Source: Fodinicola acaciae
GTDB lineage: Bacteria; Actinomycetota; Actinomycetes; Mycobacteriales; HKI-0501
Assembly (NCBI RefSeq): GCF_010993745.1
Contig: NZ_WOTN01000001.1
Location: 995,235 to 1,059,234 of the forward strand
Reading direction: 5' to 3'
Length of the DNA: 64,000 nucleotides
Positions 1-64,000 of this stretch are shown in pieces. The position numbers were made by a program, and so were the translations under genes. Numbering within the stretch: position 1 is the first letter of the stretch; every line of letters begins with the position of its first letter. The notes under the pieces were generated by a model. It was not told the origin of the DNA. It ran no database searches and saw nothing but the letters and a program-made list of their open reading frames with translations.

Positions 1-269
1 ACCGGCACGCCGGCGGCCTGTGCCACCAGGTCGGCGGCCAGCTCGGTCGGGGGCACGCCGGACCGATTGGCCAGCTCCAGCAACTGCCGGCTGGCTTCGG
101 CCGGCGTGCAGTGCAGCTGCTGGACCAGGACCCCGCAGGCCAGGTGGAGGACCTTGTCGGTGCCGGCGGCCGTCCGCAGCTTGGCGATCTCGGCCTGCTG
201 GCCGGCGACCAGCTCGGTCAGCCGGCGCAGGTCACGATCGTCCTCGTCGGTCACCACGGGACTCCGCAT
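1..269 (-). CDS. ANTAR-domain protein, truncated by window edge
   Basis: Only the N-terminal 89 residues are in the window; the 3' end runs off position 1. After a short charged start (DEDDRDLRRLTELVAGQQ) the protein shows an ANTAR-like helix bundle: KVLHLACGVLVQQLHCTPAEA is followed by a second helix with ANRSGVPPTELAADLV. ANTAR domains bind paired hairpins in RNA and cause antitermination, usually together with GAF or receiver domains. The start was taken as ATG at 269; GTG codons at 257 and 254 are alternatives. It is divergent from the large hybrid kinase, a common pairing that suggests both belong to one sensory pathway, although this is inference. The downstream part, perhaps with another domain, is not visible. 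Confidence 0.65.
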   Translation of the reverse strand, partial: MRSPVVTDEDDRDLRRLTELVAGQQAEIAKLRTAAGTDKVLHLACGVLVQQLHCTPAEASRQLLELANRSGVPPTELAADLVAQAAGVP

Positions 270-332
270 ACGGCGTAAGTCGACCGGTATCTACTGAACA
301 TCCGGCTCACTTCTGCCAGTCTTGAGGTCGGG

Positions 333-350
333 TCTGCCTTTTGAGGCAGA
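333..350. other. Small hairpin in the divergent intergenic region
   Basis: TCTGCC at 333-338 pairs with GGCAGA at 345-350 across a 6-nt loop, between the ANTAR gene and the kinase. It may be a 5'-leader structure of the kinase mRNA or an operator. No clear sigma promoter was recognised in the 191-bp gap. Confidence 0.3.
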
Positions 351-460
351 AGACCGGACACGAGCCGGTGAACGCATGACGAGTAGGTTCCACCTGCCTA
401 ACGCGTGGCGCAAGGGGTTGTGCGGGAACGGTGCCGCACGCCGAGCAGAGGAGGATGTCC

Positions 461-3400
461 GTGACAGACATCGACACGGGACCCAAGACCGCGGCCCGGC
501 GGCTGCCGGTGGACGCGCCGGAGCCCGCGCTCAACGACCTGCGCCTGCAGCAGTTGCTGGCCGGCCTGACAGCGGTACGCGACGGCGACTTCCGTACCCG
601 GCTGCCGCTGGTCGGCGACGAGCTGACCGACGAGATCGCGGCGGTCTTCAACGGCATGGTCGACCAGCTCGACCTGTTCACCTCCGAGGTGACCCGGGTG
701 TCGCGCGAGGTCGGCACGGACGGCCAGCTCGGTGGCCAGGCCGACGTACCTGGCGTGTCCGGCACCTGGAAGGACCTGACCGACTCGGTGAACGCGATGG
801 CCGGCAGCCTGACCGGCCAGGTGCGCGACATCGCGCAGGTGGCCACCGCGGTGGCCCGCGGCGACCTGTCGCAGAAGATCACCGTCGACGCGCGCGGCGA
901 GATCCTTGAGCTGAAGAACACCCTGAACACGATGGTCGACCAGCTGTCGGTCTTCGCCGACGAGGTGACCCGTGTCTCCCGCGAGGTCGGTACGGAAGGC
1001 CAGCTCGGCGGCCAGGCGCAGGTGCCCGGCGTCGGTGGTACGTGGCGTGCGCTGACCGACTCGGTGAACCTGATGGCGCTCAACCTGACCGACCAGGTGC
1101 GGTCGATCTCACAGGTGGCCACCGCGGTCGTCCAGGGCGACCTGTCGCGGAAGATCACCGTCGACTCGCGCGGTGAGATCCTGGAGCTGAAGAACGCCAT
1201 CAACACCATGGTGGACCAGCTGTCCGCCTTCGCCGACGAGGTCACGCGTGTCGCGCGCGAGGTCGGTACGGACGGCCGGCTCGGCGGCCAGGCGCAGGTG
1301 CCCGGCGTCGGTGGTACGTGGCGTGCGCTGACCGACTCGGTGAACGTCATGGCGGCCAACCTGACCGACCAGGTGCGGTCGATCGCGCAGGTCACCAACG
1401 CGATCGCGAAAGGCGACCTGTCGCAGAAGATGCGGGTCGACGCGCGCGGCGAGGTGCTGGAGCTCAAGGAGACCATGAACACGATGGTCGACCAGCTCTC
1501 CGCTTTCGCCGACGAGGTGAGCCGAGTCGCGCGTGAGGTGGGTACGGACGGCATCCTCGGTGGCCAGGCGCGCGTACCGAACGTCTCGGGCGCCTGGAAA
1601 GACCTGACCGAGAACGTGAACGTCATGGCGTCCAGGCTCACCACGCAGGTGCGGTCGATCGCGCAGGTGGCCACGTCGGTGGAGCGCGGCGACCTGTCCA
1701 AGAAGATCGTCGTGGACGCGAAGGGCGAGGTCGCCGCGCTGGCACAGACGATCAACGCGATGGTCGACACACTTGGCGCATTCGCCGACGAGGTGACGCG
1801 AGTCGCTCGCGAGGTCGGCACGGAAGGCATGCTCGGCGGCCAGGCGCGCGTACCGAACGTCGCCGGCACCTGGAAGGACCTCACCGAAAACGTCAACTCG
1901 ATGGCCGACAACCTGACCCGTCAGGTGCGAAACATCGCCGATGTGACCACCGCGGTCGCACAGGGCGACCTGACCAGGAAGATCGACGTCGACGCGCGCG
2001 GCGAGATCCTGGAGCTGAAGACCACGGTCAACACCATGATCGACACGCTGAGCGCGTTCGCCACCGAGGTCACCCGAGTCGCCCGCGAGGTCGGCAGCGA
2101 AGGCCGGCTCGGCGGCCAGGCGGAGGTGGAAGGCGCCTCGGGCACCTGGAAGCGCGTCACCGAAAACGTCAACGAGCTGGCCGACAGCCTCACCAGGCAG
2201 GTGCGCTCGATCGCCGAGGTGACCAGCGCTGTCGCGACCGGTGACCTGACCAGGACGATCTCGGTCGAGGCGCAGGGCGAGCTGGCCGAGCTCAAGGACA
2301 ACATCAACCAGATGGTGCAGTCGCTGCGCGACACCACCAGGGCCAACGTCGAGCAGGACTGGCTGAAGACCAACCTGGCGCACATCAACGGCCTCATGCA
2401 GGGCCAGCGCGACCTGCGTACGGTCGCCGGCCTGATCCTGGACGACCTGGTGCCGCTGGTCGGCGCGCAGTACGGCACGTTCTTCCTGGCCATCGCCGAC
2501 GAGGAGCGTACGCAGCTGGAGCTGATCGGCAGCTACGGCCACGACGACACCGCTCGGCTGTCGCGGGTCGACCTCGGCCAGTCGCTGGTCGGCCAGGCGG
2601 CGCGGACCGGCAAGCCGATCCTGGTCGACAAGACGCCGCCGGACTACCTCAAGATCTCCTCCAGCCTGGGGGAGGCGGCGCCGGCGACGCTGATCGTGCT
2701 GCCGATCGTGTTCGAAGGCCGGACGCTCGGTGTCGTCGAGCTGGCCGCCTTCGACCCGTTCACCCAGGTGCACCGCGACTTCCTGCAGCAGCTCACCGAG
2801 ACGATCGGCGTCACGGTCAACACGATCATCGCCGCGTCGCGTACGGACGACCTGCTGGACGAGTCGCAGCGGCTCGCAGCCGAGTTGCGCGCACAGCAGG
2901 AGGAGCTGCAGCACTCCAACGCCGAGCTGGCCGACCGCGCGGCGCTGATGGCCAGGCAGAACCACGACATCGAGATCAAGAACATCGAGATCGAGCACGC
3001 GCGGCGCGAGATCGAGGAGCGCGCGCAGCAGCTGGCGCTGGCCTCCAAGTACAAGTCGGAGTTCCTGGCGAACATGTCGCACGAGCTGCGTACGCCGCTC
3101 AACAGCCTGCTGATCCTCGCGCGGCTGCTGTCGCAGAACCCCAACGGCAACCTCACGCCGAAGCAGGTCGAGTACGCGACCGTGATCCATTCGGCCGGCT
3201 CCGACCTGCTGCAGCTGATCAACGACATCCTGGACCTGTCCAAGGTGGAGGCCGGCAAGATGGCCGTTCACGCCGAGGCCTTCCCGATGCAGGACCTGCT
3301 GGAATACGTGCAGACGACGTTCCGGCCGCTCACCCTGGAGAAGGGCCTGGAGTTCGCGATCACCGCGGAGCCCGGTGTGCCGGCGCGGCTGGTGACCGAC

Positions 3401-4642
3401 GACCAGCGGCTGCGGCAGGTGCTGCGCAACCTGCTGTCCAACGCGGTGAAGTTCACCGAGAGCGGCCGCGTCGAGCTGCGCGTACGCCGCGCCGATGCGG
3501 CCGAGCTGCCGGCCGCGGCCGAGCGCCCGCACGTGGTGTTCTCGGTGATCGACACCGGTGTCGGCATCGCCGAGGAGAACCTGGTGTCGATCTTCGACGC
3601 CTTCCAGCAGGCCGACGGCACGACCAGCCGCCGCTATGGCGGCACCGGCCTGGGGCTCAACATCAGCCGGCAGATCGCCGGCCTGCTCGGCGGCGAGATC
3701 CGCGCGGAAAGCGAGCTGGGGAAGGGAAGCACGTTCAGCCTGTACCTGCCGGTGGAGGTCGGCTGGGCTCAGCCGGCCGGCGTGACCGGGGTGGAGTATC
3801 TCGGCTCGATCCTGGACGTGCAGGACGCGCTACGCCGGCCGATGGTGCTGGTGCTGGAGGAGGACGACAACCGGCTGCTGTCGGTGCTGGCGCACAGTGC
3901 GGTGACCAACGCGCGCCGCGACGCCGACGCGACGGTCACGACGCTCAACGAGAGTCAGGCGGCCATCGAGGCGCTGCGCTCCGGCTCGTACTCGTGTGTC
4001 GTCCTCAACCTCGACCCGCCGGCCGCGACCGCGCTGGACTTCCTGGACAAGTTGGGACCGGATCTGGACGGCCTGACGCTGTTCGGCTATGCCGGAGGTG
4101 GCGCGGAGGAGGTGCTGGACGACCGGCCGGAGTCGGTGGAGGTCTTCGGCTCGCTCGACCAGCTCCGCCAGCGCATCGCCGGCCTGGTCACCGACGCGGC
4201 TGAGTCCACGACGATGTCCACGACGGTCGACACCGAGGTCGTGCCAGCCGCAGGACATGACCGGTTGCGCGGCCGTACGGTGCTCGTCGTCGACGACGAC
4301 ACCCGGAACGTCTTCGCCATCACCGGCATCCTGGAGCTGCACGGCATGCGCGTGCTGCACGCGCCGGACGGCCGAAAAGGCGTCGAGGCGGTGCTGGCCA
4401 ACGGCGACATCGACCTCGTCCTGATGGACGTGATGATGCCGGAGATGGACGGCAACGCGGCGACCACCGCGATCCGCGAGATCCCCAAATACGCCGAGCT
4501 GCCGATCATCGCGGTGACCGCCAAGGCGATGGCCGGCGACCAGGCCAAGAGCCTCGCCTCCGGCGCCAGCGACTACGTGACCAAGCCGGTGGAGGCGGAG
4601 GATCTGTTGGCGCGGATGGAAAGGCTGCTCTTCGAGGAGTGA
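461..4642 (+). CDS. Hybrid histidine kinase with HAMP-repeat array, GAF, HisKA, HATPase and two receiver domains
   Basis: Soluble 1393-aa hybrid sensor kinase. Residues about 35-600 are a tandem array of HAMP-type modules of 92 residues, six full copies plus a final half, each carrying variants of GDLS.KI.VDARGEI and LGGQA.VP.V.GTW. A GAF domain follows at about 637-797, a coiled coil, then HisKA with the phospho-acceptor H874 in [10 protein letters not shown]. The ATPase boxes [15 protein letters not shown] and GTGLGLN are intact. A first receiver-like domain (about 1125-1240) lacks a convincing phospho-Asp; the C-terminal receiver is canonical with D1323 in [11 protein letters not shown]. 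No membrane segment is seen, so it is cytoplasmic, like group III HAMP-array kinases that sense osmotic or stress cues. GTG at 461 lies 6 nt after AGGAGG; the ATG at 455 abuts that box and was not chosen. It is divergent from an ANTAR gene. Confidence 0.93.
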
Positions 4643-4772
4643 TGATCGCGGCCGCTGTGGTGTGGTTGCGCAACAACCGGACATCAGTGTGGCTGGCGCC
4701 GGCCTAGGGGGCGCTCGACTGTTGAACCATGTAACGTAAGTCTGGCCTTGGCGGCCAGGAACCGACACTCTA

Positions 4773-5201
4773 CTAGCCGTCCTGGTCGTCGGTGAGTGCG
4801 TCGACCAGAAAACCGATGCCGATGCCGAGCATCCACACGTCCTTGGCGATCGGCATGCCGTCGGCGGTCGGCCGCAGGCTGCCGGCCTCACGCATGCCCG
4901 GCGTACGCAGGTAGAGCCCCAGCAGCCCGCCGGAAAACGCGGTCAGTCCGGCGGCGGCCAGCGCCGTCGGTACGAACGGCAGGAGCAGCGCGGCACCGAG
5001 TGCGATCTCGCTGTTGGCCAGCAGCTTGGTGAACTGCCGCGGCTCCAGCTGCGACAGGAACGGGTAGGTGCCGGTGGCCATGCCGTGATATTGCTTGGCC
5101 GTCTCCTCGTCGGCGTTCAGCTTGCTGATGCCGGAGTTGAGGATGAACGCACCGGTCGCGATCCGTGCCGGCATGTGCCGTGCCCTGGCCAGGAAACGCA
5201 T
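4773..5201 (-). CDS. DoxX-family membrane protein
   Basis: The 142-aa protein has about four membrane segments, with the family signature near the N-terminus (RIATGAFILNSGISKLNAD) and the hydrophobic stretch LLPFVPTALAAAGLTAFSGG in the middle. DoxX-like proteins are small integral membrane proteins associated with redox and oxidative-stress functions; the precise activity here cannot be read from sequence. It is the last gene of a tight minus-strand operon, starting one base from the stop of the hemerythrin gene, so it is almost certainly translationally coupled. The company of a hemerythrin and a SnoaL-like protein points to stress or redox metabolism. Confidence 0.8.
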   Translation of the reverse strand: MRFLARARHMPARIATGAFILNSGISKLNADEETAKQYHGMATGTYPFLSQLEPRQFTKLLANSEIALGAALLLPFVPTALAAAGLTAFSGGLLGLYLRTPGMREAGSLRPTADGMPIAKDVWMLGIGIGFLVDALTDDQDG

Positions 5202-5202
5202 G

Positions 5203-5760
5203 TCAGACCTCCCTGATACGTACGGCGTCGCGCAGGTGATCGACGGCGGCCAGCGCCGGGTCGACGACCCAGTTGGCCGGCGGCGTGTGTGGCGCGGCCG
5301 GATGTGGGCGCGTCGGACCGGTCTGGCGGGCCGTGCGGAAGCGGCGGCCGAGGTCGGCGATCTCTTCGTGCGTGCAGGCGTCGGTCAGCGTCGCCAGCAT
5401 GTCCTCCTCGACGCGGAAGTTGGCGCGTACGCGGCCGCTCAGCTCGGTCAGCAGCACGTCGAAACGCGGCTCCATGGCCGGCATCCGCTCCAGGCACTTG
5501 AGGACGTACGTGATGCCGGTGTGCTCGGCCATGCCGGTCTCTGCCTCCTCCGCGGACAGCTTGCGCTGGACCGCCGGATAGAGCACCTGCTCCTCGGCGG
5601 CGAGATGACGGGACAGCTCGCCGATCAGGTCGTCCATCAGCCGCCGGCGGCGGGTCGGCTCGCAGTCGGCCACCTCCAGCGCGGTGATCAGCTCGCGGAT
5701 GCCGCGGTGGTCCTCGGTCACCACCTCGGCGATGTGGTGGTTGGTGTGTTCGCAGGTCAT
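5203..5760 (-). CDS. Hemerythrin HHE-domain protein
   Basis: This 185-aa protein has the helix bundle of hemerythrin-like cation binders. Likely iron ligands are seen in VTEDHRGIRELI, LSRHLAAEEQVLYPAVQ, the histidine of MAEHTGI and the ...VEEDMLATL helix. Such domains bind a di-iron centre and sense or carry O2, NO or peroxide. The final roughly 45 residues are a proline-rich tail (PAAPHTPPANW) with no recognised domain. ATG at 5760 overlaps the stop of the upstream SnoaL-like gene by four bases (ATGA), and its stop is one base from the DoxX start. A second, unrelated-context hemerythrin gene lies at 17859-18329. Confidence 0.85.
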   Translation of the reverse strand: MTCEHTNHHIAEVVTEDHRGIRELITALEVADCEPTRRRRLMDDLIGELSRHLAAEEQVLYPAVQRKLSAEEAETGMAEHTGITYVLKCLERMPAMEPRFDVLLTELSGRVRANFRVEEDMLATLTDACTHEEIADLGRRFRTARQTGPTRPHPAAPHTPPANWVVDPALAAVDHLRDAVRIREV

Positions 5761-6116
5761 CGGTCATCCTCCTGACCAGGCGGAGTGTCGTAATAGGTGC
5801 GCAGGCTGACGATCCGGTCGCCGGCGAAGCCGAGCAGGCTGACGCCGGTGTACGTGCGGCCGGCGGCCTCGCTGTGAAACTCCAGCGCGGCGCCGTGCTC
5901 GTCTTCGACCGCGTCGACGAAGGTGGTGTTGGCGTCCGGGCAGTCGGCCAGATACGCCGACCAGAACGCGTCGAGGTCCTTGTCGGTGCGGCCGAGCCGG
6001 GTCAGCGCGGCATCGTCGGAAAACAGGCCGTGCATCGCGCTGAGGTCCCGGTCCTGTTCGAGTTTTCTGATGGACGCGACGAAACCACGTGCCAGCGGTG
6101 TCCTGATCGGTCCGTC
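5757..6116 (-). CDS. SnoaL-like/NTF2-fold protein
   Basis: The 119-aa product has the length and pattern of SnoaL-like or ketosteroid-isomerase-like proteins: an N-terminal helix (VASIRKLEQDRDLSAMHGLF), a central DLDAFWSAYLADCPDANTTFVDAV segment split by short turns, and strands ending in GDRIVSLRTYYDTP. These folds bind small hydrophobic ligands or catalyse isomerisations; no specific substrate is evident. GTG at 6116 was chosen because the open frame upstream has no ATG/GTG near, and a GGAAGGG box precedes it by 9 nt. It begins 8 nt after the stop of the MetE-like gene and overlaps the hemerythrin gene start, so it is in a four-gene operon. Confidence 0.75.
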   Translation of the reverse strand, partial: DGPIRTPLARGFVASIRKLEQDRDLSAMHGLFSDDAALTRLGRTDKDLDAFWSAYLADCPDANTTFVDAVEDEHGAALEFHSEAAGRTYTGVSLLGFAGDRIVSLRTYYDTPPGQEDDR

Positions 6117-6124
6117 CACGGTGG

Positions 6125-7252
6125 CTATCCCTTCCAGAGACGCTGTGACGCGAGCCGCGCGCCCTCGGCCAGTGCCGCGAGCTTGGCCCACACGACGGTC
6201 GGATGTACGCGCGCGGACGTGGCGGTCGTCGCGAAGCCGCAGTCGCTGCTGCCGGCGACCCGCTCCCGGCCGACGAGCGCCGCGTACCGCTCGAGCCGTT
6301 GCGCGACCAGCTCCGGATGCTCGACGTAGTTGGTGGTCGAGTCCAGGACGCCAGGCAGGATCATCTTGTCCTCCGGCAGTTCGACATCCTCGAAGACCGT
6401 CCACTCGTGCGCGTGCCGCGGATTGGCCGCCTCGAAGGAAATCGCCGCCGGTCGCGCGTCGAGCACCGGTCGCAGGATCTCGGCGAGCGGGATGTCGCGC
6501 GTGTGTGGCGCCTCGTAGTTGCCCCAGCACAGGTGCAGCCGCAGCCGGTCCGGCGGAATGTCCCGGGTGGCATAGCCGATGACCTCCAGCCGGGTCGCCA
6601 GCCGCCGGTGGAAGGCCGGCAGGTCGTCGCGAAACCGGTGCCAGGCGGTCAGGTCGGGACAGTCGAGCTGCAGGTCCAGGCCAGCCGCGTGGATCTCGTC
6701 GTACTCCACCTTCATCGCGTCGGCCAGAGCCCACAGATAAGCCTCGTCGGTCTCGTAATAGCGGTTGGGCAGGAAATGCGCGACGACACCCGGTGACGCG
6801 GCGGTCATGAACGCGCCGTCGGCCGGCGTCTCGGCGAGCGCGTCGCGGAGGTTGGCGATGTCGGCGCGTACGGCCTGCTGGCCGCGATAGCGGATGCGGC
6901 CCGTGCACACCGGTCGCGCCGGCATGCCGCCGGTCGTACGGGACCGCATGTAGTCCGGGAAGTCCTCGAAGTCCGGCGCTGGCGGACCCGGCTCGGCGGT
7001 GCCGGAGAAGCCGTCGAGCCGCTCCTTCACGTACGTGGAGTAGCTGATCTTGCTGGCCTCGCCGTCGCCGACGATGTCGATGCCGGCCTCGACTTGCCTG
7101 CGTACGACCTCGCCGACCGCGGCACGGATGCGTTCATCGAGGTCGGCGGCTGGCCGGCCGTGGTCGGCCGCGTCCAGATCCGCCACCAGCGACGCGGGCC
7201 GCGGCAGGCTGCCGGTGTGCGTCGTACGCAGCCGATCCGTCGAAAACCTCAC
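6125..7252 (-). CDS. MetE-like (cobalamin-independent methionine synthase C-terminal family) protein
   Basis: At 375 aa it corresponds to the C-terminal, zinc-binding barrel of MetE rather than to full-length MetE (about 750 aa). It starts RTTHTGSLPRP, a hallmark of this family, and carries likely zinc ligands in LHLCWGNYEAPHTRD (H-x-C), a Glu-containing strand, and SSDCGF near the C-terminus. Relatives include epoxyalkane:coenzyme M transferases and thiol methyltransferases, so the substrate is unknown. GTG at 7252 gives the expected N-terminus; upstream residues in the open frame look non-coding. It is the first gene of the operon with the SnoaL-like, hemerythrin and DoxX genes, and is divergent from the DUF6328 gene. 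Confidence 0.85.
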   Translation of the reverse strand: MRFSTDRLRTTHTGSLPRPASLVADLDAADHGRPAADLDERIRAAVGEVVRRQVEAGIDIVGDGEASKISYSTYVKERLDGFSGTAEPGPPAPDFEDFPDYMRSRTTGGMPARPVCTGRIRYRGQQAVRADIANLRDALAETPADGAFMTAASPGVVAHFLPNRYYETDEAYLWALADAMKVEYDEIHAAGLDLQLDCPDLTAWHRFRDDLPAFHRRLATRLEVIGYATRDIPPDRLRLHLCWGNYEAPHTRDIPLAEILRPVLDARPAAISFEAANPRHAHEWTVFEDVELPEDKMILPGVLDSTTNYVEHPELVAQRLERYAALVGRERVAGSSDCGFATTATSARVHPTVVWAKLAALAEGARLASQRLWKG

Positions 7253-7330
7253 GTGCCGGTACGTACCCGCCGCCGAACCGGGTAAACCGCGACTATGGCG
7301 CACTGGCTGGTCCGCGGTTAGCTTGACGTG

Positions 7331-7822
7331 GTGACTGAGACGCGTCCGACGCCGGAGAACGGCTATGGACGCAACGAGACGCCGGCGCAGCGCGCCGACC
7401 GCAACTTCGTCGAGCTGCTGCAGGAGCTGCGGGTCGCGCAGACCGGCATCCAGATTCTTTTCGCGTTCCTGCTGACGATTCCGTTCCAGGCGCGGTTCAG
7501 CGCACTCGACGCGTTCCAGCGCGGCACATACGTCGTGACACTGCTGCTGTGCGCTGTGGCCACCGCGCTGCTGATCGCGCCGGTGCCGTATCACCGCGCG
7601 CTATTCGGCAAAGGCCGCAAGGCGGCGGTCGTGACGGCCTCCAACCGGCTGGCCGGCGCCGGTCTCGCGGTCATGCTGGCGGCGATCAGCTGCGGCATCC
7701 TGCTGATCATGGATGTCGTGCTGGGGAGGGTTGTCGGGATTGCCGCGGGGTTGGTAGCCGCCGGGTGGTTCGGGCTGCTCTGGTACGTTCTTCCGCGGCG
7801 GTTCTCCCGTCGGCCTGACTGA
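7331..7822 (+). CDS. DUF6328-family membrane protein
   Basis: The 163-aa protein has an N-terminal charged region ending in FVELLQELRVAQTGIQ, then four membrane segments (ILFAFLLTIPF; YVVTLLLCAVATALLI; AGLAVMLAAISCGILLI; and the final AAGLVAAGWFGLLWYVLP). The ELLQELR.AQTG.QILFAFLLT pattern is characteristic of a conserved actinobacterial family without assigned function. Starts are GTG at 7328 or 7331; no Shine-Dalgarno is seen and the sequence TAGCTT at 7319-7324 could be a -10 box, so the mRNA may be leaderless. It is divergent from the MetE-like operon. Confidence 0.75.
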   Translation: MTETRPTPENGYGRNETPAQRADRNFVELLQELRVAQTGIQILFAFLLTIPFQARFSALDAFQRGTYVVTLLLCAVATALLIAPVPYHRALFGKGRKAAVVTASNRLAGAGLAVMLAAISCGILLIMDVVLGRVVGIAAGLVAAGWFGLLWYVLPRRFSRRPD

Positions 7823-7874
7823 GAACTGCCTGCTGGCGGGCTTGACGTCATGGGCCGGCGGCGGCAGATTGGGC

Positions 7875-7888
7875 CGCAATCGATTGCG
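7875..7888. promoter_or_regulatory. LacI-type operator and promoter of the LacI gene
   Basis: A 14-bp perfect palindrome with the CG centre typical of LacI/GalR operators (CGCAATCGATTGCG) lies 19 bp before the regulator's start. A TTGACG at 7843-7848 and CAGATT at 7865-7870, spaced 16 bp, make a plausible promoter, and the operator sits just downstream of it, a place that fits autorepression. Confidence 0.7.
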
Positions 7889-7907
7889 CCACCCGTGAGG
7901 ACCGCCG

Positions 7908-8912
7908 ATGGACAGAGCCCCGACGATCCGCGACGTCGCCAGCCTGGCGAAGGTACACGCGGCCACCGCGAGCCGTGCGCTTAATCCGCGTACGCGCGAC
8001 AAGGTGAGTCCGCGGACCGTGCAACGGGTCGTCGAGGCCGCGCGGACGCTCGGCTACGCGCCGAACTCGGCCGCGCGCAGCCTGCGTACGCGCACGTCGT
8101 CGGTGGCCGGCGTGATCATCCCGGACCTGCGCAACCCGATGTTTCCGCCGATCGTGCGGGGGATCGAGGACGGCCTGGCCGAGGCCGGCTACATGGCGCT
8201 GCTCGGCAACACCGACGACGATGCCGACCGCGAGCGTGAGCTGGTGGCGACGATGCGCGGCCGGCAGACCGACGGCTTCATCCTGGCCACCAGTCACCGC
8301 GGCGGCATCCCGCTGGACGGCACGGTGCCGGTCGTGTTGGTCAACCGGCGCACGGACGTCGGCGACACGCCGTCAGTGACCGCCGACGGACCGGCCGGGG
8401 TGTACGCGCTCGTTCGGCTGCTGCACGAGCTCGGACACCGGCGGATCGGCCACCTGGCCGGGCCGCGTGACGTGTCGACCGGCTGGGACCGCTATCGCGC
8501 GTTCCAGGACGCGATGGCCTCGTACGACCTGACCGGCCCGGTGGAGTTCTGCGACTTCTTCACCGAGGAGTCCGGCCGGCTGGCCACCGCGCGGCTGCTC
8601 GACGCGACACCTGACCTGACCGCGATCGTGGCGAGCAACGACCTGATCGCGCTCGGCTGCTATGACGTGATGAACCAGCGCGGCCTGCGCTGTCCGGAGG
8701 ACATCTCGGTGACCGGCTTCAACGAGATGCCGTTTGTCGACAAGCAACGGCCGTCGCTGACGACCGTACGCATTCCACTTTATGACCTGGGTCTGGAGTC
8801 GGCGCGGCTGCTCCTCGACCGGATCGCGAATCCGTCTGGCCCGGCGAAAAGTGTGGTGCTGCCGACGCAGGTGATCCAGCGGGAGTCGGTGGCCAGGCCA
8901 TCGCGGCGCTGA
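7908..8912 (+). CDS. LacI/GalR-family transcriptional regulator
   Basis: The 334-aa protein begins with a lambda-repressor-like HTH (TIRDVASLAKVHAATASRAL) and hinge helix (SAARSLRTRTS), followed by the periplasmic-binding-protein-like sensor domain starting VAGVIIPDLRNPMFPPIVRG and including GFNEMPFVDKQRPSLTTVR. Family members repress sugar or nucleoside genes and release DNA on binding a small ligand. ATG at 7908 follows a GTGAGG box. A perfect LacI-type palindrome lies in its own promoter. The next gene downstream is an MFS transporter; whether that is regulated by this protein is uncertain, because its leader has a different inverted repeat. Confidence 0.93.
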   Translation: MDRAPTIRDVASLAKVHAATASRALNPRTRDKVSPRTVQRVVEAARTLGYAPNSAARSLRTRTSSVAGVIIPDLRNPMFPPIVRGIEDGLAEAGYMALLGNTDDDADRERELVATMRGRQTDGFILATSHRGGIPLDGTVPVVLVNRRTDVGDTPSVTADGPAGVYALVRLLHELGHRRIGHLAGPRDVSTGWDRYRAFQDAMASYDLTGPVEFCDFFTEESGRLATARLLDATPDLTAIVASNDLIALGCYDVMNQRGLRCPEDISVTGFNEMPFVDKQRPSLTTVRIPLYDLGLESARLLLDRIANPSGPAKSVVLPTQVIQRESVARPSRR

Positions 8913-9010
8913 GGTAGTCCGGCGGATCCGTCGCCATGGCGGAAATCGCCGTCCGGCGTTGCCTGGATGGCGAAAACCGGCGGCGTACGCGCGACGGCTG
9001 GCGTTCCGGG

Positions 9011-9039
9011 TCGTCCGACCGCAGCGTGTGGTCGGACGA
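9011..9039 (+). promoter_or_regulatory. Inverted repeat directly before the MFS ribosome binding site
   Basis: A perfect 10-bp inverted repeat (TCGTCCGACC at 9011-9020 and its complement at 9030-9039, 9-nt loop) ends at the GAGGAGG box of the MFS gene. It could be a repressor operator or an mRNA hairpin controlling initiation. Confidence 0.55.
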
Positions 9040-9048
9040 GGAGGAACG

Positions 9049-10443
9049 ATGACGGTGTTGATGTCGCCGGCGCGGACGGCGTACCGGTGGCGGTGGCTGG
9101 CGCTGGGCGCGCTGCTGACCGCCGAGGCGATGAACCTGCTCGACTCGACGATCGTGCAGGTCGCCGGGCCGACGATCCACGCTGAGCTGGGCGGCGCGGT
9201 GTCGGACATCCAGTGGTTCGGTACGGCGTACACGCTGCCGTTCGCGGTGCTGCTGATCACCGGCGGCCGGTTGGGGGACCTGGTCGGCCGGCGGCGCGTC
9301 TTCCGGATCGGCGTCGGCGCGTTCGCGCTCGCGTCGGTGGCGTGCGCGCTGGCGCCGTCGGTCGGTCTGCTGATCGCGTTTCGCGTGCTGCAGGGCGCCG
9401 CGGCGGCGATGATCATCCCGCAGACGATCGGCCTGATCAAGGCGATGTTCCAGGGGCCGGAGATGTCGCGTGCGCTCGGCACGATCGGCCCGGTGATGGG
9501 GTTGGCCGCGGTCTGCGGTCCGGTGCTCGGTGGTGTGCTGACACACGCGGATCTCTTCGGCTCGTCGTGGCGGTCGGTGTTCCTGGTCAACGTGCCACTT
9601 TCGTTGGCAGTGCTGGCGATCGCGCCGGTGCTGGTCGAGGATCGCGCGCCGAAACCGCCGCGGCTCGACCTGGTCGGCACGGCGCTGGCCATGATCGGCA
9701 CGGTGCTGATCGTCTATCCGCTGGTGGGCACCGAAATGTCGGCGCTCGGCTGGACATCGGTCGTCGCCGGCCTCGCCGTACTCGTCGGATTTGCCTTTCA
9801 CCAGCGCGGAAAACGTGACGCACTGGTGGAGGTGAGCCTGTTCGCGCGCCGTGTGTTCCCGGCGGCAATGACCACCCTGGGAATGTTTTTCGTTGTCACC
9901 ACAGGGTTGTCGCTGGTGGTCGTGGTGGAGCTGGAGCTCGGACTACGCGCCGACGTGCTGACCGCCGGACTCAGCCTGCTGCCGTGGTCGGTGGCGATGG
10001 GGATCGCCTCCTGGATCGCCGGAGCGTATTTGGTCCCAAGGTTTGGGAAACGCGTGATGTTCGCCGGCCTTTCCGTGCTGTTGCTCGGCATCCTCGGCGC
10101 CATCGGCGCGTACGCGACCGCCAGTCCGACCGCCTATCCGACGCCTTTGTTGTTCGCGCTCGCGATGGTCGGTGTCGGCGTAGGCTTGTTCACACCGGCG
10201 TTCTTCACCTCCGCGCTGCACGCGGTCGGTCCGCAGGAGGTCGGCTCCGCGGCCGGGCTGCTCAACGCCGTCCAGCAACTCGGCGCGACCATCGGCGTCG
10301 CGATCCTCGGCAGCGCCTACGTCGCCAACGCGCACGCCGGAGCCTTGCACGCCGTACGGATCGCGTTTTGGCTGGCTGCGGCGCTGCTGGTGGCGACGGC
10401 CGGCACGGCTGCGCTGATGCGAGAGCCAGCTCACCCAAAGTAG
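9049..10443 (+). CDS. MFS transporter, DHA2 (EmrB/QacA) type
   Basis: This 464-aa integral membrane protein has the drug:H+ antiporter signatures: NLLDSTIVQVAGPTI in helix 1, motif A (GRLGDLVGRRRVF) in the loop between helices 2 and 3, and motif C-like VMGLAAVCGPVLGG in helix 5. Hydropathy read by eye suggests 12-14 membrane segments. It is expected to export a hydrophobic small molecule using the proton gradient; substrate unknown. ATG at 9049 follows GAGGAGG by 4 nt, and the roughly 30 codons open upstream contain the inverted repeat and are not coding. It lies downstream of the LacI gene with a 136-bp gap. Confidence 0.92.
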   Translation: MTVLMSPARTAYRWRWLALGALLTAEAMNLLDSTIVQVAGPTIHAELGGAVSDIQWFGTAYTLPFAVLLITGGRLGDLVGRRRVFRIGVGAFALASVACALAPSVGLLIAFRVLQGAAAAMIIPQTIGLIKAMFQGPEMSRALGTIGPVMGLAAVCGPVLGGVLTHADLFGSSWRSVFLVNVPLSLAVLAIAPVLVEDRAPKPPRLDLVGTALAMIGTVLIVYPLVGTEMSALGWTSVVAGLAVLVGFAFHQRGKRDALVEVSLFARRVFPAAMTTLGMFFVVTTGLSLVVVVELELGLRADVLTAGLSLLPWSVAMGIASWIAGAYLVPRFGKRVMFAGLSVLLLGILGAIGAYATASPTAYPTPLLFALAMVGVGVGLFTPAFFTSALHAVGPQEVGSAAGLLNAVQQLGATIGVAILGSAYVANAHAGALHAVRIAFWLAAALLVATAGTAALMREPAHPK

Positions 10444-10491
10444 TGCTGACTCGGACGTTTGGCGTTTCGCCTGGCGGGTATCAGCAATGCC

Positions 10492-11334
10492 GTGAAGATT
10501 GCCTCCACGCCGGTCGAGACGACCGACCTGACCGTCGTGATCGCCACGCGCAACCGTCGCGCCGAGCTGCTGCGTACGCTGTCGCGGCTGGTCGGACGGG
10601 TCGCGGTGATCGTCATCGACAACGGCTCGCGGGACGGCACGGTCGCGGCGGTCGCCGAGACGTATCCGTCCGTACGGCTGGTCGCGCTGCCGAAAAACCG
10701 CGGCTCGGCCGCGCGCAACATCGGTGTCGAGTTCGCGACCACGCCGTATGTGGCGTTCAGCGACGACGACTCGTGGTGGGAACCCGGCGCGCTGGCCCGC
10801 GCGGCACGCGTCCTGGACGGTCATCCCGAGCTTGGCCTGATCGCCAGCCGCGAGGCCGGCGCGCCAGCCTCGCCGCGCGGCAGCACGCCGTGCGTGCCGA
10901 TCACCGATTTCCTGGCCTGCACGACGGTCGTACGCCGTGACGCATTCCTGGCTGTCGGCGGTTTCTCGCCGGTGTTGTTCCTCGCCGCCGAGGAAATGCT
11001 GCTGTCGTACGACCTCGCCGCCGCCGGCTATTCGTTGTCCTATGTGGACAGCCTGGCGGTGCGGCGCGCGCCGGTGCGGCGTACGCCCGGCGCCGTACGC
11101 CGCCGGCTGGAGCTGCGCAACCAACTGCTGATCAGCTGGATGCGCCGGCCGCTCGGCCGCGCGTTCGCCGACCTGCTGCGGCTCGGCCGCTCCGCCGTCG
11201 TGTCGACCGACGCCCTGGTCGCCTTCGGCTCGGCACTGGTGCGGCTGCCGTGGGCGGTCGCCAACCGGCGGCCGCTGCCGCGCCAGGTCGAGACGGAGAT
11301 CCTCCGGTTGGAGGCGGAGGCGGCGACCGCATAG
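10492..11334 (+). CDS. Family 2 glycosyltransferase
   Basis: The approximately 280-aa protein has the GT-A fold start DLTVVIATRNR, the sugar-nucleotide segment VIVIDNGSRDGT, and the metal-binding loop FSDDDSWWEPG. A later EEMLLSYDLAAAGY matches the acceptor-side ED-type region of the family, and it ends with a basic, helical C-terminal region. It is expected to transfer a sugar from a nucleotide donor in the cytosol; the acceptor is unknown. GTG at 10492 was chosen; a TTG at 10459 with 11 extra residues is possible. It lies 48 bp downstream of the MFS gene on the same strand. Confidence 0.85.
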   Translation: MKIASTPVETTDLTVVIATRNRRAELLRTLSRLVGRVAVIVIDNGSRDGTVAAVAETYPSVRLVALPKNRGSAARNIGVEFATTPYVAFSDDDSWWEPGALARAARVLDGHPELGLIASREAGAPASPRGSTPCVPITDFLACTTVVRRDAFLAVGGFSPVLFLAAEEMLLSYDLAAAGYSLSYVDSLAVRRAPVRRTPGAVRRRLELRNQLLISWMRRPLGRAFADLLRLGRSAVVSTDALVAFGSALVRLPWAVANRRPLPRQVETEILRLEAEAATA

Positions 11335-11344
11335 TTTTCGTTGT

Positions 11345-11396
11345 CCATGGGAGAATCCCGTATTTTTCTCGCCGGAAATACGGGATTCTCCCATGG
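11345..11396. terminator. Long near-perfect inverted repeat, probable terminator
   Basis: A 21-bp perfect inverted repeat has arms at 11345-11365 and 11376-11396 with a 10-nt loop, and three more pairs lie beyond one mismatch on each side. It follows the GT2 stop by 10 bp and has no U-tract. Its arms are far less GC-rich than the surroundings. Confidence 0.6.
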
Positions 11397-11478
11397 TCAA
11401 CGGTTTCGCCGCCGCGCTGCCGGGTAACCGGAAGACAGCGGTCCTGAACAGGGCCGTCTGTAGGAGGTGAAGCTGGCG

Positions 11479-11841
11479 ATGATCGTCGGTCTGCTGCTGA
11501 TCCTGCTGTCGGTTGCCGTCGTCGTCCTCGGCCTGGTGTTCAACGGCACGTTGATGCCGGAGCACGACATCATGGCATTCGGACACCACGTGGCCACCGT
11601 GAACGGCGCCGAGCTGTTCTTCGCCGGTGTCGTGGTCACCGCGGTGTTCTTCCTCGGTCTGTGGATCATGGGTGTCGGAGCGCACCGCCGCCACCTTGAC
11701 CGCAAGGACCTGCGCAGCGCGCGCCGTGATGCCGCCGAGGCGAGCCGCGAACGCGACGAGCTGGCAGCGCAAATGAAGGCGCCCGCGGTGCCCGCCGAAC
11801 CACCTGTCGACACCGGCCGCCACCACACGGCGCCGCGTTAG
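11479..11841 (+). CDS. Small two-helix membrane protein, unknown
   Basis: I do not recognise the family. The 120-aa protein has a first membrane helix (MIVGLLLILLSVAVVVLGLV), a polar loop with a conserved-looking HDIMAFGHHVATVNGAE segment, a second helix (LFFAGVVVTAVFFLGLWIMG), then a basic cytoplasmic helix rich in Arg, Asp and Glu that may form a coiled coil, and a proline-rich tail. ATG at 11479 was chosen because TAGGAGGTGA at 11461-11470 is a near-ideal ribosome binding site 8 nt upstream; the GTG at 11467 is inside that box. The gene stands alone between two hairpins. Confidence 0.65.
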   Translation: MIVGLLLILLSVAVVVLGLVFNGTLMPEHDIMAFGHHVATVNGAELFFAGVVVTAVFFLGLWIMGVGAHRRHLDRKDLRSARRDAAEASRERDELAAQMKAPAVPAEPPVDTGRHHTAPR

Positions 11842-11860
11842 GGTCGAAACAGACCCCAGG

Positions 11861-13393
11861 TCAGGGGGACAAAGGCTCAGCCTCGCGATGGTGCGAGGCT
11901 GAGCCTTTTTGCTCGAGCTGCCGGCGCAGGACTTTGCCGGTTGCGTTTCGCGGCAGCTGGTCGAGAAAGACGAACTCGCGTGGCACCTTGTAGCGCGCCA
12001 GCGTCGATTTCACATACGTGGCAAGGTCTTCCGCGGTCGGTGGCGCGTCACGCGCGACCAGATAGGCGACCAGACGCTGGCCGTACTCGGCGTCGTCGAC
12101 CCCGATGACGGCGGCGTCGGCGATCGCCGGATGCCGGGCGAGCGCGTCCTCGACCTCGCCGGGATAGACGTTCTCACCGCCGGAAACGATCATGTCGTCG
12201 GCGCGGCCGTCGACGTACAAGCGGCCGTCGGCGTCGAAATGTCCGATGTCGCCGGTGCTCATCTCCTTGCCGCTCACGAGGCCAGGTCCGCCGACATGGA
12301 TGACGCCCTGCTCGCCGGTGCGTACGACCTGGCCGGCCTTGTCGAGTACGCGGATCGGCGTGCCTTCGCACGGACGGCCGACCGTGCCAGGCGCGGCACG
12401 CAGATCGGCGGCGCTGGCGATCGCGGCGATGCCGACCTCGCTTGAGCCGTATCCGTTGAGCAGCACGTCACCAAACACGTCCTGGAACCGCGCGGCCAAC
12501 TCGGGGCGCAGCGGCGCGCCGCCGGAGATGACGGTGTGCAGAGCGGTGAGGTCGTACGCGTCGTGCGGCGCTGCGAGGAGTCGCTGCAGCATCACCGGCA
12601 CACCAGCGAAGGCCGCGACGCGGTGAGCGGCCATCGAGGCCAGCGCCGTCTCCGGATCAAACCGCCGGTGCAGCACGACCGGCGCGCGCAACAGCGCGGC
12701 CAGGCACCAGGTCGCGAAACCAAAGCCGTGGAAGAGTGGCACGCCGATCATGACCGGCTCGGCGGCGCGCAGCCGCGACCGCCGCAGCGTCGCGACCGTC
12801 GGCGGCAGCATCACGAACGGATTCGCCGCGCGCGGTGCGCCTTTCGGAGCGCCGGTGGTGCCGGAGGTGAGGATGGTGACCTTGCCGGCTCGGACCGGCT
12901 GATCCGTTCGGTGGCGCGGAAAGTCGGTGAGCTCGTGCACGTCGACAGCCGGTGCGTCGAGCGGGAACTCCTTGTCGGCGACCACCACGCTTGGCCGCAT
13001 CCGCTGCAAGACTCCGGCCAGTTGCGGTGCGGAGAATTCGGTGTTGAGGAAGACCACGTCCGCACCTAGCCGGCCGGCGGCAGCCGTGGCGAGCAGAAAT
13101 CCGCGGTGGTTACGGCAAAGCACGGCCACGCTGTGGACGTCGCCGACGCGCGTACGCAGGCCGCTCGCGACGCGCGCGGCCTGGTCGTCGAGCTGGCTGT
13201 ATGTCATCGTGCCGCGTTCGTCGATCACCGCCAGGTTGTCCGGCCGCTGCGCCGCCGCGATCGCGACCAGGCTGGCCGGCGACATGCCGGTCTCACGGCG
13301 GGCGCGTACCAACGCTGGCAGGTGCCACGGCGGATCGAGGACGCCGGACGCGGCCAGCACCCGCACCGCCTGGAGCAGCAACCGCGCGCTCAT
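11861..13393 (-). CDS. Acyl-CoA synthetase (AMP-forming), FadD-like
   Basis: The 510-aa ANL-superfamily enzyme activates a carboxylate, probably a fatty acid, with ATP to an acyl-adenylate and then acyl-CoA. Key motifs are the P-loop TSGTTGAPKG (A3), YGSSEVG (A5), the hinge-region GDIGHFDADGRLYVDGRADD with SGGENVYPGEVE (A7-A8), and the catalytic lysine in LPRNATGKVLRR (A10). The ATG at 13393 overlaps the SDR stop by four bases (ATGA), so it is translationally coupled; the upstream open frame is the SDR shadow. The last 15 or so residues are encoded by the terminator hairpin at 11871-11908 and look non-conserved. It is the second gene of the SDR-ligase unit. Confidence 0.92.
   Translation of the reverse strand: MSARLLLQAVRVLAASGVLDPPWHLPALVRARRETGMSPASLVAIAAAQRPDNLAVIDERGTMTYSQLDDQAARVASGLRTRVGDVHSVAVLCRNHRGFLLATAAAGRLGADVVFLNTEFSAPQLAGVLQRMRPSVVVADKEFPLDAPAVDVHELTDFPRHRTDQPVRAGKVTILTSGTTGAPKGAPRAANPFVMLPPTVATLRRSRLRAAEPVMIGVPLFHGFGFATWCLAALLRAPVVLHRRFDPETALASMAAHRVAAFAGVPVMLQRLLAAPHDAYDLTALHTVISGGAPLRPELAARFQDVFGDVLLNGYGSSEVGIAAIASAADLRAAPGTVGRPCEGTPIRVLDKAGQVVRTGEQGVIHVGGPGLVSGKEMSTGDIGHFDADGRLYVDGRADDMIVSGGENVYPGEVEDALARHPAIADAAVIGVDDAEYGQRLVAYLVARDAPPTAEDLATYVKSTLARYKVPREFVFLDQLPRNATGKVLRRQLEQKGSASHHREAEPLSP
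11871..11908. terminator. Bidirectional terminator hairpin
   Basis: A 16-bp perfect stem (AAAGGCTCAGCCTCGC at 11871-11886, complement at 11893-11908) with a 6-nt loop is followed by T's on the plus strand and has A's before it, so it can serve both the upstream plus gene and the convergent acyl-CoA ligase. It overlaps the last codons of the ligase. Confidence 0.85.
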
Positions 13394-14283
13394 CGGCGAC
13401 CCTGCCGATAGAGCCGAGCCACCACGCCACCCCAGATTTCCTGTGCCGGCGCGAAAGCCGTGTGCGCGGCCTCGGCCCACCACGGACTGATCTTGGCCGG
13501 CCGGTCGACGATCGCCTTGCACACCAGCCCGGCGGCCTGGTCGGCGGTCAGGCCCGGCAGGTTGTCGAAAATGCCGGTCGGCGCGCTCATCCTGGTGAAC
13601 ATCAGCGCCATGTAGATCGTCGAGGTGGTGATGCCGTCGGCCGCGGCTTCGGTCGCCATGCTGCGGAAAAAGACGTCAAAGGCACTTTTCGAGGCCTGGT
13701 AGGCCGACCAGCGCGGCCCCGGCGGAATGCGTACGCCGATCGTGGAGACGTTGACCAGGTGGCCGCGGCCACGCGCTCGCATCGACGGCAGCAGCTCGAG
13801 CGTCAGCTTCACCGGACCGAGGTAGTTCACGTCGATGGTGCGCGTGTAGTCGTGGAACCGGTCGTACGATCGCCGAACCGACCGCCGGATCGACTTGCCG
13901 GCGTTGTGCACGATCACATCGACGTGTCCGTGCTCGTCCAGGATTTTCTTGGCGGTCTCGGCCACCTGCTCGGTGTCGGTGAGATCGGTCGGATACGCGT
14001 ACGCCGTGCCGCCGGCATCGCGGATCAGCGCGGCGGTCTGCTCCAACGCCTCGGCCGTACGCGCCAGCATCAGCACGACCGCACCGGCAGCTCCGAGCCG
14101 CCGCGCCGTCGCCTCACCGAGACCGTACGAGGCGCCGGTGATCACCACGATCCGGCCGGCGACGGCCTGGCGCAGCCGCCGCTCGCTGACCGACGCGTGC
14201 GGGTTGACCAGCCAGCCGCTCACCGGTGAGGTGGTGATGCCTCTGATCAGCGGGCGTGCCAGCAGGTCCTTGACCGTTGCCAT
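13390..14283 (-). CDS. Short-chain dehydrogenase/reductase
   Basis: This 297-aa classical SDR has a roughly 40-residue N-terminal extension, then the NAD(P) motif TGASYGLGEA, the NAG strand-4 motif in VIVHNAGKS, and the catalytic S-Y-K set with YQASKSAFDVFF. It is expected to oxidise or reduce a hydroxy/keto lipid. It is the first gene of a two-gene minus-strand unit with an acyl-CoA ligase (4-bp overlap) and is divergent from a TetR gene, with a promoter/operator element (14318-14353) that recurs upstream of the patatin-monooxygenase operon. The combination SDR, FadD and monooxygenase resembles the mycobacterial mymA arrangement. Confidence 0.9.
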   Translation of the reverse strand: MATVKDLLARPLIRGITTSPVSGWLVNPHASVSERRLRQAVAGRIVVITGASYGLGEATARRLGAAGAVVLMLARTAEALEQTAALIRDAGGTAYAYPTDLTDTEQVAETAKKILDEHGHVDVIVHNAGKSIRRSVRRSYDRFHDYTRTIDVNYLGPVKLTLELLPSMRARGRGHLVNVSTIGVRIPPGPRWSAYQASKSAFDVFFRSMATEAAADGITTSTIYMALMFTRMSAPTGIFDNLPGLTADQAAGLVCKAIVDRPAKISPWWAEAAHTAFAPAQEIWGGVVARLYRQGRR

Positions 14284-14317
14284 CCCTGGCTCCTGTTCGA
14301 CCGGCGCGATATCGTTG

Positions 14318-14353
14318 TTATTCAGATAAGCATGTTATCCAGATACCGTCAAC
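14318..14353 (-). promoter_or_regulatory. Promoter with embedded operator, copy 1 (for SDR-ligase)
   Basis: Read on the minus strand there is a -35 TTGACG (14352-14347), a 17-bp spacer and a -10 TTATCT (14329-14324). Between them lies AACATGCTTA. The plus strand also shows TTATTCAGATA and TTATCCAGATA as direct repeats 17 bp apart. A 36-bp alignment with 17828-17863 gives 25 identities. Confidence 0.75.
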
Positions 14354-14362
14354 GATACGGTG

Positions 14363-14950
14363 ATGTCCATGCCGCGCATGACCCGTACGGAAAGCCAGAC
14401 GCGCAACCGCGAGCTGGTGCTGGCCGCCGCTCGCGAGCTGTTCCTGCGCGACGGCTATCTGGCCACCTCGCTGGCCGCGATCGCCGACGCCGCCGGGTTT
14501 TCCACCGGTGTCGTCTACTCCAACTTCAACGGCAAAGCCGAGCTGGCGCTGTTGGTCGTACGCGAGATCCAGACCGAGCAACTGGCCGCACTGCGGGGGA
14601 TCGTGGAGCGCCGCCGGCCGGTCGACGAAACCCTTGCGGCGGTGCGAAAATGGGGTGAGTCGGCGGCCGACTCCGGCTGGCCGCGGCTGGAGATCGAGCT
14701 GGCGCTGGACGCGCGCAGCGATCCGGATTTCGTCAGCGTGGAGGCGAAACGGCAACGCTCGGCCGTCGCGCAAGGCGCTGAGATGCTGCGCGGTGTAGTG
14801 CCGAAGGTTGTCGCCGACACGCTTCCGCTGGAGGCGATCGCCGACGCGGCGGTCAACTACGCGATCGGGTTCGCCATCCGCCGCCTGATCGACCCGAAGG
14901 CATCGCTCGACCACATGGAGACCCTCCTGCGCGGCGCCTTCACCTCGTAG
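14363..14950 (+). CDS. TetR-family transcriptional regulator
   Basis: The roughly 195-aa protein begins with basic residues and has a TetR HTH (LAAIADAAGFSTGVVYSNFNGKAEL). The C-terminal ligand domain is not assignable. The start is uncertain: ATGs at 14363, 14369 and 14378 are all in frame and no Shine-Dalgarno box is visible, so the transcript may be nearly leaderless. It is divergent from the SDR-acyl-CoA ligase pair, and the duplicated promoter/operator at 14318 and 17828 makes it the natural candidate repressor of both that pair and the patatin-monooxygenase operon. Confidence 0.88.
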   Translation: MSMPRMTRTESQTRNRELVLAAARELFLRDGYLATSLAAIADAAGFSTGVVYSNFNGKAELALLVVREIQTEQLAALRGIVERRRPVDETLAAVRKWGESAADSGWPRLEIELALDARSDPDFVSVEAKRQRSAVAQGAEMLRGVVPKVVADTLPLEAIADAAVNYAIGFAIRRLIDPKASLDHMETLLRGAFTS

Positions 14951-15142
14951 ATGGCTTGGAGAGCGTCCGGGCGTATGGCTTGGAGCGCGGTGAGTGGTGG
15001 CGGTTACGGAGGGCGGATCGGCGAACAGGCCCGCAGTGGCGGCTCGTCGGGGTAGTTGGGCTGCTTTGGTGGTGGGCGGGTTTAGTGGTGGGGCGGGTTG
15101 ATGGTGCGTTTTCCGTGATTGTTGCGTTGGGTGGGTGGTGCG

Positions 15143-15177
15143 CCTGCGCGGAGGGCGACCTCAAGGGGAGGGGCGCG
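15143..15177. repeat. Dispersed 35-nt intergenic repeat, copy 1
   Basis: Positions 15143-15167 are identical over 25 nt to 63796-63820 (it begins CCTGCGCGGAGGGCGACCTC), and the next 10 nt differ at two bases. Both copies lie in G/T-rich non-coding DNA. Confidence 0.8.
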
Positions 15178-15232
15178 CGGGGTTTCGTTGTTGGTTGGGT
15201 TGGGTGGCGCGTGTGCGGTTGGTCTGTGGGTG

Positions 15233-15282
15233 GGTCCGGTTTGTCCGTTCCCCCCGACGAGGGAGAACGGACAAATCGGACC
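15233..15282. terminator. Strong hairpin, 18-bp stem
   Basis: Arms at 15233-15250 and 15265-15282 pair over 18 bp with one G.U wobble and a 14-nt loop. It lies between convergent genes (TetR and monooxygenase) and may act as a bidirectional terminator or as part of a structured RNA. Confidence 0.6.
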
Positions 15283-15418
15283 AGGAGGGTGGCTGGGCGC
15301 CGGACCTGCGGTGGTGTCTCGATGGGTGGCGCGAGGGTCCAGTATGTGGGACGGGAAGGCGTGTGGAGCGCTAAATGTCCGGCTTGCGAGGGTCGCGGAT
15401 GGCGTGAATGTCGAGTTA

Positions 15419-16891
15419 CTAGCGCTGGACGCTGGCGAGCGCCTTGTTGACGAGATAGTCGTCTGGGTCGAAGCGGTCGAGCAGCGTGGTCAGCCGTTTC
15501 GTGGACCACGGCCACGAGAAACTGTTACGTCCGTTGGCGTCGATGTAATAGCTGCGGCATCCGCCAGCGCTGTACGCGGTCTTCGGCAGAGCCGCCTGGA
15601 CGCGCGCGTTGAACGCGTCCTGGACCTGCTGGCGCACCTGCAGGCTGACCGCGCCGCTCGTCCGCAGGTGGCGCAGTGCCGCCATCACGTACGCCAGCTG
15701 CGCCTCGATGATCACGAACGCGGACGTCACTGTGCCGAGGCTCGGACCGAGCAGCAGGAAAAGGTTGGGAAATCCGGCGACGGTGGTGCCGAGATACGCC
15801 TGCGGACTGCCGCGCCAGTGGTCGGACAGGCTGGCGCCGGCGGCGTCGTACACGCGCTCGGCGACCGGCATGTCCAGGATGCGAAAGCCGGTGCCGAAAA
15901 CGATCGCGTCGACCGCCGCGGTGCTGCCGTCCGCGCCGACGACGGTGTTGCCGCGCACCTCGGCCAGTCCGCTCGCGCGCACGCGTACGTTCGGGCGAGT
16001 GAGCGCGGGGTAGTAGTTGTTCGAGATCAGCGGTCGCGTGCAACCGACCGGATAGGCCGGCGTCACCATGCGGCGCAGCGTACGGTCACGGATCGCCGCG
16101 TTGATGTTGGCGACGCCGATCGCCCGCAACGCCGGCTGTAACCGTGGATGGCGGAAGGCGAATCCGAGGGTCTCAAGCGATCGATATTCGCCACCCCGTA
16201 ACAAAGCGAGCGCGTGCGGATTGCGTAGCAGTCGCCGCTCGACCTCCGGCACGTGATGGTCGGGCTTTGGCAGGACCCATTGCGGCGTACGCTGAAACAG
16301 CGTCAGCTCGGCGACTTTTGGTGCGATGGCTGGCACAAACTGTACGGCCGACGCGCCGCTTCCGATCACCGCGACGCGCTTGCCGGTGAGGTCGGCGTCG
16401 TGGTCCCACCGTGAGGAGTGGAAAACCGGACCGTCGAAGCCGTCGATGCCAGGAATCTCAGGAACATGAGGCGTGTGCCATGGCCCGGCCGCCGCGATGA
16501 GGACGCGAGCGGTGAAGTCACCGCTGGTCGTCGTCAGCCGCCACCGTGCCGCGGACGCGTCCCAACGCGCCTGCTGCACCTCCACGCCAAGACGTACGCG
16601 TCCCATGATGCCAAAGCGGCTCGCGGTGTCGGTCAGATACGCCAGGATTTCCGGCTGTCGCGCGAAAACTCGCGACCACTCCGAATTGGGCGCGAACGTG
16701 TAGGAATACAGTCGCGACGGCACATCGCAGGCGCAGCCAGGATAGGTGTTGTCGCGCCAGGTGCCGCCGACGCTCGCGGCCTTCTCCAGCACGACGAAGT
16801 CCTCGAAGCCGTGCTCGCGCAGCCGCACGGCGGCGCCGATGCCGGCCGCTCCGGCGCCGACGACCACCACCTCGTATTCGCTGGTCGTCAC
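15419..16891 (-). CDS. Flavin monooxygenase, Baeyer-Villiger type
   Basis: The 490-aa enzyme has two dinucleotide-binding motifs, VVVGAGAAGIG for FAD and VAVIGSGASAVQF for NADPH, and between them the Baeyer-Villiger fingerprint in the form FHSSRWDHD. It should insert oxygen into a ketone, giving an ester or lactone, using NADPH and O2. GTG at 16891 overlaps the patatin stop as GTGA and has a GAAGGAG box 8 nt upstream; the open frame further upstream is shadow of the patatin gene. An upstream patatin-like hydrolase could cleave the ester product. With the nearby SDR and FadD-like ligase the set recalls the mycobacterial mymA locus. Confidence 0.9.
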   Translation of the reverse strand: MTTSEYEVVVVGAGAAGIGAAVRLREHGFEDFVVLEKAASVGGTWRDNTYPGCACDVPSRLYSYTFAPNSEWSRVFARQPEILAYLTDTASRFGIMGRVRLGVEVQQARWDASAARWRLTTTSGDFTARVLIAAAGPWHTPHVPEIPGIDGFDGPVFHSSRWDHDADLTGKRVAVIGSGASAVQFVPAIAPKVAELTLFQRTPQWVLPKPDHHVPEVERRLLRNPHALALLRGGEYRSLETLGFAFRHPRLQPALRAIGVANINAAIRDRTLRRMVTPAYPVGCTRPLISNNYYPALTRPNVRVRASGLAEVRGNTVVGADGSTAAVDAIVFGTGFRILDMPVAERVYDAAGASLSDHWRGSPQAYLGTTVAGFPNLFLLLGPSLGTVTSAFVIIEAQLAYVMAALRHLRTSGAVSLQVRQQVQDAFNARVQAALPKTAYSAGGCRSYYIDANGRNSFSWPWSTKRLTTLLDRFDPDDYLVNKALASVQR

Positions 16892-17796
16892 TGCCTGGCT
16901 CCTTCGCTCAGCCGTGCCGGCACATGCCTCAGAGCTGCCCGCATCGCCGGCAACCGGCGGCGCGGATCCATGAAATTCGGCCCCATCTCGGCCAGTTCGG
17001 CGGCCGACGGGCACAGGCGTGCGACCCGTGTGCCGGCGGCTTCCAGCAGCGCGATCTCGCGATCCAGACCCCGGCTCATCGGCTTGCGCATGACCGATTC
17101 GAGCCGTCCGCCGACGCCGCCGATCCGTACGCCCGCCGCCGACGCCATCGGCGCGACCACCAGGACCTCGTCGAGCGTGAGATCGCGTACGAGGTCAGCC
17201 GACGCCGTCGATGACACGCCGCCGTCCAGATAGCACCGGCCGCCGATCGTCACCGGCGGATACCATCCAGGGACGGCCCACGACGCGCGTACGGCCGCCG
17301 AGAGCGATGCCGGCGGCGCACCCGGTGCGCCAAATGCCACCCGCTCTCCGCTGCGTACCTCGACCGCGACCTGCCACACCGCCGGATGCGTGACCGACAG
17401 GTCTTTTGTCAACCTGTCGAGAAAATCCGGACGCGTACGACCTGGCGGCGCCAGGCCGGCGAGCGCCATCAACCGCCGCCGCCGGCGCAATCCTTGCATC
17501 GCGAGGCGGCCAAGCGGCAGGCCGATCGGCAGCGCCGGCAATGGCGCTGGAGGCTTCGTGAAGAAATGTCGTACGGACGCGCGCGCGTCGGCCTCGCCGC
17601 TCTGGCCGGCCACCATTTCCTCGACACCGACGCCGGCGCCGAGCATCGCGCCAAGGCTGGCGCCACCAGAGGTACCGACGATCACCGCGGCCGTACGCGG
17701 GTCCCACTGCCAGGCCGCCTCGATCGCGGCGAGCGCCCCAACCTGCCAGGCGCTGCCGACCGTGCCACCGCATCCCAGCACCAGGCCGCGCCGCAT
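16888..17796 (-). CDS. Patatin-like phospholipase/esterase
   Basis: The 302-aa protein starts GLVLGCGGTVGSAWQVGAL, equivalent to the oxyanion loop, with the nucleophile Ser43 in GTSGGAS and the catalytic Asp in YLDGGVSSTASADL. Patatins use a Ser-Asp dyad to release fatty acids from lipids or cleave esters. ATG at 17796 follows GGAGG by 5 nt; the GTG at 17812-17814 lacks a box. It is the first gene of the unit with the monooxygenase (4-bp overlap) and is preceded by a well-formed promoter (17828-17863) that duplicates the promoter of the SDR-ligase unit. Confidence 0.88.
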   Translation of the reverse strand: MRRGLVLGCGGTVGSAWQVGALAAIEAAWQWDPRTAAVIVGTSGGASLGAMLGAGVGVEEMVAGQSGEADARASVRHFFTKPPAPLPALPIGLPLGRLAMQGLRRRRRLMALAGLAPPGRTRPDFLDRLTKDLSVTHPAVWQVAVEVRSGERVAFGAPGAPPASLSAAVRASWAVPGWYPPVTIGGRCYLDGGVSSTASADLVRDLTLDEVLVVAPMASAAGVRIGGVGGRLESVMRKPMSRGLDREIALLEAAGTRVARLCPSAAELAEMGPNFMDPRRRLPAMRAALRHVPARLSEGARQ

Positions 17797-17827
17797 GCCG
17801 CCTCCGACCGCCACTCAGATAATGACG

Positions 17828-17863
17828 ATATCCAAGTAAGCATGTCATCTGGGCAGTGTCAAC
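17828..17863 (-). promoter_or_regulatory. Promoter with embedded operator, copy 2 (for patatin-monooxygenase)
   Basis: On the minus strand: -35 TTGACA (17862-17857), 17-bp spacer, -10 TTACTT (17839-17834), with GACATGCTTAC in the spacer. It matches 14318-14353 at 25 of 36 positions. The -35 overlaps the stop codon of the hemerythrin gene. Confidence 0.78.
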
Positions 17864-18329
17864 CGCCGTCCGTAAAGAAGGCAGGCGTCTCGCGGTGCCA
17901 CTCGTCGACCTCCAAGCCGTCGAGCAGTCCTACGATCTGTCGTTCCTCGAAGCGGAAATGCGACTCCAAGATCGCGGCCAGGCCGTCGATGTCGCTTTCG
18001 GACGGGAGGTTCTCCAGTCGTCGCAGGACGTCCGCGACCAGCCAATGGTCCTCGCGGAGCTTGTCGATGATCGGCGACAGCTCCGGAAAACGGTCGGCGA
18101 GCAGCGGAAACACGTCGTCGTCCTCGCTGGTGTGGTGGCGGGTCAACGCCGTGCAGAAAGCGGCGCAATGCGCCTGCAGGGTGATTGGTGTGCCGGTGCC
18201 GATGTTGTCGCGCAGCCGCGCCAGCTCGTCGCGAAGCCATTGGTGGACGCGGATGAGCTCGACGCCGAACGCGATCACGCGTTCGCGTGGTGCCTCCATG
18301 AAGAATGTCCTGACGTTCCACGCCTCCAT
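17859..18329 (-). CDS. Hemerythrin HHE-domain protein
   Basis: The 156-aa protein has the HHE pattern: LIRVHQWLRDEL, ALTRHHTSEDDDVFPLLA, KLREDHWLVADVLRR and LESHFRFEERQIVG carry the expected His and Glu ligands of a di-iron site. It is probably cytoplasmic and senses or protects against O2, NO or peroxide. ATG at 18329 is the longest start; ATG at 18299 (MEAPRERVIAF) has a better-placed AGGA box 8 nt upstream and may be the real one. It is divergent from the EEP-family gene, and its 3' end overlaps the patatin promoter. Confidence 0.85.
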   Translation of the reverse strand: MEAWNVRTFFMEAPRERVIAFGVELIRVHQWLRDELARLRDNIGTGTPITLQAHCAAFCTALTRHHTSEDDDVFPLLADRFPELSPIIDKLREDHWLVADVLRRLENLPSESDIDGLAAILESHFRFEERQIVGLLDGLEVDEWHRETPAFFTDGG

Positions 18330-18432
18330 GCCCGCGGCGGTCTCCTGGCCGGGTGCACTGCGACGCTGGCGGTCATTCGATCATCTCGTCGCGCACGCGT
18401 CAACGGTCGGCGCGCGGGGTATATGTACGGCC

Positions 18433-19218
18433 ATGCGTGTTGTGACGCTCAACCTGTGGGGAATGTGTGGCGATTGGCCGCGACGGCGTGCCGTGCTGAC
18501 GGAAGGCCTGCGGCGGCTGCGGCCGGATCTGGTGGCCTTCCAGGAGGTGATCCTGGCCGAGGCGTACGACCAGGCCGCCGACCTGCTCGGCTCGGATTTC
18601 CACCTGGTCCAACAAAAAGCGCGCAACCCCAATGGCACCGGCATCGCGGTGGCCAGCCGTTGGCCGGTCCGCGGCAGCGACGAGCTCGATCTGCACGTCA
18701 CGCCGCGTACGGCCGGCTTCGAGTGCGGTGCGCTGGTCGTGGAGGTCTCGGCGCCGACCGGTCCGCTGTTCTTCGCCAACCATTTCCCCAACTGGCAGCT
18801 TTCCTATGCGTACGAGCGCGAACTGCAAACCCGGATGGTCGCCGACCACCTGGAGTCGATCGCCGGCGATCGCGACGTGATCGTCGCCGGTGACCTCGAC
18901 GCCGATCCGCAGGCTAGCTCGATCCGGTTCTGGACCGGCCGGCAGTCGCTCGACGGTCTGAGCGTCTGCTATCGCGACGCCTGGGAGGCGCGGCATCCCG
19001 GCGAGGCCGGCATCACCTACACCCCGGACAATCCGCTGATGTCGGACGGCGACTGGCCGTTTGGCCGGATCGACTACGTGCTGGTGCGCTGTGGACTGCA
19101 CGGCGGCTCGACGCTGCGGATCGACGCCTGTGAACGGATTTTCGACCAGCCGGTCGACGGCGTGTGGGCCAGCGACCATTTTGGCGTGATGGCCGACCTC
19201 GGAGCGCGTACGCGGTAG
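18433..19218 (+). CDS. Endonuclease/exonuclease/phosphatase-family protein
   Basis: This 261-aa protein shows the complete EEP fold motifs: MRVVTLNLWGMCGDW at the start, LVAFQEVILAEAYD with the metal-binding Glu, FFANHFPNW, the VAGDLDADPQAS strand with the Asp/Asn-type pair, RIDYVLVR, and WASDHFGVMADL with the catalytic His. Such enzymes cleave phosphodiesters in nucleic acids, sphingomyelin or inositol lipids; the substrate is unknown. No signal peptide is seen. ATG at 18433 was chosen because it directly begins the motif; the long open frame upstream belongs to shadows. A TATATG at about 18420 may be its -10. Confidence 0.9.
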   Translation: MRVVTLNLWGMCGDWPRRRAVLTEGLRRLRPDLVAFQEVILAEAYDQAADLLGSDFHLVQQKARNPNGTGIAVASRWPVRGSDELDLHVTPRTAGFECGALVVEVSAPTGPLFFANHFPNWQLSYAYERELQTRMVADHLESIAGDRDVIVAGDLDADPQASSIRFWTGRQSLDGLSVCYRDAWEARHPGEAGITYTPDNPLMSDGDWPFGRIDYVLVRCGLHGGSTLRIDACERIFDQPVDGVWASDHFGVMADLGARTR

Positions 19219-19222
19219 AGTT

Positions 19223-19238
19223 AAGAGTCGTTACTCTT
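19223..19238. promoter_or_regulatory. Palindromic operator candidate upstream of FAD oxidoreductases
   Basis: AAGAGT-CGTT-ACTCTT (6-4-6 inverted repeat) lies 23 bp before the ATG of the first FAD oxidoreductase and looks like a TetR or MarR site. No regulator gene is adjacent. Confidence 0.5.
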
Positions 19239-19261
19239 TCTCTCGCTCCTGGAGTCCGCGG

Positions 19262-20707
19262 ATGCCACCTTCGCCTGCGCAGCGATTCGCCGAGATCTGC
19301 ACGCCGCGGCCGCCAGACGACAGCCGGATCCTGATGCGCCGCGCGATCGTCCTCGGCGCGAGCATGGCCGGACTGATGGCGGCGCGGGTGCTCAGTGAGC
19401 ATGCCGAGGAAGTCGTCATCATCGAGCGGGACGATTCCGACAACGGCGAGGCACCGCGTCCGGGGGTGCCACAGGGGACGCAGGTGCATGCGCTGCTGCC
19501 GGCCGGTCAGACGCAGCTCAACCGCTGGTTTCCTGGTTTCTATGAGGAAGCCGTGGCCAGTGGCGCGGTCGAGCCGTCGCCGGAGCGTACGCAGTTGTTC
19601 GTCAACGGCGAGCTGCGGGTGGCGCCACCGGTGCGCACGGTCGCGCCGGCTTTGGTGAGCACGCGGCCGTTTCTTGAGTCACGCGTACGCCGCAAGACGC
19701 TGGCGGCCGACAACATCACGCTGCTGGCCGGCCGTGCCGACGGACTGGTGTTCACCGGTGACCGCGTCACCGGCGTGACTTTCGTACCTGCCAACGGAAA
19801 CGACCCGGTCACCGAGGCCGCAGACTTCGTCGTCGATGCGACCGGCCGGTCGAGCAAGCTGACCGACTGGCTGGCGGCCAACGGCTGGCCGCAGCCACCG
19901 ATGACACGCATGCCGATCAAGCTCAATTACGCGACCGCCGTGTTCAAACGGGACGACCGGGTCAGCGATATCGCAGTGGTCACCTCGCAAACCGCGCCAG
20001 GCGACGGGCGTACGGCACGCATCGGCGGCATCCTCGCGGTCGAACGCGACCGCTGGCTGGTGCTCATCTCCGGCTACGGCGACGACCGGCCCAGCCGGGA
20101 CGAGCAGGAGTTTCGCGAGCGCTGCCGGCGCGATTTCCCCGCTGTCTTCGGCCAGATCGCCGATCATGGCGAGATGATCGGCGGCGTCGTCACCTACCAT
20201 CAGGCGGACAGCCGGCGTCGCGACTTCGACGCGCTGGACCGGTTTCCGGCCGGCATCGTCGCCGCCGGCGACGCGGTGGCATCCTTCAATCCGGTGTACG
20301 GTCAGGGGATGACGTCCGCGACTTTGCACTCGTCCTGTCTTTCGGCGTATCTGCGGTCGAACCCGTCGCTCGACCAGCCGGCGCGCTCGTACTTCGAGCA
20401 GGTGCGGGTCGTCGTGGACGCGGCTTGGCAGGTGTCGACGTTCGCCGACATCGAGCTGCCGCACGTCGACGGGCCCTATCCGCGCGGCTATCGGCTGACG
20501 AAATGGTTCACCGGCCTGATGTTCAAGGCGTCCATGACCGACGCCAGGATCAACGAAAAGCTGAGCCGGGTCACGACGATGATGGCCCATCCCAGTTCGC
20601 TCGCCGACCCGGCAACACTTCTGCGGGCCCTGCGCCTCGGCCTGTTCGGCGTGATCCACGCTCCGGCCTTTTCGGCGATGTTGCCGGATCGAGACCAACG
20701 TCGGTGA
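19262..20707 (+). CDS. FAD-dependent oxidoreductase, first of a tandem pair
   Basis: The 481-aa flavoprotein has a Rossmann FAD motif (AIVLGASMAGLMAARVL), the ADP-binding Glu in VVIIERD, the mid-protein VVDATGRSSKLTDWL, and the C-terminal GDAVASFNPVYGQGM flavin contact typical of group A monooxygenases and geranylgeranyl-reductase-like enzymes. No NADPH-specific motif is evident, so hydroxylase and dehydrogenase roles both remain possible. A roughly 24-residue N-terminal extension before the FAD motif is kept because a similar one is present in the downstream paralogue. It lies 10 bp upstream of that copy, and the two are probably cotranscribed. Confidence 0.88.
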   Translation: MPPSPAQRFAEICTPRPPDDSRILMRRAIVLGASMAGLMAARVLSEHAEEVVIIERDDSDNGEAPRPGVPQGTQVHALLPAGQTQLNRWFPGFYEEAVASGAVEPSPERTQLFVNGELRVAPPVRTVAPALVSTRPFLESRVRRKTLAADNITLLAGRADGLVFTGDRVTGVTFVPANGNDPVTEAADFVVDATGRSSKLTDWLAANGWPQPPMTRMPIKLNYATAVFKRDDRVSDIAVVTSQTAPGDGRTARIGGILAVERDRWLVLISGYGDDRPSRDEQEFRERCRRDFPAVFGQIADHGEMIGGVVTYHQADSRRRDFDALDRFPAGIVAAGDAVASFNPVYGQGMTSATLHSSCLSAYLRSNPSLDQPARSYFEQVRVVVDAAWQVSTFADIELPHVDGPYPRGYRLTKWFTGLMFKASMTDARINEKLSRVTTMMAHPSSLADPATLLRALRLGLFGVIHAPAFSAMLPDRDQRR

Positions 20708-20717
20708 CGATGGTGGA

Positions 20718-22103
20718 ATGCGACCCACAGCCGCACGCCTGTTCGCCGACCTCAGTACGGTCGACCACCAGCCGCCGTCACGAAGGATCATGCGGCGTGC
20801 CGTCGTGCTCGGCGGCAGCATGGCCGGCCTGATGGCGGCGCGAGTCCTCAGCGAACACGCCGAGGAGGTCGTCGTCGTGGGGCGCGACGCGTCCGAGGTC
20901 GGCGGACAGCCGCGGCCCGGCGTGCCGCAGGGCGGCCAAGTGCATGCGTTGCTCGCCGGCGGCCAGCGGCAGTTCGAGCGATGGTTTCCTGGTTTCCATG
21001 ACGAAGTGCTGGCCGCCGGCGCCACCGAGACGCCAGGCGACACCATCCAGCGGTTCACCAATGGCGTACGGCTGCCGGCGATGCCGCGGCGGTCCGGAGC
21101 GCGCGGTTTGGTTGCCACCCGGCCGTTTCTGGAGGCGCAGGTGCGCCGGCGTACGTTGGCGCTCGGTAACGTCCGCATCGCGTACGGCAGCGCGACCGGC
21201 GTTGTTTTCCAGGCAGACAAGGTCGTCGGCGCCGCACTCGACAGCGGCGTGGTCGAGCGCGGCGACCTGGTCGTCGACGCGACCGGCAGGTCGAGCCGGC
21301 TGACCGACTGGCTCGCCGCGGCCGGCTGGCCGGCGGCGCCCATGCGCCGGATGGCGGTGAAAGTCAACTACGCGACCGCGCTTTTCCGCCGGGACGCGGC
21401 GGTCGGCGACACCTGGGCCGCGACCTCGCAGGACACGCCGGGCCACGGCCGGGTGCCGCGGATCGGCAGCATCATGCCGGTCGAGCGGGATCGCTGGCTG
21501 ATGCTGATCTCCGGCTATGCCGACGACCGGCCGAGCCGCGACCTCGACGACTATCGCCTGCGGTGCCGGCGCGACTTTCCGCCGATGTTCGCCGACATCG
21601 CCGAGCGCGGCGAGCTGATCGGACCGGTCCGGACCTATCACCAGGCCGACAGCCGGCGGCGGGATTTTCACCGGCTGGCACGGTTTCCGGCTGGTCTGGT
21701 GGTCGCTGGCGACGCCGTGGCGTCCGTCAACCCGATCTATGGCCAAGGCATGAGCTCGGCGACGCTGCACGCCTCCTGCCTGTCCGCGTATCTTCGCGAC
21801 GGTCCGGCACTCGAGGAGCCGGCGTGGTCGTATTTCGACCGCGTACGCGTGGTCGTCGACGCCGCCTGGCGCGTGTCGACCTTCGCCGACCTGGAGTTGC
21901 CGCACGTCACCGGTCCGTATCCGCGCGCGTACCGGCTGATGAAATGGTCGCACGACCTGCTTTTCCGCGCCGCGCGTACGGATTCGCGGACGAGTGCGCG
22001 GCGCGGCAAGGTGTTGAGCATGGTGGAGCATCCGAGCTCGCTCGACCGGCCGGGTCCGTTGCTGCGTGCCGCTCGGTTCAGTGTTTTCCCGCGATCGACC
22101 TGA
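20718..22103 (+). CDS. FAD-dependent oxidoreductase, second of a tandem pair
   Basis: The 461-aa protein is clearly a duplicate of the gene upstream: both share the N-terminal extension, the FAD motif (AVVLGGSMAGLMAARVL), YHQADSRRRDF, GDAVASVNPIYGQGM and the IELPHV/LELPHV region. The C-terminus after about residue 415 is divergent. ATG at 20718 has GGTGGA close before it. Its 3' end overlaps the convergent epoxide hydrolase by 26 bp. Two diverged copies side by side suggest two related substrates or a heteromeric enzyme, but this is inference. Confidence 0.88.
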   Translation: MRPTAARLFADLSTVDHQPPSRRIMRRAVVLGGSMAGLMAARVLSEHAEEVVVVGRDASEVGGQPRPGVPQGGQVHALLAGGQRQFERWFPGFHDEVLAAGATETPGDTIQRFTNGVRLPAMPRRSGARGLVATRPFLEAQVRRRTLALGNVRIAYGSATGVVFQADKVVGAALDSGVVERGDLVVDATGRSSRLTDWLAAAGWPAAPMRRMAVKVNYATALFRRDAAVGDTWAATSQDTPGHGRVPRIGSIMPVERDRWLMLISGYADDRPSRDLDDYRLRCRRDFPPMFADIAERGELIGPVRTYHQADSRRRDFHRLARFPAGLVVAGDAVASVNPIYGQGMSSATLHASCLSAYLRDGPALEEPAWSYFDRVRVVVDAAWRVSTFADLELPHVTGPYPRAYRLMKWSHDLLFRAARTDSRTSARRGKVLSMVEHPSSLDRPGPLLRAARFSVFPRST

Positions 22104-23229
22104 AAAACGCGCGGATGTCGGCGACCAACAGGTCCGGTTGTTCCAGTGCGGCGAAGTGGCCGCCGCGGTCGAAGCTGGTCCAGCGTACGATGTTGTTCGT
22201 CCGGTCGGCGATGTGCCGCAGCGGCACGAAGTTGTCGTACGCGAAATCCGCGAGCGCGGTCTTCGCCTCGGACGGCTCCGGTGGCTGTCCCCAGTATTCG
22301 GCGTGCGCGCGCTCGTAGTAGATGCGTGCCGACGAGCCGGCGGTCGCGGTGAGCCAGTAGATCATGACATTTGTCAGCAGGTGATCGCGGTCGATCGTGC
22401 TGCGCGGATCGGTCCACTCGTGGAACTTCTCCGCGATCCACGCCAGCTGGCCGACCGGCGAGTCGGTGAGAGCGTACGAGAGCGTCTGCGGGCGCGTGGA
22501 CTGCAGGTCGGCATAACCCTGTTTTTCCTTCTTCCAAGCCAACAACCGCGTCCACGACCGCTTCGCGCGCTGCCACTGCTCATTGCTCAGCGATGCCTCG
22601 TCCGGTTCGCCTTCGGCCGCGGACTGGGGGAGGAGGTTGAGGTGCACGCCGATGACCTGGTCGCCATGCGTACGGCCGATTTCGCGTGAGATCGCAGCAC
22701 CCCAGTCGCCGCCTTGCGTGCCATAGCGGCGATAGCCGAGCCGCGCCATCAGCTCGGCGAAAGCGTTGGCGACACGCTTGAATTCCCAGCCTTTCTCGCG
22801 GGTCGGACCGGAGAAGCCAAAGCCGGGGATGCTCGGCAGCACGAGGTGAAACGCGTCCGCCGGGTCGCCGCCGTACGCGCGTGGATCCGACAGCGGGCCG
22901 GCGATCGCGAGAAACTCCGCGACCGACCCCGGCCAGCCGTGCGTGATGATCAGCGGTGTGGCCTCCGGCTCCGGTGACCGGATGTGTCCGAAGTGGACGG
23001 TCGCGCCGTCGATCGTCGTGACGAACTGCGGCCACTCGTTGAGCCGCGCCTCGGCGGCCCGCCAGTCGTAACGGTGCCGCCAGTAGTGCGCAAGGTCGCG
23101 GAGATAGCCGAGCGGCACGCCGTACGACCAGCCGACGTCCGCAAGCTCGTCGGGCCAGCGCGTACGGTCGAGCCGCTCGTGCAGATCGTCCAGGTCGCTC
23201 TGCGGGATGTCGATGCGAAACGGTTTCAC
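22078..23229 (-). CDS. Epoxide hydrolase (EHN-type alpha/beta hydrolase)
   Basis: The 383-aa protein has the N-terminal epoxide hydrolase domain (FRIDIPQSDLDDLHERLDR, then WPDELADVGWSYGVPLGYL) followed by an alpha/beta-hydrolase core: oxyanion motif HGWPGS, nucleophile Asp in TQGGDWGAAI, and the catalytic His in DRGGHFAALE. The epoxide ring would be opened to a diol through an ester intermediate. GTG at 23229 gives the family-typical start; the frame upstream is shadow. It is adjacent to and convergent with the FAD oxidoreductase pair, so an epoxide made by those enzymes could be a substrate, which is speculation. Confidence 0.92.
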   Translation of the reverse strand: MKPFRIDIPQSDLDDLHERLDRTRWPDELADVGWSYGVPLGYLRDLAHYWRHRYDWRAAEARLNEWPQFVTTIDGATVHFGHIRSPEPEATPLIITHGWPGSVAEFLAIAGPLSDPRAYGGDPADAFHLVLPSIPGFGFSGPTREKGWEFKRVANAFAELMARLGYRRYGTQGGDWGAAISREIGRTHGDQVIGVHLNLLPQSAAEGEPDEASLSNEQWQRAKRSWTRLLAWKKEKQGYADLQSTRPQTLSYALTDSPVGQLAWIAEKFHEWTDPRSTIDRDHLLTNVMIYWLTATAGSSARIYYERAHAEYWGQPPEPSEAKTALADFAYDNFVPLRHIADRTNNIVRWTSFDRGGHFAALEQPDLLVADIRAFFRSIAGKH

Positions 23230-23240
23230 ACCTGCCGATG

Positions 23241-24308
23241 TTAGGCGGAGGTGGTCAGATCCAGCGCGTCGATTTCGGTGTAGCAGTCGCCTTTGGTGAA
23301 GCGCAGCGTGTTGGGTCCGGCGTTCAGGTTGACGGTGACACCGACCACGCCCCATTGTTCCCAGCCATAGTTCGGATACGTGACGGTGCTGGCCGGACCG
23401 CCGTTGACCGACAGGAAGTGCGAGCACGGTGTCGTCATGCCGTTGCCGCCACGGATGTACGCGCGGTGCGGTCCGGTTTTTCCGGCGTACACGGTGAAGG
23501 TCAGCGTCGAGCTGTTCGGCACGTCGATGTAGCCGACGCGCTGGCCGCCGGAGCTGCGGTCCCCGTCGATCCGCCGGATGGCATCGCCGGACAGCGCCGC
23601 GTTGGCGGTCGCCTCGGCCTCGTAACGCAGCATCGGCGTGCCGAGGATCGCCGAATACCAGCGTGCCGCCATCTTCGAATAGCCGCCGTAGGTCGGATGG
23701 ACGCCGTCGGCCAGCTCGACGGCCGGCACCGCGGAATTCATGTCCACGAAGGACACGTTCTTTCCGGCCGAGGCGAACGAGCCGACGATTCCCGGAATGG
23801 TGGCGTTGTATGCGAGTACGCGCCGGTTCTTGGTGTTGTCGGCGATCGGGATGATGCTGGCGACGTAGAGCTTCGCGCTCGGGGCTTTCGTGGTGATCCG
23901 GTCGATCAGGTTACGCAGCCGCTCCGGCGCACCGGCGATCGACGTGTCGTCACCGAGATCGTTCGTGCCGATGTGCAACAGGATGACATCCGGCGCGAGG
24001 CTGGGGATGCGGTCGACGACGTTGTCGTTGATCCACTGGATCGTCATGCTCGGCCAGCCTTCGTGGTCCTTGTCGCCGAGGTGCGCAGGGCCGCCGCTGC
24101 GACTGCCGACGAAGTCGACCGACCGGCCGTCCGCCTGGAAGAAGTGCCACAGATCGCTGCGATATCCACCGTCGGCGCCGCCGTCGGTGATCGAGTCGCC
24201 GAGTGGCAGCACCCGCAGCGGTGCCTCAGCGGTCGCCGCCGGTTGGCTCGCTCCGGTCGCCAGCATCGCCGTTATCAGTGCCAGAGCAACAAAACGACCC
24301 CTCGCCAT
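23241..24308 (-). CDS. Secreted SGNH/GDSL esterase with C-terminal carbohydrate-binding-like module
   Basis: The 355-aa protein has a signal peptide (LALITAMLATGASQPAATAEA), then an SGNH hydrolase with block I GDSITDGG, block III GTNDLG and block V DGVHPTYGGYSK. After about residue 210 comes a beta-sandwich of CBM6/CBM35 character, starting YEAEATANAALSGDA and ending FTKGDCYTEIDALDL. It probably deacetylates or deesterifies a polysaccharide outside the cell. ATG at 24308 starts the signal peptide; the longer reading adds 13 residues without a box. It is divergent from the GH2-GH76 operon and shares its regulatory region. Confidence 0.9.
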   Translation of the reverse strand: MARGRFVALALITAMLATGASQPAATAEAPLRVLPLGDSITDGGADGGYRSDLWHFFQADGRSVDFVGSRSGGPAHLGDKDHEGWPSMTIQWINDNVVDRIPSLAPDVILLHIGTNDLGDDTSIAGAPERLRNLIDRITTKAPSAKLYVASIIPIADNTKNRRVLAYNATIPGIVGSFASAGKNVSFVDMNSAVPAVELADGVHPTYGGYSKMAARWYSAILGTPMLRYEAEATANAALSGDAIRRIDGDRSSGGQRVGYIDVPNSSTLTFTVYAGKTGPHRAYIRGGNGMTTPCSHFLSVNGGPASTVTYPNYGWEQWGVVGVTVNLNAGPNTLRFTKGDCYTEIDALDLTTSA

Positions 24309-24456
24309 CTCCGGTTCCCTTTCGTCGGTCCAGTAGCGGCTGCGCACGCTAACACCGCCGGTGCGGCGCCGGAAGATCCAAAGCCGGCAATCCGTCCAAC
24401 CGGCTTGGCCAGGACTAGACCACCCGCCGGGGTGGCCGGATCAGGACAGCAGGCGT

Positions 24457-24470
24457 TGGGAACGTTTTCA
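24457..24470. promoter_or_regulatory. LacI-type operator in the GDSL / GH2-GH76 intergenic region
   Basis: TGGGAACGTTTTCA has the palindromic core AACGTT, the CG centre and flanking TG/CA of LacI-family operators. A TTGACA at 24514-24519 is a good plus-strand -35; no strong -10 was recognised. No sugar regulator is next to it. Confidence 0.6.
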
Positions 24471-24586
24471 GGCTGGCTCCCAGCTGGAATCGTATGGCTC
24501 GCCATATCCGCATTTGACAACTTCACGGGAACTGCTTACCGGTCCCGACCCTGACCCGACGGACCGCCTACCGGAAGGAGCAGTCC

Positions 24587-27301
24587 ATGCGTTGGCGGGT
24601 AATCATCACGGTTTTCGCGCTATTGGCGACCGGCCTGGTCGCGAGCGGTCCGGCCGCCGCGGCGTTCGCGCCGAAGCAGCCACCGCTGAAGACGCCGTGG
24701 ACCGACCAGGTCTCCACGACCAATCCGCTGCCGGAGTATCCACGGCCACAGCTGGTACGCACGCGATGGCAGAGCCTCAACGGCGTCTGGCAGTTCGCCG
24801 GTGCGGCCAACCTCGACGATCCGCCGGTCAACCGGGACCTGGCCGAAAGAGTGCTGGTGCCGTATCCGATCGAGTCGGCGTTGTCCGGCATCCAGCGGCA
24901 CGAGGCGTACATGTTCTATCGCCGCACTTTCACCGTGCCCGCCGACTGGGCCGGACAGCACGTGCAGCTCAACTTCGGCGCGGTGATGTGGCAGTCGAAG
25001 GTCTGGGTCAACGGGACCGCGGTCGGCACTCACGAAGGCGGCTACGACGCGTTCTCGTATGACATCACCGCCGCTCTTCGGCCCGGTGGCAACGAAATCG
25101 TCGTCGGCGTGTGGAATCCGGTGGACAGCCAGGACATTCCGCTCGGCAAGCAGCGGCTCAGCCCGGGTGGCATCTGGTACACGCCGTCCTCCGGCATCTG
25201 GCAGACGGCCTGGCTGGAGCCGACTCCGGCCGGTCACGTCAGCAGGCTCGACACCATCCCGAACCTGCCGGCGAGTGCTCTCGACCTGACCGTCCAGGCC
25301 GCCGGTGCCACCGGCCAGACCGTACGCGCTCAGGTGCTGACACAAGGAAAAGTCGTCGGCGAGGCGAGCGGCACGACCGGCAGCGCGATCCGCGTTCCGG
25401 TGCCGGGCGCGCATCTGTGGACCCCGGACGACCCGTTCCTGTATGACCTCAGGGTCACGCTTTCCGGTGGTGACAGCGTCACCGGCTACTTCGGCATGCG
25501 CTCGGTCGGAAAAGCCGTCCTCGGTGGTGTCCTGCGGCCCACGCTGAACGGCAAGTTCGTCTACCAGCTCGGCACGCTGGACCAGGGGTTCTGGCCGGAC
25601 GGCATCTACACCGCTCCGACCGACGAGGCGCTGCGATTCGACCTGGAGCAGGAAAAAGCGCTCGGCTTCAACACCGTACGCAAGCACATCAAGGTCGAGT
25701 CGGCGCGCTGGTTCTACTGGGCCGACCGGCTCGGCCTGATGGTCTGGCAGGACATGCCGGCGATGGTGGCCGGCCGCGACGCGTCGCCGGCCGGCCAGGC
25801 GCGTTTCGAGTCCGAGTTGCGGCGGATGGTGGAAAACCACCGCGGGATCACCTCGATCGTGCAATGGATTCCGTTCAACGAAGGCTGGGGTGAGTACGAC
25901 GCCGGCCGGATCGCCGACCTGGTGAAGAGCCTCGATCCAACGCGGCTGGTCAACCACGACTCCGGTTCCAACTGCTGTGACTCCGACCCGGATCCCGGAA
26001 ACGGCGATGTCATCGACGACCACACGTACGTGGGACCCGGGGTCACGCGGTCGCCGACGGCGACACGGGTGCTGGTGCAAGGCGAGTACGGCGGGCTCGG
26101 CCTGCACGTGACCGGCCACGAATGGGATCCGGCGCACACCTTCGCGTACGAGATCCAGCCGAACTCCGACGCGCTGACCGCGCGCTATGTGCAGATCACC
26201 GGCCAGCTTCCGGAACTGATCAGCCAAGGCGTTTCCGGGTCGATCTACACTCAGCCGACCGACGTCGAGGACGAGATCAACGGTTTCTTCACCTACGACC
26301 GGCAGGTGCGCAAGATGGACTTCGCGCGCGTACGTGCGGTCAACCTGCAAGTCGTCGCCGCGGCGAGCGGCACCGTGCTGCCGGTCGGCAAGCTGGTTTC
26401 CTTACGCGTCACCACTCCTGGCTACACCGACCGCTATCTTCGGCACATCGGCGGCGTCGCCAACACCGAGGTCGTCAACGCCAGCAGCGACAAGGTGTTG
26501 AAACAGGACGCGACCTACTGGGTCCGGCCGGGACTTTCCGACAGTGCCTGCTATTCCTTCGAGTCGCGCAACTTCCCCGGACAGTATCTGCGACACCGCG
26601 GTTATCGGGTCTATCGCGAGGCCAATCCCGCGCCGGCGGACGCGACTTTCTGCGCCAAGCAAGGACTGTCCGGCGGCGGCACGTCCTTCCAGTCGCCGAG
26701 TCTTCCTGGCTATTTCATGCGGCACCGCAACTCCGAGGTGTGGATGGACACGGACCCTGGTGGTTCGTTCGCCGATGACGCCACCTGGAACGTGGTCGGA
26801 CCGTGGTGGCGCAGTGGCGGCGATCTGCAGGAAGGCGCCGCGCACTCTTTTGGTGTCACCACGACCGGATACACCAACCGCTATCTCCGGCACTCCGGAT
26901 CCGACGTGCGTACGGACGTGATCGACGCCGGCAGTCCGGAGGCCGACCGACAGGACGCGACCTTCGTGGTACGCGCCGGCCTCGCCGACAACTCCTGCTA
27001 TTCCTTCGAATCGCGCAACCAGCCCGGACATTTCCTCCGGCACAGCAACTACCAGCTGCACAGTGACGCTTCCGACGGATCGGTGCTGTTCCAGAAAGAC
27101 GCCACCTTCTGTGCGCAGCAACCGCGTGCCGGCGGCACCGGCAACGCGTCGTTGGAGTCGTACAACTATCCGACCTATTTCGTCCGGCACTATTCCAGTC
27201 TGGTCTACATTTCCGCCGCTGGCGCCGGCCACGCCTGGGACAATCCCAACCTGTACGACGCCGACTCGACGTGGCGCGACGCAACGCCTTTGGGGGCCTG
27301 A
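24587..27301 (+). CDS. Secreted GH2 glycoside hydrolase with AbfB-type domains
   Basis: The 904-aa secreted enzyme begins with a signal peptide (VIITVFALLATGLVASGP). Residues about 50-200 are the GH2 sugar-binding domain (SLNGVWQFAG, YRRTFTVPADW), then the immunoglobulin-like domain, and the TIM barrel with the acid/base candidate E432 in PFNEGWGEYD. The C-terminal 300 residues hold two AbfB-like beta-trefoil units with repeated YLRH, YFMRH and CYSFESRN motifs, which bind arabinose-rich glycans. GH2 includes galactosidases, mannosidases and glucuronidases, so specificity is open. It overlaps the downstream GH76 start by one base (TGATG). Confidence 0.93.
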   Translation: MRWRVIITVFALLATGLVASGPAAAAFAPKQPPLKTPWTDQVSTTNPLPEYPRPQLVRTRWQSLNGVWQFAGAANLDDPPVNRDLAERVLVPYPIESALSGIQRHEAYMFYRRTFTVPADWAGQHVQLNFGAVMWQSKVWVNGTAVGTHEGGYDAFSYDITAALRPGGNEIVVGVWNPVDSQDIPLGKQRLSPGGIWYTPSSGIWQTAWLEPTPAGHVSRLDTIPNLPASALDLTVQAAGATGQTVRAQVLTQGKVVGEASGTTGSAIRVPVPGAHLWTPDDPFLYDLRVTLSGGDSVTGYFGMRSVGKAVLGGVLRPTLNGKFVYQLGTLDQGFWPDGIYTAPTDEALRFDLEQEKALGFNTVRKHIKVESARWFYWADRLGLMVWQDMPAMVAGRDASPAGQARFESELRRMVENHRGITSIVQWIPFNEGWGEYDAGRIADLVKSLDPTRLVNHDSGSNCCDSDPDPGNGDVIDDHTYVGPGVTRSPTATRVLVQGEYGGLGLHVTGHEWDPAHTFAYEIQPNSDALTARYVQITGQLPELISQGVSGSIYTQPTDVEDEINGFFTYDRQVRKMDFARVRAVNLQVVAAASGTVLPVGKLVSLRVTTPGYTDRYLRHIGGVANTEVVNASSDKVLKQDATYWVRPGLSDSACYSFESRNFPGQYLRHRGYRVYREANPAPADATFCAKQGLSGGGTSFQSPSLPGYFMRHRNSEVWMDTDPGGSFADDATWNVVGPWWRSGGDLQEGAAHSFGVTTTGYTNRYLRHSGSDVRTDVIDAGSPEADRQDATFVVRAGLADNSCYSFESRNQPGHFLRHSNYQLHSDASDGSVLFQKDATFCAQQPRAGGTGNASLESYNYPTYFVRHYSSLVYISAAGAGHAWDNPNLYDADSTWRDATPLGA

Positions 27302-29088
27302 TGCTGAAAATCCTGCTCGCCGCCGTCATTGTCGGCAGCCTCTTCCAGGCGCCGGCCGCCGCCGCACCGGTCTGTTCCGTCTTCTGTGACACCAGAGATC
27401 CTTCGTTGGCGCGACAGGAGAAGTTTCCGGTCGCCGACCGGATCATCAACGGCCGGCGGCTGGTGCTGCACGTGTCCGATGTGGACGCCATGGCCTGGGG
27501 AAGCATCGACGACGGCGTGACCGGCGACTCGGTCTGGCTGGACCGCAGCTGGGACGACGGCTCCAGCTGGGACGGTTTGCTTGGCAAGGCGAGCATTCCG
27601 TCGACCTGGACCGGCACGCGTACGCTGATGTACAACCTCGCCGACCCGGCCAACCACCGCCGAGGCATGATCCGCGCCTGCGGCGACGCCAATGCGGTCA
27701 ACTGCACGGACTGGGTCTACGTCAACGCCTGCGATGCCGCCTGTGACAAGGCCGATCCATCCACCGCTGTCGGCGACAACCAGCCGGTGCCGGCGACGAC
27801 CTTGAACGGCCGGCAGATCGCGTTGCACATCGACAACCGCGGCATGGCCTGGGGTGCGTTGTCCAACGGTCGCGCCGGCGACGAGGTGTGGCTGGACCGG
27901 TCGTGGAACGAAGGTGCCTCCTGGCCAGGAGGATCCTCGCTCGGCCGGATCGGCGTCGGGGCCGGAGCAACGTCGACGCGTACGACACTCTTCGCCACGA
28001 GAGACCCGAAACTGTTGCTCTACGGTGGCGCCGTGCGTGCGTGCGGTCGTGCTGTGGAAGGAAACAACGGCAGTTGCACGGCGTGGGCCAGGCCGGCGGA
28101 CAACCGCGCCGCGGCGGCTGCCGACGCGCTGATCTACGACTACAACCCCGACACCGCGTGGTGGCCGTCGAGCTGGTGGAACTCGGCGGTCTCGGTGACC
28201 ACCGTGATGGACTACCAGCAGCGGACCGGCCGCACCGACTACAGCTGGGTCATCGACCGCACTTTCGAAGTCAACAAAGGCGTTTTCCCGGCCGGCGTGA
28301 AGAGCTCGGACGCGATCGAAGGCAACTTCGTCAGCCGTGCCATCGACGACACCGAGTGGTGGGGGATCGCCTGGATCCAGGCGTACGACCTGACACACGA
28401 TCCGAAATACCTCGCGATGGCGCAGACCATCGCCGACTATGTGCAGGGTTACTGGGACACCGGCACGTGTGGCGGTGGCGTGTGGTGGGATCGTGAGCGT
28501 ACGTACAAAAACGCGGTCACCATCGGCCTCTACGTGCGGATGACCGCCGCGCTGCACAACAGAATGCCCGGCGACACCACCTGGCTGAACCGCGCGACGA
28601 CCGGCTGGAACTGGTTTGTCGCGAGCGGCATGGTCAACTCCGCCGGCCTGGTCAACGACGGCCTGGATGCCAGCTGTCACAACAATGGCGGCACGGTCTG
28701 GACGTACAACCAGGGCCTGGCGATCGGCGGCGCGCTGGAGTTGTGGCGAGCGACCGGTAACGCGTCGCAGCTGGCCTTCGCCAAGCGGATGGCGGACGCT
28801 GCCATCGCGTCCTCGACGCTGAGCCCGAACGGTGTTCTCACCGAGTCGTGCGACGCGGCCGGCAACTGCGATGACAACCAGAAGCAGTTCAAAGGCGTGT
28901 TCATGCGTTATTTGCTGGATCTGGTGAAGGTCGACGCCGGCTATCGCGCGTACGCGCAACACCAGGCCGACACGGTCTGGCAGGCCGACCGCGACCCGCT
29001 CAACCACCTCGGACTGCACTGGTCGGGTCCGCCGACGGTACGCGACTGGCGTACGCAGGCGAGCGGCCTCAACGCGCTGCTCAATTGA
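27301..29088 (+). CDS. Secreted GH76-type alpha-1,6-mannanase
   Basis: The 595-aa protein has a signal peptide (LKILLAAVIVGSLFQAPAAA), then two similar roughly 110-residue N-terminal units, each with MAWG.., VWLDRSW and cysteine-rich loops such as FCDTRDPS and CDKADPS. The C-terminal half is a GH76 alpha/alpha toroid: the paired catalytic Asp D349-D350 in IDDTEWWGIAW, GGGVWWDRERTYKNAV, and WTYNQGLAIGGALEL. GH76 enzymes cleave alpha-1,6-mannan backbones of fungal or mycobacterial glycans. ATG at 27301 shares one base with the GH2 stop. No terminator was identified after the stop. Confidence 0.92.
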   Translation: MLKILLAAVIVGSLFQAPAAAAPVCSVFCDTRDPSLARQEKFPVADRIINGRRLVLHVSDVDAMAWGSIDDGVTGDSVWLDRSWDDGSSWDGLLGKASIPSTWTGTRTLMYNLADPANHRRGMIRACGDANAVNCTDWVYVNACDAACDKADPSTAVGDNQPVPATTLNGRQIALHIDNRGMAWGALSNGRAGDEVWLDRSWNEGASWPGGSSLGRIGVGAGATSTRTTLFATRDPKLLLYGGAVRACGRAVEGNNGSCTAWARPADNRAAAAADALIYDYNPDTAWWPSSWWNSAVSVTTVMDYQQRTGRTDYSWVIDRTFEVNKGVFPAGVKSSDAIEGNFVSRAIDDTEWWGIAWIQAYDLTHDPKYLAMAQTIADYVQGYWDTGTCGGGVWWDRERTYKNAVTIGLYVRMTAALHNRMPGDTTWLNRATTGWNWFVASGMVNSAGLVNDGLDASCHNNGGTVWTYNQGLAIGGALELWRATGNASQLAFAKRMADAAIASSTLSPNGVLTESCDAAGNCDDNQKQFKGVFMRYLLDLVKVDAGYRAYAQHQADTVWQADRDPLNHLGLHWSGPPTVRDWRTQASGLNALLN

Positions 29089-29158
29089 GATGAACGTTGG
29101 GTGTACGTACCGGTTGCGGCTAGCCATCGCGGGTGGTGATCTGGGCAAGATCTGACCT

Positions 29159-29683
29159 GTGAGCGGTGTGACGCGACGCGCCGAGCGGTTCGGCGACTTC
29201 CTGACCGGCTGGGTGGACCGGCTGCCGCGCTGGCCGCGCCGGATCCTGCCGCGAGACCTGGTCGGGTTCGCCATCCTCGGCGCGTTCACACTGTGCATCG
29301 ACCTGGTGCTGCTGTGGATTCTGCGGACCACGACGCCGTTGCCGTTGCCGGTCTGCGTCTCGATCGCCTACCTGACCGCGTTTTCGGTCAACTTCATGCT
29401 GAACCGTACGGTCAATTTCAAGTCGCACGCCCCGGTTGGCTGGCAGGCGGTGCGTTATGCCTTCGTGGTGGCCGGCGACTATCTGCTCACGCTCGGCGTG
29501 ACGACCGGGCTGAGCACGCTCGGCCTGGACTTCCGGATCGCGCGGCTGACCGCGTCGGCGTGCGTCGCCCTGTTCACGTACTCGGCCTCGCGGTGGTGGG
29601 TTTTCCGCGAGCCGGCGGCGAAACGGCACGCGGTCGCGGAACCTCGGCAGGTGCCGGCACGCGCTTCGGACAAAGCGGAGTAA
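29159..29683 (+). CDS. GtrA-family membrane protein
   Basis: The 174-aa protein has four membrane segments, beginning VGFAILGAFTLCIDLVLLWIL and including YLTAFSVNFMLNRTVNF, the hallmark GtrA motif with the conserved Asn and Arg. GtrA-like proteins are thought to flip lipid-linked sugars for cell-surface glycans. It has a basic N-terminus and a long hydrophilic C-terminal tail. GTG at 29159 lacks a recognisable Shine-Dalgarno box. It follows the GH76 gene by 70 bp on the same strand. Confidence 0.88.
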   Translation: MSGVTRRAERFGDFLTGWVDRLPRWPRRILPRDLVGFAILGAFTLCIDLVLLWILRTTTPLPLPVCVSIAYLTAFSVNFMLNRTVNFKSHAPVGWQAVRYAFVVAGDYLLTLGVTTGLSTLGLDFRIARLTASACVALFTYSASRWWVFREPAAKRHAVAEPRQVPARASDKAE

Positions 29684-29753
29684 GGTGTGCTCACCGTCCG
29701 GCGAGCCCGGACGAGGTGTGCGGTGGAGCGTCGATTTTGTGGAGCGTGGTGTG

Positions 29754-30167
29754 GTGGCCAGAGGCAGGGTGGTCAGCTTCGACCAGACCAAGGGCTATGG
29801 GTTCGTCGCGCCGGACTCCGGCGGCGAGGACGTTTTCCTGCACGTCAACGACATGAGCGATCCGAAATACCTGATGCGGCCCGGTGTGGTGGTCGATTTC
29901 GTGGTGGAGGACGGCGATCGCGGCCCGAAGGCGTCGTCGGTGCGGATCATCTCGCCGCAGGGACCGGCCGACCACGCCGAGCCGGCGTTCAGCGAGCGTA
30001 CGCCGGCCGACGGCGAGTTCTTCGACGTGTTGTCCGCCAACGACTTCCGCCGCGAGGTGACCGAGTGCCTGCTGGTCGCCGACTCGAGCCTGACCGCCGG
30101 CCAGATCACCAGGATCCGCGAGCGGCTGGCCGAGCTCGGCCTGAAGTACGGCTGGGTCGACAAATAG
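29754..30167 (+). CDS. Cold-shock-domain protein with C-terminal extension
   Basis: At 137 aa it is about twice the size of a simple CspA. Residues 1-68 form the CSD, with RNP1 as KGYGFVAP and RNP2 as DVFLHV. The rest is an actinobacterial extension ending in TAGQITRIRERLAELGLKYGW, an amphipathic helix. Cold-shock domains bind single-stranded RNA and DNA as chaperones. GTG 29751 and 29754 are both possible starts; a GGAG at 29741-29744 precedes them. It is 67 bp downstream of the GtrA gene and is convergent with a TetR gene. Confidence 0.87.
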   Translation: MARGRVVSFDQTKGYGFVAPDSGGEDVFLHVNDMSDPKYLMRPGVVVDFVVEDGDRGPKASSVRIISPQGPADHAEPAFSERTPADGEFFDVLSANDFRREVTECLLVADSSLTAGQITRIRERLAELGLKYGWVDK

Positions 30168-30173
30168 CGAGCG

Positions 30174-30842
30174 TCAGCGGCCGGCGCGCACCAGCAGTCC
30201 GCTGATCAGCAACTCGAGCTGCTGGCCGAGCGCGTCGGTGAAGTCCAGCCGCAGAGCGGCCAGCTCCGGATGCCGCTCGTACACGGCGATCATCGCCTCG
30301 GACGGACATGCGTTGGGCCAGGTGCCGGCCGTCGCCACCGTGCCGGCCACGGCGAGCCGGAACGCGTCCGCCCCACTGAGCTCCGGAACGCAACGCCGTA
30401 TCAGGCGTGCGCACTCGCCGGCTCTGGCCAACGCCGCGCGCTTGAACGTCACGGCAACGTCGGGGGAGACGTTGTGTTCGAGTACGGCCGCCTGCGCGCT
30501 GAGCAGATCGCACAGCACCGGCCGCTGAGCCAGTGAGCCGGCGATGATCGCGGCGACCTGGTCGCCGCGGTCGTACGGGTCGGCCGCATCGACCACGAGT
30601 GTGCGGTCGAGCTCGGTGATCCAGTCGGCCAGCTCGGCGTTGAGAAGCTCCAGCAGCACGGCCTCGCGCGACTCGAAATAGCGCAGCACGTTGGACTTGG
30701 CCAGGCCGACCCGGCGGCTCAGCTCGTTGAGGCTGAGCCGGGCGACCGGCATCTCGGTCAGCATCGCGGCCGCCGACCGCAGGATGACCCTGCGCCGCTC
30801 ACCGCGCTGCTCCTCGCTCCGTGCGCGCTGGAAGGTCGTCAC
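30174..30842 (-). CDS. TetR-family transcriptional regulator
   Basis: This 222-aa protein has a TetR HTH (LSLNELSRRVGLAKSNVLRYFESREAVL in residues about 37-64) and a C-terminal TetR core. It is divergent from the SDR gene at 30935, and three copies of the operator AGACC-N3-GGTCT lie between the two. A -10 TAGAAT at 30855-30850 (minus strand) sits just downstream of operator copy 1, so autoregulation is expected. The effector is unknown; an SDR substrate is a reasonable guess. Confidence 0.92.
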   Translation of the reverse strand: MTTFQRARSEEQRGERRRVILRSAAAMLTEMPVARLSLNELSRRVGLAKSNVLRYFESREAVLLELLNAELADWITELDRTLVVDAADPYDRGDQVAAIIAGSLAQRPVLCDLLSAQAAVLEHNVSPDVAVTFKRAALARAGECARLIRRCVPELSGADAFRLAVAGTVATAGTWPNACPSEAMIAVYERHPELAALRLDFTDALGQQLELLISGLLVRAGR

Positions 30843-30856
30843 GGATCACATTCTAC

Positions 30857-30922
30857 AGACCTCCGGTCTCTTGTTAGCAGACCTCTGGTCTGTTAGCTTG
30901 GGACATAACAGACCGGCAGTCT
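30857..30922. promoter_or_regulatory. Three TetR operators between TetR and SDR genes
   Basis: Sites at 30857-30869 (AGACCTCCGGTCT), 30879-30891 (AGACCTCTGGTCT) and 30910-30922 (AGACCGGCAGTCT) share the arms AGACC and GGTCT; the third is less exact. Their starts are 22 and 31 bp apart, near two and three helical turns. Confidence 0.85.
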
Positions 30923-30934
30923 TTAGGAGTCGAG

Positions 30935-31855
30935 ATGTACGTCGTACCTGATCAGAGCGGCAAACTGGCGATCGTCACGGGCGCCAACAGCGGGACCGGT
31001 CGAGAGGCGGCGCGGCGGTTGGCGGCCGCCGGAGCGCACGTCGTGATGGCGGTCCGTACGGTCGCGAAAGGGGAGCGGGCCAGGGCCGAGATCCTTGCCG
31101 AGCAGCCGGACGCGCGGCTGGAGGTGCGCCGGGTCGACCTGGCCGACCTCGCCTCGGTGCGGGAGTTCGCCGACGGCATCGACACACCGGTGGACCTGCT
31201 GGTCAACAACGCCGGCGTGATGACACCGCCGAGCCGGTTTGAGACCACGGACGGGTTCGAGCTGCAGTTCGGCAGCAACTACCTCGGTCCGTTCGCGCTG
31301 ACCTTGCGGCTGCTGCCGCGCTTGCTGGCCGCCGCCACGCCGCGCGTCACGACGATGAGCAGCGGCATGGCGAGCCTCGGTCGCATCGACTTCGCCGACC
31401 TGCAGCATGAGCGGCGATACAGTCCGATGCGTGCGTACGGCCAGTCGAAGCTGGCTGACCTGATGTTCAGCCGGCAGCTGGCCAAGGTCGCCGCCGAGCG
31501 CGGTTGGCAGCTGCTCAGTGACGCGGCGCATCCCGGCTACACCAACACCAACCTGCAGGCGGCCGGTCCGAGCCTGGGGCGCGAGCGGCCGGGTGGCCTG
31601 ATGTCGATGTTGACCAGGGTCGGTTTCCTGCCGTCTCAAGAGGTCGAGCAAGGCACCGAGCCGCTGCTCTACGCGGCGACCAGTCCGGACGCGGTGGCTG
31701 GCGGCTATTACGGACCTGGCGGCCGGTTTGGCCTGGTCGGCCCGACCACCACGGCACGTCCACCGCGCCAGGCTCTCGACGAAGCCGCGAGCGCGCGGTT
31801 GTGGGCGGAGTCCGAGCGGCTGACCGGCGTGAGCCTGCCAGCGATCGTCGGCTAA
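30935..31855 (+). CDS. Short-chain dehydrogenase/reductase (retinol-dehydrogenase-like)
   Basis: The 306-aa protein has the NAD(P) motif [17 protein letters not shown], and the catalytic YGQSK with Ser in MSSGMAS. The pattern [18 protein letters not shown] is typical of the WW-domain oxidoreductase/retinol dehydrogenase-like SDRs. The NADP-type Arg of MAVRTVAKG is present. ATG at 30935 has AGGAGTCGAG before it. It is divergent from and probably repressed by TetR through three operators. Its stop is 8 bp from the convergent hypothetical gene. Confidence 0.9.
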
Positions 31856-31862
31856 ACAGCCC

Positions 31863-32357
31863 CTAGGCCACTTCGGTCGCCAGCCAGGCCGGCACCGGCA
31901 GGTCGGACTGCTCGCACGCGGTGACCGCCGACTGGGTCCACAGGATCGCGTGCAGGATGGCGTCGGCGGTGCCGGCGGCGTCGGTCGAGTCGGCGACCAG
32001 ATCGAGCTGCAGCTCCGCGTCCGCGTCGTTGTGGTGCAGCAGCGCGAGGATGGCACGCATCGTCGCGCGTACGGGCGGGTCGAGGTCGTCGATGGTGACG
32101 CGCCGGCCGTCGGCGGTGTTGATGAGCAGCGTGCAGTCGACCAGGTTCGGCGGATACGGCGCGGCCGCCTCGATCAGTGCGGCGGTGCAACGGGTCAGCT
32201 CGGCGAGCACCGGCCGGAGCAGCCAGTGGTTGGGTCCGTCCGGACCGACCAGCTCGGCGATCAGCGCCGACGCGGCGTCGGTGCGGCATTCCCTGAGGTC
32301 TGCCATCAGATGGCGGGTCCACTGGCGTACGTGCCGCTCGGTTTTCGTCTCCGACAT
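31863..32357 (-). CDS. Hypothetical protein, 164 aa
   Basis: I do not recognise it. The protein is soluble, helical and acidic, with Asp/Thr-rich segments (ADSTDAAGTADAILHAILW) and an Arg-rich start (TERHVRQWTRHLM). GGGAAGGG lies upstream of the ATG at 32357, which gives confidence that it is translated. It is convergent with the SDR gene and divergent from the BlaI gene. No function can be given. Confidence 0.7.
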   Translation of the reverse strand: MSETKTERHVRQWTRHLMADLRECRTDAASALIAELVGPDGPNHWLLRPVLAELTRCTAALIEAAAPYPPNLVDCTLLINTADGRRVTIDDLDPPVRATMRAILALLHHNDADAELQLDLVADSTDAAGTADAILHAILWTQSAVTACEQSDLPVPAWLATEVA

Positions 32358-32476
32358 GCCGACCCTTCCCAGCGGACGGCCCGGGCCTGGCCGTCGACGA
32401 CGCGAGGCTGGGGATTCCCGCTGGCGGCCGGATCAAACCTCGAACCGGTGACCAAAATGGGGCCCGCGTGCGCGAT

Positions 32477-32493
32477 TACTACGTGCAGTAGTA
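32477..32493. promoter_or_regulatory. BlaI-type operator 1
   Basis: TACTAC-N5-GTAGTA lies 12 bp before the BlaI start and overlaps a TAGTGT that fits as a -10 (32492-32497), so the BlaI transcript is probably leaderless and autorepressed. Confidence 0.85.
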
Positions 32494-32504
32494 GTGTTGC
32501 CGCC

Positions 32505-32855
32505 GTGTCGCAAGGCGAACGTGGTGCGCTCGAGCGTGCGGTGATGGAGGCCCTCTGGTCGTCGGAGGCGCCGATGACCGTACGTGCCGTCGTGGACGCG
32601 CTGGCCGACCGAGGACTCGCCTACACGACCGTGATGACCGTTTTGGACCGGCTGGCCAAGAAGGGGATGGCGGAGCGTACGCGGTCCGGCCGTGCCTGGC
32701 TCTACACCGCCGCCGCGAGCCAGGAGGCGTACGTGGCCGAGCTGATGGTGGCGGCGCTGGCGAAGGCCGGCCGCCCGCGCGACGCGTTGGTGCGCTTCGC
32801 CAGATCGATCTCGCCGGCCGAGGCCGCCGCGCTCCGCGACGCGCTCGGGGACTAG
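32505..32855 (+). CDS. BlaI/MecI/CopY-family transcriptional repressor
   Basis: The 116-aa winged-helix protein has the family pattern LERAVMEALWSSEAPMTVRAVVDAL, YTTVMTVLDRLAKKGM and AYVAELMVAAL. Such repressors dimerise and are cleaved or released when a partner M56 peptidase senses beta-lactams or other cues. GTG at 32505 is the only start that gives the family length; the long open frame upstream is non-coding. The M56 gene begins two bases after its stop. It binds, by inference, TACTAC-N5-GTAGTA both here and in front of the CcsB gene. Confidence 0.93.
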   Translation: MSQGERGALERAVMEALWSSEAPMTVRAVVDALADRGLAYTTVMTVLDRLAKKGMAERTRSGRAWLYTAAASQEAYVAELMVAALAKAGRPRDALVRFARSISPAEAAALRDALGD

Positions 32856-32857
32856 CC

Positions 32858-33754
32858 GTGGCCAGCGCGATCCTGCACAACCTGGCGGTCGTGCTGGCGT
32901 GCGTCGCCGTCGCCGGTCCGCTGGCGCGTGCGGAGTGGGTGACCAGAGCTCCGCGGCTGGCCGTGGTGCTGTGGCAGCTGGTGTTGATGGCCGCACTGCT
33001 GTCGGTGCCGGCCAGCCTGCTCGGCGTCGGGCTCGCCGGTCACCCCGGCTCCTTGGTCGTACGCGTGTGGCGGTGGTGTGCCGGCGGCTATCCGGATCTG
33101 CCGATGTGGCGGACCGTGTTCGTGGCGGCTGGCCTGCTCGTGCTGGCCGTCATTGCGATCGCCGTCCTCGTCGGTCACGTACGCGTCGCGTTGGCGCGCC
33201 GCCGGCACCGGATGCTGCTCGACCTGGTGGGCCGCAGCGATCCCGGCTGTCGCGGCGCGGTCGTCCTGGACCATCCGACCCTGGCCGCGTACTGCCTGCC
33301 AGGACAGCGGCCGACCGTCGTCGTCACGGCTGGCGCGCTGCGCGGCCTGCGCGGCGACGAGCTGGCGGCGGTGCTCGCTCACGAGCGCGCACATCTGGTC
33401 GAGCGGCATGACCTGGTCGTGCTGATGTTCACGGTTTTCGCCGGCCTGGTGCGGATACGCCGCCTCGCCGTGATGCGTGACGCGGTCGCCCTGCTGATGG
33501 AGCTGTGCGCGGACGACCGTGCGGCCCGGCAGCACGGCCGGCACGTACTGGCCGCCGCCTTGCTGCGCTTCGCCGGTGTCGCGCCGATGCGGCCACCTGG
33601 CGCCCTCGCCGCCGCGGGGGCGGACGTGCTGGTGCGCGTACGACGGCTGCGGTCACTGCCGCCACCCCTGCCGATGGCGGTGCGGGTGGCGATCGTGAGT
33701 GGCGGCTTGCTGCTGTTCGCGACGCCTCTGAGCCTGGCGCTCTGGCCTGCCTGA
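32858..33754 (+). CDS. M56-family membrane metallopeptidase (BlaR1-like, no sensor domain)
   Basis: The 298-aa protein has several membrane helices (including VLACVAVAGPLARA, VLWQLVLMAALLSVPAS and VFVAAGLLVLAVIAIAVLVG), the zinc site H175-E-x-x-H in AHERAHLVERHD, and a C-terminal helix. Known members cleave BlaI-type repressors. There is no extracellular penicillin-binding sensor domain, so it senses differently from BlaR1. GTG at 32858 lies 2 bp after the BlaI stop. Its 3' end is followed by BlaI operator 2. Confidence 0.92.
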   Translation: MASAILHNLAVVLACVAVAGPLARAEWVTRAPRLAVVLWQLVLMAALLSVPASLLGVGLAGHPGSLVVRVWRWCAGGYPDLPMWRTVFVAAGLLVLAVIAIAVLVGHVRVALARRRHRMLLDLVGRSDPGCRGAVVLDHPTLAAYCLPGQRPTVVVTAGALRGLRGDELAAVLAHERAHLVERHDLVVLMFTVFAGLVRIRRLAVMRDAVALLMELCADDRAARQHGRHVLAAALLRFAGVAPMRPPGALAAAGADVLVRVRRLRSLPPPLPMAVRVAIVSGGLLLFATPLSLALWPA

Positions 33755-33760
33755 CGCATC

Positions 33761-33777
33761 TACTACGACATGTAGTA
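33761..33777. promoter_or_regulatory. BlaI-type operator 2
   Basis: TACTAC-N5-GTAGTA again, here with one more matching pair on each side (33760-33778), 11 bp before the CcsB start. The repeat of the same arms and spacing as operator 1 suggests control by the neighbouring BlaI. Confidence 0.85.
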
Positions 33778-33788
33778 GAAATGGCCAC

Positions 33789-34796
33789 GTGTACTGGAGC
33801 CTGTGGAGTGTGTACGCCGCAACCGCCGTCTACGTGGTCGCCATGAGCCTGTTCGCAGCAACCCGCCTGTCCTCTTGGTTTCCCCGGTCGTCGGGGCCTG
33901 ATTGGCACCTTGTTGACCGGCTGAATCGATCCGCGCGGTCGACAAGGTCGCATTCGGGCGCCGTCGGCGGTGTCCGAATGGCACGCGTTATGACAAAGCT
34001 GCAGGTCAGCGACCACCCGACGACGCAATCGGAGTCCGATTGGAAAGTCCGGCGGTCGTGGCGGGAGCGGGTGGGGCGGATGGCGGTCGCCGCGACGATC
34101 GTCGGACTGCTCACGCACGGCACGGCCATGGTCGGTCGGTGGCTGGATGCCGGCCGCGCGCCGTGGGCCAACATGTACGAGTTCGCGATCGCCGTCGCGT
34201 TCGTGACCGTGGCGGCGTTCCTGGTGGTGCTCAGCCGCTTCCCGGAAGTACGCGCGATCGGCGTGCTGGTGACCGGGCTGGCCGCGCTGGTGCTCTACGC
34301 CGCGCTGGCATACCTGCAGGTCAGTCCGTCGGCGCCGCTCGTGCCGGCGCTGCGCTCCAACTGGCTGCTGATTCACGTCTTCGCGGCATTCCTGGCCGGC
34401 GGCATCTTCACGCTGGCCGCGATGCTGTCGCTGGCGTTCATGTACGTCGACCGCCGCGAGCGCGACGGCGTCGCGGTCTCGGTGCCGGCCGTCCGGCTCG
34501 ACCGGCTGGCGCGGCGGCTGCACGACGTGGCCTTCCCGATCTGGACCTTCGCGGTGATCGCCGGCGCGATCTGGGCCGAGGCGGCCTGGGGACGCTACTG
34601 GGGCTGGGACCCGAAAGAGACGTCGGCGTTCGTGACCTGGCTGCTCTACGCCGCATACCTGCACGCGCGATCGACGCGTGGCTGGAGCTCGCGCCGTACG
34701 GCCAAGGTCGCCGTCCTGGCCTGGGTCAGCCTCATCTTCAATTTCTGCTGGATCAACCTGGTCGTCAGCGGACTGCATTCCTACAGTGGCTTCTAG
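33789..34796 (+). CDS. ccsB: Cytochrome c biogenesis protein CcsB (ResC-like)
   Basis: The 335-aa polytopic protein has the CcsA/CcsB/CcmC family WWD motif in AWGRYWGWDPKETSAFVTW, with conserved His residues in NWLLIHVFAAF and GLHSYSGF; the family uses such residues to hold heme during transfer to apocytochrome c. An unusually long hydrophilic stretch (about residues 30-90) lies between the first helix and the rest. GTG at 33789 was chosen. ResB and CcdA, the usual neighbours, are absent here; instead it follows BlaI and M56 with a BlaI operator directly upstream. It is likely BlaI-controlled. Confidence 0.85.
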   Translation: MYWSLWSVYAATAVYVVAMSLFAATRLSSWFPRSSGPDWHLVDRLNRSARSTRSHSGAVGGVRMARVMTKLQVSDHPTTQSESDWKVRRSWRERVGRMAVAATIVGLLTHGTAMVGRWLDAGRAPWANMYEFAIAVAFVTVAAFLVVLSRFPEVRAIGVLVTGLAALVLYAALAYLQVSPSAPLVPALRSNWLLIHVFAAFLAGGIFTLAAMLSLAFMYVDRRERDGVAVSVPAVRLDRLARRLHDVAFPIWTFAVIAGAIWAEAAWGRYWGWDPKETSAFVTWLLYAAYLHARSTRGWSSRRTAKVAVLAWVSLIFNFCWINLVVSGLHSYSGF

Positions 34797-34868
34797 AGAC
34801 TGTTGGGGAACTGAGACCCTGTCTTCCGGCAGTGTCCGCGCTGGTTGTCCGGCTTGTACGGTCATGGC

Positions 34869-36458
34869 GTGAAGGCGCTCCACACCAGTCGTCGCGAGAT
34901 CGTGGTCGACGCGGCGATCTGCGCGGCACTGATCGTGTTGATCGTGCTCGAGCAGGCGCTGGTCGACGAGCCGCCGTTGGCTTGGCTGGCGGTCGCGCTG
35001 GCGGCGCCGCTGATCGTGGCGGTCATCGTTGTCGGCCGGCGGTGGCCGCTGGCCGGCCTTTACGCCGCGGCGGCGGTGAGCCTCGGCTATGCGCTCTGGG
35101 ATGCCTATCGGCCGGGCGGCACGCTGCTGGGATACCTGCCGGTCACGGTCGTCGCGAGCTATCTGGTCGGCCGGCGGATGGAGTCGGCGCGGCCGGCGCT
35201 GCTGTCCTTCGCCGCGATGGCGGTCGCCGGCATCCTGATCACGACCGGCTTCGGCCTGCTGGCGCGGCGACCGACGATGGTCACCAACGGCGGCCTGTCC
35301 GGCTGGGTCTCCAGCCTGGTCATCATGTCGTTCCTGCTGGTGGTGCCGTGGCTGGTCGGCCGCTATCGGCGCCAGCAGGAGGCGCTGATCGCATCGGGCT
35401 GGCAACGCGCGCGCGAGCTGGAGCTGCGCCAGCGTGCGATCGCCGATCGCGAACGGCTGGCTGAGCGTACGCGGATCGCCGAGGACGTGCACGACTCGCT
35501 CGGCCACGAGCTGAGCCTGATCGCGTTACGTGCCGGGGCGTTGGAGATCGCGCCGGACCTCGCCGCGCATCACCAGCAGGCGGCGACCGAGCTGCGGCTC
35601 GCCGCCGCGGCCGCGACCGAGCAGCTGCGTACGGTCATCGGCGTCCTGCGCGAAGAAACGGCCGGCGCGCCAACGGTGCCGGTACGCGAGACGATCGCCG
35701 ACCTGGTCGAGCGGGCGACAGCGTCCGGCATGACCGTCGAGCTTGAGATCGTGGGGGAGAGGCCGCCGGTTCGGCCGGTGGTCGACCGCGCGGCGTATCG
35801 CGTCGTGCAGGAATCGCTGACCAACGCGGCGAAGCACGCGCCCGGCGCGCCGGTGAGCGTACGGCTGGACCACGGCGGCGACGCCACGACGGTGACGGTC
35901 ACCAACGTGCTGAAAACCTTGCCTGTCAAGGAAGGTGGTCGTGGCCTGATCGGGTTGCAAGAGAGGGTCCGGTTCGCCGGCGGCTCGTTGACTGCGGGGC
36001 CGGACGGCGGCGAGTTCGTTGTCACGGCACGGTTGCCGTACGAGCAGAGCGGTGTGCGACCGGTGGTCGAGGAGCCGGTGCCGTACGCGGAAACCACACA
36101 GCGCAGGCTGCGCCGGCAGCTCGCGGCGACGGTGTTCATTCCGGTGACGATCGGCGCGGCGGTGGCTGTCGTCGTGCTCGGCGGATATCTGGTGTTCACG
36201 TTCAACTCGGTGCTGGCGCCGGACGCGTACGCGGGTCTGGCGGTCGGCGAGGATCGCGCGTCGGTGAGCGAGGTCCTGCCGCCGCTGCAGATGGTCGATC
36301 CGCCGCGTACGGACAAGCCGGCCGGCTATCCGGACGCCGACTGCCGCTATTACCGCACCAGCGCCAACCTGTCCGTCGACGCGGCCTATCGGCTGTGTTT
36401 CGTCGGCGATCGGCTGGTCACGCTGGACCGGCTCGGACACGAGACGATGACACAGTGA
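34869..36458 (+). CDS. NarL-type sensor histidine kinase with C-terminal membrane anchor and ectodomain
   Basis: The 529-aa kinase has an N-terminal membrane region of about five helices (residues 15-165), a HisKA_3 domain with phospho-acceptor H208 in EDVHDSLGHEL, and an ATPase domain with NAAKHA and GRGLIGLQERV. Most relatives end there. This one continues with an extra membrane helix (about 420-445, TVFIPVTIGAAVAVVVLGGY) and an approximately 85-residue tail with two cysteines (PDADCRYY and YRLCFV). GTG at 34869 was chosen; a TACGGT 6 bp upstream may make it leaderless. The response regulator follows 18 bp later. Confidence 0.9.
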   Translation: MKALHTSRREIVVDAAICAALIVLIVLEQALVDEPPLAWLAVALAAPLIVAVIVVGRRWPLAGLYAAAAVSLGYALWDAYRPGGTLLGYLPVTVVASYLVGRRMESARPALLSFAAMAVAGILITTGFGLLARRPTMVTNGGLSGWVSSLVIMSFLLVVPWLVGRYRRQQEALIASGWQRARELELRQRAIADRERLAERTRIAEDVHDSLGHELSLIALRAGALEIAPDLAAHHQQAATELRLAAAAATEQLRTVIGVLREETAGAPTVPVRETIADLVERATASGMTVELEIVGERPPVRPVVDRAAYRVVQESLTNAAKHAPGAPVSVRLDHGGDATTVTVTNVLKTLPVKEGGRGLIGLQERVRFAGGSLTAGPDGGEFVVTARLPYEQSGVRPVVEEPVPYAETTQRRLRRQLAATVFIPVTIGAAVAVVVLGGYLVFTFNSVLAPDAYAGLAVGEDRASVSEVLPPLQMVDPPRTDKPAGYPDADCRYYRTSANLSVDAAYRLCFVGDRLVTLDRLGHETMTQ

Positions 36459-36476
36459 TGACACAGTGATGACGCC

Positions 36477-37151
36477 GTGATCAGGGTTCTGGTGGCCGAC
36501 GACGAGCTGATGATCCGTGCCGGCGTACGCGCGATCCTGGCCGCCGACCCGGAGGTCGACGTCGTTGCCGAGGCGGGCGATGGCCGCGAGGCGGTCGAGC
36601 AGGCCCGCCGGCACCGGCCGGACGTGGCGCTGCTGGACATCCGGATGCCGCGGATGGACGGACTCACGGCGACCGCCGAGCTGCGCGCGGCGGTGCCAGA
36701 CACCGCCGTGCTGGTGCTGACGACATTCGGCGAGGACGAATACATCGCGAAGGCGCTCGGCGGCGGTGCGAGCGGTTTTCTGTTGAAATCCGGCGATCCG
36801 CGCGAGCTGCTGGCCGGCATCCACGCGGTCGCCGGCGGCGCCGCGTACTTGTCGCCGCAGGTCGCCAAGCGCGTGATCGCCGAACTCAACGCCGGTGCCG
36901 GTGGCAGGAAGATGGCCAGGTCCGGTTCGGCGCGTGACCAGGTCGGCAAGCTCACCAACCGCGAGCGCGACGTGCTCGGCCTGCTCGGCGCCGGCCTGTC
37001 CAATGCGGAGATCGCGGCCGAGCTGCACCTCGTGGAAGGCACCGTCAAGACCTACGTTAGTGCCATTCTCGCTCGGCTGAACGCACGAAACCGCGTGCAG
37101 GCGGCGATCCTCGCGTACGAGGCCGGACTGGTCGAGGGATTGTCCGAATAG
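36477..37151 (+). CDS. NarL/FixJ-type response regulator
   Basis: The 224-aa protein has a receiver domain with D54 in LLDIRMPRMDG, the conserved acidic pair ADDE and Lys in LLKSGD, and a LuxR HTH (LTNRERDVLGLLGAGLSN, then EGTVKTYVSAILARL). It is the partner of the upstream kinase. An 11-bp repeat TGATGACACAG occurs twice around the kinase stop, just before this start. The GTG start has no clear Shine-Dalgarno box and is probably coupled to the kinase. Regulated genes are not identified; the MFS exporter downstream is a candidate. Confidence 0.93.
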   Translation: MIRVLVADDELMIRAGVRAILAADPEVDVVAEAGDGREAVEQARRHRPDVALLDIRMPRMDGLTATAELRAAVPDTAVLVLTTFGEDEYIAKALGGGASGFLLKSGDPRELLAGIHAVAGGAAYLSPQVAKRVIAELNAGAGGRKMARSGSARDQVGKLTNRERDVLGLLGAGLSNAEIAAELHLVEGTVKTYVSAILARLNARNRVQAAILAYEAGLVEGLSE

Positions 37152-37340
37152 GCAGAAATTCGTGACGTTCGATACGCCGCGGCGAGGTAAATGAACTGCC
37201 AGGTTGTCGTACCCGCACGTTAAGGTCGTAGTCGACCGGGATGAGATCCGGTGCGGAAATCATTGAATCTGGCGATGAGTTTTACGCGGCCACGGAGTCC
37301 CCTTAACTGGACACCGCGGGTAACGGCGAAGGGGATAACG

Positions 37341-38873
37341 ATGGCGACGAGCGAAGCGGCTCGCCAGCTGCTTGACGAACATACGGGGGACGCACCCTCC
37401 ATGGACAAGGCCACGGTCGCCGACTTCTCAGTCGCCGAGCCGGCGAGGATGAGCTCGCGCGACAAGACGGTCATCGGCGTGCTGCTGGTGTCGACGTTCG
37501 TCGTGCTGCTGAACGAAACGATCATGAGCGTCGCGCTGCCGGTGCTGATGCACGACCTGCAGGTCGATCCCAACACCGGCCAGTGGCTGACCGCGGGCTT
37601 CCTGCTCACGATGGCGGTGATCATTCCGATCACCGGCTTCCTGATCCGCCGCGTGCCGACGCGAACGCTGTACGGCGTGGCGATGTCGCTGTTCTCGATC
37701 GGCACGCTGACCGCCGCGCTGGCGCCGGGATTCCCGGTGCTGCTGCTCGCCCGGTTCGTGCAGGCGAGCGGCACGGCGATCATGATGCCGTTGCTGATGA
37801 CGACGGTGATGACACTGGTGCCGCCGGCTCGCCGTGGCGCGGTGATGGGCAACATGTCGATCGTCATCTCGGTCGCGCCGGCGATCGGTCCGACCGTGTC
37901 CGGCATCGTGCTCAACACGCTCGGCTGGCGCGGCATGTTCTGGACCGTGCTGCCGATCGCGGTGGTCACGCTGGCCGTCGGCGTACGCAAGATGGTCACC
38001 GTCGGCGAGCAGAGCGACGCGCCGATCGACCTCGTCTCGGTGGTGCTGTCGGTGCTCGGTTTCGGCGGCCTGGTCTACGGCCTGAGCAGCATCGGCCAGG
38101 CATCCGGCGCGCCGTCGGTGATCCCGGTCTGGCTGCCGTTCGCGGTTGGTGGCATCGGCCTGGTGGCCTTCATCCTGCGGCAGGTGGTGCTGCAGCGGAC
38201 CGACCGCGCGCTGCTTGACCTGCGTACGTTCAAGTCCAAGACCTTCACGCTCGCGTCGGCGCTGATGGCGCTGATGATGGTGACGTTGCTGGGCACCGTG
38301 GTGATCCTGCCGATCTACCTGCAGGACGTGCTGCGGCTGCAGCCGGTGGTGACCGGCCTGCTGTTGCTGCCAGGCGGCCTGCTGATGGGTCTGCTGGGTC
38401 CGGTGGTCGGCCGGCTCTACGACCGTTACGGCATCCGGGCGCTGCTGGTGCCGGGGACCGTGCTGGTGAGCGCGTCGTTGTGGTCGACGACGCTGTTCAC
38501 CTCGGCCAGCCCGATCTGGCTGGTGCTGGTGTTCCACCTGCTGCTGAGCGTCGGCCTGGCCTTCGTGTTCACCTCGCTGTTCACCGGTGGCCTGGCCGCG
38601 GTGGAGCCGAAGCTCTACTCGTACGGCAGCGCGATCTTCGCGACCACGCAGCAGCTGGCCGGTGCCGCCGGTGTGGCCCTGCTGGTGGCGTTGCTGAGCA
38701 TCCGGTCGGCGATGCTGAGCACGGGTGGTGCGACGCAGGTGGAGAGCACGGCCGGTGGCATCCACCTGGCGTTCCTGGTCGCCGCGGTGCTGTCCGTGGT
38801 CGGCATCGCCGGCGCCTTCCTGATCAAGACGCCGCCGAAGCCGGCCGACGACGCCGCTCCCGCCGGCCACTGA
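37341..38873 (+). CDS. MFS transporter, DHA2 type
   Basis: The 510-aa multidrug-exporter-like protein has a roughly 45-residue cytoplasmic N-terminus, then helix 1 VIGVLLVSTFVVLLNETIMS with NETIMSVALPVLM, a degenerate motif A (RRVPTRTLYG), motif C in APAIGPTVSG, and 12-14 helices. It resembles LmrB/EmrB-type exporters. ATG at 37341 follows GAAGGGG; 30 further codons upstream are open but not coding-like. It is 190 bp downstream of the response regulator and ends in a strong terminator. Confidence 0.9.
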   Translation: MATSEAARQLLDEHTGDAPSMDKATVADFSVAEPARMSSRDKTVIGVLLVSTFVVLLNETIMSVALPVLMHDLQVDPNTGQWLTAGFLLTMAVIIPITGFLIRRVPTRTLYGVAMSLFSIGTLTAALAPGFPVLLLARFVQASGTAIMMPLLMTTVMTLVPPARRGAVMGNMSIVISVAPAIGPTVSGIVLNTLGWRGMFWTVLPIAVVTLAVGVRKMVTVGEQSDAPIDLVSVVLSVLGFGGLVYGLSSIGQASGAPSVIPVWLPFAVGGIGLVAFILRQVVLQRTDRALLDLRTFKSKTFTLASALMALMMVTLLGTVVILPIYLQDVLRLQPVVTGLLLLPGGLLMGLLGPVVGRLYDRYGIRALLVPGTVLVSASLWSTTLFTSASPIWLVLVFHLLLSVGLAFVFTSLFTGGLAAVEPKLYSYGSAIFATTQQLAGAAGVALLVALLSIRSAMLSTGGATQVESTAGGIHLAFLVAAVLSVVGIAGAFLIKTPPKPADDAAPAGH

Positions 38874-38877
38874 TCGA

Positions 38878-38926
38878 CCGCAACGCCTCGTTGCTGGCAT
38901 CCAGCGCCAGTAACGGGGCGTTGCGG
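38878..38926. terminator. Bidirectional terminator
   Basis: CCGCAACGCC (38878-38887) pairs with 38917-38926, and after a one-base mismatch an inner 9-bp stem (38889-38897 with 38907-38915, one G.U) continues it. It lies 5 bp after the MFS stop and 4 bp from the stop of a small minus-strand gene. Confidence 0.85.
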
Positions 38927-38929
38927 CGT

Positions 38930-39061
38930 TTATCGGCGGCGGCGCAGGAGAGTGGCGAGGCGCGCGCGGCAGGCGCGGAGGAAGTCGTGGAAGCGGCTGC
39001 CGCCGTTGCCGAAGGCGACCAGGTCACGGACCCATGGCGGCAGGTCCGGCTCGCGTGACAT
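38930..39061 (-). CDS. Small protein, 43 aa, downstream of MFS exporter
   Basis: This short reading starts MSREPDLPPWVRDLVAFGNG and ends with a basic arginine-rich tail. The composition looks protein-like, with a tryptophan and a Phe-Leu helix (RFHDFLRACRARLATLL). It starts 9 bp after the stop of the minus-strand MFS gene and stops right at the terminator, so it would be the last gene of that operon. No family is recognised and the ribosome binding site is weak, so it could be spurious. Confidence 0.45.
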   Translation of the reverse strand: MSREPDLPPWVRDLVAFGNGGSRFHDFLRACRARLATLLRRRR

Positions 39062-39070
39062 ACCGGCACG

Positions 39071-40444
39071 CTAACGCACCCGTACGAGCTCCGGCGCGAC
39101 CGCGCGGCGAGGCAGCAGCAGCGCCGGCACGAAGGCCAGCCCGCTGAACGCCAGCGTCCACCAGAAGGTGTGCGAAAACGCGGCCGCGGCCGGATACGCG
39201 GCGAGCTGCCGCTGCAGCAGGACGGCCAGCACCGCCGTGCCGAACGAGCCGCCGACCTGTTGCGCGATCCGGGTCATGCTGCTGGCATGCGGGATCTGGT
39301 CGCGGTCGAGGCCATCGAAGGCACCGACCATCACCGCCATGTTGGCAGTGCTCAGGCCGAAGCCGCGGATGACCAGCGCGGCGGCCAGCAGCCAGACGTT
39401 GGTCCACTGGTCGGCGAAGGCATAGGGCAGCGTGCCGAGGGCGGTGAGCGCAAGGCCGGCCAGGATCACCGGCCGTGGACCGATCCGGTCGGCCAGGCCA
39501 CCCATGCCGCGCGCGAGCAGGCTGCCCAGACCCTGCGGCGCGAGCATCAGGCCGGCGGCGAGTACGCCGAGGCCGCGCAGCTGCTGATAGTAGAGCGGCA
39601 GCAGCAGCATCGGTCCGAACATCGCCAGGCCAGACAGGAAAAGCAGGCCGGTGGAGGCGGCGAACGAGCGCGTACGCAGCAGCCGCAGGTCGACCAGCGG
39701 CTCGTCGGTACGCAATGCCCGCCAGACAAAGCCGGCGAGCAGGACGACACCGATGGCCAGGCCGAGCAGCGGATCGCCATCGTTGCCGATCGCGGTCAGG
39801 CCGTAGATCAGCGCAGCGAGCGCCGGCGACAACAGGAGCAGACCCGGCAGGTCGAGGCGATGCCGCGGCCGCGGCTCGTCGGCCGGCAGGCCACGCCAGG
39901 CGAGCACGATGGCCAGCGCACACAGCGGCAGGTTGACGTAGAAGATCCACCGCCAGTCGAGATGGCCGACGATGAGGCCGCCGACGACCGGACCGAGGAT
40001 CGGACCGGCCAGCGCCGGCAGCGTGGCGATCCCCATCAACCGGCCGATGTGCCGGCCGTCGGCGGCACGGATCAGCAGTGTCTGCAGGATCGGCAGCATC
40101 AGGCCGCCGCCGATGCCTTGTACGACGCGGAAGGCGATGAGCGAGCCGGCGTTCCAGGCGAGTCCGCTCAGCGCCGATCCGGCCAGGAAGACGACCAGCG
40201 CGGCGATCCACATCCGCTTGGCGCCGAACCGCTCCACGGTCCAGCCGGTGATCGGTACGGCCGCCGCGAGCGCGAGCAGATATCCGGTGGTCACCCACTG
40301 GATCGTCGACACCGACGCATGCAGCTCGAGTCCGAGCGTACGGATCGCGACGTTGACGATCGTGCTGTCCAACAGCGGCGCCAGCGCACCGACGATCAGG
40401 ATGCCGGCGAGCTTCAACGCGGCCGGGTCGAGCTTGGTCCTCAC
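39071..40444 (-). CDS. MFS transporter, DHA2 type (EmrB-like)
   Basis: The 457-aa exporter has helix 1 LAPLLDSTIVNVAIRTL, motif A ERFGAKRMWIAAL, WVTTGYLLALAAAVPITG, and motif C in LPALAGPILGPVVGG. It should export a drug-like molecule by proton antiport. GTG at 40444 follows GGAGG by 5 nt; GTG at 40450 and TTG at 40456 are alternatives. It is divergent from a TetR gene and shares two palindromic operators with it, so TetR probably represses it until the substrate is present. Confidence 0.92.
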   Translation of the reverse strand: MRTKLDPAALKLAGILIVGALAPLLDSTIVNVAIRTLGLELHASVSTIQWVTTGYLLALAAAVPITGWTVERFGAKRMWIAALVVFLAGSALSGLAWNAGSLIAFRVVQGIGGGLMLPILQTLLIRAADGRHIGRLMGIATLPALAGPILGPVVGGLIVGHLDWRWIFYVNLPLCALAIVLAWRGLPADEPRPRHRLDLPGLLLLSPALAALIYGLTAIGNDGDPLLGLAIGVVLLAGFVWRALRTDEPLVDLRLLRTRSFAASTGLLFLSGLAMFGPMLLLPLYYQQLRGLGVLAAGLMLAPQGLGSLLARGMGGLADRIGPRPVILAGLALTALGTLPYAFADQWTNVWLLAAALVIRGFGLSTANMAVMVGAFDGLDRDQIPHASSMTRIAQQVGGSFGTAVLAVLLQRQLAAYPAAAAFSHTFWWTLAFSGLAFVPALLLPRRAVAPELVRVR

Positions 40445-40454
40445 GTACACCTCC

Positions 40455-40510
40455 AAGAGACGCTTCGTCTCTTATCGTTGTACGGTAATCTAAGAGACGC
40501 AACGTCTCCA
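40455..40510. promoter_or_regulatory. Two TetR operators between MFS and TetR genes
   Basis: Site 1 at 40455-40473 is AAGAGACG-CTT-CGTCTCTT, a perfect 8-3-8 palindrome. Site 2 at 40492-40510 is AAGAGACG-CAA-CGTCTCCA, same left arm and one-base differences in the right arm. Centres are 37 bp apart. Confidence 0.85.
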
Positions 40511-40522
40511 AGGGGGAATGTG

Positions 40523-41086
40523 GTGCGGAACACCGAGCGGACCCGCCGGCGCGGGACCGAGCTGGAGGCGTCGATCATGGACGCCGCGTACGAGGAGTTG
40601 GCCGAGGTCGGCTATCAGCGGCTCACCATGGAGGGGGTCGCGGCCCGTGCGCACACCGGCAAGCAGGTGCTTTATCGGCGCTGGCGCAATCGAGCCGAGC
40701 TGGTGATCGCCGCGATCCGCCACCGTACGGGCTCGATCACCGACGAGGTGCCCGACACCGGCGACCTGCGTGCCGACGTGCTGGAGGTGCTGCGGCGGAT
40801 GGCGCGCCGGCAACGCGATCTCGGTCCGGAGACGATCCACGGCCTGATGGCCGACGCGCCGGACCTGAGTCCGGAGTTTCTGTCGCCGATGAACGGCGTG
40901 ATGACCACGATCCTGGAACAGGCGGCAAAACGCGGCGAGGTGGACCTGGCCGCACTGCCGCGACGGGTGATCACGGTGCCGACCGACCTGCTGCGCCACG
41001 AAATGCTGCTGACGCGCCATCCGGTCGCCGCCGAGACACTGACCAGCATCGTCGACGACGTATTTCTGTCGCTGGTCCGCCCTTGA
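40523..41086 (+). CDS. TetR-family transcriptional regulator
   Basis: The 187-aa regulator has a TetR HTH (LTMEGVAARAHTGKQVLYRRWRNRAEL) and a C-terminal domain of the TetR_C_16-like type with a conserved RRMARRQRDLGPETIHGL segment. GTG at 40523 is 6 nt after GGGGG; the GTG at 40520 is too close. It is divergent from the MFS exporter and likely binds the two palindromes in between, the second of which overlaps its own leader. Confidence 0.9.
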   Translation: MRNTERTRRRGTELEASIMDAAYEELAEVGYQRLTMEGVAARAHTGKQVLYRRWRNRAELVIAAIRHRTGSITDEVPDTGDLRADVLEVLRRMARRQRDLGPETIHGLMADAPDLSPEFLSPMNGVMTTILEQAAKRGEVDLAALPRRVITVPTDLLRHEMLLTRHPVAAETLTSIVDDVFLSLVRP

Positions 41087-41104
41087 CGACATACGATTCC
41101 ATCA

Positions 41105-41824
41105 ATGACGGATCAGTCGCGTTCTTTCGGTGCTGCTGCTGAGCTTTACGACCAGTTTCGGCCGGGCTATCCGGCCGAGGCGATCCGATGGGCGATTGGC
41201 GATCGACCCCTTCGGGTCATGGATCTCGGTGCCGGTACGGGCATCCTGAGCCGCGTCGTACGCGCGCTCGGACACGAGGTCGTCGCGGTCGAGCCGGACG
41301 ACCGGATGCGTGCACGGCTGCAGGAGGCCAGCCCGGACGTCACCGCTTTGGCCGGCACGGCCGAGGAAATTCCGCTTCCTGACGAGTGCGTGGACGCGGT
41401 CGTGGCTGGCCAGGCGTATCACTGGTTTGACCACATGCGTGCACATCCGGAAATCGCGCGCGTGCTGCGACCAGGGGGAGTTTTGGCCGCATTGTGGAAC
41501 GACGCCGACCTGACCGTGCCGTGGACCGTACGGCTGGTGGCGATCATCGACAACCGTGACGCCACCGAGCCTGGTCAGGCGGTCGACTTCGGCCAGTGGT
41601 TCGGCGAGGTGGACCGAGCGGAGTTTCGCCACGAGGAGCGGATGACGCCGGACAACCTGGTCGCGATGGCGACGACTCGCTCGCCGTATCTGGTCGCGTC
41701 CGCGGACGGTCGAGAGGCCATCGTCACGCGGATACGAGAGCTGCTGGCTGGTCCGGAGCTCGCCGGTCGGGAAACCTTCGCCATGCCGCACATCACCAGG
41801 GTGAGACGCGCCTACGCCGTGTAG
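41105..41824 (+). CDS. Class I SAM-dependent methyltransferase
   Basis: The 239-aa protein has a methyltransferase-11/25-type fold. Motif I is VMDLGAGTGILSR, and the acidic ribose-binding residue is in VVAVEPDDRM; motif II is DAVVAGQAYHWF. The N-terminus, FGAAAELYDQFRPGYP, is closely similar to that of the methyltransferase at 44010-44807. A substrate is not evident. ATG at 41105 is 18 bp after the TetR stop, and it is followed by the amidase gene after 9 bp. Confidence 0.9.
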   Translation: MTDQSRSFGAAAELYDQFRPGYPAEAIRWAIGDRPLRVMDLGAGTGILSRVVRALGHEVVAVEPDDRMRARLQEASPDVTALAGTAEEIPLPDECVDAVVAGQAYHWFDHMRAHPEIARVLRPGGVLAALWNDADLTVPWTVRLVAIIDNRDATEPGQAVDFGQWFGEVDRAEFRHEERMTPDNLVAMATTRSPYLVASADGREAIVTRIRELLAGPELAGRETFAMPHITRVRRAYAV

Positions 41825-41833
41825 AAAGAGCGG

Positions 41834-43297
41834 ATGGACGCCGAGGAATACCAGCGTTACGACGCGGTGGGGTTGGCGAGGCTGGTCGCCGGCGGCGAGG
41901 TGAGCGCCGCCGAGTTGCTGGCCGCCGCACGCGAACGCACGTCACAGGTCAACGCGCAGATCAACGCCATCGTACGCACCATCGACGTGCCGGACCGGCC
42001 AGCCGACCCGAGCCGGCCGTTTGACGGCGTACCGTTTCTGATCAAGGACCTCGGGCAGGACTACGCCGGACAGCCAACCAGCGCGGGTTCGCGCTCGCTG
42101 GCCCGCAGACCGGCGAAGGAACACGCGACGGTCGTACGGCGGTGGCTCGACGCCGGCTTGGGGATCTTCGGCAAGACCAACACGCCGGAGTTCGGCGCGA
42201 AGGGGATCACCGAGCCCGAGCTGTTCGGTCCGGCGCGCAATCCGTGGGATCTCGGCCGCACGCCCGGCGGCTCCAGCGGCGGCGCGGCCGCGGCGGTGGC
42301 GGCCGGGATCGTGCCGGTCGCCGGTGCCAGCGACGGTGGCGGCTCGATCCGCATCCCGGCGGCGTGCTGTGGCCTCTTCGGCCTGAAGGTCGGCCGTGGG
42401 CTGGTGCCGGCCGGACCGCTGGCCGGCGAGTCGCTGCACGGCTCGGCGGTCAACGGCGTGATCTCGCGGACCGTACGCGACACGGCCGCGATGCTCGACG
42501 TGATCGCCGGTCCGGAGCCGACCTCTCCGTACTCGCCGCACCTGCCGTCCGGCCGTTTCGCCGACGAGGTTGAGCGCGAGCCCGGGCGGCTGAAGATCGG
42601 CGTGTACGTGCCGAGTGCGATCAACCCGACCCCGGATCCCGAGGCGTACGCGGCCGTCGCCGTCGCCGCCAAGCTGCTCGACGAGCTTGGCCATGAGATC
42701 GTCGAGCTGCCGCGCGCGCCGTACGACGATGCCGTGCTGGCCAAGGACTTCCTCACGACCTGGTTCGCCTCGGTGGCCTGGCTGGTCGACACGACGCGGC
42801 GGGACACCGGCAGCGGCTTCGAGCTGGACACGCTGCTGATGGCCGCGCTCGGCCGCGCCACCAGCGGCGTCGACTACCTGGCCGCGCTGGAGCGGCGGCA
42901 CGACCACGTACGCCGGCTGGCCGCCTTCCACGCCGACCACGACCTGCTGCTGACACCGACGCTCGCCACGCCACCACCGCGGATCGGCGCCTTCGACATG
43001 TCGGCTGCCGAGAAGGCGGCCGCGGTGACCACGCTCAAGCTGCGCGTCGTACCGGTGCTGACGAAGCTGGGGATCGTCGACCGGATGATCACCGACAACC
43101 TCGGCTGGGTGCCGTACACGCAGCTGGCCAACATCACCGGCCGCCCGGCGATGTCGGTGCCGCTGCACTGGACGGCCGCCGGCCTGCCGCTGGGCGTGCA
43201 GTTCGTCGCGCCGTTGGACGGGGAAGGCACGCTGCTGCGCCTCGCCGCTCAGCTGGAGGAGGCCAAGCCGTGGTCGGATCGCCGGCCGGAGGTTTGA
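41834..43297 (+). CDS. Amidase-signature family amidase
   Basis: The 487-aa enzyme has the Ser-cisSer-Lys catalytic region: Lys in PFLIKDLGQDYAG and the GGSSGGAAAAVAAG segment followed by ASDGGGSIRIPAACCGLFG. It hydrolyses an amide bond, possibly of an aliphatic or aryl amide; the sequence does not reveal which. ATG at 41834 follows AAAGAG and is 9 bp after the methyltransferase stop. Compared with GatA it lacks the context of gatB/gatC and is a catabolic amidase, not a tRNA amidotransferase. Confidence 0.93.
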   Translation: MDAEEYQRYDAVGLARLVAGGEVSAAELLAAARERTSQVNAQINAIVRTIDVPDRPADPSRPFDGVPFLIKDLGQDYAGQPTSAGSRSLARRPAKEHATVVRRWLDAGLGIFGKTNTPEFGAKGITEPELFGPARNPWDLGRTPGGSSGGAAAAVAAGIVPVAGASDGGGSIRIPAACCGLFGLKVGRGLVPAGPLAGESLHGSAVNGVISRTVRDTAAMLDVIAGPEPTSPYSPHLPSGRFADEVEREPGRLKIGVYVPSAINPTPDPEAYAAVAVAAKLLDELGHEIVELPRAPYDDAVLAKDFLTTWFASVAWLVDTTRRDTGSGFELDTLLMAALGRATSGVDYLAALERRHDHVRRLAAFHADHDLLLTPTLATPPPRIGAFDMSAAEKAAAVTTLKLRVVPVLTKLGIVDRMITDNLGWVPYTQLANITGRPAMSVPLHWTAAGLPLGVQFVAPLDGEGTLLRLAAQLEEAKPWSDRRPEV

Positions 43298-43382
43298 CGC
43301 CGAGCGAAGCAGGGCATCCATCGCGTTGGCGATGATCATGCAGGCTGATCATCCAGGCAGATCACCCAGACGAGGAGGCGAG

Positions 43383-43547
43383 ATGAACCAACCGGCGGAT
43401 CCCGCCGACGTCACCGAGCAGTCCACCCCGGTCGTCGACGACGAGCCGTCGCAGCTCGACGGCGCCTTCCCGGCCGAGGCTGACGAGGCCGACGTGGTCG
43501 ACCAGCGCCACCCGGTCCCGATCAACGACGAGGAATACCAGACCTGA
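43383..43547 (+). CDS. Small acidic protein, 54 aa, unknown
   Basis: The 54-aa product begins MNQPADPADVTEQSTP and ends INDEEYQT. It is strongly acidic, with no hydrophobic core, and is likely disordered. GAGGAGGCGAG precedes the ATG at 43383, a clear ribosome binding site, which supports real translation. I recognise no family. It lies 85 bp after the amidase stop and is convergent with the GNAT gene, 6 bp away. Confidence 0.65.
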   Translation: MNQPADPADVTEQSTPVVDDEPSQLDGAFPAEADEADVVDQRHPVPINDEEYQT

Positions 43548-43553
43548 GCACAC

Positions 43554-44006
43554 TCATCTGGGCCGGAGTTGGAGGTCGATGAAGGGGATCGTGTCGCCGT
43601 CGAGTACGTAGCGGTCGATCTCCACGAAGCCGCGTCGCTCGGCGAACCGCAGGCCATCCTCGTTGGACGCGAGGACGACGGTCTGGATGACGTCGGCGCC
43701 GAGGTCGTACGCCTCGGCCAGCGCGTTTTCGTACAGCTGCTGGCCATGCCCCTGCCGGCGGTGCTCAGGAAGAATACGCGCGATCACGGTCGCGGCTTTG
43801 GTGTCGTCGGCAGGCGGACGCACGGTCGAGCAGCCGACCGCGGTGTCGCCGCGATACGCGACCGTCAGGTGGTTGCGGCGCACGCGTTGGTGCATGTCGT
43901 CCATCGACAGCACAGCCGTCGGGATGATCAGGTTGTGGATGCGCAGCCAGTCAGCCAGCGTGACGGCGTCGTCTGGGCGCACCGGTTGGAAGCGAAGCGT
44001 GGACAC
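43554..44006 (-). CDS. GNAT-family N-acetyltransferase
   Basis: The 150-aa protein shows the GNAT core, with an acetyl-CoA-binding loop ILPEHRRQGHGQQLY (R-R-x-G-x-G/A-like) followed by the beta5 strand VVLASNEDGLRFAERRGFVEI. It transfers an acetyl group from acetyl-CoA to an unknown amine. GTG at 44006 begins 3 bp after the methyltransferase stop, so both genes form one minus-strand unit. The acceptor is unknown. Confidence 0.9.
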   Translation of the reverse strand: MSTLRFQPVRPDDAVTLADWLRIHNLIIPTAVLSMDDMHQRVRRNHLTVAYRGDTAVGCSTVRPPADDTKAATVIARILPEHRRQGHGQQLYENALAEAYDLGADVIQTVVLASNEDGLRFAERRGFVEIDRYVLDGDTIPFIDLQLRPR

Positions 44007-44009
44007 GCC

Positions 44010-44807
44010 TCACACTATCCGCACCGCCGACATCGCCACCGTCGCGTACGCCATCGTGAAGCCGTCGCCGACCGCCTCGCCGATCCCAGCGAGGATCTCC
44101 TCCTGCTTGTCGGCAGGCAGCAGGCTGAAACCGCCGAAAGTCGGCACTTGGTCGAGCCACTCCGCGCGCGCGTAGTCGCGGCTCCAGTCAAACCGCCACT
44201 GCTCCGGCTCGCCGAAGCCGCCGGCCTTCTGTACGGCCTCGCCGGCCGACACGCAGCCGCGCTGGTAGACCTCCGGGCCAGGCATGCCGCGGTGCAGCAT
44301 CGGCTGGTCCGGAAGTGCCTGGCGATAGACGGCAGCGACCGCCTCGTTGAGATCGGCCGGCAGTTGCATGGCGTTCCAGAAGACGGCCAGCCGGCCGCCG
44401 GGCCGCAACGCCGTCGCCGCCTTCGCGGCGCCCGCGACCGGATCGACCCAGTGCCAAGCCTGTGCGGCGACGACAGCGTCGTACGCGCGACCGGCCGGGT
44501 TCCAGTCCTCGAACTTCGTCACGTCGACCGTGAGGCCGGTCTGGCGAGCCAGCTCCGCCATTCGCTCGTCCGGTTCGACACCGGTCACCCGGCAGCCGGC
44601 GGCCTTGAACAATCGCGCCGCGATGCCGGTGCCGCAGCCCACGTCGAGAAGGTCGCGACCAGGACTGGTGTCAAGGATCTGCTGGACCAAAGCCGGCGGA
44701 TAGCCTGGCCGAGCGCGGTCATAGCGGTCGGCATCGTTGCCGAAGGACTCGGCGACCTGTCGCTGCTCATGCGGCCTGAGCTGCGGTGACGGCGGTATCG
44801 TTGACAT
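44010..44807 (-). CDS. Class I SAM-dependent methyltransferase
   Basis: The 265-aa methyltransferase has motif I LLDVGCGTGIAARLF, motif II-like VVAAQAWHWVDPVAG and VTGVEPDERM. It shares with the protein at 41105-41824 the N-terminal FGNDADRYDRARPGYPPAL and general organisation, so the two are paralogues 2 kb apart. It is divergent from the TetR gene at 44856, and a palindrome lies between them. The methyl acceptor is unknown. Confidence 0.9.
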   Translation of the reverse strand: MSTIPPSPQLRPHEQRQVAESFGNDADRYDRARPGYPPALVQQILDTSPGRDLLDVGCGTGIAARLFKAAGCRVTGVEPDERMAELARQTGLTVDVTKFEDWNPAGRAYDAVVAAQAWHWVDPVAGAAKAATALRPGGRLAVFWNAMQLPADLNEAVAAVYRQALPDQPMLHRGMPGPEVYQRGCVSAGEAVQKAGGFGEPEQWRFDWSRDYARAEWLDQVPTFGGFSLLPADKQEEILAGIGEAVGDGFTMAYATVAMSAVRIV

Positions 44808-44818
44808 GGCCCGAGATT

Positions 44819-44836
44819 AGTGGGCCATCGCCCACT
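44819..44836. promoter_or_regulatory. TetR operator candidate between methyltransferase and TetR genes
   Basis: AGTGGGC-CATC-GCCCACT is a perfect 7-4-7 inverted repeat inside the 48-bp divergent gap, just downstream of a likely promoter of either gene. Confidence 0.65.
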
Positions 44837-44855
44837 TAGGCAACGGAGGACCCGC

Positions 44856-45443
44856 GTGCCGACCGGCGTACGCATCCGCGACGTACGTGAGCAACTGTTC
44901 GACGCCGCCGAGCGGGTCCTGCTGCGCGACGGGCCAAGCGGCCTGACCAGCCGGGCGGTGACCACCGAGGCCGAGGTCGCCAAAGGCGTGCTGCATCGGC
45001 ACTTCGCCGACTTCGATGGTTTCCTTGCCGAGTTCGTGCTGGACCGCAAGGACCGGATGGACGCTCAGGCGGCCGTCCTGCGCGAGTCGGCCGGCACCGG
45101 CACGGTCGTCGGCAACATCGCCGACGCGCTCGACGCTGTCTTCCGGTCGGTCGCGGTGGCGATCGTGCCGCTGGTGACCTTCCGCGACGAGCTGCGCGCG
45201 CGGCTGCGCACGACCTGGCCGGCCGGCGTGCCGGTGCTGACCGACGCCACGCTGATGATCGAGGCCTATCTGGCCGGTGAGCGCGACCTCGGCCGGATCG
45301 CGCCGGACGCCGAGATCGATGGCCTCGCGCCGATGCTGGTCGGCACCGGACACCTGCTCTACGCCGACCGGACCGGTCCGTCGCCGGAGCCGGAGACCGT
45401 ACGGAAGGCCGTCGCCTCGGTGCTTGCTAGCGTCCTGCGGTAG
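44856..45443 (+). CDS. TetR-family transcriptional regulator
   Basis: The 195-aa protein has a TetR HTH (LTSRAVTTEAEVAKGVLHRHFADFDGFL). GTG at 44856 follows CGGAGGA by 6 nt; upstream open codons cross the operator. It is divergent from the methyltransferase-GNAT unit. The 3' end overlaps the convergent gene at 45427 by 17 bp. Confidence 0.9.
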   Translation: MPTGVRIRDVREQLFDAAERVLLRDGPSGLTSRAVTTEAEVAKGVLHRHFADFDGFLAEFVLDRKDRMDAQAAVLRESAGTGTVVGNIADALDAVFRSVAVAIVPLVTFRDELRARLRTTWPAGVPVLTDATLMIEAYLAGERDLGRIAPDAEIDGLAPMLVGTGHLLYADRTGPSPEPETVRKAVASVLASVLR

Positions 45444-45717
45444 TGCGCGAGGCGAGCTCGTCCACGCCGAGCACGCGCAGCGCGCGAGCCATCGTGTCCG
45501 GATAGATGTCGGTCTCGCCGCGGTCGGTCATCGCGACGAGCGCGTCGCGCAGCGCGGTCGCCTGCGCCACCAGGGCCTGCGCCGCCGTCAAGACGCCGTA
45601 CGTGCTGGTGGCGCGCGCCGGATTGGCGCGGCCGAGCTGGCGCAGCGCGCCGAGATAGCTGTCGATCAGGTCCTGCTCGGCTCTGGTGAGCGCCGGCAGC
45701 TCGGCGTCGCGCTTCAC
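45427..45717 (-). CDS. Small helical protein coupled to ClpP-like gene, unknown
   Basis: The 96-aa protein is predicted helical, from LTRAEQDLIDSYLGALRQLG to ALRVLGVDELAS, with no recognised domain. GTG at 45717 overlaps the ClpP-like stop as GTGA, so the two are cotranslated and probably work together. The longer open frame upstream belongs to the ClpP-like gene's shadow and was not used. It overlaps the TetR gene tail convergently. Confidence 0.65.
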   Translation of the reverse strand: MKRDAELPALTRAEQDLIDSYLGALRQLGRANPARATSTYGVLTAAQALVAQATALRDALVAMTDRGETDIYPDTMARALRVLGVDELASRTTAGR

Positions 45718-46307
45718 GCGCCGGTCCGCAGGACCAGGTCGGCGATGCCGTACGCGACGGCCCCGTCGGCGTCGAGCGTCAGCTGCCGGCTCAGGTCGTC
45801 GTGGACGGTCGAGACCGTACGACCGGTGTGCTGCGCGAACAGGTCCTCCAGCCTGGCGCGCAGCCGGAGCAGGTCGTCGGCCCGGCGGATCAGGTCGGCG
45901 GCCGACCCCTGGTTGACCTCCATGGCCGGCTCGCGCAGGATCGCCCGCGCCGACGGCAGCATCTTGCGCTTGCCTGGCGTACCGCTGGCCAGCACCAACG
46001 CGGCCGTCGGACCCACCTCGCCGAGGCACACGGTGGCGACCTCGCAGGTCAGCGACTGGATCGTGTCATAGATGGCGAGCGCCGCCGACACCGTGCCGTC
46101 CGGACAGTTGAGGTAGATCGCCAGCTCGTGCTCGGGGTTGTCGGAGTCCAGATGCAGCAGCTGTACGGCGACGTCGTTGCCGGCGGTGTCGTCCAGCGAG
46201 CCGCCGACCACGACGATGCGGTCTTTGAACAGTCGTGAGTACGGATCGATCGTGCGTTGGCCAAAGCCGTCCGACTCGGTGATCGACGGCAGGAAACGTC
46301 CCGGCAT
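45714..46307 (-). CDS. ClpP-like protein without catalytic Ser and His
   Basis: The 197-aa protein has the ClpP fold from end to end: FKDRIVVVGGSLDDTAGNDVAVQLL, the strand LAIYLNCPDGTVSAALAIYDT, LEDLFAQHTGRTVS and AVAYGIADLVL. The usual GMAASM nucleophile segment reads GEVGPTAALVLASG, with proline at the serine position, and the usual MIHQP reads ILREP, with arginine at the histidine position. So it should fold and oligomerise but not cleave peptide bonds. A co-translated 96-aa gene follows. It is divergent from a Phd-type antitoxin, with a shared TGTACA operator region. No ClpX/C gene is near. Confidence 0.85.
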   Translation of the reverse strand: MPGRFLPSITESDGFGQRTIDPYSRLFKDRIVVVGGSLDDTAGNDVAVQLLHLDSDNPEHELAIYLNCPDGTVSAALAIYDTIQSLTCEVATVCLGEVGPTAALVLASGTPGKRKMLPSARAILREPAMEVNQGSAADLIRRADDLLRLRARLEDLFAQHTGRTVSTVHDDLSRQLTLDADGAVAYGIADLVLRTGA

Positions 46308-46323
46308 GCGGCCTCCTCAGTTC

Positions 46324-46338
46324 TGTACAGATTGTACG
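46324..46338. promoter_or_regulatory. Phd/YefM-type operator and leaderless promoter
   Basis: TGTACA at 46324-46329 and TGTACG at 46333-46338 repeat the TGTACA core known for YefM-type operators. A -35-like TTGTAC at 46332-46337 and a -10 TAGGAT at 46354-46359 fit a promoter whose transcript would start at the antitoxin ATG (46366). Confidence 0.65.
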
Positions 46339-46365
46339 TCCCGTGCAGAACGATAGGATAGGGTC

Positions 46366-46632
46366 ATGGCTCACGAAGTGCCGGTCACCCAAGCCAGAGC
46401 GGAGTTCGCCGACCTGGTCAACCGTGTCGTGTACGGCGGCGAGCGCGTGGTGGTGACCCGGCACGGCAAGCCACTGGCCGCGCTGGTGTCGGCCGCGGAT
46501 CTGGCGCGGCTGGAGGAGCTCGACCGGCAAGGCGACGGTCAGGTCGTACGCCTCGCCGGCGAGCAACGAGAGCAGGCGCCGGTTCGTCGCCATGACATCG
46601 CGGCCAAACATCGGCCGCCGGGCTTCCGCTAG
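46366..46632 (+). CDS. Orphan Phd/YefM-family antitoxin
   Basis: The 88-aa protein is a Phd/YefM antitoxin: an N-terminal DNA-binding half (EVPVTQARAEFADLVNRVVYGGERVVVTRHGKPLAALV) split into the usual strands and helices, and a C-terminal tail (QREQAPVRRHDIAAKHRPPGF) that would bind a toxin. No Doc, YoeB or VapC-like toxin is encoded on either side. ATG at 46366 is 7 bp from a -10 box, so the mRNA is probably leaderless. It is divergent from the ClpP-like gene and convergent with the TPR protein. Confidence 0.88.
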   Translation: MAHEVPVTQARAEFADLVNRVVYGGERVVVTRHGKPLAALVSAADLARLEELDRQGDGQVVRLAGEQREQAPVRRHDIAAKHRPPGFR

Positions 46633-48071
46633 CGGCGGATCCGCGCGACCAGACGGACCAGCAGCCAGGCGATCTGCGCGGGGATGGCGAAAAGGACCAA
46701 CACAAACGGCGCCACCGCGAGGTTTTCCAGCAATGGTCGCGCTGGTTCCGGCAGCACGATCATCGAAACGGCGAACAGCAGGTTGGCCAACACGGCCAGC
46801 GCGACGAACGGCACCGGCATCGGAAACCGGTTCCACAGCAGGCCGACCGGCCGAGCCGGACGGCGCATGATCCAGCGGTAATAGAAGCCGAAGCCGACCA
46901 GCGCCAGCGCGCCAAGAACCGCACGCACGGCCCAGTCGTCGACGGCGATCGCGGCAAACCACAGCACGAAGCCGAAAAGACAGCTCAGCCGGAACAGCCG
47001 GAACAACACAAACTTGCCCCAGCCGCCGGTGGCCGCCGGCGACTCCAGGTCGAAGACCACGTTGTCGGGTCTGCGCCGGTCGACCACGGCGATCGCGATC
47101 GCGGTCGCCGGCAGCGCGATCAGGATTGCCAGTAACAGCGGCAAAATCGCCGGACCCGGCGGCACGAGTGGAGCGGCGATGCCGACGCCGATGCCGGTGA
47201 CGAGCACGATGGCCGTGCAGATGGCACGCGCGAGAAACGGCGGATCCGTGCGCATCCAGCTGATCGCCACCGGCCGGATCGCCGGCGGGAACGCGCGTAC
47301 GGTCCGATAGGACCAATACGCGTTGCCGGCGACGACCGCCGCCGCAACCACCCACATGACCGGGAAAACCGTGAAGAGCAACAGAAACATCGTGCACGCG
47401 CCGACCAGCCACGCTCGGGACGCGAGCTGGACGAGCACCCTGCGCACGTGCGTGGCGCCGTCGACCGTGCCAGGTGAGGTCGCCGCGGCCGCCGTGTAAA
47501 TACGTGCGGCGTCGCTGAGCCGGCCGGTGTTTTCCGCGATGCGGCCCAGATTCACCGCGGCGGTGACATTCTGCGGGTCCAACGCCAAAGCGCGTCGATA
47601 GTTGCGTCTGGCGGCGTGGTTCATCCCCAGCGCCTGCTGCAGCACACCTCTGGTGACATGTGTGTCCGGCTCGTACGGCGCCAGGCGTACGGCCTGCCGC
47701 GCGGCCGCCAGCGCCGCCGGACGTCGCCACGGCAAGCCAAAAAGCGCGACCGCGAGCACCGTGTAGGAGGCCCAGCTTTCCGGTGCCAGCCGCGCGGCGG
47801 CGCGAGCGGCGGCGATCGCTTCCTCCGGCCGTTCCGATCGGGTCAGGGCGACCGCGCGCAGCCGTACGGCCCATTCGTCCTGCGGATCCGCCGCGCAGGC
47901 ACGGGAGGCGGCATCCAGCATCGCCGGCACGTCGTCGTTTTCGCCGTGACAATAGGCAAGCAGGCACAGCGCCGGCACGTGATCCGGCTCCACGGCGAGA
48001 AAGTCGCCGAGCATGGTGGTCGCTTCGGTGTGGCGGCCGAGATCCGCGAGCGCCTGCGCGCGATCCAACAT
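46629..48071 (-). CDS. TPR-repeat membrane protein coupled to LAL regulator
   Basis: The 480-aa protein has about five N-terminal TPR units (e.g. RAQALADLGRHTEATTMLGD, LAYCHGENDDVPAMLDAAS, RALALDPQNVTAAVNLGRIAENTG split) up to residue about 210, then about six to seven membrane segments to the C-terminus, including LVGACTMFLLLFTVFPVMWV and AISWMRTDPPFLAR flanks. No catalytic motif is seen. ATG at 48071 shares one base with the upstream LAL stop (TGATG). It is convergent with the Phd gene, overlapping it by 4 bp. It may transduce a membrane or protein-protein signal to the LAL regulator, but this is inference. Confidence 0.82.
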   Translation of the reverse strand: MLDRAQALADLGRHTEATTMLGDFLAVEPDHVPALCLLAYCHGENDDVPAMLDAASRACAADPQDEWAVRLRAVALTRSERPEEAIAAARAAARLAPESWASYTVLAVALFGLPWRRPAALAAARQAVRLAPYEPDTHVTRGVLQQALGMNHAARRNYRRALALDPQNVTAAVNLGRIAENTGRLSDAARIYTAAAATSPGTVDGATHVRRVLVQLASRAWLVGACTMFLLLFTVFPVMWVVAAAVVAGNAYWSYRTVRAFPPAIRPVAISWMRTDPPFLARAICTAIVLVTGIGVGIAAPLVPPGPAILPLLLAILIALPATAIAIAVVDRRRPDNVVFDLESPAATGGWGKFVLFRLFRLSCLFGFVLWFAAIAVDDWAVRAVLGALALVGFGFYYRWIMRRPARPVGLLWNRFPMPVPFVALAVLANLLFAVSMIVLPEPARPLLENLAVAPFVLVLFAIPAQIAWLLVRLVARIRR

Positions 48072-50641
48072 CAGAAAGTCCTGCCTGCCAGCTCGATGCG
48101 CGAGGAGATGCCGAGCTTGTGGAACACCTTGCGCAGGTGATAGTCGACCGTACGAGTGCTGAGAAACAGCTGCGCGGCGATCTCGCGGTTGGTGCCGCCT
48201 TCGGCGACCGCGGCGGCGATCCGCAGCTCCTGAGCGGTCAACGTCGACAGCGCGTCTGGCGTGCCGTCGATCGCGGTTTCGCCGGCCGCGCGCAGCTCGT
48301 CGCGCGCACGCGCGGCCCAGGCGGTGGCACCCAGCTGCGTGAAAGAGTCGTACGCGGCGCGCAACTCCGCGCGAGCGTCGGTCTTTCGCCTCGCACGGCG
48401 CAAAAACTCGCCGTAAAGCAGACGCGTGCGGGCCAGGTCGAACGGCGAGTCGGTCGGCATGTCCACCGCACGTCGGAAATCCGGCTCCGAGCCGGCCAGC
48501 CCGCGACAACGCGCCGCCAGCGCGAGCACGGCGGGAGAACCGGTCGCCTCGGCCCACCTGACAAACCGCGCCAGCGGTTCGGCGACCAGCTCCGGCCGGT
48601 CGATCCGATACGCCGCCTCCACCAGGTCGGGCACGTTTTGGTGCAACAGTCCCGGATGCTCGGCCGGCTGGAAGTGACCGATGGCCGCCTCGGCGCGGCC
48701 GGTGGCCAGCTCCAGCAGGCCGAGCGCGCGATGTGCCTGGCCGGTCACCGCGGCCAGCTGCCGGCCGACCGTCTCGGCCAGCACGCTCTCGGCCAGCTCG
48801 CGTGCCTCGGTCTCCCGGCCGCGCAGTCCGGCCAGCGTCGCCTGCATCGCGCGAAACCAGTGGCCAAGGTTCGGCTGGCCGGTTTCGGTGGCGTGCCGGC
48901 GGCCTTCGTCGGCGTGCGCCTCGGCGGCGCGGAACCGGCCGGTGGCCATCTCGTCTGCGACCACCGACTGCAGGACCCAGGCCAGCGTCCCGATGGCGCC
49001 GACCGCGTACGCGCGTTGCATCGCACGCTTGCGCAGCCACCGGCCGCGCTCGATGTCGCCGATGCCGTAAAGCATGCCGCCGGACCAGCAAAGCTCCACC
49101 GGATCGGTCAGCTGGTCCAGGATTTCCTTGTCGCCGTCGGAAATCCCGGCCGGCGCACCACGGCGTACGCGGCTGACCGCGCGTGCGAGCCGCAGCAACG
49201 CCTGGTCAGGCGCGTCCATCTGGATGCGCTCGAGTGTGTCACCGACGAGCGTCCAGGCCTCGGCGTCGGCGGAGTGATAGCTGGCCTCGCCGAAAAGGAT
49301 CAGCAGCTCGATCGCTGAGTTTCCCCGCAGAGCTTCGGAAATCACCGGTCGCAGCAGTCGCAGTGCGTCCGGCGGGCTGCCGGCGCGCAGCTCGATGAGA
49401 GCGCGTAACGACCGGTCGGTGTGACCGTGCCGCTCGGCCAGGTCGAGCTGCCGGATCGCGCGTACGGCGTCGCCGGCCTGCCAGGACGCGGCCGCCGCGG
49501 CACCGAGCCGGCGTGCGCGGTCGGCTCCGCCAGGTGTCAGCTCGGCGGCGCGCGCGAGCGCCGACGCCGCGACGGCTGGACCGGCACGGCGGGTCGCCCG
49601 CTCGGCGGCACGTTCCAGCTCGGCGGCGACCGCCTCGTCCGGACCGTCGGCGGCGTGTCCGAGATGCCAGGCACGCCGGTCCTCGTCAGCGGTCAGCGCG
49701 TCGGCCAGCGCGCGGTGAGCGGCGCGGCGCTCGGCCAGTGTCGCGCCGTGATAGACCGCCGACCGGACCAGCGGATGCCGGAACGCGACGACAGATCCGT
49801 CCGTACGCAGCAGGTCGCTGACATCGTCCAATGGCCTGCCGGCGGCCCGGCGTAGCACTGCCGGATCGCCCGTGCCGTCCGCCGCGACCAACAACAGCAG
49901 CTCGGCGTCGTACGAGCCGAGCCGCTCCAGAAACGCGTCCTGCAAGCGATCGACGAGCGGCAGCGGCTCACCGGTCGCGTCGTCAGGCGGCGACAACTCG
50001 CGCAGGGCGAGCGGATTGCCGGCAGCCGTACGCAGCAGCAGGTCGTCGTCGGGCTGGCCACGCTCCCGGAGCAGTGCCACCGCGGACGTACGGTCGAGGC
50101 CGGTCAACGGCAGCTCCGGCAGTCCGGCGAACGGCGACCGCAGCTGGTCGTCGGATCGCGTGGCAACCACGAGCGCGATCGGCTCCGCGTCGAGCCGGCG
50201 AGCGATGAAGGCGAGCGCGTCCAGTGACGGCTGGTCGACCCAGTGGGCGTCATCGACCAGGCAGAGGATCGGCTGCGTTTGTGCCGCGTCGGACAGCAGC
50301 GTGAGCATCGCGAGTGCGACCAGGAAGCGGTCCGGCGCTGGTCCGCGCGATCGTCCGAGGACGGCGTTCATTGCGTCGGCCTGCGCCGGCGGCAGGTCGT
50401 CGACACGGTCGAGGATCGGCCGCAGCAGCCGGTGCGCGGCGGCGTGACCGAGCTCGCGCTCGGGCTCGACGCCGGCCGTACGCAACACGCGCGGCCCGGA
50501 TGTGGCCGTTGCCTCATCCAGCAGAGCTGTCTTGCCGATGCCCGGCTCGCCGCGAAGCACGAGCGTGCCACCGGCACCATCGCGGGCCCGCGCGATGAGG
50601 TCACGGATCGCCGCCATTTCCTTGGCCCGTCCGTGAAGCAC
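48071..50641 (-). CDS. LAL-type LuxR transcriptional regulator (ATP-binding)
   Basis: The 856-aa protein belongs to the large ATP-binding regulators. It opens with Walker A VLRGEPGIGKTALLDE, a Walker B-like CLVDDAHWVDQPS, followed by long TPR-like helical repeats, and ends with a LuxR HTH (LTAQELRIAAAVAEGGTNREI, STRTVDYHLRKVFHKLG). Such proteins act as activators, often of secondary metabolism or sugar genes. GTG at 50641 has no strong Shine-Dalgarno box. It is cotranslated with the TPR membrane gene downstream and divergent from an SDR gene. Confidence 0.93.
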   Translation of the reverse strand: MLHGRAKEMAAIRDLIARARDGAGGTLVLRGEPGIGKTALLDEATATSGPRVLRTAGVEPERELGHAAAHRLLRPILDRVDDLPPAQADAMNAVLGRSRGPAPDRFLVALAMLTLLSDAAQTQPILCLVDDAHWVDQPSLDALAFIARRLDAEPIALVVATRSDDQLRSPFAGLPELPLTGLDRTSAVALLRERGQPDDDLLLRTAAGNPLALRELSPPDDATGEPLPLVDRLQDAFLERLGSYDAELLLLVAADGTGDPAVLRRAAGRPLDDVSDLLRTDGSVVAFRHPLVRSAVYHGATLAERRAAHRALADALTADEDRRAWHLGHAADGPDEAVAAELERAAERATRRAGPAVAASALARAAELTPGGADRARRLGAAAAASWQAGDAVRAIRQLDLAERHGHTDRSLRALIELRAGSPPDALRLLRPVISEALRGNSAIELLILFGEASYHSADAEAWTLVGDTLERIQMDAPDQALLRLARAVSRVRRGAPAGISDGDKEILDQLTDPVELCWSGGMLYGIGDIERGRWLRKRAMQRAYAVGAIGTLAWVLQSVVADEMATGRFRAAEAHADEGRRHATETGQPNLGHWFRAMQATLAGLRGRETEARELAESVLAETVGRQLAAVTGQAHRALGLLELATGRAEAAIGHFQPAEHPGLLHQNVPDLVEAAYRIDRPELVAEPLARFVRWAEATGSPAVLALAARCRGLAGSEPDFRRAVDMPTDSPFDLARTRLLYGEFLRRARRKTDARAELRAAYDSFTQLGATAWAARARDELRAAGETAIDGTPDALSTLTAQELRIAAAVAEGGTNREIAAQLFLSTRTVDYHLRKVFHKLGISSRIELAGRTF

Positions 50642-50742
50642 AACAAGAGCCTAGCGATGACTGGCAACTTTGCCGATTCCCCGGCCGGCGATCCGCCATA
50701 GCGTCTGTGACCAGCAGCGATACCACTTGCAGAGGAGTCGAG

Positions 50743-51522
50743 ATGTCCCGTTTGTTTGACCAGAAGGTGGCACTGGTGACCGGCGCCAGCCGCGGAATCG
50801 GCGCCGCGACGGCATACGCGTTCGCCGAGGCCGGCGCGAAAGTGGTGCTGGCCTCCCGTGACGAGGAGGCACTGCAGAAGGTCGCCGCGCGGATCGCCGA
50901 GCATGGCGGCAGCGCGATCGTCGTAGCGACCGACGTGCGGCATCCGGAGGCGGTGAGCCGGCTCGTCGAGCAGGCGCTCGGCGCGTACGGCCGGCTCGAC
51001 GCGGCGGTCAACAACGCCGCCGGCGGCACGCACCGGCCGACACCACTCGCCGACATTCCGGCCGCCGACTTCGACGACGAGCTGGCAGTCAGCCTGCGCG
51101 GCGTGTTTTTGGCGATGAAATACGAAATTCCGGCGATGCTGGGGTCAGGCGGCGGCGCGATCGTCAACATGTCCTCCACTGCCGCGGAGTGGCCGGTCAG
51201 CGGCCTGGCCGGATATGTCGCCAGCAAGGCCGCGATCAACGGCCTGACGCGTACGGCGGCGCTGGACTACGCGGCGGCCGGTGTACGCATCAACGCGCTC
51301 ATGCCTGGTCCGATTCACACCGAAAACCTCGACAGGGCCGGGCCACAGGCGCGCGAACACGTGGCCAACGGCCTGCCGGTCAGGCGGCTCGGCACACCGG
51401 CGGAGGTCGGTGTGGCGGCGGTCTGGCTGTGCGGACCGGCCGCGGGTTTCGTCACCGGCACGTGCCTCGCGATCGACGGCGGCCTCCTGGCCGGCATGCC
51501 GTCCTTCGGAAAGGGGAAATGA
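50743..51522 (+). CDS. Short-chain dehydrogenase/reductase
   Basis: The 259-aa SDR has TGASRGIGAATAYAF, NNAAGG, and the catalytic Ser-Tyr-Lys with MSSTAAEW and YVASKAAINGL, plus the typical C-terminal GPAAGFVTGTCLAIDGG. These features match the classical NAD(P)-dependent FabG-like dehydrogenases; the substrate is unknown. ATG at 50743 follows AGAGGAGTCGAG. It is divergent from the LAL regulator and overlaps the downstream SGNH gene start (ATGA), so the two are coupled. Confidence 0.92.
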   Translation: MSRLFDQKVALVTGASRGIGAATAYAFAEAGAKVVLASRDEEALQKVAARIAEHGGSAIVVATDVRHPEAVSRLVEQALGAYGRLDAAVNNAAGGTHRPTPLADIPAADFDDELAVSLRGVFLAMKYEIPAMLGSGGGAIVNMSSTAAEWPVSGLAGYVASKAAINGLTRTAALDYAAAGVRINALMPGPIHTENLDRAGPQAREHVANGLPVRRLGTPAEVGVAAVWLCGPAAGFVTGTCLAIDGGLLAGMPSFGKGK

Positions 51523-52307
51523 CGATGTGGCTGCAATACACGCATCTGGAGAAGCTGTATGGCTATCTGCCCGGCATGACCGACGCGCTGCCGGCGATTT
51601 TCGGCCTGACGGCGGAAGAATACGCGGCCGAACGGGCGAAGTTCGACGCGAACGCGGCCGGCGCGGCGGCGGAGTTGTTGGCGGACCCGGATTTCGCCAA
51701 GTTGGTCGACACGTTGCCGTTTCGCGACGGCGAGACCGTGGTGGCGGTCGGCGACAGCATCACCGACGATCTGCAGTCGTGGGCCGAAATCCTGCGGCAC
51801 CTGCTCCGGCTCCGGCAGCGCCAAATCAAGATCGTCAACGGTGGCCTGTCGGCACACACCACGACGATGATCCTGCGCCGCTGGCCGGCCACCGTCGCGG
51901 CCACCAAGCCGGACTGGGTCCTGTGCGCGCTCGGCGGCAACGACGTGACGCGTATCGGTGCCGACCCGCAGGTCGACCTCGCCGACAGCATCGCCAATCT
52001 GCGCCGGATGCGAGCCATGGCAACGACATCACGATGGCTGTGGATGACGCCGGTGCCGGTACGCGAGGAGCGCGTCGCGCAGTATCCGCCGTTCCGCTTC
52101 GGCGGGTCGAGTTGGCGTAACACGGACATCCAGGCGTTCGCCGAGGCGATGCGCGACCTCGACGGACCGCTGGTCGACCTGGTCGCGGCCATCGGAGTGC
52201 CGGCCGACCCGGATCTGCAGGGCGAGGACGGCGTACACGTGACGCTGGCCGGTCAGGCCGCCATCGCGCGAGCCGTGGTGACTACGCTTTCTTCAACCGA
52301 GCGATGA
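51519..52307 (+). CDS. SGNH/GDSL hydrolase
   Basis: The 262-aa cytoplasmic enzyme has the block I motif VAVGDSITDDLQSW at about residue 80, block III ALGGNDVTRIG and block V EDGVHVTLAGQAA. An unusual N-terminal segment of about 75 residues precedes the hydrolase (MTMWLQYTHLEKLYGYLP..., with NAAGAAAELLADPDFAKLV). No signal peptide is present. ATG at 51519 overlaps the SDR stop codon. It probably hydrolyses a small ester or a lipid; the coupling with SDR suggests sequential steps. Its 3' end overlaps the esterase gene by 26 bp, convergently. Confidence 0.87.
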   Translation: MTMWLQYTHLEKLYGYLPGMTDALPAIFGLTAEEYAAERAKFDANAAGAAAELLADPDFAKLVDTLPFRDGETVVAVGDSITDDLQSWAEILRHLLRLRQRQIKIVNGGLSAHTTTMILRRWPATVAATKPDWVLCALGGNDVTRIGADPQVDLADSIANLRRMRAMATTSRWLWMTPVPVREERVAQYPPFRFGGSSWRNTDIQAFAEAMRDLDGPLVDLVAAIGVPADPDLQGEDGVHVTLAGQAAIARAVVTTLSSTER

Positions 52308-53250
52308 TCCCGTCGAGGTCGATGGTGAACATGTCCGGCCGGAAGACGTGACCGCCAGGCCGTTCGTGTGCCTCGTACGCGATGCCCGCGCCGTCCAGTG
52401 CGGCGCGGAACTCGCGCTGTCCGGCCAAAACCTGTGTCTCGTTGGCCTGGTCGAACCAGTTGACCGGGTCGGGACTGGTGCCGGCGACCAGAAAGATCCG
52501 CTTGCCGCGATAGCTCTCCAGCCGCTGCATCGGATTGTCGGCACTGACGCGTGCCTCGTCCCAGAGCGGCGCGCCGTACACCGTGCCGCCGGCCAGGTCC
52601 AGCGCAGCCGAGGAAACGTTGGCCCAGTGCACCACCAGGCCGCTGTCGCGGCGCAGGCTGGCCGGTCCGGAATGCGCGCTCACCGACGCGAAATGACCGT
52701 AGTACTTGGCGGTGTATTTCAGCGCGCCGAAGCCGCCCATGGAAAATCCGGCCACCGCGCGACCGTCGTATTCGGCGTAGGTCCGGAAATTGGCGTCGAT
52801 CCAGGGGACCAGCTGCTCGAGGTGGAAGGTCTCCCAGTTACGCGGACCGGTGTTGGAGCTGACCGGGTTGGAATACCAGCCGGCGTGGCCGCCGTCCGGC
52901 ATCACCACGATGATCGGCCGGCCGGCGGTCAGGTCGCGGATGCCGAGCCGGTCGAAGGTGATGAAATCCTGGTCGGTGCCACCACCGTGCAGCAGATAGA
53001 GCACCGGATAGCGGCGGCCGCTGGTGCGGTAATCCTCCGGCAGCAGCACATTCACGCCGGGGTTCCAACCGATCGCGTTGGTGGCAAACCGGTAATACCA
53101 CATCCGCGCGTCGTTCTCGTTGTGGTCGACGATGTGCAGTCCGAAGCCGTCGCCGGCCGCACTCGCCGGTGAAGCCGTCGCGGCGAGCGCGCCGCCGGCC
53201 AGGGTCAGCGCGGCGGCGGACTGCAGAAGCTTGCGACGGCTCAAACTCAC
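52282..53250 (-). CDS. Tat-exported esterase (Esterase D/antigen 85-like)
   Basis: The 322-aa protein begins with a Tat signal (LSRRKLLQSAAALTLAGGA), then an alpha/beta-hydrolase of the esterase D/antigen 85 family: VLYLLHGGGTDQDF, nucleophile Ser in VAGFSMGGFGALKY, and a C-terminal catalytic His in HERPGGHVFRP. It likely hydrolyses or transfers acyl groups outside the cell. GTG at 53250 follows GGAGG by 5 nt; the ATG at 53262 has no box. The substrate might be a trehalose ester or a glycan ester, which is a guess. Confidence 0.9.
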   Translation of the reverse strand: MSLSRRKLLQSAAALTLAGGALAATASPASAAGDGFGLHIVDHNENDARMWYYRFATNAIGWNPGVNVLLPEDYRTSGRRYPVLYLLHGGGTDQDFITFDRLGIRDLTAGRPIIVVMPDGGHAGWYSNPVSSNTGPRNWETFHLEQLVPWIDANFRTYAEYDGRAVAGFSMGGFGALKYTAKYYGHFASVSAHSGPASLRRDSGLVVHWANVSSAALDLAGGTVYGAPLWDEARVSADNPMQRLESYRGKRIFLVAGTSPDPVNWFDQANETQVLAGQREFRAALDGAGIAYEAHERPGGHVFRPDMFTIDLDGIIARLKKA

Positions 53251-53472
53251 GGCGACCTCCATTGTCGGGTTTCGTCGCGAATCCTGATCTGTCCGTCGGT
53301 TTATCGCAATACCGTACACTGGCGCAGATAGGACATTACGCATTTCCGCCATCTCGAACTGGCCTGGTCCAGTCGCGTCTATACTTTGGATGCGGCTGCC
53401 GGTGCGTACACCGGGCAGGTCACCAGATGCAGCCTCGAATCGATCGCCCGCTCGAGTTTCGAGGAGTCCCCT

Positions 53473-53952
53473 GTGTTGAAGCGAAGGATGCTGCGTACCG
53501 TCATCGTGGTCGGCCTGGTGATCGCCACGCTGCTCGGATCGGCTTCGGTGGCGAGTGCATCGCCGACCTCGTTTTCGGCGAGAGCCGTCCACGGCGGCGG
53601 CAGCGGTGCCATCGGCGTCGCGCTCACCGGCGCTCTGTCCTGGTCGAACCGTTCGGTGGCGCTCACGTCGGTGCGGCTCTACACCGGCTCGTACGAGCAG
53701 GCCTACGTGCAGATCTTTCCGTGGAACGGAAACACGCCGGTCACCAGTGTCTATCTGCCGTCGTCCGGCGGTCTCTACAAGAACGACGCCGTCGCCGGCT
53801 GGTGGAACCTTTACACCATCCCGGTCGACGGCAGCGACTATTACGGCGGCATCACCGAAATCGAGATCCGGGTCGGTGACTACCAGCACCGGATCGTCGG
53901 AGTCGCCGTGTGCAAGCGCGCCGCGTCGTCCTGCACCAGCTATCAGGAGTGA
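53473..53952 (+). CDS. Secreted protein, unknown family
   Basis: The 159-aa protein has a signal peptide (LRTVIVVGLVIATLLGSASVASA) and a beta-rich mature part with a Tyr-rich strand (SYEQAYVQIFPWNGNTPV), GGLYKNDAVAGWWNLYTIPVDG in pieces, and CKRAASSC near the end, suggesting a C-terminal disulphide. It looks like a small beta-sandwich, but I recognise no family. GTG at 53473 follows CGAGGAG by 7 nt. It is in a 222-bp gap divergent from the Tat esterase. Confidence 0.7.
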   Translation: MLKRRMLRTVIVVGLVIATLLGSASVASASPTSFSARAVHGGGSGAIGVALTGALSWSNRSVALTSVRLYTGSYEQAYVQIFPWNGNTPVTSVYLPSSGGLYKNDAVAGWWNLYTIPVDGSDYYGGITEIEIRVGDYQHRIVGVAVCKRAASSCTSYQE

Positions 53953-53970
53953 CGAGGCTAGGCTCGCGGC

Positions 53971-55173
53971 ATGACCGGACTGTCGAAGGCACGGCTGGCA
54001 CGCTTGGACCAGGTCATGGCCGGCCACGTCGAAAGCGGCTATCTCGCCGGCGCCGTGGCGCTGGTCAGCCGCGGCAGTGACGAGCACGTTCACGTGAGTG
54101 GTGCGAAAAAGCTCGGCGGTGACGAGCCGATGCGGCGTGACACGATCTTCCGGATCGCCTCGCTCACCAAGCTCGTCACTGCGGTCGCCACCATGATGCT
54201 GGTGGAGCAATGCCAACTGAGGCTGGACGATCCGGTCGACAACTGGCTGCCGGAGCTGGCCGGCCGGCGCGTCCTGCGCGCGCCGGACGGCCCGGTCGAG
54301 GACACCGTGCCGGCGGCTCGGCCGATCACCGTACGCGATCTGTTGACCTTCCAGTGTGGTTATGGCCAGGCTTTCGGCATGGACCCGTCGACGCCGATCC
54401 AGCGCGCCATCGCGGACCTGGAGATCGCCGGTTTCGGTCCGCCGAAAGAACAGAAGCAGTATGCACCGGACGAGTGGCTGAGCCGGCTCGGCACCTTGCC
54501 GCTGATGCACCAGCCAGGAGAGGGCTGGCTCTACAATCTCGGGTCGTACATACTGTCGGCGCTCGTTCCGCGGGTGGTGTCACAGCCGTTCGACGTGTTT
54601 TTGCGTGAGCGCGTCTTCGAGCCGCTCGGCATGCCGGACACGTCGTTCTTCGTGCCGGACGACAAACTGGACCGGCTGGCATACGCGTATCTGGGGGAGG
54701 AGGATGGCGGCCTGCGGCCGCACGACGGCATTGAGGACAGCCTTTTCCGCGCTCCACCGGTCTTTCCTGACGGCGGTGGCGGCCTGGTGTCCACAGTGGA
54801 CGACCTCCACCAGCTCGGCCGGCTGTTGCTCGGTTTCGGCCGGGTCGGTGACCGGCGGCTGCTCGCGCGGCCGACGGTCGAGCTGATGGTGACCGACCAC
54901 CAGAGCGCCGCGATGAAGCCGCGGATCGACTTCTTTCCTGGCTATTTCGACAGTCACGGCTGGGGCCTGGGGTTGGCGGTCACCACCGCGCGCCGCGACC
55001 TGGCCGGCACGCCTGGCCGGTTTGGCTGGGACGGCGGCCACGGCACCTCGCTGTGGGTCGACCCGGCCGAAGACCTGATCGGCATTCTGCTGACACAGCG
55101 GGCCGGTTTCCCGCCGGCTATGGCGTCGTACAACGACTTCTGGACCGGTGCCTACCAAGCCATCGACGACTAG
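53971..55173 (+). CDS. Beta-lactamase-fold serine hydrolase
   Basis: The 400-aa class C-like protein has the SxxK motif in RIASLTKLVTAV, the Y-x-N-like LYNLGSY and a C-terminal GWDGGHGTSLWVDP that matches the family's HxG/KTG position. It is a cytoplasmic or non-classically exported esterase/D-aminopeptidase-like enzyme; there is no signal peptide. ATG at 53971 lies 18 bp after the previous stop. A hairpin terminator overlaps its stop codon. Confidence 0.9.
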   Translation: MTGLSKARLARLDQVMAGHVESGYLAGAVALVSRGSDEHVHVSGAKKLGGDEPMRRDTIFRIASLTKLVTAVATMMLVEQCQLRLDDPVDNWLPELAGRRVLRAPDGPVEDTVPAARPITVRDLLTFQCGYGQAFGMDPSTPIQRAIADLEIAGFGPPKEQKQYAPDEWLSRLGTLPLMHQPGEGWLYNLGSYILSALVPRVVSQPFDVFLRERVFEPLGMPDTSFFVPDDKLDRLAYAYLGEEDGGLRPHDGIEDSLFRAPPVFPDGGGGLVSTVDDLHQLGRLLLGFGRVGDRRLLARPTVELMVTDHQSAAMKPRIDFFPGYFDSHGWGLGLAVTTARRDLAGTPGRFGWDGGHGTSLWVDPAEDLIGILLTQRAGFPPAMASYNDFWTGAYQAIDD

Positions 55174-55200
55174 CCGACCGATGCCAACGTGTCGGTTAGT
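55169..55200. terminator. Terminator hairpin overlapping the hydrolase stop
   Basis: ACTAGCCGAC (55169-55178) pairs with GTCGGTTAGT (55191-55200) over 10 bp with one G.U and a 12-nt loop, including the TAG stop. There is no U-tract. Confidence 0.6.
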
Positions 55201-55390
55201 GGTGGTAGGCGATGAGCGGTCGCATTCGAACAGATTGATGAAGTGCCTTGCGTTCGTCGATTGTGGGGTGGATTCACCACCGCTTGGAATAGATATCTAG
55301 CTCCGCCTTTCAGGCATGTGTCATCGACCGCGAGGTGAGTCTCGAGGTTGGTGCTCGTCCTGTTGTTGGTTGGTGGTCCACCTGTTCGGT
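55201..55390. other. Intergenic region without a recognised gene
   Basis: The 190 bp hold no convincing open frame. Base composition is lower in GC than the surrounding genes. Nothing further is seen. Confidence 0.5.
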
Positions 55391-56737
55391 TTATCCGTAC
55401 AGGTGGTAGGTATTTCGGAGCGGCTTTTGTTCACCGTCCACTTCGACTGGTGGTGTGAACTCGGGGTGGCCGTTGTTCATGCGTACGGTCCAGTCGGTGT
55501 GGTGGATTTCGCGGTGATGCTTGTCGCACAGCAGCACGCAATTGTCTAGGCACGTGGTGCCACCATCGACCCACGACAGGATGTGGTGCGCTCGCGTGTG
55601 CCGCACCGGCCTCGTGCAGCCTGGCCTCGCGCAGCCTTTGTCTCGCGCGATCAACGCTTTGCGCAGCTCTGGACCGGCCAATCGCTCACTGCGACCGACA
55701 TCTAGCGGTACGCCTTCGGAGTTGAGGACGACCGGAATAATGTCCGCATCGCAGGCCAGCCGGCGCGCCGTTTCCGGCGTGATGGTCAATCCTTCGTACG
55801 CGCGTGCCACGCCGAGGCAGTCGCGGAGCATGTCCCAGGAGATCGTCACGGTCAGGTGCGGCCGTTCGGCGCCTTGGATTGGCAGCTTCGCCGAATCCAC
55901 CACGTTGAGAATGTCGGCCAGCGCGTCACCGTTGCGTTCGGCCGCCGACCGGGGGTCTGGTGTGCCGTTGTCGGTCTCGGGTTTGGTCAGTGGGGAGAGG
56001 ATTTCCTGCAACAAGCAACCGGTTTTGGCGTCCAGGATGCCGCGTAGCGTGAGTCGTCCGTCGCGGCCGGTGTGCAGGTGCAACTCGCGCCGCGGCCGCG
56101 CGTCGTCTTGTCCGACGGCGCCGCGCCGTCGGGGTCCAGGTAGGCGTGCAGCCTGGTGCCGAGCCGGTAGAGCCGACCGGCGTCCATGTGCTTGGCACCA
56201 TCGACCATCGCCGCCTCGGCCTCACGCCGCTGCTGGAAATCCACGTGCGCCGGCAGTTTGGTGATGACGGTACGGATCGCGTCCAACTGAGAATCGGCGA
56301 GCTCACCACGACACATCGCCTCGGCGGCGATGTCCAGCTTCGGCGCCAACATCTCACCGGTCAACGCCATGCTGGGACAGAACGTACGCGCGCGTTGAAC
56401 GCGGCGGCGAGCCTCGGTCGCGGGAAAGCAGCAACTGGTCTTCCAGCAACTGCTGGACGGTTTTGGCGTGCAGGTCCTTGTACGCCTCTTTGTCCTCGAT
56501 CGCCTTCACAATATTCAACACACGCGCCGCCGACGCGCGATACTCACGCTCGGCGTCGCGCAGCATCGCCGCGAGCACCTTCTCATCTCCCACCGGCCAC
56601 GGATCACCGGCTGGCGCGGTGGTCGCGGAAGGAGTGGTCCTGCCTCCGATAATACCGGCCACACCGACGAAACCACGCCACCAAACACATTTCTCGATGT
56701 TGATTTTTTCGCTGTCAGAAAGGAATCTCGGGGCCAC
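55391..56737 (-). pseudogene. DUF222 and HNH endonuclease gene broken by two frameshifts
   Basis: Three minus-strand segments together make one DUF222-HNH protein of about 440 aa. The N-terminal part ends VQQLLEDQLLLS; the expected continuation EARRRVQRARTF lies in the next frame, with an extra C in the run before 56428 as a simple explanation. The middle segment ALTGEMLAPKLDIAAEAMC runs to AYLDPDGAAPSDK, after which the frame changes again around 56115-56120; one missing G there would restore RRELHLHTGRDGRLTLRG. The HNH core, CARPGCTRPVRHTRAHHILSW and CDKHHREIHH, is intact. Both shifts are single-base events, so a sequencing error is possible as well as real decay. Confidence 0.85.
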
Positions 56738-56740
56738 ACG

Positions 56741-57637
56741 TCAAATACCACTAAGAACACGATCAAGTGCCGCTCGACCTGCGGGCCCCCAATGAGACTT
56801 GCCGCCGGGAAGCCCCCGATCTCCGTTCTGTCCCATGAGCATCAGGAAAAGGCTCTTCATCGCGGCCAGCCCCCTGGCTCGCCGGATCGCCGCTTCGTCC
56901 GCACGCGCGTACGTGTCGAAGAATCGTGCGGCAGCGCCTGCCGGTAGCAGCACCCATGCGGAAGCGAGGTCCCACGCTGGATCGCCGGCGGACAGATCAC
57001 CGAAGTCGAGGATGCCTGAAAGCGTTCCGTCCGAGACAACGACGTTCGCGGGATGGAGGTCGCCATGCACCCACACCGGCGGGCCTTTCCAATCGTCGGC
57101 CGCAACGGCGTCATCCCAGACGGCCCGGACGTCGGCAACGATGTCGTCGGGGGTGACGGCCTGGAAGAAGCTTTCGAAGCCGTCTGTGCAGTTGCGGGGA
57201 TGCGCACCGCGGTCGGTCGCGATCGGCGCTTCGACAGGCGCCTCAACATGGAGCGCCTGGAGAAAACCCGCCAGCGTGTCGGCGGCGTGGACGCTGCGGC
57301 TGATCGAGCTGTGGTCAAGCGGCTTGCCGGGGACCCAGGTCATCACGGTCCAGTGCTTGGGGAAGCGTTCGGACGGCTCGCCGAACCGCACCGGAGTTGG
57401 CACCGGAAGCGGCAGGAGCGGCGCCAGCACGGGTAGCCATCGGCGTTCCTTGAGCTGGAACTCCGGCGTGCGGGCCATGCGCTGCATTCGCACGGCCAAC
57501 TCGTCCCCGAGACGCCACATCTGATTGCTCCAGCCGCCAGTCACCTCGCGGATGGTCAGCCCCGCGAGGTCTGGATGTTGCTCCTGCAGCAGCGCGCGGA
57601 CCAGGTCAGCGGTGACCTCGACCCCGGGATCTGTCAT
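56741..57637 (-). CDS. Aminoglycoside phosphotransferase-family kinase
   Basis: The 298-aa protein has the APH fold: a lysine-poor N-lobe with LAVRMQRMARTPEFQ, the Brenner-type catalytic motif WVHGDLHPANVVVSDG and the metal-binding ILDFGDLSAGDPAWDLA. It would phosphorylate a small molecule on a hydroxyl with ATP. The subgroup is not certain; the protein may act on metabolites, and antibiotic resistance should not be assumed. ATG at 57637 begins the reading. It precedes the broken HNH gene. Confidence 0.9.
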   Translation of the reverse strand: MTDPGVEVTADLVRALLQEQHPDLAGLTIREVTGGWSNQMWRLGDELAVRMQRMARTPEFQLKERRWLPVLAPLLPLPVPTPVRFGEPSERFPKHWTVMTWVPGKPLDHSSISRSVHAADTLAGFLQALHVEAPVEAPIATDRGAHPRNCTDGFESFFQAVTPDDIVADVRAVWDDAVAADDWKGPPVWVHGDLHPANVVVSDGTLSGILDFGDLSAGDPAWDLASAWVLLPAGAAARFFDTYARADEAAIRRARGLAAMKSLFLMLMGQNGDRGLPGGKSHWGPAGRAALDRVLSGI

Positions 57638-57748
57638 ACGATGCCACCATACCGAGCCGGCAGGCGGGCCAGCGATGGCATCCGTGTCACTGCCACAAGC
57701 GGCAACTGATTCGCGTGCGCGGATCTGAAATACGACGGAATTCGATTG

Positions 57749-58966
57749 TTAACAGCGCAAGGCGGCGAGTCCGTTGTCGATGGTTTCGAGCGCCTCGGAA
57801 ATCCACGGCTCGGCGATCGGATTGGCGCTCGCCAACGCACTCCAACGCTCCTCAGCCGTACGTCCATAGAGCAGGCTGGTGGCGACGCGACATCGCAGCG
57901 CGGCCGGATCGTCGCCGAACGCGGAGCCGGCGAGTACGCCGATTCCGTGCCGCTCAAGCAAAACCTCGGCCAGCTCGGCTCCACTGTGGATGGTCGGCAG
58001 CGATCCGAAATCCGGATAGAGATAGAAGCCGGCCGTCGGACGGCGGCCGGTGGCGCCGGCCGCGACGAAACGCTCGTACACCGCCTGGCTCACCAGTCCG
58101 TGCAGCCGCCGAGCCGCCGCCACGTGCGCGACCAACTCCGGCGGCTCGGCGAGGACGCACTCGGCGACCGCCTGCATCGGCGTCGGCATGCACGACCAGA
58201 CCTCGCTGGCCAGGCCGATCAGCGGCGCGAGCAGTTTGTCGTTTGGCAGCCTGGTGAATCCGATCCGATAGCCGCCGAGCGCCGCCTGCTTGCTCAGCCC
58301 GGTGGTCACGATGACGTGATCCGGTGCGATCTCGCCGGGACCGCGCAGCCCCGCCGGCTCGTACGTGAGATCGCGGTAGATTTCGTCGGAAATAACCAGC
58401 AAACTCTCCGCGCGAGCCAGTTCGCAGACCTCCCGGACCAGATCCGGCGACGCGTACGTGCCGGTCGGGTTGTCCGGCACGGTGACCACCAGCACGCGCG
58501 GATCCAGGCCGCGCCGGCGCGCCTCGGCCAGCGCGCCCGGCAGCCGCTGCGGATCCGGCACGCCGCCGGCCTCGGCCGGGATCGGGACGCCGATGACCTG
58601 GTGGCCGGTCAGCGCGACCTGTGCGGCGTAGCTGACCCAGCTCGGCACCGGCAGCACGACGTCACCGCCGATCGCCGATATCAGGCCAAAAAGCAGTGCC
58701 TTGCTGCCTGGCGCGAAGACAACCTGGTCGGCTGTGGTGGGCATGCCACGGCGCTGGAAATAGCCGGCGGCGGCCGTACGAGCCGTGAGCGAGCCGGCGA
58801 CCGGCGCGTACGAGGACAGGCCGGCGGCGTCCGCCAGCACCTTCTCGATCATCGGTGGCACCGGCAGGCCGGCCTCGCCGAAGCCGAGGTTGACGATGCG
58901 CTCGCCGGCCGCCTGCCGCGCCGCGATCCGCTCGTTGATCGCCAATGTCGCCGAATGCGCGATCAT
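57749..58966 (-). CDS. Class I/II PLP-dependent aminotransferase
   Basis: The 405-aa enzyme has NLGFGEAGLPVPP and GLSSYAPVAGSL at the substrate entry region, the PLP-contacting DNPTGTY, ISDEIYRDLTY, and the Schiff-base lysine in TTGLSKQAALGGYRIGF. It transfers amino groups between an amino acid and a 2-oxo acid; specificity is not evident. ATG at 58966 overlaps the permease stop by four bases and has AAAGGAGCGAA upstream within the permease. It is the second gene of a permease-aminotransferase operon under the RpiR-type regulator. Confidence 0.92.
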   Translation of the reverse strand: MIAHSATLAINERIAARQAAGERIVNLGFGEAGLPVPPMIEKVLADAAGLSSYAPVAGSLTARTAAAGYFQRRGMPTTADQVVFAPGSKALLFGLISAIGGDVVLPVPSWVSYAAQVALTGHQVIGVPIPAEAGGVPDPQRLPGALAEARRRGLDPRVLVVTVPDNPTGTYASPDLVREVCELARAESLLVISDEIYRDLTYEPAGLRGPGEIAPDHVIVTTGLSKQAALGGYRIGFTRLPNDKLLAPLIGLASEVWSCMPTPMQAVAECVLAEPPELVAHVAAARRLHGLVSQAVYERFVAAGATGRRPTAGFYLYPDFGSLPTIHSGAELAEVLLERHGIGVLAGSAFGDDPAALRCRVATSLLYGRTAEERWSALASANPIAEPWISEALETIDNGLAALRC

Positions 58967-60342
58967 TTCGCTCCTTTACGTCGAGCCTGGACGATCAGGC
59001 CGGCCGCCACCGCGACCGCGGTGACCGCGCAGGTCAACAACAGCTTGTCACGCTTGTCCGGCGCGACCGCCATGCCGAGCAGGACGATCGTCAGGGCCGC
59101 GACGACAAACCAGGAAAGATAAGGAAAACCCCACATGCGTACGGTCAGCGACTCGCCGGCGGCCTCGGCGCGGCGGCGGCCGCGGATCTGCGTGACAGCG
59201 ATGACCAGATAGATGACCACGGCCACCGAGCCGGAAGAATTGAGCAGGAAGTTGAAAACGACGGCGGTCGGCAGGAAATAGTTGGCCAGCACGGCCAAAA
59301 ATCCGCCGACAGAGGCCGCGCACACGGCGACGTAAGGCACACCGGATCGGCTTGTACGCGCCAATGCCTTCGACCCTTCGCCTTGACGCGCCATCGCGAA
59401 CAGCATTCGCGAGGACGAGTAGATGCCGGAGTTGAGGCAGGAAAGGACAGCGGTCAGCACGATCAGGTCCATGATGAACGCCGCGCCGGGAATGCCGAGA
59501 CGTTCCAGCACGGCGGCATACGGCGAGGCGGTGACCGCGGTCGCGTTCCACGGCAACAACATCACGACGACGAAGATCGAACCGGCGTAGAACAACAGGA
59601 TCCGCCACGCGACGCTGCGCATGCTCCGCCGTACGGTCTCGGCCGGATGCACCGCCTCGCCGGCCGCGACGGTCGCCAACTCGGTGCCGAAATAGGAGAA
59701 AAACACGACGAGCGTGGTGAGCAGCAGGGGAGACCAACCGTTGGGCAGGAAGCCGCCGTGACCGGTCAGGTTGGACAGGCCGGGTGCTGGCACGCCTGGC
59801 AGCAGGCCGACGATCGCCACCAGACCGATGAGGATGAACGCGACGATCGCGGCCACCTTGATCAGCGCGAACCAGAACTCGAACCGGCCGAACGAGCGCA
59901 CCTGCGCCAGGTTGACGCCGGTCAGCGCGGCCATGAACAGCAGCGCGGCGGCCCACGACGGGATGCCAGGCAACAGCTGTTGCGTGATCGCTGCGCCAGC
60001 GATCGCCTCGAAGGCGATCGTGACGCACCAGTGATACGCGTAGAGCCAGCCGACCGCGAGACCGGCCCAGTGGCCGAGCTCTCTGGTCGCGTACACGGCG
60101 AACGAGCCGGTGGCCGGCGCGGCGACGGCGAGCTCGGCGAGCATCCGCATCACCAGGATGACCAGGCCGCCGGTGACCAGATAGACCAGCAGCACACCGG
60201 GTCCGGCGGTCTTGATCGCCGTGCCGCTGCCGACGAAGAGGCCGGCGCCGATCACGCCGCCGAGCGCGATCATCGTGAGCTGCCGGGTCTGCAAACCCTG
60301 TCTGAGTGGACTGGCGGACTGTTCCTGGGTCGTGGCGACCAT
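58963..60342 (-). CDS. Amino acid permease (APC family)
   Basis: The 459-aa permease has 12 membrane segments, beginning MIALGGVIGAGLFVGSGT (the APC helix 1 signature), and a gating segment LTGVNLAQVRSFGRFEFWFA. It resembles GABA/proline/aromatic amino acid permeases and imports an amino acid by proton symport. ATG at 60342 is 8 bp from the operator at 60351. It is the first gene of the operon and is divergent from the RpiR regulator. Confidence 0.92.
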   Translation of the reverse strand: MVATTQEQSASPLRQGLQTRQLTMIALGGVIGAGLFVGSGTAIKTAGPGVLLVYLVTGGLVILVMRMLAELAVAAPATGSFAVYATRELGHWAGLAVGWLYAYHWCVTIAFEAIAGAAITQQLLPGIPSWAAALLFMAALTGVNLAQVRSFGRFEFWFALIKVAAIVAFILIGLVAIVGLLPGVPAPGLSNLTGHGGFLPNGWSPLLLTTLVVFFSYFGTELATVAAGEAVHPAETVRRSMRSVAWRILLFYAGSIFVVVMLLPWNATAVTASPYAAVLERLGIPGAAFIMDLIVLTAVLSCLNSGIYSSSRMLFAMARQGEGSKALARTSRSGVPYVAVCAASVGGFLAVLANYFLPTAVVFNFLLNSSGSVAVVIYLVIAVTQIRGRRRAEAAGESLTVRMWGFPYLSWFVVAALTIVLLGMAVAPDKRDKLLLTCAVTAVAVAAGLIVQARRKGAK

Positions 60343-60350
60343 CGCGACCT

Positions 60351-60398
60351 CCGCAACTGTGGTTGCGGCATAGGATGGTTACGCAACTGTGGTTTCGT
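60351..60398. promoter_or_regulatory. Two RpiR operators in the permease/regulator gap
   Basis: Site 1 at 60351-60368 is CCGCAAC-TGTG-GTTGCGG, a perfect 7-4-7 palindrome. Site 2 at 60381-60398 is ACGCAAC-TGTG-GTTTCGT, same centre and one mismatch in its right arm. They are 30 bp apart. Confidence 0.85.
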
Positions 60399-60424
60399 CA
60401 AGGGGTTGGTGAGAGGATCACCGG

Positions 60425-61288
60425 ATGGCGGCACCGACGACGTACGACGAGCTGCGCAAAGCGATGACCGAGCGGCTCGGCGACTACGCACCGGGTCAGC
60501 GGCGGATCGCGCAGGCGATCCTGGACGACCCGGAAGGCACGGCGTTCCGCAGTATCGGCGAGACCGCGCAGCTCGCCGGCGTGCACTCGTCGTCGCTGGT
60601 CAGGTTTGCGGCGAGCCTCGGCCTCAGCGGCTATCCGGCGCTGGTGGAGCTGTGCCGCCGGCAGCTGGCCGACCAGGCGCAGCTCGTACGCCGCTTCGAC
60701 CGCGCGGCCGAAGGTGAGCCGTCGACGCTGCTGGCGACCGCCGCCGAGCACGACCGCCAGAACATCGCTCGTACGGTCGCGCGCGTCGACAACGACGACT
60801 GGCAGGCCGCTGTCGACGCGCTGGCGCATGCACCGCACGTGCACGTCATCGGCCTGCGGAAGTGTTACGGCGTCGCGCATCTGCTGGCGTATCTGGTGCG
60901 GCTCGTACGACCCGGTGTCCGCCAGATCGCGCCGGTGTCCGGCTCGTTGGTCGACGATCTGCGTGACCTGGCGCCGGAGGACACGTTGGTGGCGATCTCG
61001 ATCCACCGCTACACGGCCGACACCGTACGCGTGCTGAAGGCCGCGGCCGGCCGTGGACTGCGGACGATCGCGCTGACCGACCATCCGTCGTCGCCGCTGG
61101 CGCGGCTGGCCGACGTGACCTTCCAGGTCGAGACGAGCGGTGTCACCGTACTCCGGTCGGTCACCGCGTTCACCGTGCTGGCGCAGGCATTGGCGACGGC
61201 GGTGGCCGTGCGGCTCGGCGCCGACAGCCGCGCCGAGCTGCTGACCGACGAGCAGCTGCTGGAGGAGTTCTCGGTCTATCTAGTGTGA
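60425..61288 (+). CDS. MurR/RpiR-family transcriptional regulator
   Basis: The 287-aa protein has an N-terminal HTH_6 domain (ETAQLAGVHSSSLVRFAASLGL) and a SIS sugar-phosphate-like domain (HVIGLRKCYGVAHLLAYL, EDTLVAISIHRYTADTV). In this context it probably senses a metabolite of the permease-aminotransferase pathway rather than a sugar phosphate. GAGAGG precedes ATG at 60425. It is divergent from the permease and shares two operators; its 3' end overlaps the amidase by 9 bp convergently. Confidence 0.93.
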   Translation: MAAPTTYDELRKAMTERLGDYAPGQRRIAQAILDDPEGTAFRSIGETAQLAGVHSSSLVRFAASLGLSGYPALVELCRRQLADQAQLVRRFDRAAEGEPSTLLATAAEHDRQNIARTVARVDNDDWQAAVDALAHAPHVHVIGLRKCYGVAHLLAYLVRLVRPGVRQIAPVSGSLVDDLRDLAPEDTLVAISIHRYTADTVRVLKAAAGRGLRTIALTDHPSSPLARLADVTFQVETSGVTVLRSVTAFTVLAQALATAVAVRLGADSRAELLTDEQLLEEFSVYLV

Positions 61289-62116
61289 CGGCACGCAGTG
61301 CTCGACGGCGGCGACCAGGCCGTTGGCATAGCGGTCCTTGTCGGCCGCGCTGAGACCGATCATGCCGGCGCTGTTGCCGCCGGCCTCGTTGTAGATCCAC
61401 GGCACTTTCGAGAGCAGCTGGACGATCCAGATGTTGCCCGGCGCCAGCTCGCGGCTGCCGAGGTCATAGCCGACGTCGCCGCGTACGGCCACCTGATGGC
61501 CTTCGGCGAGCGTGCGCTGCTGGCCGAAGACCTGGCCATAGCGTGCGCTCGTCGCCGCGACCGCACGGTCGGTGAAGTAAATCCGCTTGCCGCGCGGCGT
61601 GGCGCGATAGGTGCCGACGGACTGGTAGTAGACCGTGTTGTTTCCTTGGTTGAAGCCGATTCCGCCGTTGCGGCCGGCCTGGTCGTGGATGCTGAGCGCC
61701 AGCGCCGCGTGCGTGTTGTTGGCGATGGCCGCGCGTTTGGCCTGGTCGATCCGGTCGGTGACCTGGTTCTTGGTCATCACGACCCGATAGCCGGAGGCCT
61801 CCAGCTTGGCCTTGACCAGGACGGCGACCGCGAACACGTCGTGCATCTCCGGCTCGTTCACGTAACCGGACACGTCCAGACCGGTGGCCGGATCGGTCGC
61901 GGTGATGGCGGGACTGTGGCCCGGGTCGATGACGATCGTCGGCGCAGGTCCAGGTGCGCCGACGTTGCTCGTACGAGGTGCCGGGCTCTGCGGTGTCGGC
62001 GACACCGTCGGCCCTGGTGCGCTGGGGGACGGGGTGGTGACTGGCTGGCCGCAGGCGGTGAGAGTGAGCAGCGCGGTGACGACGACCGCCGCCCAGCGCG
62101 GCCAGTGATGATCCAT
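61280..62116 (-). CDS. Lipoprotein N-acetylmuramoyl-L-alanine amidase (Amidase_3)
   Basis: The 278-aa protein has a lipobox (LTLTAC at residues 17-22) after a signal peptide, a proline/serine-rich linker, and an Amidase_3 domain starting IVIDPGHSPA, where the zinc-binding His of DPGHS is seen. The second ligand appears as Glu in NEPEMHDVFAV, the third as His in ALSIHDQAG, and the catalytic Glu in YNEAGGNSAGMI. It should cut the amide between muramic acid and L-Ala in the cell wall. It is convergent with the RpiR regulator, and the sigma factor gene is upstream on the same strand, 20 bp away. Confidence 0.9.
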   Translation of the reverse strand: MDHHWPRWAAVVVTALLTLTACGQPVTTPSPSAPGPTVSPTPQSPAPRTSNVGAPGPAPTIVIDPGHSPAITATDPATGLDVSGYVNEPEMHDVFAVAVLVKAKLEASGYRVVMTKNQVTDRIDQAKRAAIANNTHAALALSIHDQAGRNGGIGFNQGNNTVYYQSVGTYRATPRGKRIYFTDRAVAATSARYGQVFGQQRTLAEGHQVAVRGDVGYDLGSRELAPGNIWIVQLLSKVPWIYNEAGGNSAGMIGLSAADKDRYANGLVAAVEHCVPSH

Positions 62117-62136
62117 TCCGCCACTGTAACGATGGC

Positions 62137-62985
62137 TCAGTCCGGCTCCGGCAGGTCCACCGCCGCCAGCCTGGCCGGGTCGGTCAGGATCGAGATCTCG
62201 GTGATCAGTCCGTCGACGACCGTATAAGCGGTGATGCCGAGCGGCGACTTCTCGTCGTCCCAGGTGACCAGGCCGGGGCGGCCGTTGACGAGTGCGGTCC
62301 GCCAGAAGCCGATCGTGCCGGTGCGTACCCGCTGCGCTCCGGTCGCGACCTTGGTGGCGCCGATCACCACGTACGTGCCGTCGGCGCTCTCTGCGGTCAG
62401 CTTCACGTCAGGATGCAGGACACGCAGCAGTCCGTCGAAGTCTCCGTCGCGAGCTGCGGTCAGGAACGCCTGCACGACCGCGCGCTGCTCCGGACCGCTT
62501 GCCGGCGGCTCGGTCGCCTGCACTTTCCGCCGCGCGCGGCTCGCGAGCATCTTCGTCGCGTCGGCGGATTTGCCGAGGATCTGGCCGATGTCGTCGAACG
62601 GTACGGCGAACAGGTCGTGCAGGACGAAGGCCAGCCGCTCGGTCGGCTTCAGCGACTCGAGCACGACCAGCAGCGCCAGGCCGACCGAGTCGGCGAGCTC
62701 CGCGTCCTGCTCCGGGGCGGCGCCATCGTCGACCGTCACGACGAGCTCGCCGTACGCGGCCTCCGGACGCGCCTGCCGCGACCGCAACACGTCCAGGCTG
62801 ATCCGGCCGACGACGGTCGTCAGCCAGCCGGCGAGGTTGTGGATCGTCGCGGTGTCCTGGCGGGAAAACCGCAGCCATGCCTCCTGTACGACATCCTCGG
62901 CGTCGGCGTACGAGCCGAGCATGCGATAGGCGACCGCGCGTAACCGGTCGCGCTGCGCTTCGAACACCGCCGTGCTGTCGGACAT
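62137..62985 (-). CDS. SigJ/ECF41-like sigma factor with SnoaL-type C-terminus
   Basis: The 282-aa sigma factor has region 2 (AVAYRMLGSYADAEDVVQEAWLRF in two parts), region 4 with FDDIGQILGKSADATKMLASRARRKVQ, and a C-terminal SnoaL/NTF2-like domain (AFLTAARDGDFDGLLRVLHPDVKL through EISILTDPARLAAV). The C-terminal domain regulates sigma activity in the group, in place of an anti-sigma factor. The group-typical DGGGK is not conserved. It is divergent from an AhpD-like gene, a classic neighbour, and its own promoter is one of two mirror-image sites. ATG at 62985. Confidence 0.92.
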   Translation of the reverse strand: MSDSTAVFEAQRDRLRAVAYRMLGSYADAEDVVQEAWLRFSRQDTATIHNLAGWLTTVVGRISLDVLRSRQARPEAAYGELVVTVDDGAAPEQDAELADSVGLALLVVLESLKPTERLAFVLHDLFAVPFDDIGQILGKSADATKMLASRARRKVQATEPPASGPEQRAVVQAFLTAARDGDFDGLLRVLHPDVKLTAESADGTYVVIGATKVATGAQRVRTGTIGFWRTALVNGRPGLVTWDDEKSPLGITAYTVVDGLITEISILTDPARLAAVDLPEPD

Positions 62986-62987
62986 CC

Positions 62988-63014
62988 TGTTACCTTCCTC
63001 GGTTCCGCTCCGTC
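62988..63014 (+). promoter_or_regulatory. ECF promoter for AhpD-like gene
   Basis: TGTTACC (62988-62994), a 16-bp spacer and CGTC (63011-63014) match the format known for ECF41 sigma factors (TGTCACA-N16-CGTC) and face the AhpD-like gene. The CGTC also lies in a small hairpin (63010-63016 with 63022-63028). Confidence 0.8.
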
Positions 63015-63023
63015 ATGGGTGAT

Positions 63024-63050
63024 GACGGGCCCGGAGGGGCTCAGGTAACC
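63024..63050 (-). promoter_or_regulatory. ECF promoter for the sigma factor gene
   Basis: On the minus strand, GGTTACC (63050-63044), a 16-bp spacer and CGTC (63027-63024) mirror the plus-strand promoter exactly, differing only in the first -35 base, and face the sigma gene. Confidence 0.8.
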
Positions 63051-63067
63051 GATGAAGGAGCACACCC

Positions 63068-63517
63068 ATGACAGCACGGCTGAAGGACGCGCCAAACCCT
63101 GACCTGTTCACGGCGGTGGGACACCTGCACAAGGCCATCCAGGCCGGCGGCGTCGACCCGCTCGTACTGGAGCTGGTGCACCTGCGCGCCAGCCAGATCA
63201 ACGGCTGCAGCCCATGCGTCTTCGCCGGCGTACATTCGGCGAAACAGCACGGCGAGACGGACGAGCGGCTGCACAACGTCGTCACGTGGCGCGAGACGCC
63301 CTTTTTCACCGAAGCGGAGCGTGCCGCATTGGCGCTGACGGAGGCGGCGACGCGGATCCAGGACGGTGCGCCTGGGGTCACGGATGAGATTTGGGACGCG
63401 GTGGCGGCGCACTTTGATCAGCAGCAGTTGATGGCGATTACGTTGAACATCGCGCTGACGAATTTCTTCAATCGGATCAACCGTACGACGGGGGAGCAGG
63501 CGGGTAAGACCTGGTAG
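63068..63517 (+). CDS. Carboxymuconolactone decarboxylase/AhpD-like protein
   Basis: The 149-aa protein has the AhpD core helix with LVHLRASQINGCSPCVFAGVH in parts: a CxxC pair (CSPC) followed by the conserved His three residues later, and a Glu just before. It probably reduces peroxides or thiols. ATG at 63068 follows GAAGGAG by 7 nt. It is driven by an ECF promoter and is the typical partner of SigJ/ECF41-like sigma factors. Confidence 0.92.
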   Translation: MTARLKDAPNPDLFTAVGHLHKAIQAGGVDPLVLELVHLRASQINGCSPCVFAGVHSAKQHGETDERLHNVVTWRETPFFTEAERAALALTEAATRIQDGAPGVTDEIWDAVAAHFDQQQLMAITLNIALTNFFNRINRTTGEQAGKTW

Positions 63518-63670
63518 GGACAGGTGGCGCTGCGACTTCGTTGGGGCGGAGTCGCGGCGCCGGGTGTTGCGGGTCGGGGGTGGTTGGGGCTTCTGTTTGG
63601 TGTGGTGGGGAGGTGGGTGGGTTTCTGGGGTGCGGCGGTGGTCTTCATGTTTGGTGCGTTGGGGAGGTGG

Positions 63671-63736
63671 GCGTCTCCTGGTTGGTGCGTGGGGTGGGTG
63701 GTTGCGTCTCCTGGTTGGTGCGTTGGGTGGGTGGTT
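63671..63736. repeat. 33-nt tandem repeat, two copies
   Basis: Copies at 63671-63703 and 63704-63736 are adjacent and differ at one base; each starts GCGTCTCCTGGTTGGTGCGT. Weaker partial copies precede them from about 63595. The G-runs could form G-quadruplexes. Confidence 0.8.
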
Positions 63737-63795
63737 GGGTTTTCTGTTTTGTTGCGTCAGGGGGTGGTTGGGTTTTCGCCTGCGCGGCGGGCGCT

Positions 63796-63830
63796 CCTGC
63801 GCGGAGGGCGACCTCAAGGGAGGGGGCGCG
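63796..63830. repeat. Dispersed 35-nt intergenic repeat, copy 2
   Basis: See the copy at 15143-15177: 25 nt identical and then two differences within 10 nt. It is preceded by a degenerate CCTGCGCGGCGGG. Confidence 0.8.
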
Positions 63831-63932
63831 TGGCCGCCAATCGGTGTGCATGGGGGTGCGGGTGGCGGTTTCGTGCGGGGCTGGGTTTTCTGGGCTTGCT
63901 CGTTCTCCCCGTCGGCGCCCGGAGGGAACCAC

Positions 63933-64000
63933 ATTGTCGGAGGGGCCGCCGAGCTTGGGTGGGTGGTTGCGTTTGGGAGGGCGGCGGCCCCTCCGACAAT
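63933..64000. repeat. 19-bp perfect inverted repeat at window end
   Basis: Arms at 63933-63951 and 63982-64000 are exact complements (left arm starts ATTGTCGGAGGGG), with a 30-nt loop. It ends exactly at the window edge, so the full length of the right side is unknown. Probable terminator or border of the repeat element. Confidence 0.7.

Follow-up and report, generated by a model that had tools for sequence, protein, structure and literature searches.

Two divergent genes and the short region between them were analysed in a 64,000-nucleotide stretch of Fodinicola acaciae DNA (contig NZ_WOTN01000001.1, forward-strand positions 995,235 to 1,059,234); "the window" denotes this whole stretch, and coordinates refer to it. 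The minus strand encodes an extracytoplasmic function (ECF) sigma factor, the plus strand an AhpD-like protein of the carboxymuconolactone decarboxylase (CMD) family, and between them lie two copies of the sequence GTTACC-N16-CGTC, one on each strand. The features of the locus are as follows.

62137..62985, minus strand: ECF sigma factor, 282 amino acids, ECF41/SigJ-related, ATG at 62985 (profile matches and matches to solved relatives)
62548..62553, minus strand: codons of Lys145-Met146, two recognition-helix residues of sigma4.2 whose identity follows the -35 sequence (alignment)
62989..62994, plus strand: -35 GTTACC, preceded by T, of the predicted promoter directed at the AhpD-like (CMD) gene (exact match; conserved in 36 of 37 divergent sigma/CMD loci)
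62993..63000, minus strand: probable ribosome-binding site GAGGAAGG of the sigma gene, 7 nt before the ATG at 62985 (sequence)
63011..63014, plus strand: -10 CGTC of the predicted AhpD-like-directed promoter, spacer exactly 16 bp (sequence)
63015..63023, no strand: gap ATGGGTGAT of 9 bp between the facing -10s (sequence)
63024..63027, minus strand: -10 CGTC (GACG on the plus strand) of the predicted sigma-directed promoter (sequence, exact match)
63027..63042, plus strand: predicted hairpin GGGCCC-GGAG-GGGCTC in the leader of the AhpD-like mRNA (spacer self-complementarity compared with shuffles)
63044..63049, minus strand: -35 GTTACC (GGTAAC on the plus strand), preceded by G, of the predicted sigma-directed promoter (exact match, 16-bp spacer)
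63055..63060, plus strand: probable ribosome-binding site AAGGAG of the AhpD-like gene, 7 nt before the ATG at 63068 (sequence)
63068..63517, plus strand: AhpD-like CMD family protein, 149 amino acids, with a CxxC motif (CSPC), presumed target (profiles, translation)

Regions 2 and 4 of the sigma factor were recognized by PF04542 (45.5 bits, cut-off 24) and PF08281 (35.4 bits, cut-off 25.7), and a match of 59 bits to TIGR02937 (cut-off 42.9) accompanied its placement among ECF (group IV) factors. Its best solved relative was M. tuberculosis SigJ (5xe7), with which residues 5-272 were aligned by phmmer. The C-terminal part matched PF12680 (SnoaL_2) at 19.8 bits, under the cut-off of 27; a SnoaL-like extension is probably present in divergent form. 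In ECF41 as described by Wecke et al. (2012; PMC3426412), the sigma gene has CMD-type neighbours, a TGTCACA-N16-CGTC promoter and a WLPEP linker motif, to which NPDKL at the C terminus links in the inactive factor (PMC7730460). The CMD gene at 63068-63517 (PF02627, 61.4 bits, cut-off 23; TIGR00778, 40.4 bits, cut-off 27.8) is a neighbour of the kind found at ECF41 loci (COE gene: CMD, oxidoreductase or epimerase), and the promoters agree with the ECF41 form in -10 and spacer and differ from it in the -35, which is GTTACC. WLPEP was absent from the sigma2-sigma4 linker of the window sigma and present in 3 of 130 aligned sigmas, the paralogues L012-L014; NPDKL was absent near its C terminus, which has TDPARL instead, and the pattern NP[DEA]K occurred in 4 of the 130 (L012-L014 and L016 of the same genome). 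A reading made earlier from the sequence alone had linked the locus to ECF41, and this holds for the CGTC -10 and the 16-bp spacer. It does not extend to plain membership: the best NCBIfam model, SigJ PRK09636, scored 241.4 bits, under its cut-off of 271, and because WLPEP and NPDKL are missing, the motif comparison makes the factor ECF41-related, not canonical ECF41.

The two copies of GTTACC-N16-CGTC that the sequence-only reading had reported on opposite strands were confirmed as the only exact ones in the window, against 0.06 expected (mean of 100 shuffles); none of the 100 shuffles held two. They had been described as promoters facing outward. The predicted transcripts do lead to the sigma and AhpD-like genes, but the layout is face-to-face, with the -35s outside and the -10s inside (CGTC-ATGGGTGAT-GACG), and the gap at 63015..63023 forms the centre of a near-palindrome, CCGTCAT-N5-ATGACGG. 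With 9 bp separating the facing -10s, the two promoters overlap and are expected to be mutually exclusive, and each transcript would exit through the opposite promoter. ECF start sites usually lie 6-8 nt downstream of CGTC; at that distance, transcription would begin at about 63020 (plus strand) and 63017 (minus strand), in the gap or within a few bases of it, giving the two transcripts an overlap of a few bases at their 5' ends. The probable ribosome-binding site of the sigma gene, GAGGAAGG, overlaps both the -35 and the spacer of the AhpD-like-directed promoter, and this -35 also sits between that ribosome-binding site and the sigma start codon. Beyond the AhpD-like gene, repetitive G/T-rich sequence (about 63560-63760) precedes an inverted repeat seen by eye at the window end (CATTGTCGGAGGGGCCGCC... 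/ ...GGCGGCCCCTCCGACAAT, 63931-64000).

Across the whole genome (8.86 Mb), GTTACC-N16-CGTC occurred exactly 8 times and the reversed pattern 5 times; of the 6 hits outside the locus, 5 lay inside long open reading frames (ORFs) and 1 abutted an ORF end, and none was clearly upstream of a gene. The genome scan thus separated single hits, which were near background, from the paired layout, which was not: one face-to-face GTTAC pair was found in the genome and none of the reversed pattern. Chance was ruled out as the origin of the pair (2 against 0.06 expected), single GTTACC hits being near background. With one mismatch allowed, the window held 4 hits including the two exact ones, against 4.2 expected; the others were at 53740 (within ORFs) and 21145. 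The window's DoxX and hemerythrin genes, which had been put forward as further targets, gained no backing, as the window held no third exact site. DoxX-like genes do replace the AhpD-like gene as partner in a sister subclade. The form GTTACG-N16-CGTC gave 17 genomic hits against 4 for its reversed pattern. Ten of the 17 were inspected, 6 inside an ORF and 4 outside by the filter used (L178, L180, L182 and L186), two of the latter with a possible downstream ORF; going by such matches, extra targets of the GTTACG form may exist elsewhere in the genome.

Conservation of the layout was computed on the 80 best loci that a single scan of named genomes with the sigma gave, similarity to the sigma being the sole criterion. 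A CMD gene was upstream and divergent in 37 of these, and 36 of the 37 had the complete face-to-face pair with exact 16-bp spacers; the exception, L060, was without the sigma-side promoter. This retention of exact spacing supports the proposal that the sites would serve as promoters of the adjacent sigma. The gap was scanned in 394 genomes of the class, permitting 0-30 bp between the -10s. GTTAC pairs had a gap of 8 or 9 bp at 26 of 30 places and GTCAC pairs at 29 of 46 (the 17 with other gaps being counted irrespective of gene context), where 2 of 31 gap sizes gives an expectation of about 6%; the reversed pattern had matches in one genome in each of the two scans. Four GTCAC pairs (G348, G393, G386 and G173) had a common 24-bp gap, which may be a second preferred spacing.

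From the loci, 89 complete modules were extracted. A CMD partner was detected by tblastn in 50 of 66 GTTAC modules and 3 of 22 GTCAC modules. Partner genes were otherwise chosen by ORF length and GC3, a procedure that found none at a number of loci; Pfam searches of ten partners, 9 beside modules and 1 beside L111, returned DoxX_2 three times and SRPBCC-like, MFS, NAD-binding/epimerase-like, MMPL, CMD, DUF1059 and flavodoxin-fold families once each. The geometry is kept while cargo genes and sequence vary. Several loci deviated: no promoter was found at L086 and L103, nor further upstream of either; the target side was GTCACC with a 15-bp spacer at L099 and GTCACC at L051. In three mycobacterial relatives (L100, L102 and L126), a second GTTACG lies 18-19 bp outside the sigma-side -35, forming overlapping alternative sites.

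One explanation for such constancy is compact inheritance, in which the overlap arose once and both sites are still promoters, the overlap itself having no regulatory meaning. The intergenic region is short and would allow no room for change, the target-side -35 starting 0-5 bp before the chosen sigma start codon in many loci; the loci have common ancestry, with a single origin of the clade carrying Lys-Met at residues 145-146 (KM) not rejected, and the conserved gap could be partly inherited. Yet the 8-9-bp gap mostly stays while spacers, gap sequence, partners and -35 class change, it is common to both -35 classes, and in other loci the -35 begins about 30 bp before the sigma start, some starts being at least 30 bases away. 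We regard inheritance of a compact region as a possible but doubtful account of the overlap, and place a functional pair of promoters ahead of it.

The claim that the -35 had shifted from GTCACA to GTTACC was borne out, the shift extending throughout a large clade together with sigma4.2 residues 145-146. The association was computed on 130 rows with sigmas of 250-330 amino acids, leaving out L086, L103, L119, L155 and the duplicate L123; L051 was kept apart as mixed, and 30 rows were without a near promoter. Lys-Met occupied positions 145-146 in 68 of 68 GTTAC-only sigmas, and Arg-Gln (RQ), Arg-Lys (RK) or Lys-Lys (KK) in 30 of 31 GTCAC sigmas, a class in which 10 of the 31 calls fall short of a complete module and several depend on a single weak site (L011, L015 and L114). 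In complete modules with Lys-Met, the target side was GTTACC in 66 of 67 and the sigma side GTTACC or GTTACG in all 67, the two forms that the sigma-directed -35 takes in relatives. GTCACA stood on both sides in 18 of 19 modules with Arg-Gln or Arg-Lys, one having GTCACT on the target side, and both Lys-Lys modules carried GTCACC and GTCACT. RQ sigmas also showed one-sided variants (GTCACC in L114, GTCACG in L108 and GTCACT in L176), and agreement was less close outside complete modules, as in L108 and L114. The 80 similarity-drawn loci divided in the same manner: 70 with KM or KL gave 66 with GTTAC only, 2 mixed and 2 with none found, and 10 with RQ gave 7 with GTCAC, 3 with none found and none with GTTAC. 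The -10 CGTC and the 16-bp spacer were unchanged across both -35 classes.

A separate set of rows came from 23 KM/KL sigmas lacking a near promoter. In 22 of them, GTTAC(C/G)-N16-CGTC was present 402-584 bp upstream in the direction of the sigma gene, and GTCAC was found at that distance in none of the 22. Between the distant promoter and the sigma gene, 18 of the 22 had a same-direction ORF of 119-142 amino acids (L061, L063, L071-L078, L080, L084, L085, L087, L088, L091, L097 and L098); by its look we take it to be VOC/glyoxalase-like. These relatives appear to use the GTTACC/G dialect in an operon layout. In the 23rd row, L133, a face-to-face GTTAC pair had been hidden by a wrong start-codon choice.

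These results also bear on whether the palindrome CCGTCAT-N5-ATGACGG, or the GGTTACC arms, might be the operator of a dimeric transcription factor, with the likeness to promoters secondary. The centre is indeed a near-perfect inverted repeat; however, arms 61 bp apart with a variable interior suit two promoters better than a dimer site, each half matches the ECF41 promoter format with its 16-bp spacer (PMC3426412), a lone half stands upstream of 22 relatives that have no near pair, and the -35 letters track residues of the sigma helix. An operator is accordingly very improbable, and we continue with the sites as promoters.

Residues 145-146 align with sigmaE R171/S172 and sigmaW K170/T171, which make base contacts at -31/-32 and -34 in solved -35 complexes (PMC6713349), and a swap of residues 168-172 between C. 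glutamicum SigH and SigD, covering these positions, changed -35 use (PMC11588781). Most probably, to judge from the alignments, the -35 moved from GTCACA to GTTAC(C/G) through residues 145-146 (Arg/Lys-Gln/Lys to Lys-Met), the direction of change being one that we infer. In the tree, KM as one clade was not rejected (p-AU 0.491), with 2 label changes and 1 independent pair on starred branches. KM and GTTAC may go back to a single joint change, so that the association counts for little more than one event; residues 43 and 219, which also mark the clade, separate the -35 classes too. An independent KM origin in L122/L131 was considered and is unsupported, the single clade not being rejected. L111 (Nocardia colli) has a KM sigma whose own promoter is GTCACA, with GTTACC at a back-to-back divergent DoxX_2 gene, and branches next to the large KM clade (87/86, unstarred); it may represent a transitional state of the specificity shift.

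Which sigma factor reads the sites was weighed against the other candidates in the cell. The genome contained 47 matches to the window sigma, six others of them at E 1e-33 or better, and L111, a KM sigma with its own GTCACA promoter, indicates that cross-talk may occur. The seven paralogues inspected (L010-L016), on the other hand, have RQ or KK at the two positions and none has KM, the RQ paralogue L010 has GTCACA, and neighbour and promoter travel together in relatives. That another sigma factor, and not the neighbour, mainly reads the pair is improbable on this evidence, and the adjacent sigma is retained as the reader. L010, 53% identical and encoded in the same genome, has the single promoter GTCACA-N16-CGTC, and the -35 shift could keep it and the window sigma apart. 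GTTAC and GTCAC form a natural pair of ECF dialects, set apart by 1-2 bases and two helix residues and represented by paralogues in one genome, which makes the switch in specificity open to tests by point mutation.

The spacer of the sigma-directed promoter is occupied by the predicted hairpin at 63027..63042. Self-complementarity against shuffles reached z 6.2 in GTTAC sigma-side spacers (18 thinned sequences) and z -0.5 in target-side spacers (16 thinned). It was z 3.8 in sigma-side spacers of GTCAC modules (15 thinned) and z 2.0 in operon-type promoters (10 thinned); because these also exceed shuffles, the case for the stem as a feature of the leader only is weakened. Across 53 distinct sequences, the six-pair stem had 69.5% of cells paired against 65.8% in shuffles (0 of 500 as high) and 15 two-sided changes against 8.7 (4 of 500 as high), and three measures of it were non-significant, at 140 of 500 for pairs with two-sided changes, 66 of 500 for further pair types and 47 of 500 for the covariation score. 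Individually, 17 of 66 GTTAC spacers fell below p 0.05. The single-sequence fold of the window leader gave a 6-bp stem with z -0.16, no better than shuffles, and an Rfam search over 62900-63200 returned nothing above gathering score, one snoRNA hit reaching 17.1 bits against 38. A hairpin in the leader of the target mRNA is likely, going by the spacer statistics.

Overall, the locus is best explained as a whole by an overlapping face-to-face pair of promoters that is read by the adjacent KM-clade sigma under single occupancy and is self-limiting, an explanation that we hold to be rather probable. The sigma factor would read both promoters of 62989-63049 (61 bp), one directing its own gene, in autoactivation, and the other the AhpD-like CxxC protein, the most evident target. 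With the -10s 8-9 bp apart, both open complexes would need the same DNA, so that the element would have room for a single polymerase and initiation at either promoter would block the other. Such single occupancy would set the ratio of sigma to target and, in our model, cap the self-amplification of the sigma, in a lineage without the two motifs, one in the linker and one near the C terminus, that keep canonical ECF41 factors inactive. The symmetrical switching-on of sigma and target first pictured for this locus is corrected by the overlapping face-to-face layout: the geometry suggests one common melting region, from which exclusion is expected. As a testable case, the conserved overlap would represent self-limiting autoactivation without an anti-sigma factor.

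A wider proposal can be advanced only tentatively. It holds that control has passed to the DNA itself: a rigid pair with a gap of 8-9 bp, self-activation always in competition with the target, a ratio tuned by the hairpin, a transferable cassette of exchangeable cargo and two -35 dialects set by helix residues. In the one other genome of the same genus that was searched (74% complete), the sigma match was partial at 56%, and the two other genomes of the family had no sigma match at E 1e-60. Relatives of 69-73% identity were spread over several families, and in the tree the window sigma grouped with a genome of family f20, not with its own family f1 (92/91, unstarred). The cassette may have been acquired horizontally.

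Among known systems, canonical ECF41 factors and M. tuberculosis SigJ resemble the window locus in sigma2-sigma4 regions, an AhpD-like CMD neighbour, the CGTC -10 and the 16-bp spacer, and probably in a SnoaL-like C-terminal part. Unlike canonical ECF41, the window locus has GTTACC in place of TGTCACA, neither WLPEP nor NPDKL, and overlapping face-to-face promoters. At divergent ECF41 loci, both genes often carry the promoter motif (55 loci, 36 with an ECF promoter and 41 with a COE promoter; PMC3426412), and ECF294, ECF295 and ECF205 are given as other SnoaL groups in the newer classification (PMC7730460, PMC8999054). A sample of WLPEP loci was obtained with an L013-based search of 197 genomes, from whose longer match list 30 loci, L013 included, were returned. 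The motif was encoded in all 30, and 13 were divergent to a CMD gene. None of the 30 had a face-to-face pair (gap 0-30, looser pattern), a contrast weaker than the count suggests because 13 of the 30 had no promoter to the pattern and only 4 (L206, L210, L217 and L223) had both visible, with the -35s back to back. L013 itself (C1:1092643-1093482), a SnoaL-type factor with WLPEP about 34 kb from the window locus, has a divergent CMD gene and no face-to-face pair. WLPEP was found in none of the sigmas beside aligned modules. In this sample, face-to-face overlap coincides with the missing self-inhibition motif, a pattern suggesting that competition between the promoters may have assumed some of the restraint.

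A likeness was also seen with related WLPEP-less GTCACA sigmas (including L106, L118, L156-L163, L165-L169 and L010), whose 22 complete GTCAC modules have the same face-to-face geometry and 8 or 9 bp between the -10s; they differ from the window sigma in RQ, RK or KK against KM at 145-146 and in GTCAC against GTTAC. The ECF residue-to-base code of Todor et al. (2020, as presented in PMC8103513 and PMC11588781) ties the same helix positions to -35 preference; the KM-GTTAC pairing is unnamed in the available passages of those two papers and may well be in the data set. No paper treating ECF41 together with GTTACC was found in the literature searched. Nor, in that literature, was any paper on GTTACC and extracytoplasmic function promoters about a GTTACC-N16-CGTC promoter by its title. 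Bidirectional bacterial promoters with a common -10 region also send out opposed transcripts from one melting region. In contrast to these, the window pair is made up of two separate and complete ECF promoters, with conserved outer -35s and a preferred gap between them.
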